The translations under genes were made by a program, and so were the position numbers. Of a DNA stretch of 64,000 nt, positions 1 to 64,000 are shown in pieces. The number at the start of each line of letters is the position of its first letter. Position 1 is the first letter of the stretch. A model generated the notes under the pieces. It was not told where the DNA came from and searched no databases. It saw nothing but the letters and a program-made list of their open reading frames with translations. Source of the stretch: Ectobius pallidus (lineage: Eukaryota; Arthropoda; Insecta; Blattodea; Ectobiidae); assembly GCA_964059195.1 (NCBI GenBank), contig CAXKWD010000001.1, forward strand, positions 155,112,532 through 155,176,531, in the 5' to 3' direction.

Positions 1-1454
1 TACATTGTGCAGGAAGATTATATAAATAAGGAAGTGATTAGTAAATAGGAGTGATAATATCCTCGATATCAGAGATAATGTACTTTGCAGAAATGCGGAA
101 CAGTAATTGGCTGATATCAAACAAAATCTTACGTCTTATTGGCCCAGATCAAAAGAGTGGGCTTGACTGAAATAGCCCATGTAATTGGATTTTCACAAAG
201 TTTATCTTTATCTTTCACCTTCAATTAACTTATATCCCAGTCCTCGGCGGAATAAAATTCTGTGACGCTGTCTTTATAGTGGGCATTTAATTGTGTCCAG
301 TGTTATTTTTGTAAATGTCACACGTGTTTGTTACATTTCACAGAGCGGCAAACTGAAAAAGGTCATCCCCTGTAGATAAAACAGAAACAGCAAAAAGAGC
401 TAATTTGTTCCCCGTTACGTCATGATGAACTCTGCCTGCAAGTAGAAAAGAGAACTGCAAACAATTGAACTAGAAAGCAAAACAGTTTATATTTAATTGT
501 CATGCATGGGATAAAGATAATAGTCGTCACAATAATAGTAAGTCGCTGTACACAAACACCAGCTGACGCAAAGACGTATTAATTATTCTCTTCTCCCAAC
601 AATAAAAAAACAAAACAGAGAATTATAAACTAGAAGATTGTTTGAATTAACTAGCTATAATTGTGTATATTTTACGGTTATTAGAGATAATGTTTTCAAC
701 ATCGACATAAGGATCTGTCATATCATTATAGGCGAGGAAGTGTCATTATTGTCAGGCTTTCTGGATACGTTTTGCTACCCGACTTATACATTTCGCAAAT
801 AATCCTGTATTTAATATCTATATATTATATAGATATTTCATAATTCATATCATATATTTCATTTCATAATGTATATTTCATAATGCGTCCAAAGTAGTGT
901 ATATTTTGTGTATTTTATCGGAAATATTGACACTTGGAATTAGATTTCTCGATGTCATTTTAGTCGCGTATAGTATTGAGATCTACGAATCTGGACGACC
1001 TCGTTTTATCTCCGGTACCTGCTCAGATTTTATAAAGCTAAGTCTACTTGATGGTTTAATTGTTAGTATGATTTCCTTTACACATAATGTTCTAAGCTCA
1101 AACCTAGCGACAAATTGGCACTTTCCGGACAAAGAAACCCATGAAAAACTTTTCTCTGAAAATAAAATAAAATATGTGGGACAATGTCGTGACTTAACAG
1201 TACGTTAAAGCATTCCATACGTTACATTTAACGAGAGGTTTCCTCGACAAAATTACGAACCATTTCATCCCTAACTTATCCCTTCCTTGGTCCATGCATT
1301 GAACGATGAGATGATCATTCTTAAACAAGGTTTTAACGAAATATGGAAGCTGTAACATTAGTGGCTAAAAGGATGATTCGTTAGGGTGAGCCTTTAGGGG
1401 AAACTACTTCAGCTTCTATTCCCTCAATTACATAGACAGTGACACAGGGATAGA
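1..1454. other. No recognisable gene or repeat
   Basis: A+T-rich DNA without any recognised family. An open frame at 897-1208 (+, 103 codons) has no motif I recognise, and its composition is like the surrounding DNA. I treat it as chance. Confidence 0.5.
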
Positions 1455-1515
1455 CAGACAGATAGAAAGAACAAAAAGAAATTAAAGTGATAAGGGATGA
1501 AAAAAGGAAGAAGGA

Positions 1516-1546
<31 letters not shown>

Positions 1547-1690
1547 GTAAAGTGTAAATAGGAATATTAATAAAGAAAGAAAGAGGGATTCGAAGGAGAA
1601 CGAGAGAAATAAAAGGGAAGAAAAATGAAACTAAATAGAAGAGGGAGAAATAGAGATGAGATTAATATAGAAACAAACGAGATGTAAAAT
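1455..1690 (+). repeat. Purine-rich low-complexity tract with (AAAG)n core
   Basis: The plus strand is almost pure A/G through this stretch. An uninterrupted AAAG tandem array lies at about 1513-1547, and GAGAAA-type degenerate repeats continue to about 1690. This is simple sequence, with no associated element boundary seen. Confidence 0.85.
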
Positions 1691-2625
1691 AACCAACACA
1701 AATATAGGGAATATTGTGATCCACTTAGTGTGACTATACATTCTGAAAATGAACCACTTCATGGCCGTATGATTTGTCAGCTATGTATAAAGAAAGCCAC
1801 ATGTCAGCATATGAAACGAAAATTTTCGCACTCGCTGAGGGTAGAACGGTCATACATGATTCGTAAAAAATTAGTCGAGTGCCTGAAAAATTAAGTATAC
1901 ACTACAATGAAGAGTAAACAGGATTTACATTCATTCAAAAGAGCAGTTTGTAGAGGAAGGCATACGTCCGTTTTACGGCAGATTAACTCAAATGCAAATA
2001 ATTGATAACTTGTTGGGGTGGGGGATTTTGTTTGTCTGTTTGCTACTAGACTCTTCCTGCTTTATAAATATTTTAAAATGACGCAGCATGCCATGCCCTC
2101 TCTCCCTTTCTCTCAGTCACCCTCTGGACGTTTGTAGGATAAAAATTACAAACGTTCTGAAAGTTTTATTGTACATGGAGAGAACGCTAAATTCCCATAT
2201 ATGATGTAGGTATCAACATACAGCGAGTCTCCAATCCTTTTGTTTTGCGTACTTTCTGAATGTGCAGTGGACCGCAACAAATACGATTTGAAATTCCTTC
2301 AAGAGAGAATCCAAAATGAATACTTCACTTCAGAACGTCGAGATGTTGTATAAATTCACATTAGAATATATAACATTTTTTTACCTCTCTATGACTTTTT
2401 AACTCTTAAATTAATAACGTACCGTTTTAGATACAGCTGTGTGCACTGTGTCTGTTAAAAAAAATAAGGGAAAAAATTGGGAGATAATAAATTGCAGAAT
2501 TTTTTACAAGAAATATACAAGAGTCTAGGCCTAATGACTGTGAAAATTATTTTCTTTGTAGTATTTCATGTTATTTCCCATCATTTCATAAGAGACTTAA
2601 AACAAACTACTGTATCCCAAAAGTA
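1691..2625. other. No recognisable gene or repeat
   Basis: Featureless A+T-rich sequence. I see no open frame of note, no inverted ends and no pol III boxes. A TAGGCCTA octamer (see findings) lies at 2526-2533. Confidence 0.4.
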
Positions 2626-2732
2626 AGGTGACCATATTCGTGTGAGTCGGAAGCTGGGTCCAATTGAATAACTTCTCTCTACCCGGAATGCAATAATGAA
2701 CAAAGTAATAGTTCAACACTATTAAATACTAA

Positions 2733-2885
2733 CGATGATGATAATGATGATGATGATGATGCTGAGTGTTCTGCCCGAAGGCAGGTCTAGACCCGGGACG
2801 AAGCCGTGGGATGATGACCATGACTCGTTCGGGGTGATTCAGGCAAGGGTGATACCGCGGAGATTTGCGAATGCCTCTCGCGTAT
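2733..2885. repeat. (GAT)n microsatellite joined to a G+C-rich repeat scrap
   Basis: A GAT array (2733-2762) runs directly into a G+C-rich block containing GCTGAGTGTTCTGCCCGAAG and GGGGTGATTCAGGCAAGGGT. In arthropods a GAT array next to a 'ctgagtgttctgcc' motif resembles the 3' end of an RTE-type LINE on the minus strand. That resemblance is from memory and weak. The sharp G+C change against the flanks supports a foreign insert. Confidence 0.3.
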
Positions 2886-3513
2886 TAAATATTACGATTA
2901 ATTACTCAATATAACATAAACCTAATGTAAAACATGGGCATATTTACTCTATATTAACATACTTAGCGTGAGCACCACGTTTGCATCGGGTTCTATACAC
3001 AATTTTTAACACTCAGTTCTTCATGTCCCATACTTCTGTGGTGAATGAATTTCAATCAGGAGATGTTTGTTTCCCTTTGAGAAGTGACAGAATTTTTAAC
3101 AACTCCATTTCAAAAGAACTGTCACCATCAGTACTGCTTTCTAAGTGTTTACTTCCATTTGAGTTTTCCCAGCTGCCAATACCTTAACCATTAAACAAAA
3201 CACATGTCCAACTGCTGTATATGTACCAAAGAAGACACAAATTTTACAATCCTAGTAATATTTTCAAAGGTAGGCTATCTTGCTTAAATGTGAAGAGCTA
3301 GACATTTGCACCAACTTATAACATATTGAAAGCAAATTCGGCCAAGTTCTCAGTCTTGAACGCATCACCAAGTAGGCATGTGAACGCAATTCATAATATG
3401 GCGCGTTATGGTACGAGTTTTGAAGAAAATGAACTGAATTCATGACTGATATTGCTGGAAAAAGTTATATGTTGAAACTTCAAATGACGGGAATTTGATA
3501 TGATTTCTAAAAA

Positions 3514-3603
3514 CCGGAAAATTTAGGTGTCCCGGCAGAGCCCGATGGGGACAAAAGGATTCAAAAATAGAAACTTTTCCGGCCAAATCGGGACGATTGA
3601 TCA
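3514..3603 (-). mobile_element. Possible degenerate DNA-transposon end (CGTCCCG type)
   Basis: The block contains CCGGAAAATTTAGGTGTCCC, a GGGGAC motif and, at its right edge, GGCCAAATCGGGACGATTGA. Read from the right it gives a TCGTCCCGATTTGGCCGG terminus. A related but worn motif, GGTGACCATATTCGTG, lies at 2627 on the plus strand. The two could be the inverted ends of one old hAT-like element of about 980 bp, but I see no target duplication. The call rests on resemblance only. Confidence 0.25.
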
Positions 3604-4463
3604 ATTTACAATAGGATGCGTCATTGTTAAGGGTTAAACCCGCTAATTTTCATCACACTTTCTAGCAGAATGACATCCGATTACTGCACTTGTAGCTAAC
3701 ACATTTAATTTCTTACGTAGCAATTAATTTTCCCCTAACATACTACAGCATACGTCTACTTCCTGTTAGTATCCCCTATCCTTGAGTTAATGTTGTGGTG
3801 ATTGCTATGGATACTCCCACCATTTTATTACTCCCCCAAGAATACTTTCAAGTCGGCGCCCAATATTTTTCAGTTCAGTGTAGCTTTGCCGACTTCAAAG
3901 AAATGTCTGTAGACATAAATAAATTCGCTGCTTTTAAAATAATTTTATAATTTAATCAAGAACTTGCAGAATTTTCAAGAAGTATAGGCGAATGACCAAT
4001 TAAATTGTTTTTAAGCATAGTGTCTAATCATTTTAGACCCCATGAGCTAATGACACGTATTATTACCAATTACCGGTTAAAAAAGGATAACAATATTCCA
4101 TTTGAGGTTTAATTTTAATATACGATGTTCCAAATTCTTTAGATCAAAGTAAAACTTTTGTATTAATTTCAAGCCACAGCCAGAACTAGGACAGGAATAT
4201 ACCATATACGCTCCGACTATGGAGAGCAAGGTACTTTCTGCCTCCAACACTTAAGTTCTTATCACATAAGGTCTTTGTACGACTATGAAAAATCAAATTC
4301 TTACCCCCCAACAATATTATCCAGTAGTGCGCCTCTGCCTGCAGACCTATATAAGGTGTATTTGCGTTTTTAAGGAAATATATACTCATTAACCAGAATT
4401 AAGTTTAGAAAATGCACTGAAAGGGAAGGTCCATCGAGGTTAGATATTTCTAAGAGTTGCTTG
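3604..4463. other. No recognisable gene or repeat
   Basis: A+T-rich DNA. A minus-strand frame at 4186-4389 (67 codons) has no recognisable motif and is probably chance. Confidence 0.4.
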
Positions 4464-4563
4464 TACGAGGGCCGTCCACAAAGTAAGTTTTCCTAGGGCC
4501 GTTTACAAAAAAAAAAAAAAAAAAATTTATGGAAATATTTATTGAAACAGATATAGCAAGTGT

Positions 4564-4790
4564 TCAGCTATTTTTCAACATATTCGCTACACAGGAATTG
4601 AGATATTTGTCATACCGTGGGACCAACTTTTGAACACTTGTGTCGCAGAAGTCTTCCGCCTGGCATTTAAACCACTGTGTGACAATCATCTTCGGTTCTC
4701 TGTCTTTTATTGATGTGTAGGAAAAGATGGAAATCACTGAGAGCGAGGTCCGGGCTGAATGCTGAAACATATTTTAGCCGAACTTCTGCA
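4564..4790 (-). pseudogene. Mariner transposase C-terminal remnant (left arm, copy 1)
   Basis: This is the minus-strand reading of the left palindrome arm. Residues of the mariner C-terminus are visible: the WFK segment, then a VQKLVPRYDKY segment matching the family pattern (K-x-L-V-x-R-W-D-K-C). The tryptophan and cysteine of that pattern are replaced here (RYDKY). The region that would hold the last catalytic aspartate (the family's SPDLAPSD block) is eroded near the centre. Only about 70 codons stay open, the upstream two thirds of the gene are absent, and it cannot encode an active transposase. Confidence 0.7.
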
Positions 4791-5060
4791 GGAGACTTGC
4801 AGAGAGGTGTGGAAGCCTCCACCCTACAGCTCGGACCGCACACCCAGAGATTTTATATCTTTTCCTACTCGTCAAGAAAAATGACAGGGAATGGTAGAGA
4901 CTGATAGAGAAACGGAGGAGGTTATCATACATTAGTTCAAATCCCAGGCGGCAGACTTCTATGGCACATGTATTCATAATTTTGTCCCACGTTATGACAA
5001 ATATCTCAATTCCGGTGGCAAATATGTTTAAAAATAGCTGAACACTTGCTGTATCTGTTA
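4791..5060 (+). pseudogene. Mariner transposase C-terminal remnant (right arm, copy 1)
   Basis: The plus-strand partner of the left arm. It carries the eroded remains of the block around the last catalytic aspartate (4805-4860) and then the C-terminal coding segment: a VPRYDKYLNSGG-like reading near 4985-5020, followed by a stop. Frames are interrupted several times. It is collinear with the right arm of the second element at 50.8-51.1 kb. Confidence 0.6.
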
Positions 5061-5138
5061 CAATAAATGTTTACATTAAATTGTGTTTTGTATCCATTAA
5101 TGGCATGTGGGAAATTTACTTTATGGACGGGCCTCGTA

Positions 5139-6075
5139 ATAGAAATGCGGTGTTCGTTTCCCTGAGAAGTCATTTGCTGTAGTAGAGGGTTAAAGTACTC
5201 CGCGTACGCACTGCTGGTTCGGTTACAATAGAGAGAAAAAATATACGATGAAGAATATATCCATGAATACTGGAACATAATAATTTAGTCCTTTATAAGC
5301 CCCTCCGATCTGACCCTTTATCGGAATTCCCTGACCTCATCTTTTAGCGATGTTTTATGAATAATGATGGAGGATGGTTTTAACAATGCTAATCCCGTAT
5401 ATATTTACAACTTCCCATTTGTTTGCACTTGAACCGATTGTTTGCAGTAAATTGTAATCAGCACAATTATTAGAATAAAGCTGTGCTTGGTTTAATGACG
5501 CGTTGGCATGGCAACCAGCTGTGCTCGTCACTTCTATTGTTCCAAAACATGTTCACTTGTTCGCCAGTTTTCGGCTGGTTATTGTTGTTTGAAACGGAAT
5601 ATCAATAGCAACAAGTTCGGATAACATTGTTATATAATATAACAACATTGAGTTAATACCAACTTTCATACTAAATGTGGTGGAAATACAGTATAATATG
5701 TTTAATACATTATGCCATGACTCAGATTTCAATAATATGTATTATGTATGTAGCTTGAACATGAATATTTCACGTTTCAATTTTTTACAAAGAAAATTAC
5801 GAATTTGATTGCACATTATATCAAAATATCCATCGTGGAGAGTGTTGATTTCTGTCAAGTATTATCATCACATGTTCCCCTTCTACTCAGCTATGAAACC
5901 TGAAAGTGGAAAAACTAGTTTCACTTAAATTGCTTTGTGTAAATAATTTGATACACTCAAGCACTTTTTTATTTCCTCTGCCCGTACCATAGGAGCTATA
6001 GGTAGAGGAAATATTGTGTTCGACTCCGAAATTCGAAGTCGAGGTTCTAACATAAATGCAGGATTTGAGGTTTCT
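5139..6075. other. No recognisable gene or repeat
   Basis: A+T-rich DNA with no element ends that I can define. A short G+C-richer patch at 6000-6050 contains GTTCGACTCC, which resembles a pol III B box, but there is no matching A box. Confidence 0.35.
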
Positions 6076-6079
6076 TTAA

Positions 6080-6425
6080 TCCATTCTTTTCAGAAACATG
6101 TCTGTGTGTGTGTGTGCCTATGAACAGCCTAGCTCGTATAAAAACAAAATAAAATTTGGGTTAGGTATCTTCTGGGGATGAGACTAACATTAGCGATTAC
6201 TTTCTCTAACTTTTAATTCCACTTCACTTGAAGAAAATTTTGTTTTCCGCGATTTTAGCAAGAATAATTATAACGATTTTTTTAAAATTTGTTCATGAGG
6301 TGCTTAAATTAAGAGATAAAACTTTTATTTGAAGCATTTTTTCTTAAAAATTCTCTGAAGGGTAGTTATAAGCCACCCACTATTTTCAGAAACTCAGTCT
6401 TGCCTTTGCATCAGGTGAAACAACT
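6080..6425 (+). repeat. Interspersed repeat A, copy 1
   Basis: This is one of three copies of an unnamed repeat in the window; the others are at 62437-62705 (minus) and 63440-63885 (plus). The shared landmarks, in order, are TTCAGAAACATGT, a GT-rich patch, a GAAGAAAATTTT segment, GAGGTGCTTAAATTAAGAG, and AAGGGTAGTTATAAGCCACC. The copies differ by many substitutions and indels. No terminal repeats or coding frame were found, so the class is unknown. Confidence 0.6.
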
Positions 6426-7682
6426 AAATATGCACTTTTGTTTTTTTTAATTCCATTATATGCAAGATATATTATATTGTACGCTACATTATGCATTATA
6501 ATATGTTACACTAGAAGCCTAAACTTTTAATTGGGTAGAGGAAGTTATGTATATCACATCATTTTTGTTTGTTCGCGATTATTTTCGCAAAACCCTTCAT
6601 TATTTCAAATAAGAATCAGGTAAACTGATGTAAGAAAGTGCCAGAATGCTTTTGTTTAATCAGTGATAATTGCAACTATGCAGAAAATAACTTATTTTTT
6701 TAATCAATGTCCGAGTTAAGCTATTCATTAAGCAGGGCTTACGGAAGAACAAAGGTCTAGTTTGATAATCATATGTGAAGGAATATATGGGTAGTGTTAT
6801 TTGTCATAGCTAACTGTATTGCAGACAGACATTTTCCCATCCCGCACACAATCTCAAAGTACCATACTTGCACTTAATAAGAATTTTATAGAACTGTGAA
6901 TGTGAAAATGATAACATAAATATTGACACTGAGAGTTCACTCTTACATGAAGCTTTTTTTAAGGGGAAACAGAATTGGTTTTTGGACGAAAATTATGATT
7001 TTATTTTTATTGTTGTATTTTAATCTCTGGAGTATCCTCTTTAAAATTATGTAACACACATAATGTACTTTAATTTTTTCCATGCTATTTTTTATTTTAT
7101 GAGAAGATCCAGACTATGGACCACGTTCCATAACTGTTCCATACTAACTGTTCCATAAATTGGAACTATTATGTAGAAAATACTAACATTTCAAAGAAAT
7201 GAGGTCATTACATTTGAAAGGTAAGTCGAATACTCATTACTTGTAAACAATGCTTTCAACACGGGAAAATAAAATATCTGAGAGACTGCAATGTGACGCA
7301 GCTGGGAATCCCATTTCGGAAATAATTTCCCAGAAGCTTTCCTTAAAGGATTTCAAGTATATAAGAAGAGATTTATGTGCTATTAGAGCATTTTTAAAAG
7401 TCCAATAAAATTGGTGTCAGAAGAGGAGATCTCGCTGTAAAGAAACACGGTCTGGACATATATCTCCGATTCTTTTCCGAACTCATTGAACCGGCAATGA
7501 AATATGTTGCTGCAAAGTTTCGAGTGGAATGCGAAGGTGCAAGTGTTCCTAGCATTCCAACGTGCGATTGCATCGATTGGAATAAGCATTAAAAGTACTC
7601 GGCTTCAGACTATGTAGTCTACATTTCAATATCTACATAACTTAACACAAGAAAACAGGGTGAAAATGTAATTTCCAATTAA
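6426..7682. other. No recognisable gene or repeat
   Basis: A+T-rich DNA. A short local repeat of TGTTCCATA occurs at 7126-7157. A minus-strand frame at 7383-7589 has no recognisable motif. Confidence 0.4.
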
Positions 7683-8231
7683 GATCAACATCTTAAATGG
7701 TCTCACCATGTTAACTACATCTGTAATAGACTACGCAGAACAATTCATAAATTTGTCATTTTACGCCACTGTATGCCCATTACTGTTTTACGTTCCGTTT
7801 ATCTAGCACTTTTCCAGTCCATTATTCAATATGGCATTCTCGCCTGGGGAGGATTAGCGAAAACTACCCTTAAGCCCCTCTGCCTTTTACAAAAAAGAAT
7901 AATAAAAATCTGTCTAAGAAAACACATTGATTACCCAACTAGCCTAATATTTTCGGAATTTAATGTTTTAAGTTTGGACCAAATTTACAAATTTTCTATA
8001 TTAAAATATTTTCACAAACATCGTATAAAATACTCTTCCAGTGAACATATCTACAAAACTAGACGAAATACTAATTTACTCCTATTAGAACCCAAATGTC
8101 TCACATCGGCAGGATTAAAGCATAGCATTAATTTTGGACCGCGCTTCTATAACTCAATTATCAGAAAATATCCTGATCTCTCAGCATACTCCACTGTTAA
8201 ATTTAATAGATATGTAAAGAATTTTTTGTAA
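7683..8231 (+). pseudogene. Non-LTR retrotransposon RT, C-terminal part
   Basis: An open frame of 183 codons begins directly after an in-frame stop at 7680-7682 and has no 5' part; the first ATG is at 7773. The translation starts with DQHLKWSHHVNYIC (the segment that follows the RT domain), then LALFQSIIQYGILAWGG, the conserved motif after the reverse-transcriptase thumb in CR1/Jockey/L2-type LINEs, then LLQKRIIKICL. It ends at TAA, where the LINE 3'UTR begins. The RT catalytic box and endonuclease are absent, which is the usual result of 5' truncation at insertion. The frame is intact to its natural stop, so the insertion is fairly young. It could be called an ORF, but with no RT core it has no expected activity. 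Confidence 0.85.
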
Positions 8232-8626
8232 TTTTTTAGCTTTTAAGTAATTTTTGTTTCACTCCTTTTATGTATTTACGTTTTTATGTTTAATGTTTTT
8301 TAACTTTCTTTTTTTTAGTTAAGCACATTATACACTCTATTTCTTTGTCTCTCCTCTTTCTTCACTTTGATATTTTTGAAACGGCACCCGAGCACGAGCA
8401 GTCTTGCTCATTCGGGTGTATTACTAAATGTAATACTTCTTGTGAAGATATAGCCTATATTTCTTTTCCTCTTTTTAAATAGTTGTAGTTAATTTTGAAT
8501 TTTGAAAATTGTTTTATTTTACTTGTATAAATATGTATTTGTACTTGTATTTGTTTTTGCAATTCTATGTAATAATGTAATATTGTAATGTAATAAATAA
8601 TAAATAAATAATAAATAAATAAATAA
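8232..8626 (+). mobile_element. LINE 3'UTR with hairpin and (AAAT)n tail
   Basis: The 3'UTR of the truncated LINE starting at 7683. A hairpin lies at 8387-8420 (CCCGAGCA ... GCTCATTCGGG), and the element ends in an AATA/AAAT tandem tail at about 8591-8626. The same arrangement (GAGC...GCTC hairpin, then an AAAT tail) recurs in the LINE ends near 31.4 kb and 45.2 kb. I could not define a target duplication. Confidence 0.75.
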
Positions 8627-8879
8627 GTGAATTCCGAGAGCGAAATCAAAGTTTTATGTACAATATCTGTGTTATATTAGTTTTCCACCTATGCTCTATT
8701 ACAACATATTAAATATACAACCTAATCTAAAAGATATCTAATATAATATTACATTACACGTGACATAAGTTACTAGTCTAGAATATTAACTCACAGACAT
8801 ACAATAAATTCACTGTGAATCACTGTTACAATGTCTAAAAGCTGTTAAAAAGGTGACCTTAAAATCCATCAAAATGTAT

Positions 8880-9091
8880 GTCCCATAACGTGGATGTTTT
8901 CTTTATTTTCAAGACGCGTTTTGGCGTTAATTTGCCATCTTCAGGTAATTTTTCATCGTGTATGGAGATAATGTATCATGTCGTATGTTGCATGATCATT
9001 CTTGTCTTGCCAGACATACGCATAGGACATATACTTTTCCCCTATTTAACATTTTTAAAACAGTTTAAGGTTGTGTATATATACGGGTGTG

Positions 9092-9143
<52 letters not shown>

Positions 9144-9252
9144 AATTGAGCATAGTTGAAAACCTATTTTAACAGACACATATATATATACACACACACA
9201 CACACACGCCAAAACGCGTCGTGAAAATGAAGAAAACAACCACGTTTTAGCA
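8880..9252. mobile_element. Inverted-repeat element with hammerhead-like core
   Basis: The left arm (about 8886-8925) contains AACGTGGATGTTTTCTTTAT and AAGACGCGTTTTGGCG. The right arm (about 9208-9250) is its inverted copy with few changes. Read on the minus strand, the left arm gives CTGAAGA at 8944-8938, a GGC...GCC stem, AAAA in place of GAAA, then AACGCG and later CACGTT, which can pair. This is the layout of a hammerhead ribozyme core with one key base changed. The right arm keeps only the part from GCC onward, the rest being replaced by (AT)n and (CA)n. Penelope-like retroelements carry hammerhead motifs in terminal repeats that can be inverted; assignment to that group is inference. 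Confidence 0.5.
9095..9208. repeat. (AT)n and (AC)n microsatellites
   Basis: An AT array at about 9096-9138 and an AC array at about 9190-9207 lie between the arms of the inverted-repeat element. The open frames crossing them (runs of YIYIYI) are artefacts of the repeat. Confidence 0.9.
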
Positions 9253-9259
9253 TAGGACA

Positions 9260-10900
9260 TATATATATATTACATCATTTTGAAATTTGCAATTGCATTT
9301 CATGGCCGAAAACAACATTACTTCATACTATAGTAACTACGGTATGGGAAAAAAGTGAACTATAAGTATTATCATGTTCACCAGTTCACAACTAAGTGCA
9401 AAGAAGTGTAGCACGTTGGCCTATGTGTTTAATTTACAATATAAAGATTCCTCATTTTTATATTCATAAAATTCTACTTGGTGGATTTTATTCCACAATT
9501 ACGTAATATTATACAGTGATACTGCGTATGAACATATTTAACTGAAAACGTAAATCGTTAATGGGGTCATTAAAATTTCATCAGTAATTACTAACATTCC
9601 CAGGAGGAATCTCTGAGCGATCCCGACCTGTCTGCCCCAACCTACCTCTTCAACTCATTTAACATTATCTGAATATAATTACAGGCGTGCAAAATGTACG
9701 TAGTCGCTGAATAATTTATTTGCTTGAATTAAAAACACACACCTAGCAGTTTTGAAGACCATGCAATATAATAGTGGATAACGTAGAAATGACACACCTG
9801 AAGAAAAAATAGATTCATGTTTAATTTCATTCCTTGTTCGGTCATCACAAAGTTTAAAATAGATTAGAAAATAGGTGTTCATTTATATCTAACGTCTTGT
9901 ATGTTTTGTTGTTGTAATTATTATTAAATGGGCGTTGTGTACTGCTTTTTAGGCCTGTTAGTATCATCGACGGTGTAACGAAGTTTTGTCACGCAAAATT
10001 TGTTTTATATGGCCGTATTTACGTACTCATTAATGCCGTCGACCTGTTCTTGGTGTCTTAACTAATTAACTAACTCACTGACAGGCGCGGTTGGTTGAAG
10101 CACTATGCTACAAACCAGAAGAAACTCTTTACACTCTTTAAACTCTATCCTTCCAGTTGTGCCTAGTTTTTCTTATGGGCTTTTATCTTCTTTTACCTTT
10201 CTTCTTATGTTTTCCTATGCTATCTTTTCCATTCGAACCACGAGATCTGCCCATCTAAATATCGCGTAACTATTGGAGAATGAAGTGGATGGCATAAAAG
10301 TCGAGTTTCGTCCTTTGTCTTACAACTCGCTTAGGGTACAATATCTTTGTTCTCGACACGCCTACTACAGTATATAATGCATTGAGCCTATAATGGCATT
10401 TACTAAGATTTGAGTATGTGCATCTTTATAAAACGAGCAAAGCTAGTTTCATAATTTTCGTACGAGTATCTTAATTACCATTAGGCCTATAGACAAGTTC
10501 CATACGCCTGTTTTTGTTGGACTATTCCCCTCATACCAATATTGACCAATACCGTTTAGCAATTCCTCGGATATAGACTAATCACGGCCGTTTATCTTAT
10601 AATATTCTGGTAGGAATAGCGAGGATGGCATTTTATCGGGTAGAACCGTCTGCTCGTTACTGGACACGAAAGCATCAGTGTGCAGTGATTAATACGTCAT
10701 ATGTTGCCATTAAACAGCATGAAAACAGATTATTTTATACAACATAACTTGTTTGGAAATTAAAATAATATAAATGTACAGCGATTAAAAGCGCAATTTC
10801 AATTCGGTGCAAGCCAGTTCGTGTGCTTTTATTCTGTTCTGCTGTTAGCTTACCTGAATGAAGTTAACTATGTCTTATGTGCAAAATTGGTGTACCGATC
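9260..10900. other. No recognisable gene or repeat
   Basis: A+T-rich DNA with no element ends or convincing coding frames. A TAGGCCTA octamer is at 10482-10489. Confidence 0.35.
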
Positions 10901-10904
10901 ACAG

Positions 10905-10964
10905 CATGGACATGGTAACTCGAATCGTAGCACTGGTTGCAACATGGACATGGTAACTCGAATC
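10905..10964. repeat. Local direct duplication
   Basis: A 22-bp sequence starting CATGGACATGGTAACTCG occurs at 10905-10926 and again, exactly, at 10943-10964, 38 bp apart. This is probably a simple tandem duplication. Confidence 0.8.
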
Positions 10965-11390
10965 AATTCATGAATGGCTGATTCATGGTATGCCGTGATC
11001 TCGTAGCAGTTAATTTTGTTTTTATACAACAAAGCACGAAAGTAATTATGATTTCTATAATCCGTTACATTTTAATTCATGGAATAGTCTGAATGAATAC
11101 AACTCGAATTGACGAGTTTCATCAGATAAATTCGCTCCTGCTGCTCAGTCGCGAATCTATCGATAAACTCGTCAACTCTCGTGGAATTACCTATGATAAT
11201 AATGAAATGTTTCAGTTTTGGGAATTTAGATTCACTCAAACAAACTGCGACGGCTGCCCTTGGAAATCAAATTTTCCCGTAGTTCTTGCCTTCTGCGACA
11301 GAAGTTAGCTCATGGCATCTAGTGAAGTAGAAGCTTCTTCTCGCCAAGCAAGCGCTCCTCGAGAAACAAGACGAAGACGGAAATTAAACA
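10965..11390. other. No recognisable gene
   Basis: A 71-codon plus-strand frame at 11093-11308 has no motif I recognise. Nothing else is visible. Confidence 0.3.
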
Positions 11391-11394
11391 CCAT

Positions 11395-11794
11395 GTGAAG
11401 GGCAAGCCCCATTGGGCAAACCCTCCACCCAGCCCGAGCAGGGTTTTAGAGAGGTTTCCCCTGCTCACAGGCAAATGCCGGGCTGGACCAAAATCCCCTC
11501 ACACAATAACACAGCACAACAACTTAGATCCTAACATAAACACACGCAGCACACTACCCAACACAGCACTAAAAGCCGATCAGCGCAAGGCAAACACTAA
11601 CTCAAAATAAAGACACTTGTACAAGCACACAGCCCAAAACGACATAACCTCAATCATCCCACATGGATGCACACAAGGGCACTATAGGAACACACAGCAC
11701 AAATGGTCACCAAAATTTGGTTTGACCGGAGTTTTTGGCTTCATTGCTAGGCACTCCGGGGGAAAGGGTGGGCACACAAAAAAAAAAAAAAAAA
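11395..11794 (+). mobile_element. SINE-like insert with poly(A) tail
   Basis: A G+C-rich, A-rich block inside A+T-rich flanks, ending in an uninterrupted run of 17 or more A at about 11778-11794. It contains GAGAGGTTTCCCCTGCTCAC followed by GGCAAATGCCGGGCTGG; a worn version of the same core occurs in the SINE remnant at 33.7-33.9 kb. The middle is rich in CACAGCAC/ACACAGC words. No A or B box is visible at the left end, so it may be 5' truncated. No target duplication was found. Confidence 0.4.
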
Positions 11795-11799
11795 TGTTC

Positions 11800-13714
11800 A
11801 TTTTCTTAAAATCAGCGGATTTTGACAACATGAAATAAATTCCATTTAGTATAATAATTAAAACTAACATGAACAGGATTAATTTCACTTTAAATACAGG
11901 TTTATATTACGCAGTTTCAGTTTCAACTCTCAAGGTTTCAAGATCCTGAAAATCTGTTTACAAATGAATATCATTATGACACCGTTACGTCACCATAATA
12001 AGCCTAATATGGTAAGAACGAACAAAAATACCTATTATGCTTCTCATGTGTTAATGGCTAAGTTCCACATCAGTAAACGACTAGTAGGAGTGTGACTGTT
12101 AAATAATCATTAATTTCAAATCGGTAATCAGCCGACTATATACCTTGACTGTATACCTTTATTTTAAAAAAAGTAAGATAAAATCGAGCTAAGGAAATTA
12201 AATGTAATCACGCTGTGAAAATTCTTGTCGTTAACCGATAGTCCTGCTATTTGGCATCTTATTATACATAATATTAAAAAATGGAAAAATAATTGGACAC
12301 CATACCTAGGTTAAAATGGAACGCGATATCTCGTATTACATTTTTCATATAATGATCGCGTTTCAGGTTTCATTGTACAGCGGTTGAGGACTATAATTTC
12401 GAACTATAAAACTACTGCGGTACTTACTTCCATCGTTATCGACGTTTAAACTAAAAGGGAGCCGACATGAACTGTAGAACACGGATATCAAAGTAGGCCG
12501 GATTTTCTCTTAAACCCTTGCCCTCCTTATCATATTCCATCTACGATTCTAGGTTAACAAAATTTAAAGTTGCCACACTTGCTGCTTCAAAAAATTATTT
12601 GGGAAAATAACCTGAATAATTGATTTAAATCATCTTTATAGACCCACACAAAGAGGAAACAAAATTAATTATAAATGTGTTGATTGCCATGCCTTATTCT
12701 ATTTAAGATCGAAATGAAAGGCAAGCATTGTGTGGTGGTGACGACTGTAACCTACTGTCAATAATGTGGCAGTAGTTTTTGGTGATTCTTCCTCAACAGT
12801 GCATCTGATTTGTAAATTTTTATATTAACAAATATTGTATTAGATTTCCTTAATAACTATGAAAATTGGGTATCGATCGGTTAAGTGGGATAAATGTAAT
12901 TGACTTTCAAATAGTTGAAGTTTTAAGGATGAATAATACGTGATGAGTCAAAGAAAGTAAAAAAAGATTAGCCTACTCATACGTAAAAGCGTTATATAAT
13001 GTTCACAAATTTTCAGTACTTTCTACGTACATGAAGTCATTGCCTATAAGTTATTGAAATAAACCAGACGAGCAAAGCATGTTTTCTACCGTTTTATAAG
13101 GTTGTCATACGAAGATACAAATGGGATGAAGTTATAAGATCAAGAAATAGTTTCAAGTATTCCTCTGAAATGTAGAATAGCCTATGTTCTTTGGCCTTTA
13201 AATGGTATGTGAAAACTATGTTTCATGAATGGACAGTCACAAATTAATCAAGTTCCATATTTCACTTTGAGATCTATCCAAGACGTGTCACAAAAGTGTT
13301 AATTTTTATTTATCTTATTTTAGCGACTACTTTACTTGAGGTATTTTTTTAAATTGAGAATGTATTTATTTTCTTTATGCTTACATAATTTAGTGACATT
13401 TTTATTTTATACGTTTTTCCGAGGACATTCTCTTATACAGAAGAACTAAAGTTACTACAGTGAATAAGGATCGTAAAGAATATACACAGATTCGACATTT
13501 TTGATACAGCAGTGTTTGGTTTCAACGACCGAAGTTTCAAGTATTCCTACACGATCAAGTGTTTCTACTTTCCCTTTATTTTTTCCAATGATACAACAAA
13601 AATTGCAGCAGATGGAAAAGGTGAAAAATGAGAACCATTAATCATGTGGATGACACTAAGCGAATAAGATAGCTAATAAATTAAGTTAGAAATTCAAACG
13701 TTTCCGAGTTTTAA
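11800..13714. other. No recognisable gene or repeat
   Basis: Nearly 2 kb of A+T-rich DNA in which I see no inverted ends, pol III boxes, tandem arrays or convincing frames. Confidence 0.4.
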
Positions 13715-14684
13715 GTGATTAATAGAGCCCGGATTTCCATGCAAATGCATGTTTTTATATACTTTGGTTTCACTTCTCAAACTTTGTAGTTACACATTAC
13801 ATGACTTATGGATTCCAAATAAACATATTTTTTCCGTGCATGTTTGCATATTTAGGCCTTTTTATGGCAAAATTCATGCATAATGCATGTTTTGGATTTT
13901 TTGGGCTTAATGTAGCATATTCAGACATTTTTAAATGCATATAAACCCTCATTTTCTGGTTTTAGTACATAATATCAAGTTACCATGCATAATTGTGCAT
14001 ATTATGAATATGCCTCCCTAATATCTAGGCTTTTCAAAGAAACGTAAAAATGTTGTATTGCATTACCATTGTTATATTTTGATTGACTTGGCAACAGAGT
14101 CTGCCACCTGCATAAATTTGAGAGTTCACCCTAAATAAACAGAAATATAATACACAAGGCTACAAAAGAAAATGCCGACTCGCCGACCCCCACCACCTTC
14201 CATTGAAAGAAAACTGCTAAACAGAATGTTCACTGCTTGAATATGTCAGTCACTAGCCATTGTTGAAGACTTGGAATACTTTAAGAAGGTACTTAGTTCA
14301 AACCCTGATCTTAAACTTCTGAAAACGTGAAAGACGTATTATGTGGAGAAAATGTAAAAGACATGGAATTTGATCTCACCCTCAGTCAAATTTCTTCCAC
14401 TAAGTAGGCCTATGCACCTGTTACTTCTTGTGAAGTAGATAGATACTTTTCTGTGTTCAAGAATGTCCTAACTGATAAACAGACGAGTTTAAGTGAGGAG
14501 AATTGGGAATAACTCGTTGTTGTATATTGTTTTAAGATAAATTGAAATATATTGCAGTACAGTGCGGATTTTTGATAGTGCATGTTTCGCCCTTCATTGT
14601 GCATATTTGGAGATATGATAGTGCATGAATGCATGCATGTTTTTAAGTTTGATAGTGCATGAAAATCCGGGCTTTAGTGATTAA
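13715..14684 (+). mobile_element. Internally deleted hAT element with 8-bp target duplication
   Basis: The element (13723-14676, 954 bp) is bounded by exact 8-bp duplications GTGATTAA at 13715-13722 and 14677-14684. Terminal inverted repeats are TAGAGCCCGGATTTCCATGC (left) and TAAAGCCCGGATTTTCATGC (right, reverse complement). Words built on ATGCAT / AGTGCATG recur near both ends, as in hAT subterminal binding regions. Inside, only the last part of a transposase gene remains (14411-14545). The 8-bp duplication, end sequence and the dimerisation-domain remnant together make the hAT assignment firm. Confidence 0.92.
14235..14545 (+). pseudogene. hAT transposase C-terminal (dimerisation) remnant
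   Basis: In the frame starting at 14411 the translation reads APVTSCEVDRYFSVFKNVL, then a segment with TSLSEEN. This is the hAT C-terminal dimerisation motif (S-x-x-x-E-R-x-F-S), with the usual ER replaced by DR. An in-frame TAA at 14510-14512 interrupts it, after which LVVVYCFKIN continues to TGA at 14543-14545; that is the normal end of these proteins. Upstream, 14255-14330 reads SLAIVEDLEYFKKVL in another frame. The BED finger and catalytic DDE residues are absent. The gene is dead; the element would depend on a related transposase. Confidence 0.85.
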
Positions 14685-15519
14685 TGTTTTGAAAAGCAAT
14701 AATGCCAAAGGTTCGGAAAAACATTCACTGACAAAACTGACATACTAACCATAAGCAAGATGTTCATGCAAATAAGTATAACATTTTCATACAGAGGGGT
14801 TAGGAGTAATACATTTTGTCTTGAACTGGAGAAACAGAAGGAGAGGGCTGTATTTATTGGCAGTAAACCTGGTGGCTGTACATCCTGTGCTGGAGTGGGG
14901 GTGGATCGCACACACCCCCAGGGTGTAATTGTTCCTGACCCCAGCATTTCATTATCACAAGCTGCATGCTCTTTAGCACCCCAACAACTAACAAGCCACA
15001 CGCGTATATAACAAGAAAATACTTGCGATCTGGAGAATGTTCTTATAAGCTATGTTTCTTTTATATCTGTATATTTGTTTAACTTCTTTATCACTTTCCT
15101 CTAATGTGCTGTTGAATTAGATCAGGAAACTTAATTTTGAATCGTTATTAACAAAAAATTCGATAAGTATATAAAAAATCTCATTTCATAGGTTATAAAT
15201 TACTTCACTCTGTAGGCTAATTAGTATATATTTAAAGAACCATTTAATTAGTTATACCTCAGGATTTCAAAATTGTTCTTCCCACTTTGCATTTTTTCCT
15301 TCTCTTTATTACTTTTATTCTAAATACTGGATTTTAAGTTAGTTATATTTTATTTTATGTATTTGTATTTAATTGTGTATTCTGTAATATAAATAACCGA
15401 ACTGAACCCGAATAAGATCACGTGCTTACTTAGGTGATTATTTGATGTACAGTATCCCTCTTGTGTTTTTTAAAAATTATTTACCTTATTTTGCTACTTT
15501 TTTTCCTGTTTTCCTTATA
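14685..15519. other. No recognisable element; two overlapping chance frames
   Basis: Two antiparallel frames overlap here (14681-15001 minus, 14760-15011 plus). Neither has a recognisable motif. A G+C-richer patch at 14860-14960 contains GGGGGTGGATCGCACACACC and may be a repeat scrap. Confidence 0.3.
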
Positions 15520-15653
15520 ACACAAACACCTATGCCCAAGGCGGGACAAGCACCTAAAGGCACATTCACCACGGCTCCAAGGGAACCTTAGTTACCGCGC
15601 TAAGGATACCGGCTGATTTATACAATAAATAAAATAAATAAATAAATAAACAT
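15520..15653 (+). mobile_element. Probable LINE 3' end with (AAAT)n tail
   Basis: A G+C-rich stretch (AAGGCGGGACAAGCACC, ACCGCGCTAAGGATACCGG) runs into an AATA/AAAT tandem tail at about 15624-15652. G+C-rich body plus tail resembles the 3' end of a LINE. No coding sequence is left, so the family is unknown. Confidence 0.4.
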
Positions 15654-15684
15654 AATCAGTTGCCTTATCGCTTGGAAAGAGCAT

Positions 15685-16306
15685 CCATGAAGAGGGTGTA
15701 TGTAATCTGCGCCACGGTTGACACCGAATTTGAAATAGAATAAGAATGATATATGTAAACTGCGGCACACATATGTAAAATGCGGCACACACATAAGTAA
15801 ACTGCGTCACGAAGAACAATATATAAAAAACGAAATATCCCGTTTTGATTTTATTAAGAAGAAGTCACATGAGAACGAAGTGCTCATGCAAAAAATTAGG
15901 GTAGTGTTTTTAACAATTTTATACGTGACGAAGCGTTCATGCAAAAGAAATTAGGTTATTGTTTTTAACATTTTTTTTTAAAATGACAAAGCCACTAAGC
16001 CTAACATTTTAACTATGCAATTTCATAGCCAGTCCTGAGTCTGGAGAGGTGGGAAGGAAAATGTTGGTTCGTTAGTATGACGGTGACGCCATTTAAATGT
16101 CGGGGGCGCAGTTTACATATGTCGGTGGCGCAGTTTACATATGTCGGTGGCGCAGTTTACATATGTCGGTGGCGCAGTTTACATATGTCGGTGGCGCAGT
16201 TTACATATGTAGGCGGCACAGTTTACATATGTCGGCGACGCAGTTTACATCGTGTAGGTTGGGGGAAAAGGTAGAAGTGGCGCAGATTACCTTTTCCCCA
16301 TGAAGA
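15685..16306. mobile_element. Foldback-like element with minisatellite inverted ends
   Basis: The element (15694-16297, 604 bp) is flanked by exact 9-bp duplications CCATGAAGA at 15685-15693 and 16298-16306. Its ends are inverted: GGGTGTATGTAATCTGCGCC on the left, and GTAATCTGCGCCAC in reverse complement on the right. Inside each end the same unit (GTAAACTGCGCCAC on the minus strand) is repeated: about four degenerate copies on the left (15700-15815) and seven 22-bp tandem copies on the right (16099-16252), in opposite orientation. The middle holds two direct copies of a 55-60 bp segment (near 15880 and 15930). Tandem-repeat inverted ends with a 9-bp duplication match the Drosophila Foldback (FB) architecture and the MuDR-like duplication length; the family link is inference. 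Confidence 0.8.
16099..16252 (+). repeat. 22-bp minisatellite, seven units
   Basis: Seven head-to-tail units of GTCGGTGGCGCAGTTTACAT plus AT. Units 2-5 are identical; units 1, 6 and 7 carry one to three changes. The frames that cross it (repeated FTYVGG-type peptides) are artefacts. It forms the inner part of the right inverted end of the surrounding element. Confidence 0.95.
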
Positions 16307-16842
16307 CTATCTTTGTTGTCAATGTTTATATATCGATATGGAAGGGTTGCCGCGACTTCCGCCAGATTTACATGTAAACAGTCGGCAAGCAGAAATAAAA
16401 CCGCGTACAATAATTCATAATAAAGTACATAATTACTAAAAAATAAAATAACGATTGAAGAGAAAATATTTTTCACAAAATATAATCCTTGTCACATCAA
16501 TTCACCATTGCAACGGAAATAATAGTAGTAGACTAGTAACTCTCTGAACGCTTTCTGAATTTGCAAATGCTATGAGAAAACACGACAATTTCTCCTTATA
16601 GTGAGACTGACTTGCATAAATATGTAATCAGTTTCAAATATAAACTGTTGTATTTTTTTATTATGTCTGCTCATGCGGATATGCGTTCGTAACACTGCTT
16701 ACAGAAGACGTTCTCTATGTAAAATTCCAGACTTCATTTCTTGAAATGGAATTACTTTGACAACGTGACTATTGTAATATGCCACACTTCTCCGTTCGTC
16801 ACGGCCATCTGTGAATGCAATTTAATCTGAAACATCAAAAGC
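16307..16842. other. No recognisable gene or repeat
   Basis: A+T-rich DNA; nothing seen. Confidence 0.4.
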
Positions 16843-17100
16843 CTACTTTCTTTTGTTTTGCCGCTGTTCTTGGCACTTTGTAATTTCATTTTTAAGGAGC
16901 CTATTCACTTGGCTGCACAGCATTTTCATCTTCACTGATTCGAAATCAAGTTTCTTTTCCCGATTACAGTCACGTGCTTTCTGCATCCCTAATCCGATGG
17001 AAGAAAGTTTGCAGTTTAGGGGTCGCGAAATTTCATAATATGGTTCCTTTTCTTGCAGCAGTATTTTCTTGACTGTGATAACATGGCACTTAATAAGCAA
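16843..17100 (-). other. Unassigned 85-codon open frame
   Basis: A minus-strand frame with an unusually lysine-rich, possibly coiled-coil C-terminal half (KKLDFESVKMKMLCSQVNRL, then EITKCQEQRQNKRK). It starts just left of the hAT-like MITE at 17111. I recognise no family. It could be a host exon, a transposon scrap or chance, and the evidence for coding is weak. Confidence 0.2.
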
Positions 17101-17102
17101 GA

Positions 17103-17373
17103 GTAGTTTGCAGTGGCGTAACGAGAGGGGGTTTGAACCCCCTCCCCCATTGATTAAAAAAAGGAAAATTGTACAATTTTTTTAAGTCTGCTTATAAAGT
17201 ACTTAATACGAGTATAAAGCGTGGGAAGCTTAAAACTCGTTATTGTTCATCTTAATTTTTTTTAATTTTTCGGGGGAGGGCCCCCAAACCCCCTCTCCCT
17301 GGGGGGTATTCCATACCCCCCAGATGTTATAACCCCCCCATATGGTCAGCCTGGTTACGCCTATGGTAGTTTG
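17103..17373. mobile_element. 255-bp hAT-like MITE with 8-bp target duplication
   Basis: Exact 8-bp duplications GTAGTTTG lie at 17103-17110 and 17366-17373. The element between them (17111-17365) has inverted ends CAGTGGCGTAAC and CATAGGCGTAAC (right end, reverse complement). The interior is short and non-coding, with G-rich/C-rich runs near each end (GAGGGGGTTTGAACCCCCTC and CCCCCAAACCCCCTCTCC) that can form local hairpins. The CAG start, 8-bp duplication and size fit a non-autonomous hAT; a P-like origin is possible since P elements also duplicate 8 bp. Confidence 0.88.
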
Positions 17374-17464
17374 GTGTTAAAGTATTGTAATGGAAAGAAT
17401 TTCGATTCATTATAGGCCAGTGTGACATCTGCGTGGTTAGTGTTGCTGGCTATGGAACCGCATG

Positions 17465-17668
17465 CACGGATTCTCCTTGAATTTTTCTGAGGTAAGAAGT
17501 TCTGGAACGGGGTGCACTCAGCCTCGTGATTTAAAATGAGGATCTACTTGAATAAGAAGTGCCGGCATGCTGACCACATGCCTCCAATCTTTGCTTCCTG
17601 CATTTGGTAGATCACGCAGCGGTCGGACGGTAGGCCTAGTGTCTTCAGGGATGCAGCGCCACGGAAGA
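17465..17668 (+). repeat. Interspersed repeat B, copy 1
   Basis: It shares an ordered set of words with 35100-35345 (plus) and 59810-60062 (minus): AAGTTCTGGAACGGGGT, CTACTTGA, CATGCTGACCACATG, GCGGTCGGACGGTAGGCC and TTCAGGGATGCAGCGCCAC. The family looks like a short non-coding retroposon, but no pol III boxes are visible. One TAGGCCTA octamer is part of the repeat (17631-17638). Confidence 0.65.
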
Positions 17669-18139
17669 AAAAGAACAGACTAAAGCAATTTCAAATTCTT
17701 GATAGTCCTGAAAGTAATGATTTAAAAATTCATAGCCTATATAGAATAGTAGAAATGCTATTGCGAGAAAAGGATGTTAGTATTCTTTCATACTGTAATT
17801 CCTTAGTGCCATTTTTATTCTACGAATTCAGAAAATACAAATCCTAGTGTCAAGGGAAGTTGTTGTTTTAAAGAAAAATTCGCCCTGAAATAATGATGTT
17901 GTTATTAATAATGAAAAATTAACGTGGTATCCATCTTCTTGTTTCTTCAATAAAATTATTTTCGTTTAATGACCCTATTAAGATCAGATTATTATCACTC
18001 ATTATTTTACAAGATTGATTAAAAATCTGATTTTGGAAGAAATAGCTACCAGCATAGTTTTTCTTAAACATTTTACGTATCTATTAGCAGATTAATATAG
18101 CAAAATTTCTCGAACTTTTAAAACATCCTAATAGACCTA

Positions 18140-18225
18140 AAATCGCTGGCTTTGTATGATGTGTGTTGACCTACTAATACAAGTTTTGCAGGCTCAACCC
18201 CAGCAGAGGCGACAGGCTAGATTTT
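18140..18225 (+). mobile_element. Possible tRNA-like SINE head
   Basis: CGCTGGCTTTGTATGATGTG is followed 30 bases later by GCAGGCTCAACCCCAGC, which resembles a pol III B box flanked by pairing arms (GCTGG ... CCAGC). The A-box region is poor. This may be the worn head of a tRNA-derived SINE. Confidence 0.25.
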
Positions 18226-20516
18226 TCAAGGCGAACTAATGTTTAAATCTTCAAACTGAAATTGATTCTCTTGGACAGAATCTTGTCATCTTACTGGTCT
18301 CAGCAAAATTATAATTCGATATTAGATGATTTACCTGACCTCAGTATTCCGCTCTTGGCTGTGGCTAGTCTATGAAATATCTATAATACACCAGTAATAT
18401 CATGGCTGATTAAATTGGAAGGTTCCATAGCCTAGAGAAGCCCAAATGCTTCAATCGTTCTAAATCATGGACAGAGAGGAAACATAGTCTTTTTACATAA
18501 GGTAAAAAATAAATATAAGAAACTTTGGCATTCTAGTCTAGGCCTACATTTCTGTACTAGTTTGTTTTAGGATAGTTGGATTTTTAAGGAATCATTTCTT
18601 ATTTATACACTGCACTTTTTTTATTTTTACGCAACTGGGTAGCCTACTTGAGGTTTCCATCATTAGACATAGGTCTATGCCTAGTTATATATTTCTATAG
18701 TTTAGTTTATTGGTAAGAAAATAAAATAATTATCGTTCATCTGTATTTAAATAAACAGTTAAGTAGACTATATGCATAGATATTGTGCGAACTTCTTGTA
18801 CCGAAGAATGCTCTTGAAGTAGAAGGTACAAACAGGCAAAAAAGAAATAAAGAAAGAAAGAAAAAATATGATGGTTTGTGCTATTTACGTAAAACTCGTA
18901 GCCTATGTGTAAAGCACTCCAGATATTTGAGTTACTCTATTATTCGCGTTTACGTCTCCAATGTAGTTTAGTAAGTTAAATATACCACAGATTTAGAGGT
19001 TCGGTGGCATCACAGCCCGGGCGTGTGAGTTGAATAAGCCAAACTACAAGAGAAATGACAGGAAGGCGGCCAGGAGTGCTTAAATAATCGACCAGTCGAA
19101 CTCGAGATACCTAGGCCTACGTCACGTTTCAGAGGTTTCAAATCGGTTTTCAGTATTCATAGGCATTGGAACGGTACTATTATTTATCATGTTTTTCAGC
19201 AGACATGAAATATATTTCACACAGATCTGTAATAAATTTTCAAAGGTTTTGGATTGAAACTGTTGATTTACTAGAACAGAAGTAACTAAACTTCAAATTG
19301 ATTTCGCCCAAAGGACTTGATCTCTTAAGAAGAAAGAAATTGTGTAATTAATTCGTAATTCATAATTATGAATTCGGATGATTGCAATGCCCGCAAACGC
19401 ATTTTCCTGTAATAGCTTAACACATTACCAGATAAAAATACGGCCTTATCGGTGACTGAACTCAACCACCTATGCCAAGGTTACTGCTGTCAACTAATAA
19501 GAGGAAACGTTTTATGGGTGAATCTCGCAAACGCGAAATGTGTTAGTAGGCACAAAAGTTAAATTAGGGAATTAAAAGGTTCCTGACCGCCCAAACATAC
19601 TTTTATGTTTACGAATAAAACACGAAATCTGGGTTAATGGTCTATATATTTTTATCACGAAATATTTTGTTTATTCAAGAATTATGGGAAATTTCGGTAA
19701 TCAAGAATATTTCTTTCTTCGACTCAATTAACATAAGGCATTTTTTTTTAAGGATTGTTATGTTATTGACTGAGCGAAGCGAGGTCTTGTTTTGACAGCA
19801 GAATTTCATCCGTTTGTAAACTTGTTTGTTGTGCAGTCAAGCCCAAACGCGTTCTACCTTCTTCCAGTTTTGTATAAATTTTTCTCGAAGCCATTAGGCC
19901 TAAAAGCGACATATGTGTAAGGAGTTTTATTTTTTGATCCCGTTTCAAGATGGTGGTGGCCGTTTTAATGGTTCCGTTTCATGAAATATTCAGTTTCTTT
20001 AAACGATTCCATGAAACTGTTTCCGTGGAAACAACTTTGTCTTAAAAAGTGAATGAGAACGTTGGCTAAACCTTTAAAAACTGCGATGAAGGGGAGATGT
20101 TAGATTTTTTGGACGCGAGGTCTACTGTTCACGGAACAACTAGTTTGTATCTGCAAGCAGAAACTAATTTTTCTGAGGGAAATAATAATATTCTTTTGGA
20201 AGTGCTTAGGGAAATTTTGGAGGAACACGAACATATACAGTAGCTTTGAATGTCTCCAAGCAGTTCACATCTCCATTTCTTAAGCAGATTCAGAGAGGGC
20301 TCTCTCTTCCTTTCCGATATACTTCCCAATAAGTGAACCGCACATCTGGAGATTATGCTCATTTACTATTTCAAGCAAGAAGACACCGAGTACAACTTAA
20401 TTAAATTTATATCCATGCTAATTTTATTTCAGCTGTGTTGTGACAGTACTCCAAATGTAGTATTGTACTAAAAATGTTTAAAATAGAGGGATGTTTGTGG
20501 ACCTAACACGCCTATA
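18226..20516. other. No recognisable gene or repeat
   Basis: Over 2 kb of A+T-rich DNA. There is a small perfect palindrome AATTCATAATTATGAATT at 19357-19374. Minus-strand frames at 19763-19948 and 20129-20362 are not recognised. Three TAGGCCTA octamers occur (18539, 19112, 19895). Confidence 0.35.
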
Positions 20517-20575
20517 ATTTTCTCTTCCATTTATATGACTGATAAATTATCAGTCATATAAATGGAACAGAAAAT
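20517..20575. repeat. Near-perfect palindrome (43-bp perfect core)
   Basis: Two 21-bp arms (TTCCATTTATATGACTGATA plus A, and its exact reverse complement) flank a single central A at 20546, spanning 20525-20567. After one mismatched pair, a further 7 bp pair (ATTTTCT at 20517, AGAAAAT ending 20575). No target duplication or larger element is seen around it. It could extrude as a cruciform or give an RNA hairpin. Confidence 0.95.
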
Positions 20576-21189
20576 CGTCTGGAAGCGTTTTTGTGGAATG
20601 AAATAATAATAATAATAAAAACTTTCTTATCAAATGATACATGCTTATCAAAAATTGCTTATAAAAAAACTTATCAATCATTTTATTGGAAGCGTTCAAT
20701 AATTTTATTAAGTATCGATACAAAAAAGTCACATGTTTTATGCTTCGATGCTTAAGGTCTAACGCTTGTAAATATGTAAGATGTCACAGGCAAAAAAAAT
20801 AACCATAGCATTAAATAATGGAGGAAAACTTATTTTGATATGCTGTGCCATTCTGAAGTACCTGGTCGTTATAATATTCCGGCTAACAGGGGGATTATCG
20901 AGCGTTATAGGCTTCATTAGGGTTTACATTTGTGACGTCATACCATAATCCTATAACTTAAATAGCCAATTATAATAATTCATGACAACCACCTCATAAT
21001 TTCTCTAGTACACGACAGCATGTGGACACAATGAGGAATTATTGTTTCATAAAGTGACATTTAAACTAAACCCTACGAGCTGCAATGCTGTATTATAGGC
21101 CTACATATTTCAACGTTGTTGCGTGGTAGGATATGGAAATAGGATGACAAAATTTCCCAGTGTGAACCAGTTGTTTAGATATCCCAGTA
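20576..21189. other. No recognisable gene or repeat
   Basis: A+T-rich DNA; a TAGGCCTA octamer is at 21096. Nothing else seen. Confidence 0.35.
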
Positions 21190-21208
21190 TGCAGAGAGAG
21201 AAAGAGGT

Positions 21209-21252
<44 letters not shown>

Positions 21253-21695
21253 AGATATATAGAGGTAGAGATATAGAGATAGATAGAGATACAGATACAG
21301 ATAAAAGAGATAGAAATAGAGAGGTAGAGATACAGATAAGAGAGATAGAAATAGAGAGAAAGAGGTAGAGGTAGAGGTAGAGATAGAGAGATAGATGTAG
21401 AGGTAGGGGTAGAGAGATAGACATAGAGAAATATAGAGATAGACAGAAAAAGAAATAGCGATAAAGATATAGACAGAGAGATAGATATAGAGATAGATAG
21501 AGAGATAGAGAGAGATTGAGGGAGAGATATGGATAGAGATAGAGAGAGATATAGAGGTAGAGATATAGAGATAGAGAGATAGAAATAGAGAGATAGAGAT
21601 AGAGATAGATAGAGATAAAGATAGAGACAGATAGAGATAGAAATAGAGATATATAGATAGAGGGACACAGAGATAGAGATAGAGACGAATAATGA
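21190..21695. repeat. 500-bp purine tract, (AG)n / (AGAGAT)n
   Basis: About 500 bases on the plus strand consist almost only of A, G and interspersed T in AGAGAT / AGATAG units, with a pure AG core near 21215-21247. Three long minus-strand frames of alternating Leu/Ser/Tyr/Ile are produced by the repeat and are not genes. Confidence 0.95.
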
Positions 21696-22648
21696 ATTCT
21701 AACAAGAATAGGAGATAAATCAATACAAGTAATTTTATTTAGGCCTACTGTCAGTATGTCAGTTCCGGATACTCAACTGATCGTGCTATTTCAAGAGCCT
21801 TTTACAGACACTCTCTTTATCAAAGCATGTTGTATTACATTTCGGAGACAAACGTAATATTTAATAATTATACAAATATGAAAACCGAACTAATATTTCG
21901 GCGTATGAAAAAGTATAATAAGAGTTGCTGACACAGTCGTCTCACTGCAGCATAACAGAAAAGCACGTCCGTAGAAACCGGTGTCGGCAAATGCACTACA
22001 ATATCATACTACCACGAAACTTGTTTAAATGCAGGAAGGAAAACTTCGTTACAAGTAGTTTAATAGCAGTTTGTCGCAAAAGAAATAAATACATTTAATG
22101 GAATAAAAGCAGTAAGACAAACGACAATCTGATGAACAAAGAATGAACACATTTTGTCCTTCAGTTATTTATATTAAACCGTAGACATTTTTATAACGTA
22201 GACCTATGAAAAGAATTCTCAAAGCAAATGTTATGAATTGATTTTTTGTTGTTGAAAAAATATCAATAATGTTATATTGAAACACTCGCAAGGACGATTA
22301 TTATTCAATTATTTTTTCTTAAAATCATAATTAATATTGAAGTTGCCAACACCAGTTGTAATGATATCCTCATGTGACGTACAGTCGAAAAAGTAAAACA
22401 TGAAAACGCTTTAGGTTCTCATACCAACTAACGAGGGCCTTGTAAGGGTGAAAATATTAGTATTGTTCCAATTTATAGTTAAGTAGCAGGTAAGTAACAG
22501 GTATGATAAAAAAAACTAGGCCTATGCGAAACTACAGAAAGAAAATATTCAGGAACGAACTAATCACAAAGATGCTTAGTCCCAGATCATTGCATAATAT
22601 AACTTCAGTTTTTTCATATTTTGGTATGATAAATTATACAACTTCCTT

Positions 22649-22650
<2 letters not shown>
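21696..22650. other. No recognisable gene or repeat
   Basis: A+T-rich DNA; TAGGCCTA octamers at 21740 and 22517. Confidence 0.35.
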
Positions 22651-22654
<4 letters not shown>

Positions 22655-22724
<70 letters not shown>

Positions 22725-22725
22725 C
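22655..22725. repeat. (CT)n microsatellite
   Basis: A CT array of more than 30 units followed by CTTT variants. The 130-codon frame that spans it (22503-22895) is dominated by a Leu-Ser repeat and is rejected as a gene. Confidence 0.95.
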
Positions 22726-22779
22726 TGTCTTTCCATATTAGTTTTACCTCTCCCGTAGTAGGGACATTTATGCGGCCCA

Positions 22780-23085
22780 CATCGCCCCGGGAATTACAGA
22801 ACCACCACCTGTCGGAAAAGGGATTGCATTTGGATCACTTACATTCTTTTTTGACCAGAAAAAGGCATGGTGGGCCTCCCGGTATGGGTGATTAGCTCAA
22901 CGCCAGTGCCACCTCCGAGACAACACGAAGACATAGGACGAGACACACCATTCCCATACACACTCATGTCAAACAAGGCGTGGATATGATGAAGGAAATA
23001 ATATCGAGATGATGTCCGGGGACTACATTCGCTTCACAGGTGAGGAAAAACCCCGCAAAAAACACATAGGAAACTTGTTCCGATG
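22780..23085 (-). mobile_element. Possible SINE-like repeat
   Basis: A G+C-rich block in A+T-rich flanks. Read on the minus strand it begins GCGGGGTTTTTCCTCACCTG, and further on has CACCCATACCGGGAGGCCC. The 'GGTTTTTCCTCACC' style of core resembles SINE bodies, but no A or B box, tail or duplication was found. Confidence 0.25.
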
Positions 23086-25339
23086 AGGATATATAAACTT
23101 ACTTCCTTAATTTTATAAATTGTATAACAAATAGCCTAGCATTTCAATGGTACCGGACTTTTTATTACTGGACCGGAAGTTCTCTTTCCCTTCTCGTTCT
23201 CCTACTATTTCTAAGCAGTAGAATGGGCAATAAATAACTTGACATAGCTGTAACGTAGTTCTCATAGGGAAGAAGCAGACACACAAATAAAACACGTTAT
23301 TTACACACAATCTCTGCAACTGCCGGTGCTGTTATGATTGCATAATAAAATGTCTGTACGGATATGGCGTTTCTTAGCTTTTCATAAGGCAAGACTGGAC
23401 CGAAGTGCCAATAAAATAGAGCTAGGTTCGCTGCAGTTTGGCTATTGGAAGTTAATAGCCGGTGACAGATTCATTGCAATTTTATGACACCGTATCAGCT
23501 TCTAATGCAACTTTATATTAGTTCCTGTCACAGGTATAAAACAAGAAAACCAGGGCCGTCTGCAGTTCTTGAAAGCCTGTAATTTACTGTAAATAGGTAG
23601 GGAAAATATACCGCGTTCTAAAGTTACTTTGTAAAGCACCGAACGCAGTACAAAAGAGAATGAATCGGGTCATCTGTCATTGACATGTGGTAACAAATGG
23701 TGAATTTCAAAATGAGACTATAAATAGTGAAAACAATAAATACTGGTACAGTAAAATTGACATGATATGATGTGTACAGTCCTATGTTAGGTCGATGCGA
23801 CACAGTTTTCATTCTGCAACGAAGTGTTACTTCCGCGCTATGTAGAATGCCCGCTAAACCGACCGCAATAGTTGAAAGCATATTACTGGTGGAGTTATGA
23901 AAAACGTCAGCCAATTACATGGCAAGTACAATCTCGAACGGCAAAATACTAAGTTCCTTTGATTTGCTATTAACCATACGCCTTTAACGTTTGTGAATAA
24001 TCCAGGTTCTCCCATTGAGCGATTTCCTTTTCACTAGTATTGCTAAGAGTACGAAAAAAACTATCAAAATTCAAATAACGCTTCCAACTAAAGCCAACTT
24101 TCGCAACCTGGTACAGAGGACAGCGGTAGAATAGAACAGTAATGTGATGAATATTAGAATATTACTATAAATACATAAATACATAGAAATGAAGATTTAA
24201 AACAATACACAAAACGTAAGCAAAAACATACATCCACCACTTTACTCTACATCCTTCATTACTTCAGTCATCCGAATCGGCCACTTACAACTTTCAAATC
24301 GTTAACAGTTAACAGCACATATACACAGTATTTAATGGTGTATCTTTTTCATGTTCTATGACGATTAAGTTTATATAATATTATATTATTTAATAGTACG
24401 TAATAATATACAATTATATAATATTATGTAATAGTGCATAATTCTTACTCTCTACTTTTCAATAACTTCAAATGCATTAATAAATTATAACAGAATACTG
24501 TATCAATATATTTTAGGATATAAAATTTAATATTTTTTGTGTAATTTGATGTATTTTTACCATTCAATGTATTATTAGTCCCTAGTGAATTGAAAGAAAA
24601 TGCCTCATGGTCTTCACTACCACCAGGTTAAATAAACTATTTTTATTAGCCTATTATTACTGCTCATATGCACGGAATATTTGAGTTTATCTAAAGAAAA
24701 CAATATTTTACCTAGAAAATTGTATCAATGAGTCAATACTGATCCAAAATGTTTTACTAATGCACACTTATATAATTAATTACATTCCACTTTAATTAAT
24801 TTGAAAGTTGTATTTGAGACACATATTAAGTTAGAGTGTAAAATATAAAACAAACACGACCGCTGCTCTCCTGTTACTAGATACTACGGTTTTAGGTTTC
24901 TTTATGTAATTGGCAAACATTTTTATTTAATGTATACAGTACGTTTAGTTTACTTTTTTTTATAGGCCTTTGTTCTATCTGGACTCAAATGTCTAAAGGC
25001 TCACGTACAACCTTGCAACCCTCTTACTGTTAAGTTTAAGAGCGCCGATTTCCATTGCTCTGATACTATACGGAATTACTGTATCTACCTCAATGAAGAA
25101 GATGTTCTGTCGGGTACCAGTGACATATGGCTAGCATACAAGAGGTTTCTCGTATAGATTAGAACACGAGGGGGTAAATGAATACTGGAACACTGATTGT
25201 CACCCGAGACGCTGTGTCTTGACTTCCTACTTGGCTGGCTTCTCTCAAGAAATTTGAATCCTCTATCCTACAGTGGGCTATCATTCACCTTCACTGAGAA
25301 CATCTACCTTCATGAAGAAAACATTCGTTACCGTTGTTG
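23086..25339. other. No recognisable gene or repeat
   Basis: A+T-rich DNA including a very A+T-rich patch of near-repeats (TATAATATTATATT) at 24370-24440. A 96-codon minus-strand frame at 23624-23914 has no motif I recognise. Confidence 0.35.
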
Positions 25340-25344
25340 AAATC

Positions 25345-25600
25345 TTATTAAACAATATATGTACATGTAATTGAACAAAACTTGTTTCTCTTTCTATCGA
25401 TGTTAGTTTCATGATGTTTCTTACTTTCATTCAACGTAAGTATAAGTTATACACACACACACAGGGTACCCACAAGTGCACTTTCGGGATTCGAACACTC
25501 CTCACTTGCGTTTAATGAAACTCAGAAACATGAAATTAGTATCGATAGAAAGGGAAACAAGTTTTGTTCAATTACCTCACAGATGTTTAATATGAGCCCC
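25345..25600. mobile_element. Inverted repeat built from a Tc1/mariner 3' end
   Basis: The left arm (about 25367-25440) and right arm (about 25495-25575) are inverted copies of about 75-80 bp with roughly 85% identity by eye. Both contain AATTGAACAAAACTTGTTTC, CTTTCTATCGAT and GTTTCATTMAACG-type words. Weaker pairing (TATTAAACA) extends outward. The spacer holds (AC)n and GGGTACCC. The right arm is continuous with the transposase C-terminus at 25577-25651, so each arm is a copy of the same 3' flank, pointing inward. Confidence 0.65.
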
Positions 25601-25651
25601 TTTGTAACATGGTACACATCAAACCTATAGTCAAATTCCGTCCAGGTATGT
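25577..25651 (-). pseudogene. Tc1/mariner-like transposase C-terminal scrap
   Basis: The minus-strand reading ends WTEFDYRFDVYHVTKGAHI followed by KHL and TGA at 25579-25577. A Y-R-x-D-V-x-x-V-T-x-G-A-H-I-x-H-L ending is one I associate with an insect Tc1/mariner-superfamily transposase group. That match is from memory. An in-frame stop lies directly upstream, so only about 24 codons survive. Confidence 0.5.
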
Positions 25652-26119
25652 TATAGCATTTGACGGCCAACTTATGCGTTTTCTGCTGTAATGCACACTT
25701 TCAGGTCACTAATGCACTATTAGACCTAAATTAATTAAATAGACGGATCATAGTGTTGCACTGAAAATTAACTATTTTTATTGTTTGCAGGATGGGTTTT
25801 ATAATTACTAAATGTAAACATGTGGACATTAGAGGAAATTACATTTGGCTGATATTCCGGTCAAAACTATCTCTCATACTTATGAACTTAGACATCAAAT
25901 TCACTTTGAGGCACCCAGATACAGGCTAAATAAAACACTAAGAAATTTCTCAGGAATGACCACGAAATAGGTAAAAAGATTGCAAACGACACCTATCAAT
26001 GGGATAGAAAAATATTAAGAAGTCGTATCTTTGATTGGCTTACTCAGAGGGCCGTCTAAAATGTTGATGAATTTTTAATTATACAGGTAGATATTATACC
26101 TTACAAACCCAATTTAATA
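25652..26119. other. No recognisable gene
   Basis: A+T-rich DNA; nothing seen. Confidence 0.35.
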
Positions 26120-26165
26120 CTATGGCAACATCAAAAGCCTTTTTTGCTCGAAGACATGCCTCTTG

Positions 26166-26169
26166 ATTA

Positions 26170-26204
<35 letters not shown>

Positions 26205-26242
26205 GTTATTATTATTGTTATTAATGTTATTATTATTATTAA
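26166..26242. repeat. (TTA)n microsatellite
   Basis: A TTA/ATT array with a few TTG interruptions. Poly-Asn and poly-Ile frames through it are artefacts. Confidence 0.95.
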
Positions 26243-26460
26243 ATATCCTGTTTTGTACAGGCGTTTCTTTGCTGGGATCCAATATCTTGTCTGAATTCCC
26301 ACTATTGCTATCTTGACTGCGTTCAAGTTTCTTAGTGTGAATAGTGAGAGTGAAGAAAGGGAGCTGAAGTTTTCCACCTGGAGAATGTTTTCTGCCAGGT
26401 TAGTGTTAAGAAGGTTAGCTATTGACTGATGTTCACCATCACATCCCCGCAAGTTACGGT
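26243..26460 (-). other. Unassigned open frame beside the (TTA)n tract
   Basis: The minus-strand frame before the microsatellite reads GCDGEHQSIANLLNTNLAEN, then FTLRNLNAVKIAIVGIQTRY. Composition looks more protein-like than most frames here, but I recognise no family, and the frame ends in the simple repeat. It may be a scrap of an unrecognised mobile element or an exon. Confidence 0.2.
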
Positions 26461-27760
26461 CGATTGAACAAATAACAAGGTACTGAAGTGGAGTAAGCCG
26501 ACCTATGCTGCTGCAGATGCAGTTCGTATTTCAGTCTCACCCGGTGCCAATGTTTCATTACATGTAAAACTCATCACACGTGCTATACTACCCGCGGTCT
26601 CGGAGGGGGTGGTTCTCTTTGAAATTGTGCAGCGATAATGAAACGTTGCTACATGTTACTGGCGAATTTTGCAACCAGCAAGAAGACGTGACAGTCATGA
26701 CCCAGTAACTCACTTTGGTATTAGCCAACTCCAGATTCTGTTGAAATTAAAACTAAATGGTGCAGTCTCCGCTATACGCAGTTTTTTTTATATGTACACA
26801 CGTTGCAGCGTTTGGTGATATAGCTATTTTACAATGCACGGAGACTCGCTGAAGCGCGATTTCGCCTGATGTAGAACATTAATATTGCGCTGAAGTACAA
26901 TGCCTACATAATCATACGATAACTAGATTTTACGGGAGGTAAAACTTTTTCAAGAATGATAGCCTGAGGTATATATGATGAGTGTAATAAGATATTTTGT
27001 CCGCATTTATTCATAAAAGAACGAAGTATTATTTCTCTCAAATAAGTAGTGACTAGTTAAGTGCTATTGTATGTAATAATATCTAACATTTTTGGACTTC
27101 CACTCATATTGGCCACACAGTTTATTCCCCTATTTTACAACTTATAAGAGTAAATCATCTCATATGCAAATTTTAAGTGTTACGAGTATATTTTATTTCT
27201 TTTAACTCTTTACGTTTAGAATAATGATATATCGTTGAAACCACCTTATTGGCTACCCTCATTAATTTGTAAAAGGAAACTAAAAGAAGAATAATTTGTG
27301 CATAACTATAATTGTAAATTGAATAAGTGACTTAAAACAAATTTTATAAATTGTTGTAATAGATAACAATAGTCCTTGAAATAGTAAGAATTATCATAAG
27401 AAGCAACTGTTGCTAACACTTGCTAAATTAACGTCTAAGACAATTAATATTTGCAATAAATAATGAATAGAGTAGGAAAAAGGTCAAGAATAACCGCCTA
27501 AGTTCAAGTTTTTGAAGGAATAAGGAGAATCCCAAATTAATATTTAGTTTAACAATATTCGAGAGTGTTATGTTATTGCAGAATCGAAGAATAATTTGAA
27601 AATACGAGCTGAAGGCGAGTATTTTTAAATTTCCGAGATTCTCCAATGTACTTAACGCATGCAAATTGCATACTATTTTTTACGATAGCGATTTAGCTAA
27701 TATTAAAATTGAAAATAATTAATCACTAACAACAGCTGTTCTGACGTTGCAAAGTGTGTC
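26461..27760. other. No recognisable gene or repeat
   Basis: A+T-rich DNA with no element ends seen. A 78-codon minus-strand frame (27428-27664) is not recognised. Confidence 0.35.
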
Positions 27761-27761
27761 A

Positions 27762-27827
27762 ACATTAAAAACTAGTACAATTTTATATACGTTGCAACGT
27801 TAAAAACTAGTACAGTTTTATATACGA
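27762..27827. repeat. Tandem duplication, 35-bp unit
   Basis: TTAAAAACTAGTACA followed by TTTTATATACG occurs twice with two differences, 35 bp apart. Confidence 0.85.
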
Positions 27828-28478
27828 TTTAAAGTTTTCCTGGCGCACTAAGTGTAGAAAATTTTCTCGGGTTTACAGGAGGTGAGAAGAACTTCTACGT
27901 AGTACTACTTTAATCTTGGTGGCAATCGATACTCCAATTACTTATGTGCAGGAGCAAGTCGTCGAATCATAATTTAACTGCTGGAAATAAAGTCCTTAAG
28001 TCAATATTAAGGAATAAAGTGGAAGTAACGACACATGTAAGATTCAAATTGTAAAATTCAGCTAGAAATTATGATTTTATTCCATGACTGCAATAATCAA
28101 CGTATCAAAATGTAGAGGCTTTGATATAAATGACACACACGTTACGCAGGTAAGAACATGACGCAGGAAGGTTACGGGCTGCAGGAAGTTTGAGTTTTCA
28201 CCATGGAAGCATGAATATGAAATGGGGGAAAACATTTCCCTAGAAAAATCCTTTTTCCTTCTGAATTGTGCACTTTCAAAACCGATATAACTCTGGTTGG
28301 TCCTAGCAAGAGATAGATCTTTTGAAGAGAAGTTTTATATATTATGCATTTTGAAGAAGCCATCCGCAAGTACGATTCCTTTAACTTCTAAAATGTTCTG
28401 CAATGCACATTCTTGTTATTCGTTAACAATGACATCACATGGACAACAAAACTGTAAATGAACTTACTAATTTACAAT
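27828..28478. other. No recognisable gene or repeat
   Basis: A+T-rich DNA; nothing seen. Confidence 0.35.
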
Positions 28479-28803
28479 TTAAATATAAGTCAAGTCAAGT
28501 GTTCCCTATTACAGGCCATGGAGGCATAGAGGGTTCCAAGAGGGCACCCAGATTTTAGACATTCGGCACGAGAAGGTGGTAAAGTTGTCAGCCTTACGCA
28601 CCGGCTGCCTTTACCCCCAGGATTGCTCCTGGTACTCATTTATGTAAGAGGCTGAATCGACCCCAGGGCCATAGTGCCACCAGAAGGATTAGGTCAATTG
28701 AAAAAACTCCAGTGACCTCATCGGGAATCAAACCCGCGACCTTCCGGTTTGTAGCGCAGCGCCTCAACCACTACGCTACGGGGTACCCCACAAGTTAAAT
28801 ATA
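28479..28803 (-). mobile_element. tRNA-derived SINE, copy 1
   Basis: A 307-bp SINE (28488-28794) flanked by 9-bp duplications TTAAATATA (28479-28487 and 28795-28803). The head, on the minus strand, is tRNA-like: the A box TAGCGTAGTGGTTGAGGCGC is followed by CGGAAGGTCGCGGGTTTGAT, which contains a slightly altered B box (consensus GGTTCGANTCC). The body contains CAGGATTGCTCCTGG-type and GTAAGGCTGAC words (as written on the plus strand: GTCAGCCTTACGCACCGG, CAGGATTGCTCCTGGTACTC). It ends in a short CTTGA repeat. It is very similar to the copies at 30.9 and 56.9 kb. Confidence 0.92.
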
Positions 28804-30131
28804 CTTTTTAAAATTTACCTTTAAATATTCAAACAACTGAGGCTGATCCACCATTCTTTGTATAAGTTATTAAAAACAAAACTTTAGAACACAGTATAGT
28901 AAATTCGAACGTATAATTTAAATTAATATCTTGAAGAAATAATATTGAAAATTTTCATTACTACAATAAAGTGAAATCATTTCTTCCTGGCAGCGGAGAA
29001 ACGGATTTCAGGGAAAGGGCCTTCAGAGGTGGGAGTTGAATTCAAGTCATCTTCTCCTCCCGCGAGTCATGACAGGCGTAGCCATATACTTAGTCAGCAC
29101 GATGTGACTGCGCTGAAGACTGGCGACTGAATAAATCACAACCCCTTAAAAAGACAATATTTCGATATAGACTCTTCCTTGCTAGTGCGTATTTATCTGC
29201 GCACTGCCAGCTAGAAATAATTGCACTGTACTTTCATTCATCCTGTATAATATATTAAAAAAAGAATAGCGTTGTAAAAAATGTTACACTGCTATGCAGT
29301 TTTAATATTGAATATGTTTATCTGCAGATGAAAGTTATTAAACTAGCAAAGATAAGCAGGCAGAATGTTATGGCAGAGTTATTAGTACTAATAGCACTCA
29401 TCAAATGCGTATGCCTCGAGGGAGAGATCTCCAGAGACGAGAGGCCTCACTAATTGATTGCCAGTTTAATTGACTGTGGTAACAGAAAGTACGACCAATA
29501 TTGACTCAGATAACTTCAAACTATTCGACTTGTTACAGTCAATACAATTCTATGAAATAGACGACATTTCTTTAGACTGTTGATGTAGCAGTAATATTTG
29601 GTTTCTAGTTTATGAAGTACCCGCAGGGTGGGTATCATACCTTTCAAACCTCAGTCATCTCAAGGAACAGGGGGTAATCAAATTAAGCCTTCAAATTTCC
29701 TTTAATACTTTTTTTTTTTTAGTTACAAACAAAATATATTTTATAAAACACATACCACACTTCTTACTGTTAGAAAATAATACAATTTCAAAAGAAAGGC
29801 ATTGGAATGATATCTGAATGCTTAATTTTTACAATGGTTAATAAGTACCGGTACTGCTAGGCTAATAATAGGGTAATAAAACAGTTTGATTTAAGAATAA
29901 TAAATCAGAAGGACATTTTAATCTAGCAACATTTTCGTAATGTTTTTCATTTCGGGGCGGCCCCTACCTGGCTAAGTATCTGAATATTAAATTAGATATA
30001 AGATATATTCATCCGTCGACAAGAATCGAATCCTATGAAGATCACTCAAAAGAAGCAAAGAAAATACGTATTTATGAACCCATCACTAAATATTTCAAGG
30101 CTAAAATCCAATCTAAAATGCTGGAACTCTG
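28804..30131. other. No recognisable gene; one G+C-richer scrap
   Basis: Mostly A+T-rich. A G+C-richer stretch at 28985-29140 (CAGCACGATGTGACTGCGCT) may be a repeat scrap. A T run is at 29709-29720. Confidence 0.3.
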
Positions 30132-30379
30132 CTTGTCAATGTAAAAGTTTTGAAATATTAAAAGTCAAATATATGCCCACTTGTGGTCATCCTCAGTGAT
30201 AAAATTTTAAAAGTTAGTCAAGCATCAGTTCATAACTAGCCAACACAGTCACTTACCGCACACCATGTTGGTTTGATGTGGCCATGATTTTAACTTTTCA
30301 AATTTTTTGACTGAAGATGACTACAAGTTGGTCGAAATATATTTGATTTTTAATATATTAAAACTTTTATGCTGACAAG
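30132..30379. mobile_element. Inverted-repeat element with hammerhead-like core, second family
   Basis: The left arm (30132-30202) and right arm (30310-30379) are inverted copies, sharing CTTGTCA, TAAAAGTTTT and AATCAAATATAT-type words over about 65 bp. In the right arm on the plus strand, CTGAAGA (30311-30317) is followed by a perfect 5-bp stem (GACTA / TGGTC with one G-T), GAAA (30334-30337), and a perfect stem III (ATATATT-type, 30337-30343 with 30352-30358) and then T. This is the full catalytic core order of a hammerhead ribozyme. Stem I is not convincing. The left arm has the same layout with the GAAA lost. Confidence 0.55.
30310..30360 (+). ncRNA. Hammerhead ribozyme-like core
   Basis: The order CUGANGA - stem II - GAAA - stem III - UH is present: CTGAAGA at 30311, stem II 30319-30333, GAAA at 30334, stem III closing at T30358, predicted cleavage after T30359. 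The flanks (TTTTTTGA before, AAAACTTTT after) do not form a good stem I, so activity is doubtful. Hammerhead motifs are known from Penelope-like retroelements and retrozymes. Confidence 0.4.
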
Positions 30380-30639
30380 GTTGAGTTACCATATTTTACA
30401 TTCATACAAGTCAACATGGCTCTGTTTTATCAACATTATAGATTAAATATCATCTATCATTCATTATAATAACAGGATTAATGTTTGGGGCACTCTGTAC
30501 AGTACCAAGGCTACTGCTAAAGTTTACATAAAATTTAGGCCGCACAGAACAATTTTTTAAAACAAATCACTTGCGGCACTGAAAGCGTGTCACCATTTAT
30601 CGCAATCCTACATCTGGGCTGAGACTCCTAGCTTGCAAT

Positions 30640-30825
30640 TTTAAGTTTATCTCTGTTCGTGATTTATTTATTTATTGTGAATGCTTCGCTATTTTTTCAG
30701 TCTAAGTTTACACAGTATAAATATTTTTATTGGGTTAGGAAACCTATATACTTGTATTCTTTGTCATTGGGAAGCCTGCAGGTGCTGCAGAAAGATATCT
30801 AAATAAATAAATAAAAATAATAGAA
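30640..30825 (+). mobile_element. Probable LINE 3' end with hairpin and (AAAT)n tail
   Basis: A CTGCAG-GTG-CTGCAG hairpin (30776-30790) is followed by GAAAGATATCT and an AAAT tail (about 30800-30822). Hairpin plus AAAT tail is the 3' layout of the LINEs at 8.4, 31.4 and 45.2 kb. No readable coding sequence was found upstream. Confidence 0.45.
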
Positions 30826-30927
30826 ATAGTAGAGGATGTTGTGGAATAATGTTAACGAGAATGAAACATTCTCACTAAAGTAGAATAAAAATATATTCCA
30901 CTTAGAAATAGAAACTATTTTTGGTGT

Positions 30928-31257
30928 AAATTCTATAGGCCTATAAGGCAAAGTGATCCCTATACAGGCCATGGAGGCCCAGAGGGTTCCAGGAGGTTGA
31001 GGCTCCCAGATTTTGGACATTCGGCACATGAAGGTGGTAAGGTTGTCAGCCTTACGCACCGGCCGCCTTTACCCCCAGGATTGCTCCTGGTACTCATTTA
31101 TGTTGGAGGCTGAGTCGACCCCAGGGCCATTGTGCCACCAGAAGGATTAGGTCAATTGAAAAATCTCAACGACCTCATCGGGAATCGAACCCGCGACCTT
31201 CCGGTTTGTAGCGCAGCGCCTCAACCACTACGCTACGGCGTACCCCCAAATTCTATA
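30928..31257 (-). mobile_element. tRNA-derived SINE, copy 2
   Basis: A 310-bp SINE (30938-31247) with exact 10-bp duplications AAATTCTATA at 30928-30937 and 31248-31257. The minus-strand head contains the A box (TAGCGTAGTGGTTGAGGCGC) and a perfect B box (GGGTTCGATTCCCG). The body is the same as copy 1. This is the best-preserved copy. A TAGGCCTA octamer overlaps its 3' border (30936-30943). Confidence 0.95.
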
Positions 31258-31387
31258 TAAACCACTAGTTAATGCTGCAAAATTATTTTTGTATACAATG
31301 TACTCATAGATTTATAATTTTTCGTTTGTAGTATACTAAACAGGATGTCCGTGTACTTGTGCATTAATATATAATTAGATTTATATT

Positions 31388-31520
31388 ATTCTACTATACC
31401 CTCTAAACACGAGCTTTGCTCATATAGGGGAATGTTGGTTTTATTTGTTTTTACTTCTACTAAATGTGAAATAATGTAAGTAATGAAATGTAAAAATAAT
31501 AAATAAATAAATAAATAAAT
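31388..31520 (+). mobile_element. LINE 3' end with hairpin and (AAAT)n tail
   Basis: A hairpin centred on CGAGCTTTGCTC (31413-31424) with outer CCCTC/AGGGG pairing is followed by about 60 bases and an AAAT tail (31492-31520). It closely resembles the 3'UTR end of the LINE at 8232-8626. The body is severely 5' truncated. Confidence 0.65.
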
Positions 31521-33689
31521 TTAAGCATTAGATAATTTTCCTGCATCGTTAACAGTTCTATATATTCTGGAATTTCGAATGGGTCATGGAGACTATGGGT
31601 CACGATACCGTAAACACAAAATAAACATATGTGCAGTGATATCTGTGGCATAAAGATGTTATTTTATCTAAGTTATATGTTTCATATGATGAAAATGAAG
31701 TGTTGTCTATTTTCTGTGGCTATGTAGCCCAAGACTCAGTAACCAATCCAGTATAAGAATATGTGTAAATTCAGCTAATCGTCAAATCGTCAAAACTTTG
31801 TCTTTTCATTGACAAAACTTTCATTTTATTGCACCTACGTTCAATTGTCATTTACGTAAATTCTCATAATTACCTGTAATTTCTTTCATTAAAAAAATTA
31901 AATACAGCGATTGGGCATTTAGTACTATATAATTTTCATATGAACAAAAGGAGAAATGAAAATAATGTATAATTTTGTGTTGAAAACGCATTTATGTCTC
32001 GTATAACATTCATTAAAATATTAATACCACATTATTATTAGTAGCCTAGTAGCAAGGAGTTTTAATTTAAAAAATACAACAGCTGATAAAGAGTGCGGAT
32101 GCTCGTAAATTTATCGGTGAAGTCTGGACCTCTAATACCTATGACAAATATCAGTCAATTTGACAATGTGAAATATAAAGTGAACAAGCAAAATAGCCCG
32201 ATCTTTGCTTGAGTATCAACAATAAAGCTTTACATAATGAAAATAACCCGGCATATGTTAATTATAAGAAATAATGACAAAAGTTTTCCGGTAATTAATT
32301 TAAAAGAAATCCTTGGATATTTTACTGAACAATGTTTGCATATTAGCCTGGGATTTTCGGCTGCCCGTTATTAAGTATAATTATTAGATCTGTTTACAAA
32401 AAAAAGGTAATTTAAAGTTAGATAATCTGAAAATCATCAGAAAGAACATCATAATATATTATAAAAGTATGGCTTAAAGTAATTAATAGCCGGCACGAAA
32501 TAACCCACACACAACACGTAAATGTGTTTATTCCATCGACATTTTGTAAAGAATTACACTTATCGGAAATATTATTCTAAGAAATGTTAGTGTCACAAAA
32601 TCAATACGGCGGAGACTTTCAATTCTTTATTCTTCCTATCAATAATTATAGATATCCCATAATATCAGACTAATAAATTTATTAATGATTGAACTTTGAC
32701 ACACTTTTTGCTTCCCTGACGTACTTGTTGGTCCGTATCAACTTTATAGTTGCCTCACTGCGGAAAGGCCATATAAATTTTTATTATATCCCACAATATG
32801 CTATTACCCAAATAATTTATGGCCTTATCTCTTCCCTTAAGTATACAAATTGTAATAAGAGCTTTCGTTATTTAAAAAAGTTGAAAATCATAGGAACAGT
32901 GATCATTCCCTTCAAAATGGAAAACACATTTAACAATTTTCTAAAAAGGGGTAAGAAGACTAAAAACCGGATGGCATAGTGTAAATCTGCGAATGTTAGT
33001 CTAGGGACTACGAGTGGAGGTTTCATTACAATTTCTGAACGCTTATTTTCTTACAGACAGAAGCCCATTGCCTCTATGACCAGCTAGGGCATTTCAGGTC
33101 TTACTTTGTAGGTGGGAGTAAAGAGTGAAATGGAGGAAAACGAGAGAGAGTTGCTTTAATTTTTTATATGCAACGTTTATTATTAAGTCAGGAATTTCAC
33201 ATCCCAATGATCATTCATACCTAATAAACTGCCATACATAACAAAATGTATTCTATTGGAATGGTGTATAAATTTATTTTATTGTCGTAAAATGATAACT
33301 ACATGGCATCTCTTCTATCATGATCAAACTTATTGTTATCCACAAGAACTGCTGCTTTACCGATAGCAGCTTTATTTCGAAAAATGAGTAAAGCATGTAA
33401 ATATTTTTTTCTTGTTTAGGATAATTATTTTCACTAACTTATTAATGTTGTCTTGTATTACTACTTTAAGTATCATGACCATTGTTACTATTAATATGAT
33501 CATCATTATGATTATTATTAATACTCATATTTTTTATTTCAGCTGTGTTTATACTCCTTTGAGCTGCGAGGCCATATCAGGAGTTTGGTATCTGTGTCTA
33601 TACAGTAGGGTAGACCATGGATTTGTTTGTCAATTGTTTCTATAGTCGATGTATTTAATGGAGTAAATTTCAACTGATATTAATTTAAA
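31521..33689. other. No recognisable gene or repeat
   Basis: About 2.2 kb of A+T-rich DNA. A 96-codon plus-strand frame at 32689-32979 is lysine/isoleucine-rich with no motif I recognise. Nothing else seen. Confidence 0.35.
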
Positions 33690-33865
33690 TGGATATGATA
33701 CAGGATGAAATAGTGAGAATGGTTAATGATAGGTAAACATCCAATTCGGCATTTTCCCTTACGACTGGCGAAACCATGAAAAAACCCATGTAAAATTGGT
33801 CGGCCACCCGATCTGAATTTGGGAGTTTCCGAATGCGAGTCCACGACGTTACCATCTCGTATTAT
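33690..33865 (-). mobile_element. Worn tRNA-derived SINE
   Basis: The minus-strand reading begins with a tRNA-like head (GTGGACTCGCATTCGGAAAC, then a degenerate B box and GGGTGGCCGACC), followed by a body with CATGGTTTCGCC and GGGAAAATGCCGAATTGG. The latter matches the GGCAAATGCCGGGCTGG core in the insert at 11.4 kb. Many substitutions; no tail or duplication recognised. Confidence 0.45.
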
Positions 33866-34388
33866 TAATATTAACATATTATTAATACTGTTAACGTATT
33901 ATTGTTATTATTATACTCAAAGGTCAACCACGTCATTTGGAATGCAACCTCAGCGGTCGTCTAGACAGGCAAACCAGGCAGTTGTGTTTTGTGCTGGTGG
34001 TAGCCTTTTAATCTTGTAGAATTTGACTGTCATGTTGTGTTCCATTCAGCGGTTTCGGTCGTTCCTTCATCACAAAGTGAACTAGATTATTATAAAGCCA
34101 CCGTCACATCATATCCGTTTTTCAAAGAGAAAACAGAATTAATGGAATGAGCCGAGCAGGATTCCGTAACTGCTATACTCCGTGCTTGCATTACATTTCT
34201 GTCGCGTTCAATTAGCCACGTTCGTTCTCATTTCCTTTAATATTCTCCTACATATTATTTATGGACTGAAGGGCACACGTAATAATTCAAATCACTTCTG
34301 GAAGTGTTTAGAATTCAAATCCAAAGAATTTGTTTGCAATGAAAGTAAAATAGGCCTATATTTAACTTGGATCTCAGAGTATTGTTGG

Positions 34389-34404
34389 ATTATTATTATT
34401 ATTA

Positions 34405-34450
<46 letters not shown>
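34389..34450. repeat. (ATT)n microsatellite
   Basis: About 20 ATT units with one ATC. Confidence 0.95.
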
Positions 34451-34496
34451 CAATTTCTAAACGTATTATTCGACAAGTTAGTGGAGCCCAAGAAGT

Positions 34497-34600
34497 ATCC
34501 CTGAGGATGGAGGCAGCGTGCGCCTCTAAACGTCAGAGACAATAGATTTTAAAATCTGGCTGTCAACCCGAGCCAGGAAAATCTGAAATCATACAAAGAC
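34497..34600 (+). mobile_element. Third hammerhead-like terminal motif
   Basis: CTGAGGA (34501-34507) is followed by a perfect GAGGC/GCCTC stem (34510-34514 with 34522-34526), then TAAA where a hammerhead has GAAA, then ACGTCAGAGACAA. The same start-stem-AAAC order occurs at 8.9 kb and 30.3 kb. Only one arm is present here. It is likely a solo terminal scrap of a Penelope-like or related element. Confidence 0.35.
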
Positions 34601-35099
34601 TAATATCCTTTAGAAACAATACAATATTAAGGATATGCTTCCTTTTTTCCTGACATATTTTAATATTTAAATTTGGAAATGGATCATTTATATAAACTCT
34701 CTTTCGTTTAAAAGATCATTTATGAATTTCCTATTTTATTAATAATTTTTTTATAAATTTCGCATCGCATTAAACAACTTTCTTTGACATGGTTTGTCCT
34801 AAAATAAAATATAATAATTTGGCATATGAATTAACGCATTTTGACAAAAATAACATTCTTACCATGGTAATAATTTAGGATCCCATTTCTCAAAAAAGTG
34901 AGCGTGTGGGTAAATTTATTTTTTAATAAATTCGTGATTCGTTCTTTAAAAACAAATAGGCTTGCCGAGAAATACTCAGAGATTTTCTAACGCATTCACT
35001 TACTTACAATTGGTTGAAGAAAATATTGAAAACACTTTAACTTAGCAAAAAAAAAAAAAAAAAATGAACAATCTAAATACAAATTTTAGATGTGCATTA
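34601..35099. other. No recognisable gene or repeat
   Basis: A+T-rich DNA with an A run at 35047-35064. Nothing else seen. Confidence 0.35.
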
Positions 35100-35345
35100 C
35101 CATCTATCTCCCCCGGTACCTCCTCGGATTTTTTTGAAGTAGGAAGGTCTGGAACGGAGTATACCCAGACAAACTGAGAGCTACTTGATAGAGAAGTAGC
35201 GGCTCCGGTCACGGAGTTAACGGTTAACGGAGTTAACGGTCGTGGGTCTTGGCATGCTGACCACATGTCTCCCAATCTTGCCGTCTGCCTATGGCAGCGG
35301 TCAGATGGTAGGCCTAATCCCTTCGGGGATGCAGAGCCACAGAAT
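35100..35345 (+). repeat. Interspersed repeat B, copy 2
   Basis: It shares AGGTCTGGAACGGAGTATAC, GAGCTACTTGATAGAGAAG, GGCATGCTGACCACATG, GCGGTCAGATGGTAGGCC and TTCGGGGATGCAGAGCCAC with copy 1 (17.5 kb) in the same order. A local tandem of GGAGTTAACGGTTAACG (35214-35240) is private to this copy. Confidence 0.7.
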
Positions 35346-35689
35346 TTAATTTTTGTTATTACCACCTATCCGCTTCTTCACAATGTATTCCAATTAAACA
35401 ATAACTTTGCACACAGAGCGCTGAGATGGTACATGCGTTTCATGATACCACCATGTTTGAGCTGCCCATAGATCCTCAAGATCGCGCGATGAGGTGTGAG
35501 TTGGAACAATTCCCTGACACTTCAGTTTTACCAAGTGATATAAAATTAAACAGAATGTGAGGAAATCTATGTTAGGCCGAACTTGGTCCAGACTTCACAG
35601 GGCATCGGTGTGTGCATATTGTATTATTGTATCGATAAAATTTGCTTAGGAAAATGGTAGGGGAAAAGGTAAAACGTTTAAATTGATTA
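35346..35689. other. No recognisable gene or repeat
   Basis: Nothing seen. Confidence 0.3.
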
Positions 35690-36250
35690 AAAAATTTTAA
35701 GGATAATTTCTGTCACAGACTCCAGAATGTATTGATAGAGGGCAAGGTATTTTATGACCATAAAATAGTTGCAAAATAAAAAATGCATTTCTGACCTAAA
35801 AATAGTGAAAAAATGACACGAAATTTTAAAAATGACAACAAATTTTCCATTATTACTTATATATTTTTTTAAGCAATGAATTGCGAAACGCAATTTAACG
35901 GATGACAATGCGTTATATATGAATTTACAATATAAAACACACTTATTTTATTACTAAGAAAGTAAGTAAATCTATACTACTTGGACACACTTAGAGAAAA
36001 AAGAAATCTTTCTGAACTGGCATGCCCATCAAATTGCCCATAGCAAATATGTGCCGTTTGAAAAGAAAGAAAAAATAATTCTTTCTTGCTACAAGACAAA
36101 GTGCTATGGTGTTTACAATAAACCCCAATGACCTAAATATGCCAAAAATTACCTAAAAATGCAGAAAATGACACAAATAATGCCAAAAAACGACCTACCT
36201 CTTGAAAATGACGAAAATGCAAAATAAAGCAAAAAATGTCAAAACAAATT
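35690..36250. repeat. A-rich degenerate AAAATGAC / AAAATGCC words
   Basis: Words such as AAAAATGAC, AAAATGCC and AAAATGCA recur about 15 times, most densely at 35800-35850 and 36125-36245. This could be the subterminal region of an old hAT-type element, whose ends often carry such words, or simple degenerate repeat. No ends were found. Confidence 0.35.
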
Positions 36251-37304
36251 GCCCTTATGTAATCAATTATTTCACGATACACATTTATATATATTCGAGC
36301 TATCTTTTAACTTCCATATAAAAAAGATGCAAAATCATCAAATGCCTTGTCCTAATAATAAGTATAGGTGTTTTGTAGTGGATAATCATGGTGTCGTCCA
36401 TGCGTCTGAGTAGTCTACAAACATGACTTACAAGGTGTACTTTATTATCAGAATTGTCGCTACACGCTATTTCCTGTAATTGCACAGAATATACACATGT
36501 ACGTGTTGGTAATGCAATATAGATGATCACATAGTCCCGCCTACTTGACTACTTTGTCAGGTAAATTATTTCCTCCCTTTCATTGTAATATGTATGGGTT
36601 GTGCCTAGATCTTCACAAAGCACTGTAATTCAAAGCGCCTAAATCAAAATAGTACACATCAAACAACACAGTGAGCACAGAGGAATAATTCACAGTTACT
36701 CAATTTCCGTAATTGTTTATGAAGGGCATTCCAGAATTGTTTTAATAAATAACAGCACAAACGTGTTTCATTGGACGACAATTTCACGAGCACATTCGAA
36801 TATAGTGTGAATGGAATAATCAGAATAGGTTAGCTGTAATAAAATATATGATGTAGCAAGTAATGAAAACATTGGATAAAAATTGTTTGCTAAGTTATTG
36901 ATTATTCTATTACAACTATGTAGGCCTATTATAAGGATTTTATTGTCTTCTTGCTTTATAATCTTATTGTTCTATTACAATTTATTAAATTGTAATTAAT
37001 GTATTATTTACTTAATGCATCTCTCATTTCATTTCACGGTTCTCTCGTTTTATTTAATTGTATTTTGTTTCAAATTTTTTTGAATGCGTTCCACTTCCTT
37101 TAGGCTAACTTTTTGCAATTTGTAATAGCCTACATTAAAAGCCTGCCATGTAATTCTATTGCTGGGTAAACTTTAAATAATACAATTAAGAAATATACTA
37201 AACTATTAGTTACATTCGCGAGAATTTTGAGATGTGAATAATTTAATAAACCGTATTCATAAAATAAAACTTCCAAATACACACACTGTAATATAATATA
37301 ATGA
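36251..37304. other. No recognisable gene or repeat
   Basis: A+T-rich DNA; a TAGGCCTA octamer is at 36921. Confidence 0.35.
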
Positions 37305-37325
37305 TATACATATATATATATAGAA

Positions 37326-37364
<39 letters not shown>
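37305..37364. repeat. (AT)n then (AG)n microsatellites
   Basis: A short TA array (37305-37321) followed by a GA array (37329-37361). Confidence 0.95.
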
Positions 37365-37730
37365 GAAGAGTTCAGGGATAAAGAAAAAAGTATATGAACA
37401 TAGATTCAAATACAACCATTAACCACATACTTAGCGACGAATTCTCTAGATCCAGTATAAACAAAGTTATGGGTGTATGCCGTTTATAGCAATTACAGTA
37501 ATCAGTGCTTTCAGAAGATATTAAAATAAGAGATGAGTCATTACCCGACATTGAATGAGCATTTTAAAATAAAACATTCGAATTCGAACTAAGGACTTTG
37601 CACCAGAGAGACAAAGAGACAAAGAGAGTGACTCTGGTCGATATTAGAAGCATCAGTCTTGCTCTCACATTGACACACAATTTATCTTTGCAGACGACAC
37701 TGTAATTTAACTCGAGTACCAACTTGTGTA

Positions 37731-37757
37731 CAGTCGGTTAAAATATTAAGACACTTG
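37731..37757 (+). mobile_element. Solo Tc1-like terminal motif
   Basis: TACAGTCGGTTAAAATATTA (37731 onward), followed by AGACA, resembles the end of Tc1-type transposons (TA then CAGT...). No inverted partner was found in the window, so this may be a scrap or a coincidence. Confidence 0.3.
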
Positions 37758-37984
37758 AGCACTGTGATGAATGATACGTTGAGACTTGATGCGCTGCACG
37801 GAGTCTGTGTTACTTTCTCCATTTACAATTTGCTTTCCACTCTTTGCTCTTTCTCATCTCCTGCTCGTGTTTTGTTACCCCCTTAGTATCTACCTTTCAT
37901 TTCATCCTGCCTCCCTACGTGTCATTCTGATTCTCTCCTAACCTCACATTTTACCTCTCGCCTTCCACATACTGTTCTTATCTT

Positions 37985-37985
37985 T

Positions 37986-38046
<61 letters not shown>
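37985..38046. repeat. (TTA)n microsatellite
   Basis: About 20 TTA units ending a few bases before the MITE at 38052. Confidence 0.95.
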
Positions 38047-38048
<2 letters not shown>

Positions 38049-38051
38049 TGT

Positions 38052-38590
38052 TATACAGAGTGTTAATTAATAACACCGAAATATTTTACCTGTGTATTGA
38101 GGGAACATAGACGAGAAACTTTTATTAGGAGACTTTTGCTCTATGGATTAAATTTTTCCTTTTACAGCATAAAATCTCCCAGGGCATGGATGCCACTGAC
38201 TTCTAACATTTGAAAAAATGCAAAACAAAGGAACTTCGTTGTTAACACTGGAGAATGAATAAAAAAACTAATGCAGTGGAGGTCAGTCATGCGATGAGTC
38301 TGTAAATTTTTCAGATTATGGAAACTCTACATTATGATATAGCTGCTGATGAATGATTAAGAATCAGGTTTTTATCGATCACTAAGAAGGCATGAAGTCA
38401 ATTCAATGAATATATTTATCCTATTTCGCTTCATTATTGACTTATGAGCATCAAATTGTAATGACTTTAATGCCCTGTAGCATACAAATTTTATGTCATA
38501 GAGCAAAAATCTTCTGATAAAAGTTGCTTGTCTATGTCCCCTCTATACACAGGTAAAATATTTCAGTGTTATTCATTAACACTCTGTATA
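38052..38590. mobile_element. 539-bp MITE with about 90-bp inverted ends
   Basis: The left end TATACAGAGTGTTAAT and the right end (reverse complement) TATACAGAGTGTTAAT continue in near-identical inverted copies through AATATTTTACCTGTGTAT, ACATAGAC, ACTTTTAT and TTTTGCTCTATG, giving inverted repeats of about 90 bp. The flanks are TA/TATA, consistent with TA target duplication of the Tc1/mariner superfamily, though the A+T-rich site makes this uncertain. The interior has no coding frame. Confidence 0.9.
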
Positions 38591-39355
38591 TAGGTATATA
38601 AAACATAAACGTATACACGTACAATTCAATGGGCCCTAAAACCCGCACAGTTACTTTTTTCATGCAACCTTTCAAGTATATATTATTCAAAGAGCTTTAA
38701 AGAGTATTTTTTCTTGTGGGTTTGATGTCCAATACAATCTTGTCATACTGTACAACCACAATGAGAACTGGAACACAGGCTTGTTTAAGTGACTACTATT
38801 AACATGTAGACATTTTGAAACAAAGAAGAACTTGAACGGTATTACATTATATTTATCTCTAAAGAACCTCGCTGGAAATGGATGTATAATAATAAAAAAT
38901 GGAGCAAAAATAAACTTAGTTTCCGTGTTCAGAAGTTTTAATTTTCCTCTTTCAAACACATATTAATAGCTATCACTTTTATTTTTATTTTACAAAGTCG
39001 TAATCTTCTTAGCAAACTTCTACAGCACAAAGTTTATGCCTTAATAAAACACTTCATAACCGTCTGTACTTTCAAGCTGCTCTACCTCAGTTATATTTGG
39101 AGTGGTTTCACAAAAACAGACTAATGTGTGCAATAAGACATAAAGACGAATTAGTGACGGAAAGTATGAAGTATTAGTTTAAGGTATTAAGTGGTGTTAG
39201 GTAGGTATTATGAAGGTATTATTTTTGGAAGACATGTTTTGAAAATAGTGTTATAATAGTAACATTATTTGGAATTTAACTTAGTTATCAAAAACTGGTG
39301 TCATGATTATTTTTCCTAAACTGCTATAAGTTATTACTTATTGGATCACCTAACG
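38591..39355. other. No recognisable gene or repeat
   Basis: A+T-rich DNA. A 90-codon minus-strand frame (38687-38959) is not recognised. Confidence 0.35.
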
Positions 39356-39430
39356 CAGGGGTTCTCAAACTTCCTTTATTCGAGGACCCCTTTAATTATT
39401 AATGTTGTCACTGCGGACCCCTAAAAAATG
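39356..39430 (+). mobile_element. hAT-type 5' terminus, partner not found
   Basis: CAGGGGTTCTCAAACTTCC at 39356 is followed by GAGGACCCCTTT and GCGGACCCCTA. The start CAGNGGTTCTCAAACTT and the 'gaccccc' continuation match the terminal sequence of a widespread group of hAT transposons. I found no matching right end, so it is either a broken copy or the right end is too worn. Confidence 0.55.
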
Positions 39431-40359
39431 ACCCTTTACTATTTTTACTAATTTTGTAGTAATAACCATTTGAAATATATTTAATTCCAAACGAAAAGCT
39501 ATAGGATAGAAAAAGAAAGCAGTCTTTTTGTTTTGATACATTTTTTTTATTTCTAACATTGAACTCAATTGCAAAACGACAGGACTCTTAGTATTAATTA
39601 TAAAAAAATTACCAATGTAACAGTTATATAGTAAAATCCCACCAATTTCAGTGAGAAGGATGGTGTTGTTTTTGCTTAATGTATAATTTCCACAAGCTTT
39701 AAATTAATAACACAATACATTATACATTTAATCATATTATGTATAAGCAATATAATATATTATGTTCTTCAGTGTTTCTCTATGTGATATCAAAATTATG
39801 GAGACTGTATTTCCTGCCTTTTATTTACTTCATCTGAAAGTTCGGTTATATTTGCACTTTTTCGGTTATGCATAAGTCTAGAATTTATACAATTTTCCAA
39901 ATTTGAATATTTGTATTGTCGCTCATTATTTACTTCTATGACTAATGGCAAATACTCCACCGCTTTTCTGGCATTGTTTACACTCTACACGTCCTTCTCC
40001 CCCTGCTGCTTAATAAGGGAAATTTCTTCTCATAATTTCCTTCCCCAGCGCTGTGACATTGCGTTTGTTGAAACTGCACCACACCGCAGCAGTTGATGCA
40101 GAGTCTCAAAACAAACGAATAAGAAGCTTCGCTATGTTTGCTCGGAATTAAACATTCAACTGTTTGTTCTCAGCAGGTAGAAGTTTGCTCTAGCAATCGG
40201 GAAATGCGCTCGTGCAGGAGATTCGTAGGAAGAACATGTCGCACTAGAGCTATTCTGCATAGGTGACATCATTTGATGGAATCAATACTTAGTACTCTAC
40301 AAAATTATTATACAGTGCATTTATAAAACCTGATGTGAAACACTTGAATTAACCCCAGT
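39431..40359. other. No recognisable gene; possible interior of the hAT remnant
   Basis: If the terminus at 39356 belongs to a long element, this stretch would be its interior. I see no transposase motif. A 61-codon plus-strand frame at 39911-40096 is not recognised. Confidence 0.25.
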
Positions 40360-41079
40360 CAACCATCGATATAATGCCCCTCTTTACAGTGCCACCCTCG
40401 TACTGTGCCAATAAATGCAAGTGAACGGATCGTCTCCCATTTAAAACACATAAGAAACCTCGTTACTGTGCCAATTCTTTTAGTGCCAGTGAATATAAGA
40501 CAAGATTTTTAGAAAATATAGCTTGCAGTGGTTTCTTTTCGGTTGCAACATTCTTTTAAAACTGGCGTGAATGTTCGGAAGATTATTTAACAAACATACT
40601 GTACTATTTCCAAGAAGTGAGTGGTCCCCCTGCCACTAACTGTAAACGTAGTCATTTGAGAAAGGTTGTAAATGTAGTGCAGTGGAATGAGGAAGCTATG
40701 TTAAGAAGTCGGACAGACAACCTGCATTAGGGTGGAGCAGGTAGAAAAAGCCCTTCAAACAATGAGACATTCCAAACTTTCTCTTCTTTTATTTACTCCA
40801 GTGTCCATTCAGCTGCTAAACACTACATTATAGTTGCTCGTAAGATTGTTAAAATGAAGAAGCTGTTGTGAAATGAGAAGTTTGTGAATGCAGTGAAAGA
40901 TTTCCAAAGTCTAGCCAACAGGCTATTGAATCACATTTTTCAGTACTGTGGGGAAAAACTGTTAGTCAGAGATGCATAGGCAATATTGTATTCTGCCATT
41001 TTATTTTAAAAATTAAATTTCGTTTTAGGGCCACCCTCGCTTTGTGCCACTAAATGTGGTTTCATTATATCGAGGGTTG
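40360..41079. mobile_element. pogo/Tigger-like element
   Basis: Ends are inverted: left CAACCATCGATATAATG (40360), right (reverse complement) CAACCCTCGATATAATG (ending 41079). Ends of the form 'ACCCTCGATATAA' are typical of pogo/Tigger-like elements. A direct subterminal repeat, GCCACCCTCG followed by TGTGCCA, occurs near both ends (about 40391 and 41031). Near 40906-40985 a reading SQQAIESHFSVLWGKTVSQR resembles the CENP-B-type helix-turn-helix of pogo transposases, but this is a short tentative match. A TA duplication is not clearly preserved. Confidence 0.6.
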
Positions 41080-41670
41080 TACTCTGTGCAGCCTAAGTAT
41101 GCATGTCGCAAATTTCTCGTTTTCATTATGATATAGACGTGGTCGCATTCCACGATTATGCATGCAGTTGTCTCAGTCTCAAGCAAAATTACGTTGTTTC
41201 GGAGAGTAGTACCTAAGAATTAAGTCTATACGAGAAATATTTAGCTGAAGACATCGCGCTAGAGAATTCTTGATTACTCTTGATTATTAGTCAATAATAT
41301 ATGCTTAATGGGTGTTTGTGAGTATTTATGTTGGTTTTCACGCGAGGACACTGCCGAAATGTAGTGAATTTCCGCCAAATTTTGCTGAAGTATAATGTAC
41401 CAACTCATAAAAGTAAGAATTCATAGTAAAATACGTTTATATGAAATTAACTAAACACACATGGATAACCGGACGAGTTTTAGAAAATAAAAGTGCAAAA
41501 TTGTAAAACCAATGAAAAATATTAATTTTCTAATGATAGGCAGTGAATAATTTATAACTGACCGTGAATAATTAAAATTTAGATTACTTAATTTTTTCAT
41601 CCATTTCTCGTTAATGCTATCTTGTGGAAACCCGAATTTCCTGCACCCAGTGCCGGCAACATAACCTACC
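41080..41670. other. No recognisable gene or repeat
   Basis: A+T-rich DNA; nothing seen. Confidence 0.35.
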
Positions 41671-41675
41671 TGCGT

Positions 41676-41709
41676 CTTTCTTCTTCTTCTTCTTCTTCTT
41701 CTTCTTCTG
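41676..41709. repeat. (CTT)n microsatellite
   Basis: Eleven CTT/TTC units; the poly-Phe frame over it is an artefact. Confidence 0.95.
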
Positions 41710-42855
41710 GGTTTTTATATCAAACCTTCTAATACGTTTAACTGTTGATACGTACATTATTGCAGACATGGAATATAATCATACTTGCAAGTTGAATTTT
41801 ACCATTTCAATCTTATCTGGATCTTTAATTACTTTTAACTATTATATTGACTTACGATTTAATTCATCCAGCACCTAAATTTGGTGAGTCTAGTGCACCT
41901 GTGCTGAAGTAATCGATGTATCGATCGCCACTGAGATTAAAATAGCCAATATATTTTAAGGTTGGCACCCTTACAACTTTACGACCATCTTGAACAAATA
42001 TTAGATTTTATTATGTTTCATATAAGTAATAATTTTACCGCTCGCTATGTTATGCAATACTCGGGCAAGCCCTTTTTTTTTTTAAATTTCCCTCGTCTCT
42101 GTTATAGAGAAATTTCGGATCTATTATCGCAATATAATAAGTAAGAAACAGAAACCATATGCTCGATCGATTCGAGTGATTTTTTAGTCAAATATTTTAG
42201 ATTAATATTCTCATTATTATAGTTATTATTAATGTTGTCATTGAATTTGCCGTTAATATTATTATCACTAGCAATAATACTGCATTGCTGCTAATGCACC
42301 ATGTTTGTAGTTGAATGCTCACTAGACGTCCTCGCACTTTGCATCTGATTGGGAGCTCTTTCAACCGGTAATAACATTTCCACTGCTGCCAACTGAAATC
42401 AAATTACCTCATCATCACATACGACGCACGCTTTCTGCGAATAAATTTCTCTCTGTGTCATAACATGACTTGGTAATTCGGCCTGGATATGATAGTCTAC
42501 TTTTTCATTACTTCTTGGCTGTTGTGTGAAAGAAACTTTTCTAGAATTATAACCTGAAGCCCATTTAATATAATTACAATAGTAAATTTTATGAAAATTT
42601 ATTGTCTGATCAGAAATAGCATTTATTTATAACATCCCTATTCAGCATGCGCCGTATTCTAGTTAATGCTTCTAACGTTCAGCAAACGCACAGAGTTCAT
42701 CGTTGCCAAACGTTATTCCGCTTCAGTTGAATGTTATACTGCAGGCAACTATAAAATGGTACCGGTACGGTTCTTTTTAAGTATTTTCAAAGAAGAAAAT
42801 ACCTTAATTTACGTGAGGAATGTATAATATAATGTTTATTAATATAATTATAACA
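41710..42855. other. No recognisable gene or repeat
   Basis: A+T-rich DNA; nothing seen. Confidence 0.35.
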
Positions 42856-42857
42856 TT

Positions 42858-42905
42858 CGCCTTCCATGCCGATGCTCTACCTACTGAGTTAAGGCATTCG
42901 AGATG
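42858..42905 (-). mobile_element. tRNA-like fragment with canonical A box
   Basis: The minus strand reads GCCTTAACTCAGTAGGTAGA followed by GCATCGGCATGGAAGGC. 'AACTCAGTAGGTAGAGCATC' is very close to the D-arm/A-box of genuine tRNAs, and a D-stem and part of an anticodon stem are present. The 3' half with the B box is missing; A+T-rich sequence follows directly. It is a broken tRNA or the truncated head of a SINE from a different tRNA than the other SINEs here. Confidence 0.5.
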
Positions 42906-43143
42906 TGGGTCTAACTGGAAAACTTCACAAGAAAAATGATTCGTTAGGGCATGATCTGAACAAGAATTTGCGAATTTCTGCACACATTTATATTACAGTA
43001 GAAAAAACTGCCTTTTAAAATTATTGCTATGTTACATTTTTTTACGATTACCATAATTAAGTAAAACGATGGCCAGAAACGAATAGGCCTAATTATAATC
43101 CTCTAGTCTGTGCGCATTTTTTCTTCAAGAGAAGTTCTTCTCT
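42906..43143. other. No recognisable gene or repeat
   Basis: Nothing seen beyond a TAGGCCTA octamer at 43084. Confidence 0.3.
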
Positions 43144-43287
43144 AGTCCGTCCATTCTAAGAAAGAAACCTGAAATAAACAAAAACCAGTATATCTGTCTC
43201 ACTCCTGTCATATCGAGTAATGTGCTAGAGTAAGACAGACATCTCGTTTTTGTTTACTTCAGGTTTCATTCATAGAATGGTCGGACT
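43144..43287. mobile_element. 144-bp hairpin MITE
   Basis: Arms of about 60 bp in inverted orientation: left AGTCCGTCCATTCTAAGAAA..., right (reverse complement) AGTCCGACCATTCTATGAAT..., both continuing through GAAACCTGAARTAAACAAAA and TCTGTCTYACTC. The loop is about 20 bp. No clear target duplication and no coding. The transcript would fold into one long hairpin. Confidence 0.85.
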
Positions 43288-44279
43288 TAAGTTATTATTT
43301 TTCTTTTACACTAAGGTGTTTGTCCTTAGAGGAAGAGATGGATTTTATGATTGTTAGGTATTAGCAGAAAAAGAGAAGTGGAAATTTTCCTGAAAGATTT
43401 ATTGTTTTTAATTAGGGCTCGGGAACAAGGATCAAATCTCACAAGCACTCATAGCTTGTACCATATAGGCCTACGCATCATTATGTTACGATCAACATTA
43501 TTATATTAGTAACTTCTTCTAGGATCCGTTTTCAATATTTTTAATATAGAAAGTCCTTTGCACTTGGCTGGTTTATAATTTTTGTACTTAGAGTTAAGGG
43601 CCATCATCCAATAGAATGATCCAATTAGGCCTTTTGTAAAGAGTGACTGCGAAATCAATGCATATTTTTGTGTCATATTGAAGAAGTTCTTATAAGTATT
43701 TTGGTATATTGAACCCTGGGTCGAAAATGCATTAACAGTGTATTGAACAATTATATATTGCAGTGCATATATTTCAATTAAGATGTTGTTTTATATTGTA
43801 CAAAACATTAAAGCTTTCACCACTTTATGTTTCAAAATTGTTCGCAATGCCACAATATATGTCTGTGCGTCTCACCACGAGCAAACGAACAAAATGTACA
43901 TGCAAAAGATAACGAAGACAGGGCTTCCTTAAACGAAACATTCAATTTCGATCTCAAGGGAAAAGTTTTTCACAGTAAAGTACATACCATGCTGCTGTTT
44001 GCGCGCTCAATCATAGAAGTTGCATGGGTGCTTAAATGCAAGGCACAATCTTTACAACATTTCCACCGTTTAAAGCAACGGTCCTAATTTTATTTTCAGT
44101 CAATACAGGACCGAAAAGATCCGTAATATTTATAAAAACGAGTATATGGAACATTTAGCGAAATGACATGCAGCATCATTCTGGTTACCACTCTAAACTT
44201 TTTCGTCGTAACCGTATGTTTTCACCGTAATATGCTTTCCTTAATATCTAGCCCAGAGTATGTCCTCTTACTCACCCGC
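43288..44279. other. No recognisable gene or repeat
   Basis: A+T-rich DNA. An 86-codon plus-strand frame (43827-44087) has no known motif. Confidence 0.35.
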
Positions 44280-44645
44280 TGGAATATATTTAACCTTGAT
44301 ATTTATACATCTGCCCGCCTCTAGATCCGAAGGTCACGGTTCGAATCAGAACCCCGAAGCGGTCGATGGATTTTTGAGTGCGTGAAAATCCTGGGCACGG
44401 AGTCCTCCGAGATGAACTTTAAGCTGGGGAGCCCGTGTCGGAGATTTAGGGCGGCACATAAAAGAACTCCAAGCCTAAATTTGAGCCTCTGGACAAAATT
44501 CCTCGTCCCTTTCACGTCCGAGTAATACCTTAGTTTCCGGGGGGGGGGGGGCTTGTCAGGCGATGGCTTACCACCTGTCACTCTAGCCTCCATCGGGAAA
44601 TAAGCAACAAAATTCCAATAGGTAACAGTCACCTCCACCTGGAGT
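44280..44645 (+). mobile_element. SINE-like repeat with pol III B box
   Basis: GAAGGTCACGGTTCGAATCA (44331-44350) is a good B-box context. Upstream GCCCGCCTCTAGA fits the middle of a tRNA-like head; the A box is worn. A G+C-rich body of about 280 bp follows, with GGAGTCCTCCGAG, a run of 13 G (44539-44551) and CGATGGCTTACCACC. It belongs to a different SINE family from those at 28.5/30.9/56.9 kb. No tail or duplication found. Confidence 0.5.
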
Positions 44646-45157
44646 ATCTGTGCTTCATCACTGGAAGCAATTTGAAATATGAATGTTTACATCTAAGAAT
44701 CCTTGCTACTCATAATATTCTCCACCTAAAGCCCAGAGTCATTTTATTTTATGTAACACTAGCTGAAAAGGCCCGGCGTCGCCCGGGCTTTGTATTTTGT
44801 AATTTGAAATTAACCTATGGAGGACTTTCGATGTTGAAACTCTAGGTCCTGATATAATAATGTATGTAGAATTCGAAATGAGGAAGAACAACATATGGCA
44901 CTCAGACTATTACCTCAGAAAACGCTAGATATAGCTTTTTATGGCTCATAGAGGATGTCGAATGCTGCATTCCGTTGCTTCTACACATCATGACTGGGAG
45001 GGGTTGAAATAAGAAGAAACATAAATTACATAAGATTGTACTGACTTGACGGAAAATTTTATTTCTCATTCTCATGTTACCATACAACCGTTTCGGGCCT
45101 GAAATAAAATAGAAATGCAGTATCACTTTCATACTTTCCTCCCCTAAAACCCGGGAC

Positions 45158-45962
45158 ATAATATTTTATTTATTTATTTATTTATTTATTTACCCAAACT
45201 GTTACAATCCCTGAGCAACATGCTCATATTGGGACAGAAAAGATTAGAATTCAATGGCGACAACAAATTACCATATTCAATATAAAACATAGACACAAAC
45301 AAATTGAAACAGAATAATACATAGCATAGTCTCACACAAAGAAAGTGGTACAAAACAAAAATATAACCTATCTTGAAACAGACCAAAAAACATAGCTCAT
45401 TAACAATTCTCAATCTCAAACTTCTTCCACAGTATTTCTTTCACCTCTCTCTTATATCTATGAATATTTGTGATTAGCTTAATATTGTCAGGAAGTTGAT
45501 TATAGAGCTTAACACAATGTTTTATGATATTCTTGGTTCCATGCCGGGCAGTATTAGATGTGGATGTGTGAATGTCAAGTGGGCGTCTTAAGTTGTAATT
45601 ATGTATATCAGTACAGTGTTTTAGAGAAATATTACTATGAATCCTGTGATTGATAACCTTATATATGTGAACTAGACTAGAATAAGATATTTCAAGGCGT
45701 AGGGGTAAAATTTTCAGAGAATGATACATTGCATTTCGATTGTACATATATGGAAGACAAAATAAAGTACGCAAAGATCTATTTTGTAATACTTCTAATC
45801 TTTTTAGTAAGGTGTCAGTAGATGAAGACCAGATAATATTCATGTAAGAGAGGTTGGAATGAATGAGAGCATAATAAAGGCTTTTGCAGAGATTTGTAGG
45901 TAAACCTAAGTGTCTCAACCTATTAAATATTGAAATTATAGGGGTTAGTTAAAATATAATAT
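45158..45962 (-). mobile_element. 5'-truncated LINE with (AAAT)n tail
   Basis: The element (45165-45955) lies on the minus strand. On the plus strand its tail appears as (TTTA)n at 45165-45194, preceded by the 3'UTR (45195-45399) with the CCAATATGAGC...GCTCAGGG-type hairpin and then the coding remnant. A candidate 7-bp target duplication ATAATAT lies at 45158-45164 and 45956-45962; it is A+T-only, so moderate evidence. It is inserted inside the older element at 44758-46573. Confidence 0.8.
45400..45950 (-). pseudogene. Non-LTR retrotransposon RT, C-terminal part
   Basis: An open frame of about 180 codons on the minus strand starts at the truncation point, with no initiator of its own: TPIISIFNRLRHLGLPTNL, then LYYALIHSNLSYMNIIWSSS, the motif following the RT domain in CR1/Jockey/L2-type LINEs, then LLKRLEVLQNRSLRTLF. 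The last part, VKLYNQLPDNIKLI, is the usual C-terminal block. It ends at a stop before the 3'UTR. The RT catalytic centre is absent. It is a different family from the LINE at 7.7 kb (clearly different protein), but has the same 3' layout. Confidence 0.85.
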
Positions 45963-46573
45963 ACTTATAATATACTGCGAGTATAGGACTCAAAATGTTC
46001 CATCCCATGCTTAGGGCCTATGATAAATCTCAACTAATACAAAGCCTACAGCTATGGATAACTGACTATTTACCGACTTCTGATATAGCATACTCACACA
46101 CTTAAGTTGCTCCTGCAATACGACCTCTTATTCTACATCAAAATGTGAAGTGAGAAAATATTTCTTATGTCGAGGGTAGAGAAAGTTATGTGACTGCATC
46201 ACACTGTGCTTTATTTTCGTGTAATTCATTTTTCAGTAATTATTTTCGCCAATATATTACATGGAATCATAATTCGTTAAAGTCCAGCATTAGGCTATAT
46301 AGTTGCCAAGGCCCTATATAATCACAGTAAACAATTCACTGTTGCCATGTGAACTGAACAACATTTCATTTTTTTCAGTAGAATATTCACAGAAATTATA
46401 TAATTTTCAAGGGAAGGACTGATTTGTTTCAATTTTAATGTCGACAGCTATACTTCCCGGGCTTAACTGGGTATGTGTGCAAAATGTCGTGTAAATTGGT
46501 AAAGAAATGTAGATTTGTATAAGGAACAAACATACATACATACATACACACTTTCGATTTTATATATTAGATT

Positions 46574-48239
46574 ATAAAAGAAATAGTAAATTACTTCAGG
46601 ATTTTCCCCCCTATGTGAAAAAAATTACACAATAATTTACATCTTACAACTTTTCTTCAGCCAGTAAGTATATTTTGAAACATGCAGTATCTTTGCAGAG
46701 GCAGCAACGTAACGATATTTCCGATCCCATTCGCATTTCTATTTAAACAAGAGAAAAGCGTGTTTAATTGTTTGTACGTTGTATAATGAGATGCCACACC
46801 AACGCTCTCTGCACGTGTCTTCACGAACTAAATCACGTTCCTTCATCTGCTCCCTTCTGCTTCTTCACTCCCCACACACACACCTTCGTCTTTTTTTATA
46901 TTCACTTCATCTAACCTGGCTTTATAAACTTAAAACCGTTCTCTGCCTTCATTTCTCTCTAATCTATCATTCTTTCCTGCTCTTTCTTAATTATTACTTG
47001 GGCATCGCTCTTCTTCCCTTTCATTCAAAGATAATCTCTAATGTTCTTCTCTCTATATATTTCACTTCTACAACTCCAGTTTTACCTTTCAATGTGCTGT
47101 TATTTCAGCGACTTATCTATTTCCTTTCATGGTATTACTGCATTCATAAGACTACACGCAAAGAAACTTTTCACTCCATCCATCCTAGTCTTTCAATGAT
47201 TGCAGCATCTTTCCTCTGTTATTAAAATTGGAAATCATACAATTCTATGCGTTTGCATCATCTTAAGTTAACTTCGCTAAAGTTTTGTTCTACTAATATC
47301 ATCTGACATTTTAAACTAGAACCCATTCTAATTGTATTAAAACTTACTGGAAGGTTCTTGGAAAATAGCTGGGAAAACAGGCTTCGTCGCTGTTCGAAGT
47401 AGCGGATTTCAGCCGTAGACGAACCTCTGTGTGCTTTCCAAAACATACATCAGGTCTGGATAGAAACCAAAGTCTCTTTTGTTACAACTAACAACACTGA
47501 AAATAATCTACATATATTGCCGCAGAAACAAAAGACTGGGAAGATTGTTTGTTCTAACCAGGAACATGTTGAGCACTTACTATATTTAATAATATTTAAT
47601 AGTAATAAGCACCAAAAGTGTCTCTATTTATTATACAACGAACGTAAACATAAAAAAGTGTGTTCTTCAAAAAAATTGTTCAGATCGAAATTCAAAACAA
47701 CATTTACGAAACATAACAGCTTGGAATATTCTTCCACCTCTATCAAAATGCTGAGGGTTATGAATTAGCGTTCTAGCTAACTCTTACATCCATTCTTTCG
47801 AAAGACGGAACCTTCTTGTGAATTAATCGTTATTACAAACCGTGTTAGGATTACTTTCGCCCTCAGTATTTTAACAGGCAGATTTAATGCCCTCAGAAGA
47901 TCAATTCCCCTCTAATTAGCCTCTAGCTGATCGAATATATGCAGCCGAGGATTTAAACCTACCATAGCCTAATTCATGTAATGACCTTGGTTTCCAGCAT
48001 TGTCTCAGAAAAATGGGAGGAACTTTGTTTTACCAATCGTAATGTAGTTTTAAACCATGGCCATGAATAAAACCTTATTTTGGTCATCGAACCTTAAGGT
48101 CTTTAACAGTAGGCCTACAGTAGGTTGGGTACTATAAATTTTAAGAGAGAGACTCGCGATTAGAAGCGTTCTGTTCCTGAACAATAAGAAATGAATAGAG
48201 AGACATTTGTCAAGAAAATGTGATCTGTGGGCACCGCCT
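46574..48239. other. No recognisable gene; pyrimidine-rich open frame
   Basis: A 148-codon plus-strand frame (46779-47225) is rich in Leu/Phe/Ser because the strand is pyrimidine-rich; I see no domain, and alternative frames are equally unconvincing. Frames at 47258-47446 and 47517-47768 are not recognised. Confidence 0.3.
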
Positions 48240-48244
48240 TTCAC

Positions 48245-48790
48245 TTATGAATAATGACAAATACGAGTACTGAAGTTTAATAGTGGTAACTCGTCTATAA
48301 AATCAAGGTGAATTGCAGGTAGTTCAAATTGCTTTTGTTGGAAGTTGGTTGGATATCCAGCATACTTCAGAACAAATATGGCTACGAATGCCTTCATAGT
48401 AACCAGAAAAAATTGAGCTGGCTCTATCAACCGTTCTAAAATGAATTTTTGATCTGACAGGAAGCCAATGAATAAATATAATTCAATACCTAAAAATTAT
48501 TCTTGATCCACAATAATTCCATACCGAAAAGGAGCAAGATTGGTAAAAAACTGTCACTTATTCTTCACTTCCGGCGGAGGTTCAATCAAGCGTTACGGTC
48601 AATCATTCAAGACAATGAGTAAATTTGTTTAACCAGTCTTGAAACAGTTCATTATGTTATTGCATTTTTACTCCTATTTGCTCTGAAGTATGCTGGATAC
48701 CCAACCAACATCCAACAAAAGCGATTTTAAATTCTTGTAATCCACGTTGATTTTGTAGATGAGGTGCCACTTTTACACTTCCAACCCTCG
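48245..48790. repeat. Inverted pair of about 130-bp homologous segments
   Basis: Segment 48268-48395 and the reverse complement of 48660-48790 align over about 130 bp, sharing TTTTGTTGGA, GTTGGTTGG, ATCCAGCATACTTCAGA and AAATCAA. Both orientations give partly open frames. In one direction the pair reads FKIAFVGCWLGIQHTSEQI / VQIAFVGSWLDIQHTSEQI; in the other KYAGYPTN(F/I)QQK(Q/R)F then H(L/V)DF(I/V)DE(L/V)PLL. I recognise neither. It may be two copies of an unknown repeat or an inverted gene-fragment duplication. Confidence 0.6.
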
Positions 48791-48959
48791 TATATAAGTA
48801 GTTAAATGTTTTTTTGTGTAAAGCATAGACGACCTGCGGCGTGTGACAAAAAGCAAGCCTGGCAATTATAGAGACATCTCGAGTTGAATGAACATGACGG
48901 ACAATCCACAAAAGCACCATCCATTTATAGGCTAAATGAATTAGATGATCTAGCAGTTA

Positions 48960-48960
<1 letters not shown>

Positions 48961-49008
<48 letters not shown>

Positions 49009-49012
49009 GACC

Positions 49013-49042
<30 letters not shown>
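48961..49042. repeat. (AAT)n microsatellite
   Basis: Two AAT arrays separated by ATAGACCT. Confidence 0.95.
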
Positions 49043-49045
<3 letters not shown>

Positions 49046-49506
49046 TAATTATTATTATATCATGTATATAAATATGTAAGTACATATAAAGTATGTAATT
49101 TACTTTAAATACATTTCTGCAATATTTACACCAAATTTTATTTTAACACAATTTATGGAAAATTTGGGATTTATTTTTTTCGGTTTCATATTATTTCAGA
49201 TAGTGGTTATAATTGTGTCAGGAATCCATACTAACTGTAAAACATGTTTTGTAAAATTTTCCCATGTTCGAAACAAAAAGACTCCAGCTAAATTTGCTTT
49301 TTGAAGACGGTGATGAAATTTCCATGTGTCAAAAACTTTTCACGAAGCAATGTTATTATAATCATTTTATGCAGTATCTAACATACGAGTATATTCACAA
49401 CCATATGTCATTAATATTCTGTACTTTACTTTAAATATTGCTGTGTCAGCTATAACCCTAACATGCCTTTTCTGGCAAAATAGGGTTCATAAAGATTTGG
49501 AGATAC
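49043..49506. other. No recognisable gene or repeat
   Basis: A+T-rich DNA between two AAT arrays; nothing seen. Confidence 0.3.
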
Positions 49507-49553
<47 letters not shown>

Positions 49554-49565
49554 TAATAATAATTT
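49507..49565. repeat. (AAT)n microsatellite
   Basis: About 18 AAT units with one AAA interruption. Confidence 0.95.
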
Positions 49566-50147
49566 ATTTCTGCACATAATACAGTTTTGACATTGTGGAA
49601 ATTTTTAACTCCTTCTGAGCCCTCTTCACGAAATTAGAATTTCAATAGATCTTGGACTTCTTCACAAAACTGTGTTTGAAAAGGCGTGCAAATAATGTTG
49701 ATTAAAAATATAAATATTTTTGTGCAAAGAAGAATATTTATTCGTTTCTCGCTGGTTTAGATATAAAACATTTGTTACCATCGTGCAATCCTAGGACCGA
49801 AACTCAGTTGTCTTTATAAATAAAACAGTAAGGGGACGCGCGTCTATAATACCTGTGGTTTGGGTAGAGAAAACAGCTAATAACAATGTAAACGTAATGT
49901 TTTACTGGGTCGCATCCTCCTCTAATTGGTGTTGTAGGCCTACGTCAGCAGGGGAGAGTTCATGTAGATTAGCTAATGAATTCCCAAGTTAATAATAGAC
50001 TTGCTATCGAGCATATGAAGGGAGAGAATGTAGGTAATTAGCTAGGACAATGAATAAGAATGTAAGAATATACATGCACCTACAATGTGCCTTGGCTATG
50101 CAGCATAATAATTTAGGCCTACGATAATACATGAGGGATTACTCGGC
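49566..50147. other. No recognisable gene or repeat
   Basis: A+T-rich; TAGGCCTA octamers at 49935 and 50114. Confidence 0.3.
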
Positions 50148-50216
50148 GGTCGAGTAGTTAGCATGCTTGTGATTAGACTCAAATAACTCGGTCAAACCCG
50201 CCGCGGAGTAGGCCTA
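50148..50216 (+). mobile_element. tRNA-like SINE head, degenerate
   Basis: GGCGGTCGAGTAGTTAGCAT (A-box-like), an anticodon-arm-sized gap, then AACTCGGTCAAACCCGCC (B-box-like) with terminal GGCGG/CCGCC pairing. It resembles a SINE head derived from a serine/leucine-type tRNA. No body or tail was recognised after it. Confidence 0.4.
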
Positions 50217-50497
50217 TGGTATTTAAGAGCGAAAAAAATTCGGCACATCTTTGTTCGTGAGGGAAGTAAAGCTGTTTTTCCTTGTTGTATAAACAAAGAA
50301 GGTTTCTGGGCAACATTTCCAGTCTTATGCAACTTGCCTATAATTGTAATTAAGACACCCTTATGGAAATTATACTCGCCGCTCTAATTTGATTAGCAAC
50401 ACAGCAATGTCTTAATAATGGGTTAGGTATTACAACCTAGTTATACAATGTACGAATGTACGAGGCGCGTCCATAAAGTAAGTTTCCCTGGAACTGT

Positions 50498-50800
50498 TTA
50501 CAGAAACAAAACACAATTACATGGCCATATATATATTCCAACAGATACAGCAAGTGTTAAGTTATTTTTCAACATATCGCCGCCGGAACTGAAGCATTTG
50601 TCATTCTGAGCAACCAACTTTTGAACACCTGTGTCGCAGAAGTCTGTCCCCAGGTGTTTGAACCACTGTGTGACAAAGATCTCTGCCTCTCTGTCATTCT
50701 CTGTCATTTCTTTAAGTGTAGAAAAGCTGGAAATCCCTAGGAGCGAAGTCCGGGCTGTAGGATGGATGTTTAAACACCTCCCAGCCGAACTTCTGCAGTA
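50498..50800 (-). pseudogene. Mariner transposase C-terminal remnant (left arm, copy 2)
   Basis: On the minus strand from the centre: LQKFGWEVFKHPSYSPDF (around 50800-50735), containing the block with the last catalytic aspartate of DD34D transposases (usual form HPPYSPDLAPSD), then a frame shift and REAEIFVTQWFKHLGTDF and GVQKLVAQNDKCFSSGGD. The end GGNYVEK-stop, expected for mariner, is present one frame over. No N-terminal or central part. Confidence 0.8.
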
Positions 50801-50811
50801 GAGTTGCTAGG

Positions 50812-51040
50812 AGGTGTTTAAACATCCACCCTATAGCTCGGACCTCGCTCCCAATGATTTCCATCTTTTCCTACACCTAAGAAATGACATAGAATGACAG
50901 AGAGGCGGAGATGTTTGTCACACAGTGGTTCAAATACCTGGTGGAAAACTACTACGACACACGTGTTCAAAAGTTGGTTCCACAGTATGACAAATATTTC
51001 AGTTCCAGTGGCAATATGTTTAATAATAGCTGAATATTAG
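50812..51040 (+). pseudogene. Mariner transposase C-terminal remnant (right arm, copy 2)
   Basis: The plus-strand reading FKHPPYSSDLAPNDFHLFLH (about 50822-50875) is the clearest copy of the third catalytic aspartate block in either palindrome. The frame is then broken, with later pieces (VQKLVPQYDKY-like reading near 50960-51000, then the gene end). The right half of the palindrome mirrors the left arm. Confidence 0.8.
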
Positions 51041-51107
51041 CTGAGTCTGTTGCAGAAATATTTCCTTGAAATTGTGTTTTGTTTCTGTAAACGGCCCCAG
51101 GGAACCT

Positions 51108-51783
51108 TACGAGGGTCATTCAATAATTAAAGAGACAAATTGGTCTAGGGAAAAGACGGTTGGTAGTATAAGTTTGATACATTTAGGATTTTAAGTTGGC
51201 ATCACGGGGACGAGTTCTAATCAGCTGATGGATCAACATTGCTCTGTTTGTAACCTCAAAATTAGGTTTAACGATGTCGGGTCTTCTTGAAAATTCCACA
51301 TTGGTTGAATAACGTTCTGTGATTCGTTTCTTGATTGCTGAAGGTGAAAAACCAGCTAATATATACTCTAGAATGACTAAAGTGTATGGTGAAAGTTATA
51401 TGAATCGTGGAAATTTTTACAAGTGGGTAGAACAGTTCAAAAGTGGTCGAGAATCAGTGACTGACGAACACCGTTCTGGCCGGCCTGTTGAAGTTGAAAC
51501 TTCCTCACGTGAAACTCGAATTGTTTGGTTCACTGAAGGAGGCTTTACGTGGGAAGAAGTTCCAGGATAACGAGGATGTCAAGAAATTTGTGGGAAATTG
51601 GCTCCGACACCAAGACAAATAAGTTCTTTACAGCTGGTATAAAAAAGCTAGTAACCCGTTGGGACAAGTGCATAATTGTTGATGGGGATTATGTTGAAAA
51701 GTAGGAAAAGTCTTGATTTGTAAAAATAAACGTTTTTCTCCCCCAGGTCAGTTTTTCTCTTTAATTATTGAATGGCCCTCATA
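51108..51783 (+). mobile_element. Internally deleted mariner nested in the foldback
   Basis: Target TA is duplicated at 51108-51109 and 51782-51783. The element (51110-51781, 672 bp) has inverted ends CGAGGGTCATTCAATAATTA and TGAGGGCCATTCAATAATTA (right, reverse complement). Joining the host sequence across it restores a continuous terminal repeat of the surrounding palindromic element, so the insertion is exact. It is a different mariner lineage from its host (different ends and C-terminus). About half of the gene is missing. Confidence 0.95.
51274..51704 (+). pseudogene. Mariner transposase, N- and C-terminal parts joined by a deletion
   Basis: It begins ATG at 51274 (MSGLLENSTLVE), where an in-frame TAA at 51310 stops it, then continues SVIRFLIAEGEKPANIYSRM and the second helix-turn-helix with YKWVEQFKSGRESVTDEHR and SGRP. 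These form the paired-type DNA-binding domain of mariner. At about 51500-51520 it jumps, with a frame change, to LFGSLKEALRGKKFQDNEDV, the segment following the last catalytic aspartate, and, after another frame change, FFTAGIKKLVTRWDKC ... GDYVEK and stop at 51702-51704. The deletion removes all three catalytic aspartates. No activity is expected, though a DNA-binding fragment could in principle be made. Confidence 0.9.
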
Positions 51784-51803
51784 CTTTATGGATGCGCCTC
51801 GTA

Positions 51804-52696
51804 ATGCAACAGTAGTGATTTCATTTCGATGGCGGTTACAATCTCTAGCGGAAGAAATGAGCAAAAAAAGGTTTAACAGTGGAACCACATTCTTGTATTT
51901 AAAATGAGCTTAGTTTAAAACCTAACGTAAAACCGCTTCGGGGATCTCTGGGATTCTATAGCGTTTTATCACACGGTAATGTTGCCTTGAGATAAAGGTA
52001 TGTAGAACAAATAATGGAGAACGCTCGCAACTACCGCCCACTCTGTTTGATTTACTCTCAAATATTGATTTATTATACAGAGTGTGATAGAGGCATCATA
52101 CCGAGTCATTTCTTTCATGTGATAATTATGGCTTGCGTCCGGTGCGCGCTGCAGGCACTGGATTAACAGTTTCATTACCAACCTTATAGAATGAAATTAA
52201 TGAAAAAATCACAAAGCACCACAGTCCACAGAAATGAGATGGGTTGGGATGGGGGATCGAGGTATATTTCATTTAGCAAATGGATTCCTGCCTGCACTGA
52301 TAATTGATTAAAACCCGATTTGGAAGGAAGAGTTGAAGGTAAGCAGTGAAGAGAGCGGTGTTTAATAATTGAAGAGGAAAGGAAGCGAAGAATTAAAATA
52401 ATGGTGTTTCTGAATAAGCCCTTAGTTAGAAGAGCAAAACGACAATTCAGTAAACAAAAATAACGATATATTTGATAACAAAGGAAAGAAGGGAAAAATT
52501 AATAACGGATAGAAAGTGAACAAGAAGAGTGAGAGCACAGAAATCTGCAATTTGCTTGGGGCAAAAGGGGTGCAAACGTAGAATTTCCATCTCTTAGAAG
52601 GAGAATAACCTGAAGCAATTACCATATTCGGGGTTTCCACCTGAGAAATTCCAGGATTCTCTGTAAAGGCCTACAAAGTTAATTAGTACTCTAAGG
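51804..52696. other. No recognisable gene or repeat
   Basis: A 70-codon minus-strand frame (51969-52181) and a 72-codon one (52422-52640) have no motif I know. Confidence 0.3.
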
Positions 52697-52755
52697 CAGT
52701 GTTTTGAAACCCGTGTGTCGCGGCACACCGACGCACTCTTTTTATTTCAAAGATA
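52697..52755 (+). mobile_element. hAT-type 5' terminus, partner not found
   Basis: CAGTGTTTTGAAACCCGTGT then GTCGCGGCACACCGACGC. The form 'CAGTGTTTCTCAAAC..TGTGTCGCGGCACAC' is a hAT terminal type. The right end was not found. Without it and a duplication this is a scrap. Confidence 0.5.
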
Positions 52756-55700
52756 AATAGTTTTAGGTGGAATATTATCATTAAGAATAAGTTTAAAAAT
52801 ATGTTATTACGTCAGGAATAATAAAAGTAAAAAATTTCGCCACTAATGTATCAATGTCACGTGTTTTAATTAATTTATTCGTTAAAGTGTCGCTTTCCAG
52901 TAATGTTAGTTATTCCATACATTACAGTGAAATAATCCACCCAGTTAATAAAAAAAACTAGTTAACAAACCCATGGGTACAGTAGCCTATTAACCGGTTA
53001 CAAAGAACATGAGACTTCAGCACAGGAGCACCAATTTATACTGCAATTTATTTTATGGATGACGAATTAACGCCGAAACGCATATCAAAGCAAGATTTTA
53101 GAAGCGAACGATCAATTTTACATTTAACTCTTTGTTATCTAATAACTATTTTGATGTACTACTATTAATCGCAATTTCAAATGATTTCCAACACATCTGT
53201 TTGCATAATCTACAACTACTTTAATTAGCATAACATAGTAGGCCTAAGATAAAATAAGTAATTCATAATAATTCATAATTACAAAAACACTCACAATCAG
53301 TCCAAAATTAATATTTTACTCTAGTTTTAATTTCAGTCTTCCGAACACAATTCTGTTAGATAGGTTATTCCTAGTTTTCCGTTCATATTACCCAAACTGC
53401 AGGAAGGAATAATTTTATTAAAAGCGGCCATTACCTTACAGCATCTGAAAAGTATGTTTATAATAAAATTTACAAGTTTTACTAAAATAATAATTCGTCT
53501 AGTTCGAATTTAAAATTGATTATAATCAATATGATAATATAATCATGATGTCGGTAGACCTATAAACGTAAAGGGTGTTAAAACTCCAAACAGTTTATCA
53601 AATGTTTCATTTTAATCTATATAACTATTTCTGTAATGTTTAAATGTTTCCTCTGGAAGGTATATCAGCCTACAAAATGTAGAATTCTGTCTCGTGACAG
53701 ACTTTTGCTTTCCCTAATCCTGAATTAACTGCTGAAACTTGTTCCGAGTGCAATCTTTTCTTTCCTGAATTCAGGCTTACATACATACTATATCATTTTA
53801 GAAAGCAAGAAATCAAATAATACATAATTATTATAAGATTAGAGCCCATTAAAGCATTTTTAATATTGCCAACTTTCAACCAAGGGATGTGAAGAAGGTT
53901 TTTGCTAATCAATACACATATATATTCACATAAATTTATATATATGGTTTATAGTCTACTACACATGAGGGGTATACTAGCAAACTCAAGACCGAGGTGC
54001 TAATTTCTAATAAAAGTTTAATGCATTTCCAGGTACATATATTTAGCGTGTGTCTTGCATATCTCAGCTCCTACTTTATGCGAACTTGGATTTGTAAGCA
54101 CATACACTCAATATATGTAGCAGAAAATGCATTAAAATTTCATTAGAAATTAGCAACTCTATTTTCCGAAAAGGAAATTGCCGGGTTTGCTAATTGACCC
54201 CTCATATACATTCTGAACAAAATTTTTTATTGCAAATCTTAATTATTTTAAATCTTAAGTTGAAAACAAAGTATACATTTTTGAAACTCCCTGCGATTGA
54301 GTATGAAAACCTTGGTTATATGTTGTTGACATGGGACATGTAGGCGGCGTCCTCGTCAACACATGTTCAGATATTAAAACAAGGATTTCAGAATTAAAGT
54401 GCATGGCAAACTGCTCCCTAGGCTTGTTATTGAATTCTAATATGCTCAGTAGCGTAGGTCACAATTCATGATCACTTGCACACTTTAAAATCACAAGAAC
54501 TTAATTAATATGTCTGATATTATATGAGGTATACACTTGTATATTTATTCTGTATATTAAAACTGGTTCATTCCCAATTTTCAACACACAGATCCTTGTA
54601 TTAAATAAGAGAAAAGACAAAGAAATGTTTTCATACATTAAGTGTCGCGTAAAAACCCTTGGATAACATAATCTGACTGCGGTCAGGAGACTTTAAATAT
54701 TTTATCCCCCCTTTCCTTTTTATGCCCATTTACGGTTGAAACTGTAGAAACCAAATAATATAGCGTATTGTATTCATATAATAGAAAATTAGAGCTATAA
54801 GAAGTCAGTGGTATTTCACCCTTGTTTCATATGTGAGAGGTTAAAATCGGGGGAAGGGAATGAATGGCATATTTATTCTACCGCAAACAGCTATTTTTCT
54901 CAGTCCACCTGCTTAGAGGTTCGTTGACACGAAAGGAGAAAACAGTCTAATCGTATTACGAAATATTATACAGAAATCATCTTTGTATAAAAGTTGGGTA
55001 ATTAGAGGTTAGCCTATTGAATTTCACTCCTTGGTTTATTTCGTATCGCGGAAAAGGAGCTAATTTGAATATCATAACTAAAACTGTGGAAGAAATTTAC
55101 AATTAGGACAGTAAAAAGTTCCCATTCGTATTTTACATTTACAAATTGGCTTCACGTTCTTATTACCGAACGCAAAAATATGGAAAATTATGTCAAGTAT
55201 CCTTGACAAAATAGTACTATGGTTAATGGACAGTAAAATCTTCCTTGTCTGTTTATGATCAAATTTGAGGAAAAAAAAATCAATGTGATATTTAGAATCT
55301 AGGTCCCGGAACCGAAAATGAATTTATATAACGATAAGAAGGGCATAGGTTTATTCCCCCCCTTTATCCCTAATTAAATAGCGTACTTAAAACTAGTGAG
55401 AAGAATTCAAATTGTACAGGTTCATATTCATACGATGCCCATTTTATTTCTCAATCTTATATTAGAACAAATGTTACTGATTTGAAGTAATAGGGGATTG
55501 AATAAAAAATAAATATTTAGTATACGCAATTAGATGATTATGAGGGGAGATTTCGATATGAATATAGTGTTACTATTTTCCCCTTACCTGAATCCCCGTA
55601 ATGTAATATTTTACTGATATTAGAACACAACTGATTTTCCAAATTTGAATTACATTTTAAAGGTGGAAGGACAATTAAATATAACATTCAGATTATGTGA

Positions 55701-56870
55701 TCATCCAAACCCTTGGAAATAAACTACTCCGATGACAAATGTTTGTATTATGCGTCCCCTCATGTCCCTATTGACTTAATTAATGCCAGGAGCCAATGGG
55801 AAGCTGAAAATCGAACTGAACATATTATTTATATTATTTTAATGTCCAATTCCTTCTTATTAGAAGCAATCCAGGGCTGAAAGTAACTCAAGGCCCGTAA
55901 TTACATGATTAAGGGTGGTATAAGGGGACAGTTATATCGATTATTATTTAGTAAATCCTCTTCTTTCAAGAAAAGATCACATCGCAAAAGAAGGGTGGAT
56001 ATTTTACAAATTAAACTTTTTAAATTGGAATATATTTATGTGGGGTTCCAAATTACAGAAAGTTTAACAGAAATGCTATAGTCTACATGTTGTCAAATTA
56101 GTTGTTTATGGTTAAAAATTAATATAAAACAAATGTTGTTCGTTCTACTGATGACGGAATTAGTAGGGCTATTAATTACACTTAACCTCAAGCTATGGAG
56201 GACAAGTATAACTAAGGACATTTTCGTGGAAGCTGTATCTTTCTTAATCAAAGCCAGGACTGCAAAAATACAACGGTTCAAGTTTTCTTAAAGAAGTTTT
56301 ATTTTGGAGATGTCAGTAATGAATACAATATATGAACGTTATGTAATTCTAGGAGGAATCGCTATAGAGATAAAACAAATCTTAAAAAAGAAGTAAATGA
56401 AAGGCAGGCAGTTACAGAAAGGAACAAACGGGGAAATATGAACATATTTAAGGAGATGTTGGGACAAGAACCGCAAGCACAGACAAGTTGCAGAAACAAC
56501 TTTGCCGCAGTCAATAGGAACATAAAACACTCCGGTTATCCATCGAGCGCTAGTTACAAGAGTATCGGTTTACTTCGCTCGGAAAAACATCCCCCATCCG
56601 AGCCCTTTGTAATATATAAACGTCAATGAAGTTTCTATTAAGTTAAGGGGTGGATTGTGCCGGCAGATGGGGAGTTCCTTAATGATCTCGTTCTCACAGT
56701 AACACTATCGGCTGCATGTAACAATGGCACAAGAAGTACAGAAAATATTCCACCATGTATTTTTAAGCTCAGACATAGCTTTGAAGCTATGAAGTTGACA
56801 TGTAATTACCGCAATAAAAGAACAAAATACAAAATCAGAATATTACTACATACATTTAGCCATTTGGTTT
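52756..56870. other. Over 4 kb without recognisable gene or repeat
   Basis: The longest featureless stretch. Uniformly A+T-rich, few simple repeats, no inverted ends seen, and only short frames (for example 56438-56629 and 56657-56872 plus, 56093-56281 minus) without known motifs. If host sequence such as intron or regulatory DNA is retained anywhere in the window, this is the best candidate. Confidence 0.4.
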
Positions 56871-56871
56871 A

Positions 56872-57152
56872 AAAAAATGTAAGTAAGTATAGTATTCCCT
56901 ATCACAGGCCATGGAGGCCCAGAAGGTTCCAGGAGGCTGAGGCTCTCAGAATTTTAGACAATCGACAAATGTAGGTGGTAAGGTTGTCAGCCTTACGCAC
57001 CGGCCGCCTTTACCCCAAGGATTGCTCCTGGTACTCATTTCTGTTAGAGGCTGATACGACTCCAGAGCCATAGTGCCACCAGAAGGATTAGGACAACTGA
57101 AAAACCCCAATCACCTCATTGGGGATCGAACCCGCGACCATAAAAAAATTGT
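56872..57152 (-). mobile_element. tRNA-derived SINE, copy 3, head missing
   Basis: Same family as copies 1 and 2 (TTCCCTATCACAGGCCATGG, CAGCCTTACGCACCGGCCGC, AGGATTGCTCCTGG). It ends at about 57140, just past the B box (GGGGATCGAACCCGCGACC on the plus strand); the A-box half of the head is absent, so it is 5' truncated. An imperfect duplication (AAAAAAATGTA at 56871-56881; AAAAAAATTGTA at 57142-57153) borders it. Confidence 0.85.
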
Positions 57153-58369
57153 ATCAAGTGGAATTTCCATACAATGAGAGTTAGGTAGGCTGTCGATATG
57201 CATACACAAGGTAGCATTGTGTGCCTTCGTGCAAGAGCAGCATGATGAAATTTAAAAAAAGATGAATTTTATTAATTTAAAGCAATATATATATCACCGT
57301 TTTACATGTTTGCAACTTGCCACGCAATGTCAAGTAACGATACTTAACTTAAACCTATTCACATTATTTAAGACAAGATTCATTGTATTGGTGTTTTACA
57401 AGAAGGAATACAGTGATTTGTTTGTTAACCTCTCTACTATTGCTTCCGCGCAGATACCAAGATTTTTAGGTTTAGTGTTAATAGCTTGCCTTTAAAAAGT
57501 AATTAAAATAATTCCATGAGCTATTAAGGGAATGGGAGCCACTGTTCTAAACTATTATCTAATCTGGGTTCGTTTATAGAAAAAGCTTTATTTTACGTCA
57601 AAACTGACAGTTAAGAAGGTTTAAATTGCAACAGAGACAATCAGAACTTTCTACATTTACATATATATTTTTAAAGTGTGGTAATCTGCTTTTTCGGTTT
57701 GAAGGTGTGATGTTGTGGCTGCTTTGTTACGTTTAACTCTAATAGCTTTCGACGTAATGGAAACACGTTTGCCTTCTATTTATAACAAAATGGGCTAACA
57801 GGAGAACGCTATTTTCAATTGAAATCAATTTAAAGCAAACCACGGTTTATATCAACTGCTAATAAAGACCAATAATGGAACTATCGAAAATCGACAATCA
57901 AAATTAGCAGTTAAACATCAATCAGACGCTTTTCATTTGTGGATGATAATGTATTAAAGCCGGATTAAATTTTATTATTCTGGTGAAATGCCAACCCAAA
58001 ATTAATTAGAGGAATTTTACATGAAAAATTGTGTTCAACTACCGGGCGTCAAACGAGTCAGCAAGTCAGTAGATATTTCAGTGCTTATGATAGAATTATT
58101 TATAGAGTTGAACTAAATAAAATAATAGATTAGAAAACTTATACGTAGATTTATTTTCAAAGTGTCGTAATAAGGAAGGTAAATGTCGTAATAGTAAATG
58201 GTAGATTATTCCAGAAAAATATTACAAGAACGTAGGCTATATTATCTTGTCCACTGCAAAGAACACATGTTAGAACGTTAGACAATAGACATCCGGCAAG
58301 GGCGAGGACTGCCGGGGTCGATGTACAGAGAATTGCTAATTATTTTGTCGCAAATGATATAATCTAAGC
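57153..58369. other. No recognisable gene or repeat
   Basis: A+T-rich DNA. A 77-codon plus-strand frame (57262-57495) is not recognised. Confidence 0.35.
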
Positions 58370-58445
58370 CAGGCATGTCCAACTTTAGAGAAACTGGAGG
58401 ACAAATTTATTTAGACGAGACATAGTGTAGGCCGCAGCAAATTTA
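58370..58445 (+). mobile_element. hAT-type 5' terminus, partner not found
   Basis: CAGGCATGTCCAACTTTAGA followed by GGAGGACAAATTTATTTA and GGCCGCAGCAAATTT. 'CAGGGGTGTCCAA' with downstream 'GGGCCGCA' is a terminal type of hAT elements. No right end found. Confidence 0.45.
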
Positions 58446-58557
58446 CCTTATTTTGATTCATATTAACTTAACTAATATGACCCATAAAGACTTCTAATTA
58501 GTTATCACTGTTTCATTAGTAAAAGTTATTTTAAAATACTATGAAAAATAAACAGGG

Positions 58558-58680
58558 AATTGGGCTGGACATGTTGCGCGCATGGGGGAGGAAAGACATA
58601 TTGAACGTCCAACCTATTCCTTTCTTGCCTTCCTGGTCCATACGGGTCCCAGATGACTATAGCAAATAAAGGAATGAACT
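58558..58680 (+). pseudogene. Scrap of a LINE C-terminus
   Basis: The plus frame reads NWAGHVARMGEERHIERPTY (58558 onward). 'W-A-G-H-V-A-R-M' is a hallmark of the C-terminal region of RTE/R1-type non-LTR retrotransposons in insects. Only about 20 codons remain, and the flanks do not extend the match. Confidence 0.55.
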
Positions 58681-58989
58681 AACCAAAAAGTAACTGTGGT
58701 TAAATAGGCTGAATAGATTTATGTTCTTCGAAAAAATGACGCAAGTTTCACACTGTTGTTAACGCATGCATAAACATTTAATGATGAATGCTACAACTGA
58801 AGAGCAAATTCATTTGGACCTTGGAGTGGTTAAAGCAGTGTTAAATAAATATGAAGCACATTCAAATCACATGAGCAATTGGTATGGCATGAGTAAAACT
58901 AACTAGGTTTTCTATAAAGATTGGATTCGCATGGCATGAGTAAAAGAAATTACGTTTTCAATAAGATTGGAAATCACATCACTATGTAG

Positions 58990-59250
58990 GACAAACACGA
59001 TTGGTTGAGAGCTACATCGATCATACCTTAACACATGATTTAAAGGCAAGCTGGTGTACACTAGGGACGGTGTTTGAACCGATGTCCAGTGCTATGAATG
59101 CTGCATATCTAACACGTGGCATGCTTCTCACGATCTCCACACAGTTGTCAGTAATGTTAAAACCGGGCATCGAACCTGCATCCCAATCACCTCATCCGGA
59201 TAAGCTCATTACATCACATAGGACAGGAGTACCTGAAAGCTGGATTTCAA
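58990..59250 (-). mobile_element. Possible tRNA-derived SINE
   Basis: The minus strand from 59250 reads GTAATGAGCTTATCCGGATG (A-box region), then GGGATGCAGGTTCGATGCCC, a good B box with pairing arms. The body would run leftward to about 58990. No tail or duplication was found, and the family is not the one at 28.5 kb. Confidence 0.4.
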
Positions 59251-59809
59251 GGCTGAATAGAAAATAAGATGCCATACCAAGTGGCTCACCCGTTGGCAAG
59301 CGTTTATACTTCACAGATATGCAAAAGTAGAAATGAACGGTCACAATTCTGTCACTCTGTGCCTACACGATTCACGATTGACTGTAGTTTCATATTGCAT
59401 AGACTAGAACCAGTCTACAATAGACGTAGTACAACTTATCTCAAAACTGTACATTCCACCAAAAAATACTGTCAATGACTTTCGTAAATCATTATATTGT
59501 AGGACCTATTCTGTAATTTAAATATTCCTTTTGTACCAAAGATGTGGTAAGAAAAAACAGTAAAAGAAAAAGTAGGCTAACTTATAACATAATGCTTCCA
59601 AGAAAACAAATTTCTCTCTGTACATAGGTTATGCAGGTCTACATTCTAGAAGAAGTTCCTGAAGAAACACTGCTTTTAAGGATTCATCTCCAACCCCATT
59701 TTTTAAATCTAGGAATTATTTATTTTCATACCAGAAAATAAATGTTAACATATGTTTGTGAGACAAAACGAAGTTGCAGCTAATTACGTACACTAGGTCA
59801 AAATGACCT
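59251..59809. other. No recognisable gene or repeat
   Basis: Nothing seen; frames at 59001-59267 and 59269-59478 are not recognised. Confidence 0.3.
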
Positions 59810-60062
59810 TTAAACTAAACTCCGTGAGGTTACATCCCTAACGCTGCGTCATCTACCATAAACAGATGGTAGGATTGGTCAATATGACCTTTAAACTAAA
59901 CTAAACTCCGTGGGGTTACATCCCTTATGGGGTTAGATCTACCATCCTAACGCTGCGTCATCTACCCTAAACAGATGGTAGGATTGGGGGAATGTGGCCA
60001 GCATGCTGACTGCCATGGCCGTTATTTTGTTATCAAGTAGCTCCTCAGTTAGTGAGAAGTTT
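59810..60062 (-). repeat. Interspersed repeat B, copy 3, with internal duplication
   Basis: The minus-strand reading contains GAGGAGCTACTTGATAAC, GGCAGTCAGCATGCTGGCCA and GATGTAACCCCACGGAG, in the order found in copies 1 and 2. A 90-bp internal part (ACTCCGTGRGGTTACATCCC ... CAGATGGTAGGATTGG on the plus strand) is duplicated in tandem at about 59808-59878 and 59882-59976. Confidence 0.6.
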
Positions 60063-60536
60063 CTCTACACAGTTTTTATATTTTATAAATATTTAAAAAA
60101 CCACTTTAACCCTGAGAAATATTTGCAGTCTTGAGACCAAAACTAGCTCTCACAAGCGATCATGGAAGTTCTCGATCGATTCTTCTTTTTCTTCGCCAGC
60201 GGCCAGTTTCGTTTTATCAAGCGTATATTCCGAAAGCATCATCTCTGCAATCTGTCATAAAACTTCAAAGGACTTGACTTTAAAACACTGGTTTCATGTT
60301 TGTTTACTTTTTACTTTCTTTTTTCTGCGCTAACTGCATTTTTACTCATGCAGAAATTATGCCTTATAGGCCCTGATTATTTGGGAAAATATATTCGTAT
60401 TGTTTTTATCTATCGTATTGAAAGTAGAAATAAATTTAAAACGAATGAATGTGTTTAGATATAATTAATACATTAATTTTTAAGGTAGATTATGTTTACT
60501 TATACACGGGTTATAAATATTCTTTGGGACTGAAGT
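60063..60536. other. No recognisable gene or repeat
   Basis: A+T-rich DNA; nothing seen. Confidence 0.3.
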
Positions 60537-61895
60537 ATGTAAAGCAGTGTCCGGCAGATGCTGCAGTTGTGACGTAAGAGCCGATCATCTCGCAAGAGCT
60601 TGAGAGAGCGAGCAGTTGAGTTGTATTCCTGTTAATACGCACTAGCGCAGTGGCGTTCAGTGCAGCAGTAGGGTTAAGGTGAGCCGTTATGGTACATTGA
60701 ATTGCGTGCATTAACCATGGCAAGGGTGCAGAGGTCAGTTAATCAGTGAAATGTATGGTAAATTTAGTGCATTCAGATTAATACTAGACTTACGGAAACG
60801 TCAGGTCACCCTCGGAGACACGCCACATTTTCCAAAGTTGTCTACAGTATGTCATTCAATTACAGACATTAATAATTATGTACAAATATTAGAAGAACTG
60901 GATCAGGATATTTTATTACAGATTTCAAGATTTTGCAAAACTCCAATCCGATATTTGCATATTTGCGACACCATTTTCTGTGGATGTTGACAGTGTTCCA
61001 ACGTCATTGCAACTAGAAGTCATTGATTTGCAAAAGAATATTGAAATGAAAGACCGCTTTCAAAACAAAAAGGATCTATCTATATTTTATAGAAGATTTC
61101 CCCAGGCAACTACATAATATATTTGCTGCTAGAATGTTGAGTATATTTGTATCGACGTATGTATGTGAATAGTTCTTTTCTTGTATGAAGATCTGCAAAC
61201 CACAACATGGAAACCGCCTATCTGATCAGAACATGAAAAATGTTCTCGTTTGTGTGTTAGCCAGACTATGTCTCCTAATATTGCAAAATTAGTGCGCGAG
61301 AAAAGAGGGAAAAAATCTCGACAATGCCTTGAGCTTGGGCACGATAGTGACACAAAGTAAGGGTGTGTATCAAAAGTCTGAATAGGCCTATACTTGGCAA
61401 AGTGCTCACAAAGGTGTATAGTTTAATTTGTATATTTTGTGTATTTTGTATATTTTGTATACTTTAACATTTTTCAGTTTCCGAGTAGACAAAGTTTTGC
61501 AGTACTCCTTAAAGTATTCTTATGTTTTATGTATTTGTATGTTTATAGTAGTTTCGGAGCCTCATTTAAATAACCTGACGCATCCGCACCTGGATGCATT
61601 TCAGATTAGTGTAAGTAGGGCCTATATTAAATTTCATTACAAACAAAACTGTTCTGTTACATTGATTTATCACAGTTGTACTATTTTGTTTTCGTACAAA
61701 TGCATTGTAATTGTGCTATTCCCATACTATCTACGAAGATCGGAGCGCACTCTGTCAATGCATAGGCGTCGTTCCGCCACTGGCCAGTTGAACCCTTCCT
61801 CCACGCTCAGTACGGAGATATTGCCGAGCAAAGAGCGCGGCTGCTCTGTAGTATGACGTCACAGAGCACGGAACATGCCGGTCACTGATGTAAAG
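60537..61895 (+). mobile_element. 1.34-kb hAT element with 8-bp target duplication
   Basis: Exact 8-bp duplications ATGTAAAG at 60537-60544 and 61888-61895 flank an element (60545-61887, 1343 bp) with inverted ends CAGTGTCCGGCAGATGCTG and CAGTGACCGGCATGTTC (right, reverse complement). A shared inner motif TGTGACGT lies about 25-30 bp in from each end. It contains a broken transposase C-terminal half (60757-61320). A GTATATTTT tandem patch lies at 61427-61463. The N-terminal half of the gene is deleted. Confidence 0.93.
60757..61320 (+). pseudogene. hAT transposase C-terminal half, GTF2IRD2/ZBED-like group
   Basis: In successive frames: HFPKLSTVCHSITDINNYVQ; FATPFSVDVDSVPTSLQLEV followed by IDLQKNIEMKDRFQNK; FYRRFPQ; and, after another shift and stops, LSIFVSTYVCE, FFSCMK, NRLSDQNMKNVL. 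The block T-P-F-x-V-D-V-x-x-V-P-x-x-L-Q-x-E-x-I-D-L-Q followed by a dimerisation motif (ML-S-x-F-x-S-T-Y-x-C-E-x-x-F-S-x-M) is characteristic of the hAT group that also gave rise to the vertebrate GTF2IRD2 and ZBED5/FAM200 proteins. At least two frame changes and several stops make it inactive. The DDE N-terminal part is missing. Confidence 0.85.
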
Positions 61896-62436
61896 GATTG
61901 TTTTACTGTTCTGTGGTGTGAACACCTGAGGGTAAATTAAATATCACAAAACCTGGCAAATATTTCTGTTTCAAAGAGATTGTTAATGTAAAACCCATAT
62001 AATGAAATATGTAATGTAATTTAACAAGAAGACTGCAAAGTTCGCTTATCTCGTAAAAAATATCTGTAAATAGCAGTGTTTCTTCTGTTAGTTCTATTTA
62101 GTATACTTCTACTTACAGTACGAAGGTTGTTAAACTCTAGTGTTACACTGCCGTCAACTTACCTGAAAAAAAGAAAACATGAGTAAGTACAAAAATATCT
62201 GATGTAAAACTCAAATAACTTTCTCTGCCCAGATAAAAGTCAGCCTCTTAGCATAATATATTATGTATGACATTCTCTTCATGTAAATTGGTTGTAAAAA
62301 TGAAGAGAATATCGTTACCATATCACACAGCATCCCCGAAGGATACATAACCCAAATAAAATCTTATTAATACACTCTCGTAACTTTCTTTATTTTAAAT
62401 ATGGGAAATACATTTCTCTCACTTCATTTTATGATA
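61896..62436. other. No recognisable gene or repeat
   Basis: A+T-rich DNA; nothing seen. Confidence 0.3.
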
Positions 62437-62705
62437 CAGAAGAAGAGGCCAAATTTCAAAGAGCGTGTGGGGGCTTATAGCTACCCTTCAGAATTGTCTC
62501 GAAAAAAAGTTTCAGCACCCCATGTATAAAACTATAACAAAATCGTTAGAGCTGTTTTCGAAAAGAAAAATAGCGACAAATGAAATTTTCTTCACATAAA
62601 GTCCCCTTAAAGTGAGAGAAAGTTTCAGCAATCTTCGTGTCACATCCTCAGAAGGAATCTAACACAAATACAAAATTTTGTTTTCATACGAATTTACATT
62701 CTGTC
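62437..62705 (-). repeat. Interspersed repeat A, copy 2
   Basis: The minus-strand reading shares GGTTAGATTCCTTCTGAGGA-type, TGAAGAAAATTTCATTTG, GGGGTGCTGAAACTTTTTTT and CTGAAGGGTAGCTATAAGCC with copy 1 (6.1 kb), in the same order. Confidence 0.6.
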
Positions 62706-63439
62706 TGTTTCAGGTGCAGTGCTTACAGTCAAGTGGTCTGAACAGACGAATGTAGGAAGAAATTTAGCAGGAAAAATTGCAAAGCACCTTATAACTTTAT
62801 ATTTAAATTTTTTACAAATTAAAAACTGATTAAAAATTTTGCTTAAAAATAATAATTAATAGAAGCAGATTTTTTGTATTAAAAAAATAATGTAAAAATT
62901 ATCAAAACCATGATGAGAAATAAAAACGGGTAGAATTTCCAGCATGATGTCAGCATCCAAATGATCTTCCTTCATCTTCAATTATATTTCAGTACATAAG
63001 CGTAACATTGATCGTAGGTCATGAAGAAATTTCATTCAATTCATATCGATATTGGATCGGCAGAGAACTTTCATATCTAGGTAAAATAACCATTTCGTCC
63101 CATTCATTTAAATGCCACTCCACTACCTTCTATGGTAATGAAATATTTTGCAGGTTGAAATTTTGCAGGTGTTATCTGGTAGGAGACAAATCTACACAAT
63201 TAATCTTGAGAGGACGTTATAAACTGCTTATTGCTGCACACAGTTTAAGAAGTCATGGCCTATCTTATTCATCTTGCAAATACTGAACAGCAGCGGACTT
63301 GTATAATTTCAGCCTTTTCCATCAAGTTTAAAATAGGTAACAATAAGGCATTAATTATTATTCTTTACACAGACTGTATAGAGCCTATTTTAATAGGCCT
63401 GCCATTTAAAAATCTTACCCGTAGCACAGGAAGATGATA
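62706..63439. other. No recognisable gene or repeat
   Basis: A 92-codon plus-strand frame (63008-63286) is not recognised. Confidence 0.3.
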
Positions 63440-63885
63440 TAACGTGTTCTAATTTGAAATTCGACGTCGCGTTTTCTAGTCCCCATGATCCGAAAATACA
63501 GTTTTCAAAAACATGTATGTTTAAGCCTGTGTGCGCGCCTGTGATCGGCATAACTCGAGAACGAAATATCATATAAAAACAAGATTTTGCATTTGGATTA
63601 CACGTTTATACCTTTTGGTAACGTGACGAAAAGATTGGCGACTTACTTTAATATCACTTTAAAAGAAGAAAATATCATTTTTCCTTGATTTTCTTGAAAA
63701 TAACGCTTTGTGTAAAATGTGTACACGAGATGCTTTTACTAAGAGTTAAGACCTTTATTTGAAATTTTCTTTTTGCAAAAATTATCGGAAGCGTAGTTAT
63801 AAGCCATCCATCGTTTGTACCGCTTAGTATTCGTCTTGCCTGATTATAGAGAAAGCTATATGAATGCATTACATAACATTTTATT
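63440..63885 (+). repeat. Interspersed repeat A, copy 3
   Basis: It shares TTTTCAAAAACATGTATGTT, GTGTGCGCGCCTGTGA, ATATAAAAACAAGATTTTGC, GAGATGCTTTTACTAAGAGT and GCGTAGTTATAAGCCATCC with copy 1, in order. It is separated from copy 2 by only about 740 bp and lies in the opposite orientation, so copies 2 and 3 form a loose inverted pair. Confidence 0.6.
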
Positions 63886-64000
63886 TGGTGTGTTATCACT
63901 TGGAGATGTTACATGAAGTATGCAACGACTTTTCATCCTATTAAAATCACTGAATATAATTTCATTCTTTTCCAATTTTGTCCAAAATTGCTTCAAACAT

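What the first reader, a model, noticed from the sequence alone, without database searches (positions are those of the whole stretch)
4464..5138. A palindromic mariner element that has itself transposed
Two elements (here and at 50459-51803) have the same architecture: two inverted copies of the 3' end of one mariner transposase gene, joined head to head, with mariner terminal repeats and TA on both outer ends. Both copies carry the same centre (GCCGAACTTCTGCAG then a GA-TTGC-type junction) and nearly the same length (675 and 671 bp after removing a later insert). Independent inverted duplications would not share the junction, so one palindrome arose once and then spread, presumably using the outer terminal repeats. 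Its transcript would form a hairpin of over 300 bp containing transposase sequence, a natural source of siRNAs against the parent mariner.
Basis: partly seen in the sequence, partly recalled or inferred. Interest (0 to 1): 0.8.

Follow-up and report, generated by a model that had tools for sequence, protein, structure and literature searches.

The report
Palindromic two-3'-end mariner MITE family
Both copies belong to a large old family of short non-coding jumping genes, each made of two mirror-image copies of the tail end of one mariner transposon; this is a known way for such parasites to arise, although here the tail end seems to have been doubled more than once.

Summary
Copies at 4464-5138 and 50459-51803 are palindromes of a mariner 3' end (last catalytic motif, stop codon, 3' UTR, terminal repeat), with TA at both ends and one shared off-centre junction. 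In this unnamed 2.12-Gb genome the A2-subfamily junction occurs 2045 times at <=1 mismatch (control 0). Of 60 arm pairs measured, 56 have a 28-31 nt inner spacing (one, L116, has another junction by sequence). 34 of 45 copies keep TA at both ends; one pair of loci shares long flanks. So the main family arose once and transposed: a MITE moved in trans.

Two corrections. 'Arose once' holds for the main family only: rarer 3'-3' palindromes have other junctions, and arms of four such loci form their own clade. This suggests repeated doubling of the 3' end; no 5'-5' element was seen among 12 matches to a sister lineage's 5' end. The siRNA idea is untested: no small-RNA data, the 5' promoter region is missing, arms are now 77-82% identical. 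One-end-doubled mariner MITEs are known from Rhodnius and Drosophila. My proposal, unproven here, is that two copies of a preferred end make a better transposase substrate, as shown for Mos1.

The parts
4464..4800 (-). Copy 1 (subfamily A1), long arm with the loop: mariner 3' end in inverted orientation, outer end ITR and TA
   Evidence: Inverted repeats; arm split and 77.1% identity; whole copy 89.9% identical to the A1 consensus
4801..5138 (+). Copy 1, short arm: same 3' end in forward orientation, ending in an ITR and TA
   Evidence: In the A1 consensus the outer ~55 nt of this arm match a sister mariner lineage
50459..50807 (-). Copy 2 (subfamily A2), long arm with the loop; minus strand reads ATLLQKFGWEVFKHPSYSPDFAPRDFQLF...
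   Evidence: (Mos1 chains, E 3e-5 to 6e-5)
50808..51107 (+). Copy 2, short arm up to the later insert
   Evidence: with the outer piece below 82.3% identical to the long arm over 322 columns
51108..51781 (+). Later insertion of a different, internally deleted mariner (own ITRs, TA target) into the outer repeat of copy 2
   Evidence: Inverted repeat I4 51108-51150 / 51741-51783; edges CCTTACGAGGGTCATT / TGGCCCTCATACTTT
51782..51803 (+). Copy 2, outer end of the short arm (rest of ITR and TA)
   Evidence: I5 pairs 50459-50480 with 51782-51803 at 95%

Best explanation
The two window copies belong to a high-copy, non-autonomous MITE family made of two inverted copies of one mariner's 3' end. Origin (inferred): during repair of a mariner gap the growing strand switched to the opposite strand inside the transposase gene, probably at a 4-nt match (CAGC). 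This discarded the 5' half and left a 3'-3' palindrome with a loop of about 24 nt. Spread (inferred from TA-flanked dispersed copies): a mariner transposase acting in trans on the two outer 3' terminal repeats moved it thousands of times. Why it won (proposed, least certain): both ends are the 3' end, and the two mariner transposases tested work better when both ends are their preferred repeat, so this configuration may out-transpose its parent. Later steps seen in the sequence are divergence into subfamilies A1 and A2, arm-to-arm gene conversion in some A2 copies, an apparent end replacement in A1, and decay to about 8-12% divergence.
For: Shared junction: 2045 hits at <=1 mismatch, control 0; 60 arm pairs from 59 of 123 loci: 41 with an inner spacing of exactly 29 nt, 56 with 28-31; of these L116 has another junction by sequence; the other four are L001 (copy 1 itself, 40), L007 (33), L024 (35) and L106 (39), the first three with the same centre by sequence. 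Transposed: of 45 copies with both ends found, TA left in 39, right in 40, both in 34; only L002/L005 share long flanks on both sides. Both ends are the 3' end: the sequence inside both ITRs of the A1 and A2 consensus matches the 3' UTR of mariner relatives L128-L130, not the 5' UTR of L129 and L130. Coding remnant aligns to Mos1. Mariner itself rare: central coding 38 candidate places, sister 5' end 10 candidate places. Single origin of A1: short arms form a clade at 100/99, long arms group apart at 90/90 (drawn open, i.e. weak). Microhomology: GGACAGCAAG in other-junction long arms against CCTCCCAGCCGAA. Preferred end: Mos1 with two right IRs is 26 times more active than the natural pair in vitro (PMC4505599, section 25).
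Against: No active transposase for this family was shown, and its ITR preference was not measured. In single decayed relatives (L129, L130) the 5' and 3' ITRs differ at several positions but not at the same ones, so a consistent ITR difference, which the preferred-end step needs, is not shown. Mboumar-9 prefers its left end (PMC4505599), and Drosophila mariner MITEs double the 5' end (PMC4161770), so no general rule favours 3'. The exact parent was not recovered whole; L128-L130 are a sister lineage (80-84% to A1-long, A2-long and A2-short arms, 78-81% to A1-short). Most present copies read CCTCCCT or CCTCCTA at the junction; the CCTCCCA that the microhomology needs is kept in a few (L016, L047, L070). 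Small size alone could explain the success.
Confidence: 0.75

Rival explanations
1. One founding palindrome gave rise to all junction types, later remodelled by deletions at the unstable centre and by arm-to-arm gene conversion; there was no repeated origin.
For: Arm-to-arm conversion does seem to occur: in 3 of the 11 A2 copies in the tree (L072, L068, L044) the two arms of one copy are well-supported sisters (100/99, 99/93, 98/90). Rhodnius Rpmar17 shows variable breakpoints that its authors explain by a progenitor with later deletions (PMC4678618).
Against: Types B and A differ on both sides of the junction: B has more of the gene in the long arm and less in the short arm. Both arms of L116, L121, L122 and L123 keep mariner coding sequence (AAATTCCTGTCTGGTCAGCATCAG-like) that both A arms lack, and their eight arms form one clade (100/100). 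A founder would need an extension of the short arm as well as deletions.
Confidence: 0.35
2. The palindrome is kept because its hairpin RNA makes siRNAs that silence the parent mariner.
For: [quoted passage not shown]
Against: No small-RNA data. Tested Tc1/mariner promoter fragments consist of the upstream TIR and the stretch up to the ORF (PMC6446368); the palindrome lacks that 5' stretch, so it would need read-through. Window copies have 77-82% identical arms and longest uninterrupted helices of 30 and 28 bp. Silencing would not by itself explain thousands of copies.
Confidence: 0.08
3. Segmental duplication or assembly error multiplied two chance inverted pairs.
For: One pair of loci, L002 and L005, shares both flanks.
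Against: The 40 scored matches lie on contigs C1-C11; TA at both ends of 34 of 45 copies; the other flank matches are three short ones of 61-72 bp or within one locus.
Confidence: 0.02

Closest known systems
Rhodnius prolixus Rpmar49 and Rpmar17 (PMC4678618, passages read)
   Same: Mariner lineages in which the 5' part was replaced by an inverted 3' part, giving long TIRs, and which then amplified. Rpmar49 has one progenitor structure, Rpmar17 few identical breakpoints.
   Different: Those are 970 and 922 bp with 13 and 140 independent copies and TIRs of 221 and 57 bp. Here the whole element (~670-690 bp) is palindromic and there are thousands of copies.
Drosophila mariner MITEs of Dromar7, 11, 28 and 36 (PMC4161770, passages read)
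   Same: Seven sublineages made by doubling one end; unusually long TIRs; amplified. The authors call the origin of the rearrangement elusive.
   Different: There it is always the 5' part that replaces the 3' part; here the 3' part is doubled in every palindrome that I read.
MADE1 / MiHsmar1 (PMC1784062, passages read)
   Same: Palindromic mariner MITE.
   Different: Only 80 bp (two 37-bp TIRs, 6 bp between), so without a transposase coding remnant (the last point is inference).
Muk, an inverted duplication of MuDR (as described in PMC1784062)
   Same: Inverted duplication of part of an autonomous transposon, able in principle to give hairpin RNA.
   Different: A silencing locus with siRNAs, not a transposing family; a different superfamily (recalled).

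Membership tests
mariner (Tc1/mariner superfamily) | Transposase homology with conserved C-terminal catalytic region | tested here: met
   window 50715-50807 minus strand aligns to Mos1 residues 263-288 of chain 3hos_A. That this covers the third catalytic Asp (D284) is recalled numbering.
mariner (Tc1/mariner superfamily) | TA target duplication and ~28-bp ITRs at both ends | tested here: met
   Both window copies (copy 2's outer ITR is split by the insert); 34 of 45 copies keep TA at both ends
mariner (Tc1/mariner superfamily) | DD34D spacing | tested here: inconclusive
   L121 reads DNARPYTALQTASLLQKLSWKIFKHPPYSPDLAPSN: 34 residues between D and the third position, which is N there. Counted by hand on one decayed copy; first D not examined.
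mariner irritans-like subfamily | Subfamily placement by transposase tree | not tested
   Only a resemblance of the ITR start (CGAGG) recalled and seen in a table of PMC4678618, where other subfamilies share it too; no tree was made
MITE | Short, non-coding, ITR-bounded, high copy number, moved in trans | tested here: met
   ~675-694 bp; no intact frame in copy 2 or in the consensus (copy 1 was not translated alone); 2045 strict junctions. Movement in trans is inferred.
one-end-doubled (palindromic) mariner MITE, as Rpmar49 | One end replaced by an inverted copy of the other, one breakpoint through the family | tested here: met
   Main family only. Rarer types have other breakpoints
siRNA-producing inverted-repeat silencer (Muk-like) | Transcribed hairpin processed to siRNAs that silence the parent | not testable with these tools
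   No RNA data on hand
Foldback / Galileo | P-superfamily transposase (Galileo), 7-8 bp target duplications | tested here: not met
   TA ends and a mariner coding remnant instead; Galileo features from PMC4168063 passages

The most novel reading that the evidence does not exclude
The same mariner's 3' end was palindromised several separate times (type A; type B; L121; L123; type C in L125 and L127), and these products, with no 5'-5' product among those found, are what spread while the mariner itself nearly vanished. This would be a natural, repeated selection of the 'two preferred ends' configuration known so far from engineered Mos1 and Mboumar-9, and an answer to why mariner MITEs tend to be palindromic.
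Probability: 0.3. Interest if true: 0.55.

Novelty: new member of a known kind. Interest (0 to 1): 0.35.

Why it matters
It shows at large scale that doubling one end of a mariner is a successful way to make a MITE, with the breakpoint preserved in many copies. PMC2642840 says its model does not explain why most mariner MITEs are palindromic, and PMC4161770 calls the origin of such rearrangements elusive. A family with several 3'-3' types, a clean junction with possible microhomology and recoverable relatives makes both questions testable.

Tried and rejected
(1) First reading of the centre as AELLQ on the plus strand was wrong; the parent pattern built on it found nothing, nor did one with wrong upstream spacing. 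The minus-strand reading ASLLQKFGW replaced it. (2) 'TA before GCAAGTC in solitary halves means cutting at the centre' was considered and dropped: the pattern itself keeps only copies broken or mutated within a few bases of there, so its 79 hits also give no frequency. (3) A 3'-end search to ask paired against solitary ends (1573 candidates, 40 scored, 40 matches) was uninformative: one match per candidate is reported, even for L068, which has two arms. (4) The count of type B junctions did not complete. (5) The PF01359 search (5222 candidates, 150 scored) showed many mariners but not which is the parent. (6) A loose automatic sorting of junctions (A 85, other 31, B 6 hits in 120 loci) is not used as a count: by eye only L105, L107 and L116 of the six B are real. 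(7) The host species was not identified.

Full report
WHAT IS THERE. The window holds two palindromic elements. Copy 1 spans 4464-5138, 675 bp. Copy 2 spans 50459-51803, 671 bp without a later insertion at 51108-51781. Arms are 77.1% (315 columns) and 82.3% (322 columns) identical. Both start TACGAGG and end CCTCGTA. Read on the minus strand, the left arm of copy 2 encodes ATLLQKFGWEVFKHPSYSPDFAPRDFQLF, which matches Mos1 transposase chains at E 3e-5 to 6e-5 (residues 263-288 of 3hos_A). The consensus right arm carries on, in another frame, to IQKLVPRYDKCLNSGGEYVEK-stop, then a 3' UTR and the ITR. Each arm is therefore the 3' end of a mariner. The left arm is longer by about 24 nt, which form the loop.

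HOW COMMON. A DNA search with copy 1 had 7501 first-look candidates; 40 were scored and all 40 (copy 1 among them) match in both orientations. A 25-nt pattern across one side of the centre (subfamily A2) occurs 2045 times at <=1 mismatch, with 0 in the reversed-pattern control. If A2 copies differ from their consensus by 10-14%, this corresponds to roughly 7,500-17,500 copies (a simple binomial estimate; measured divergence 11.8% from nine copies).

ONE JUNCTION, SPREAD BY TRANSPOSITION. Of 123 loci held, 59 gave an inverted pair of near-complete arms, 60 pairs in all. The inner spacing is 29 nt in 41 and 28-31 nt in 56. One of the 56, L116, has another junction by sequence. The four outside are L001, which is copy 1 itself (40), L007 (33), L024 (35) and L106 (39); L001, L007 and L024 show the same centre, L106 a deletion next to it. 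The other 64 loci gave no such pair: they are truncated, interrupted or were chosen for other features. The samples are biased: L001-L040 were chosen by similarity to copy 1 and L041-L090 by the A2 junction, so no unbiased share of palindromic against solitary ends is known. Of 45 copies whose two ends were found, 39 have TA on the left, 40 on the right and 34 on both; only L002 and L005 share long flanks on both sides, and three other flank matches are 61-72 bp or within one locus. Distances split 46 copies into A1 (37, mean identity to consensus 91.6%, includes copy 1) and A2 (9, 88.2%, includes copy 2) at a 22% cut; at 20% they fall into 37, 6 and 3, at 25% into one group. Both subfamilies share the junction.

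BOTH ENDS ARE THE 3' END. Searching with coding sequence upstream of the palindrome, found in L125, gave 38 candidates genome-wide, all scored, 39 matches. These include L125 itself, another palindrome (L127) and sister-lineage copies, so the number of true parents is smaller. L129 is a full-length relative of 1,299 bp with TA and ITRs at both ends, L130 an internally deleted copy of 1,037 bp and L128 a 5'-truncated copy. They are a sister lineage; identity is 80-84% to the A1-long, A2-long and A2-short arms and 78-81% to the A1-short arm. Their 3' ends align with both ends of the A1 and A2 consensus through the 3' UTR. The 5' ends of L129 and L130 resemble them over the ITR and part from them just inside it. 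The two ITRs of L129 and L130 differ at several positions, but not at the same ones in the two copies, so a consistent 5'/3' ITR difference is not shown. The 5' end of L129 has 10 candidates genome-wide, all scored, giving 12 matches. None is a 5'-5' element, although two 5' ends abut at C3:135315860/135315876 with their ITRs facing. The 5' query comes from the sister lineage, so 5' ends of the true parent may be under-counted, and the tool skips very common words.

MORE THAN ONE PALINDROME. L105, L107, L116 and L122 have another junction: GGCTGTAG joined to GCTCTATGGACAGCAAGTC (single-base variants between copies; L105 and L107 incomplete), where the long arm runs 12 nt further up the gene (A-L-W-T before A-S-L-L) and the short arm starts later. 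L121 and L123 have further junctions, with long arms reaching the DNARPHTA region. L125 and L127 are 3'-3' elements with a long spacer of central coding sequence. I built a tree of 50 arms from 25 loci (10 A1 and 11 A2 of the paired loci, plus L116, L121, L122, L123; L105, L107, L125, L127 were not included). The eight arms of the last four form one clade (100/100). The ten A1 short arms form a clade at 100/99 and the ten A1 long arms group apart at 90/90, which is below the starring threshold; this fits one origin followed by amplification. In A2, the two arms of L072, L068 and L044 are sisters (100/99, 99/93, 98/90), as expected from arm-to-arm conversion; L050 and L075 pair weakly, L055 is unresolved, and in the other five they do not pair. 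L044 sits nearer A1 than the other A2 copies. Both arms of L116, L121, L122 and L123 keep the mariner coding stretch (AAATTCCTGTCTGGTCAGCATCAG-like) that A arms replace with GACAGAGAAT units. I read this as at least two origins. A single founder with later remodelling is not excluded (0.35).

MECHANISM. The A junction fits a strand switch at CAGC: (G)GACAGCAAG in the long-arm continuation kept by the other types, and CCTCCCAGCCGAA at the start of the short arm. Most A1 copies now read CCTCCCT and most A2 copies CCTCCTA there; L016, L047 and L070 keep CCTCCCA. This is inference. The amplifier must be a TA-specific mariner transposase in trans. PMC4505599 (passages and section 25) reports that Mos1 with two right IRs is 26 times more active than the natural pair in vitro, and that Mboumar-9 prefers its left end. 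I propose that the 3' repeat is the preferred one here; no assay supports that yet. A1 has in addition an outer ~55 nt of the short arm that match the sister lineage's 3' end (92-100% in two windows, against 78-88% to its own long arm).

siRNA. A2 consensus RNA could fold with uninterrupted helices up to 63 bp (G-U pairs allowed); the window copies reach 30 and 28 bp. Tested Tc1/mariner promoter fragments span the upstream TIR and the stretch up to the ORF (PMC6446368, passages); the palindrome lacks that 5' stretch. No small-RNA data were at hand. The function is unsupported rather than excluded.

KNOWN RELATIVES. Rhodnius Rpmar49 and Rpmar17 replace the 5' part by the 3' part; Drosophila Dromar7/11/28/36 MITEs do the reverse (PMC4678618, PMC4161770; passages). 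Rpmar17 and the rearranged Dromar lineages are placed in the same (drosophila) subfamily, so the doubled end is not fixed by subfamily, which speaks against a simple rule. MADE1 is a short palindromic mariner MITE (PMC1784062; passages). PMC2642840 (passages) leaves the palindromy of mariner MITEs unexplained. PMC5490172, PMC12076837 and PMC4168063 were seen as passages only.

CHANGES ON RE-CHECK. Because the ITR difference is not consistent, I lowered the best explanation from 0.80 to 0.75 and the novel case from 0.35 to 0.30. I also corrected the statement on L121 and L123, whose short arms do keep the coding stretch.

VERDICT. A real, well-formed observation of a known kind, with a large copy number and evidence for repeated 3'-end doubling.

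Noticed in passing
window 51108-51781: A different mariner, internally deleted but keeping its own ITRs and an apparent N-terminal transposase remnant (read by eye), inserted at a TA inside the outer repeat of copy 2.
   Followed up: partly
A1 consensus, short arm outer ~55 nt: The outer end of the A1 short arm matches the sister lineage L128-L130 rather than its own long arm: an apparent end replacement.
   Followed up: partly
L072, L068, L044: Long and short arms of the same copy are sisters in the arm tree, suggesting gene conversion between palindrome arms.
   Followed up: partly
L048 (762-1867) and L062 (670-1845): Several hundred bases lie between the two halves at the palindrome centre, with the element coordinates overlapping by 8 and 13 nt, possibly an insertion with target duplication.
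   Followed up: no
L091-L120: Solitary or rearranged half-palindromes broken within a few bases of the centre, possibly fragility of the palindrome centre; selected by the pattern, so the frequency is unknown.
   Followed up: no
G000:C3:135315574-135315946: Two 5' ends of the sister mariner abut with their ITRs facing each other.
   Followed up: no
L003 (229-917 and 1501-2158): Two palindromic copies of the family about 0.6 kb apart.
   Followed up: no
window ~21093-21772 (minus): Long low-complexity tract giving overlapping Ser/Leu-rich open frames.
   Followed up: no
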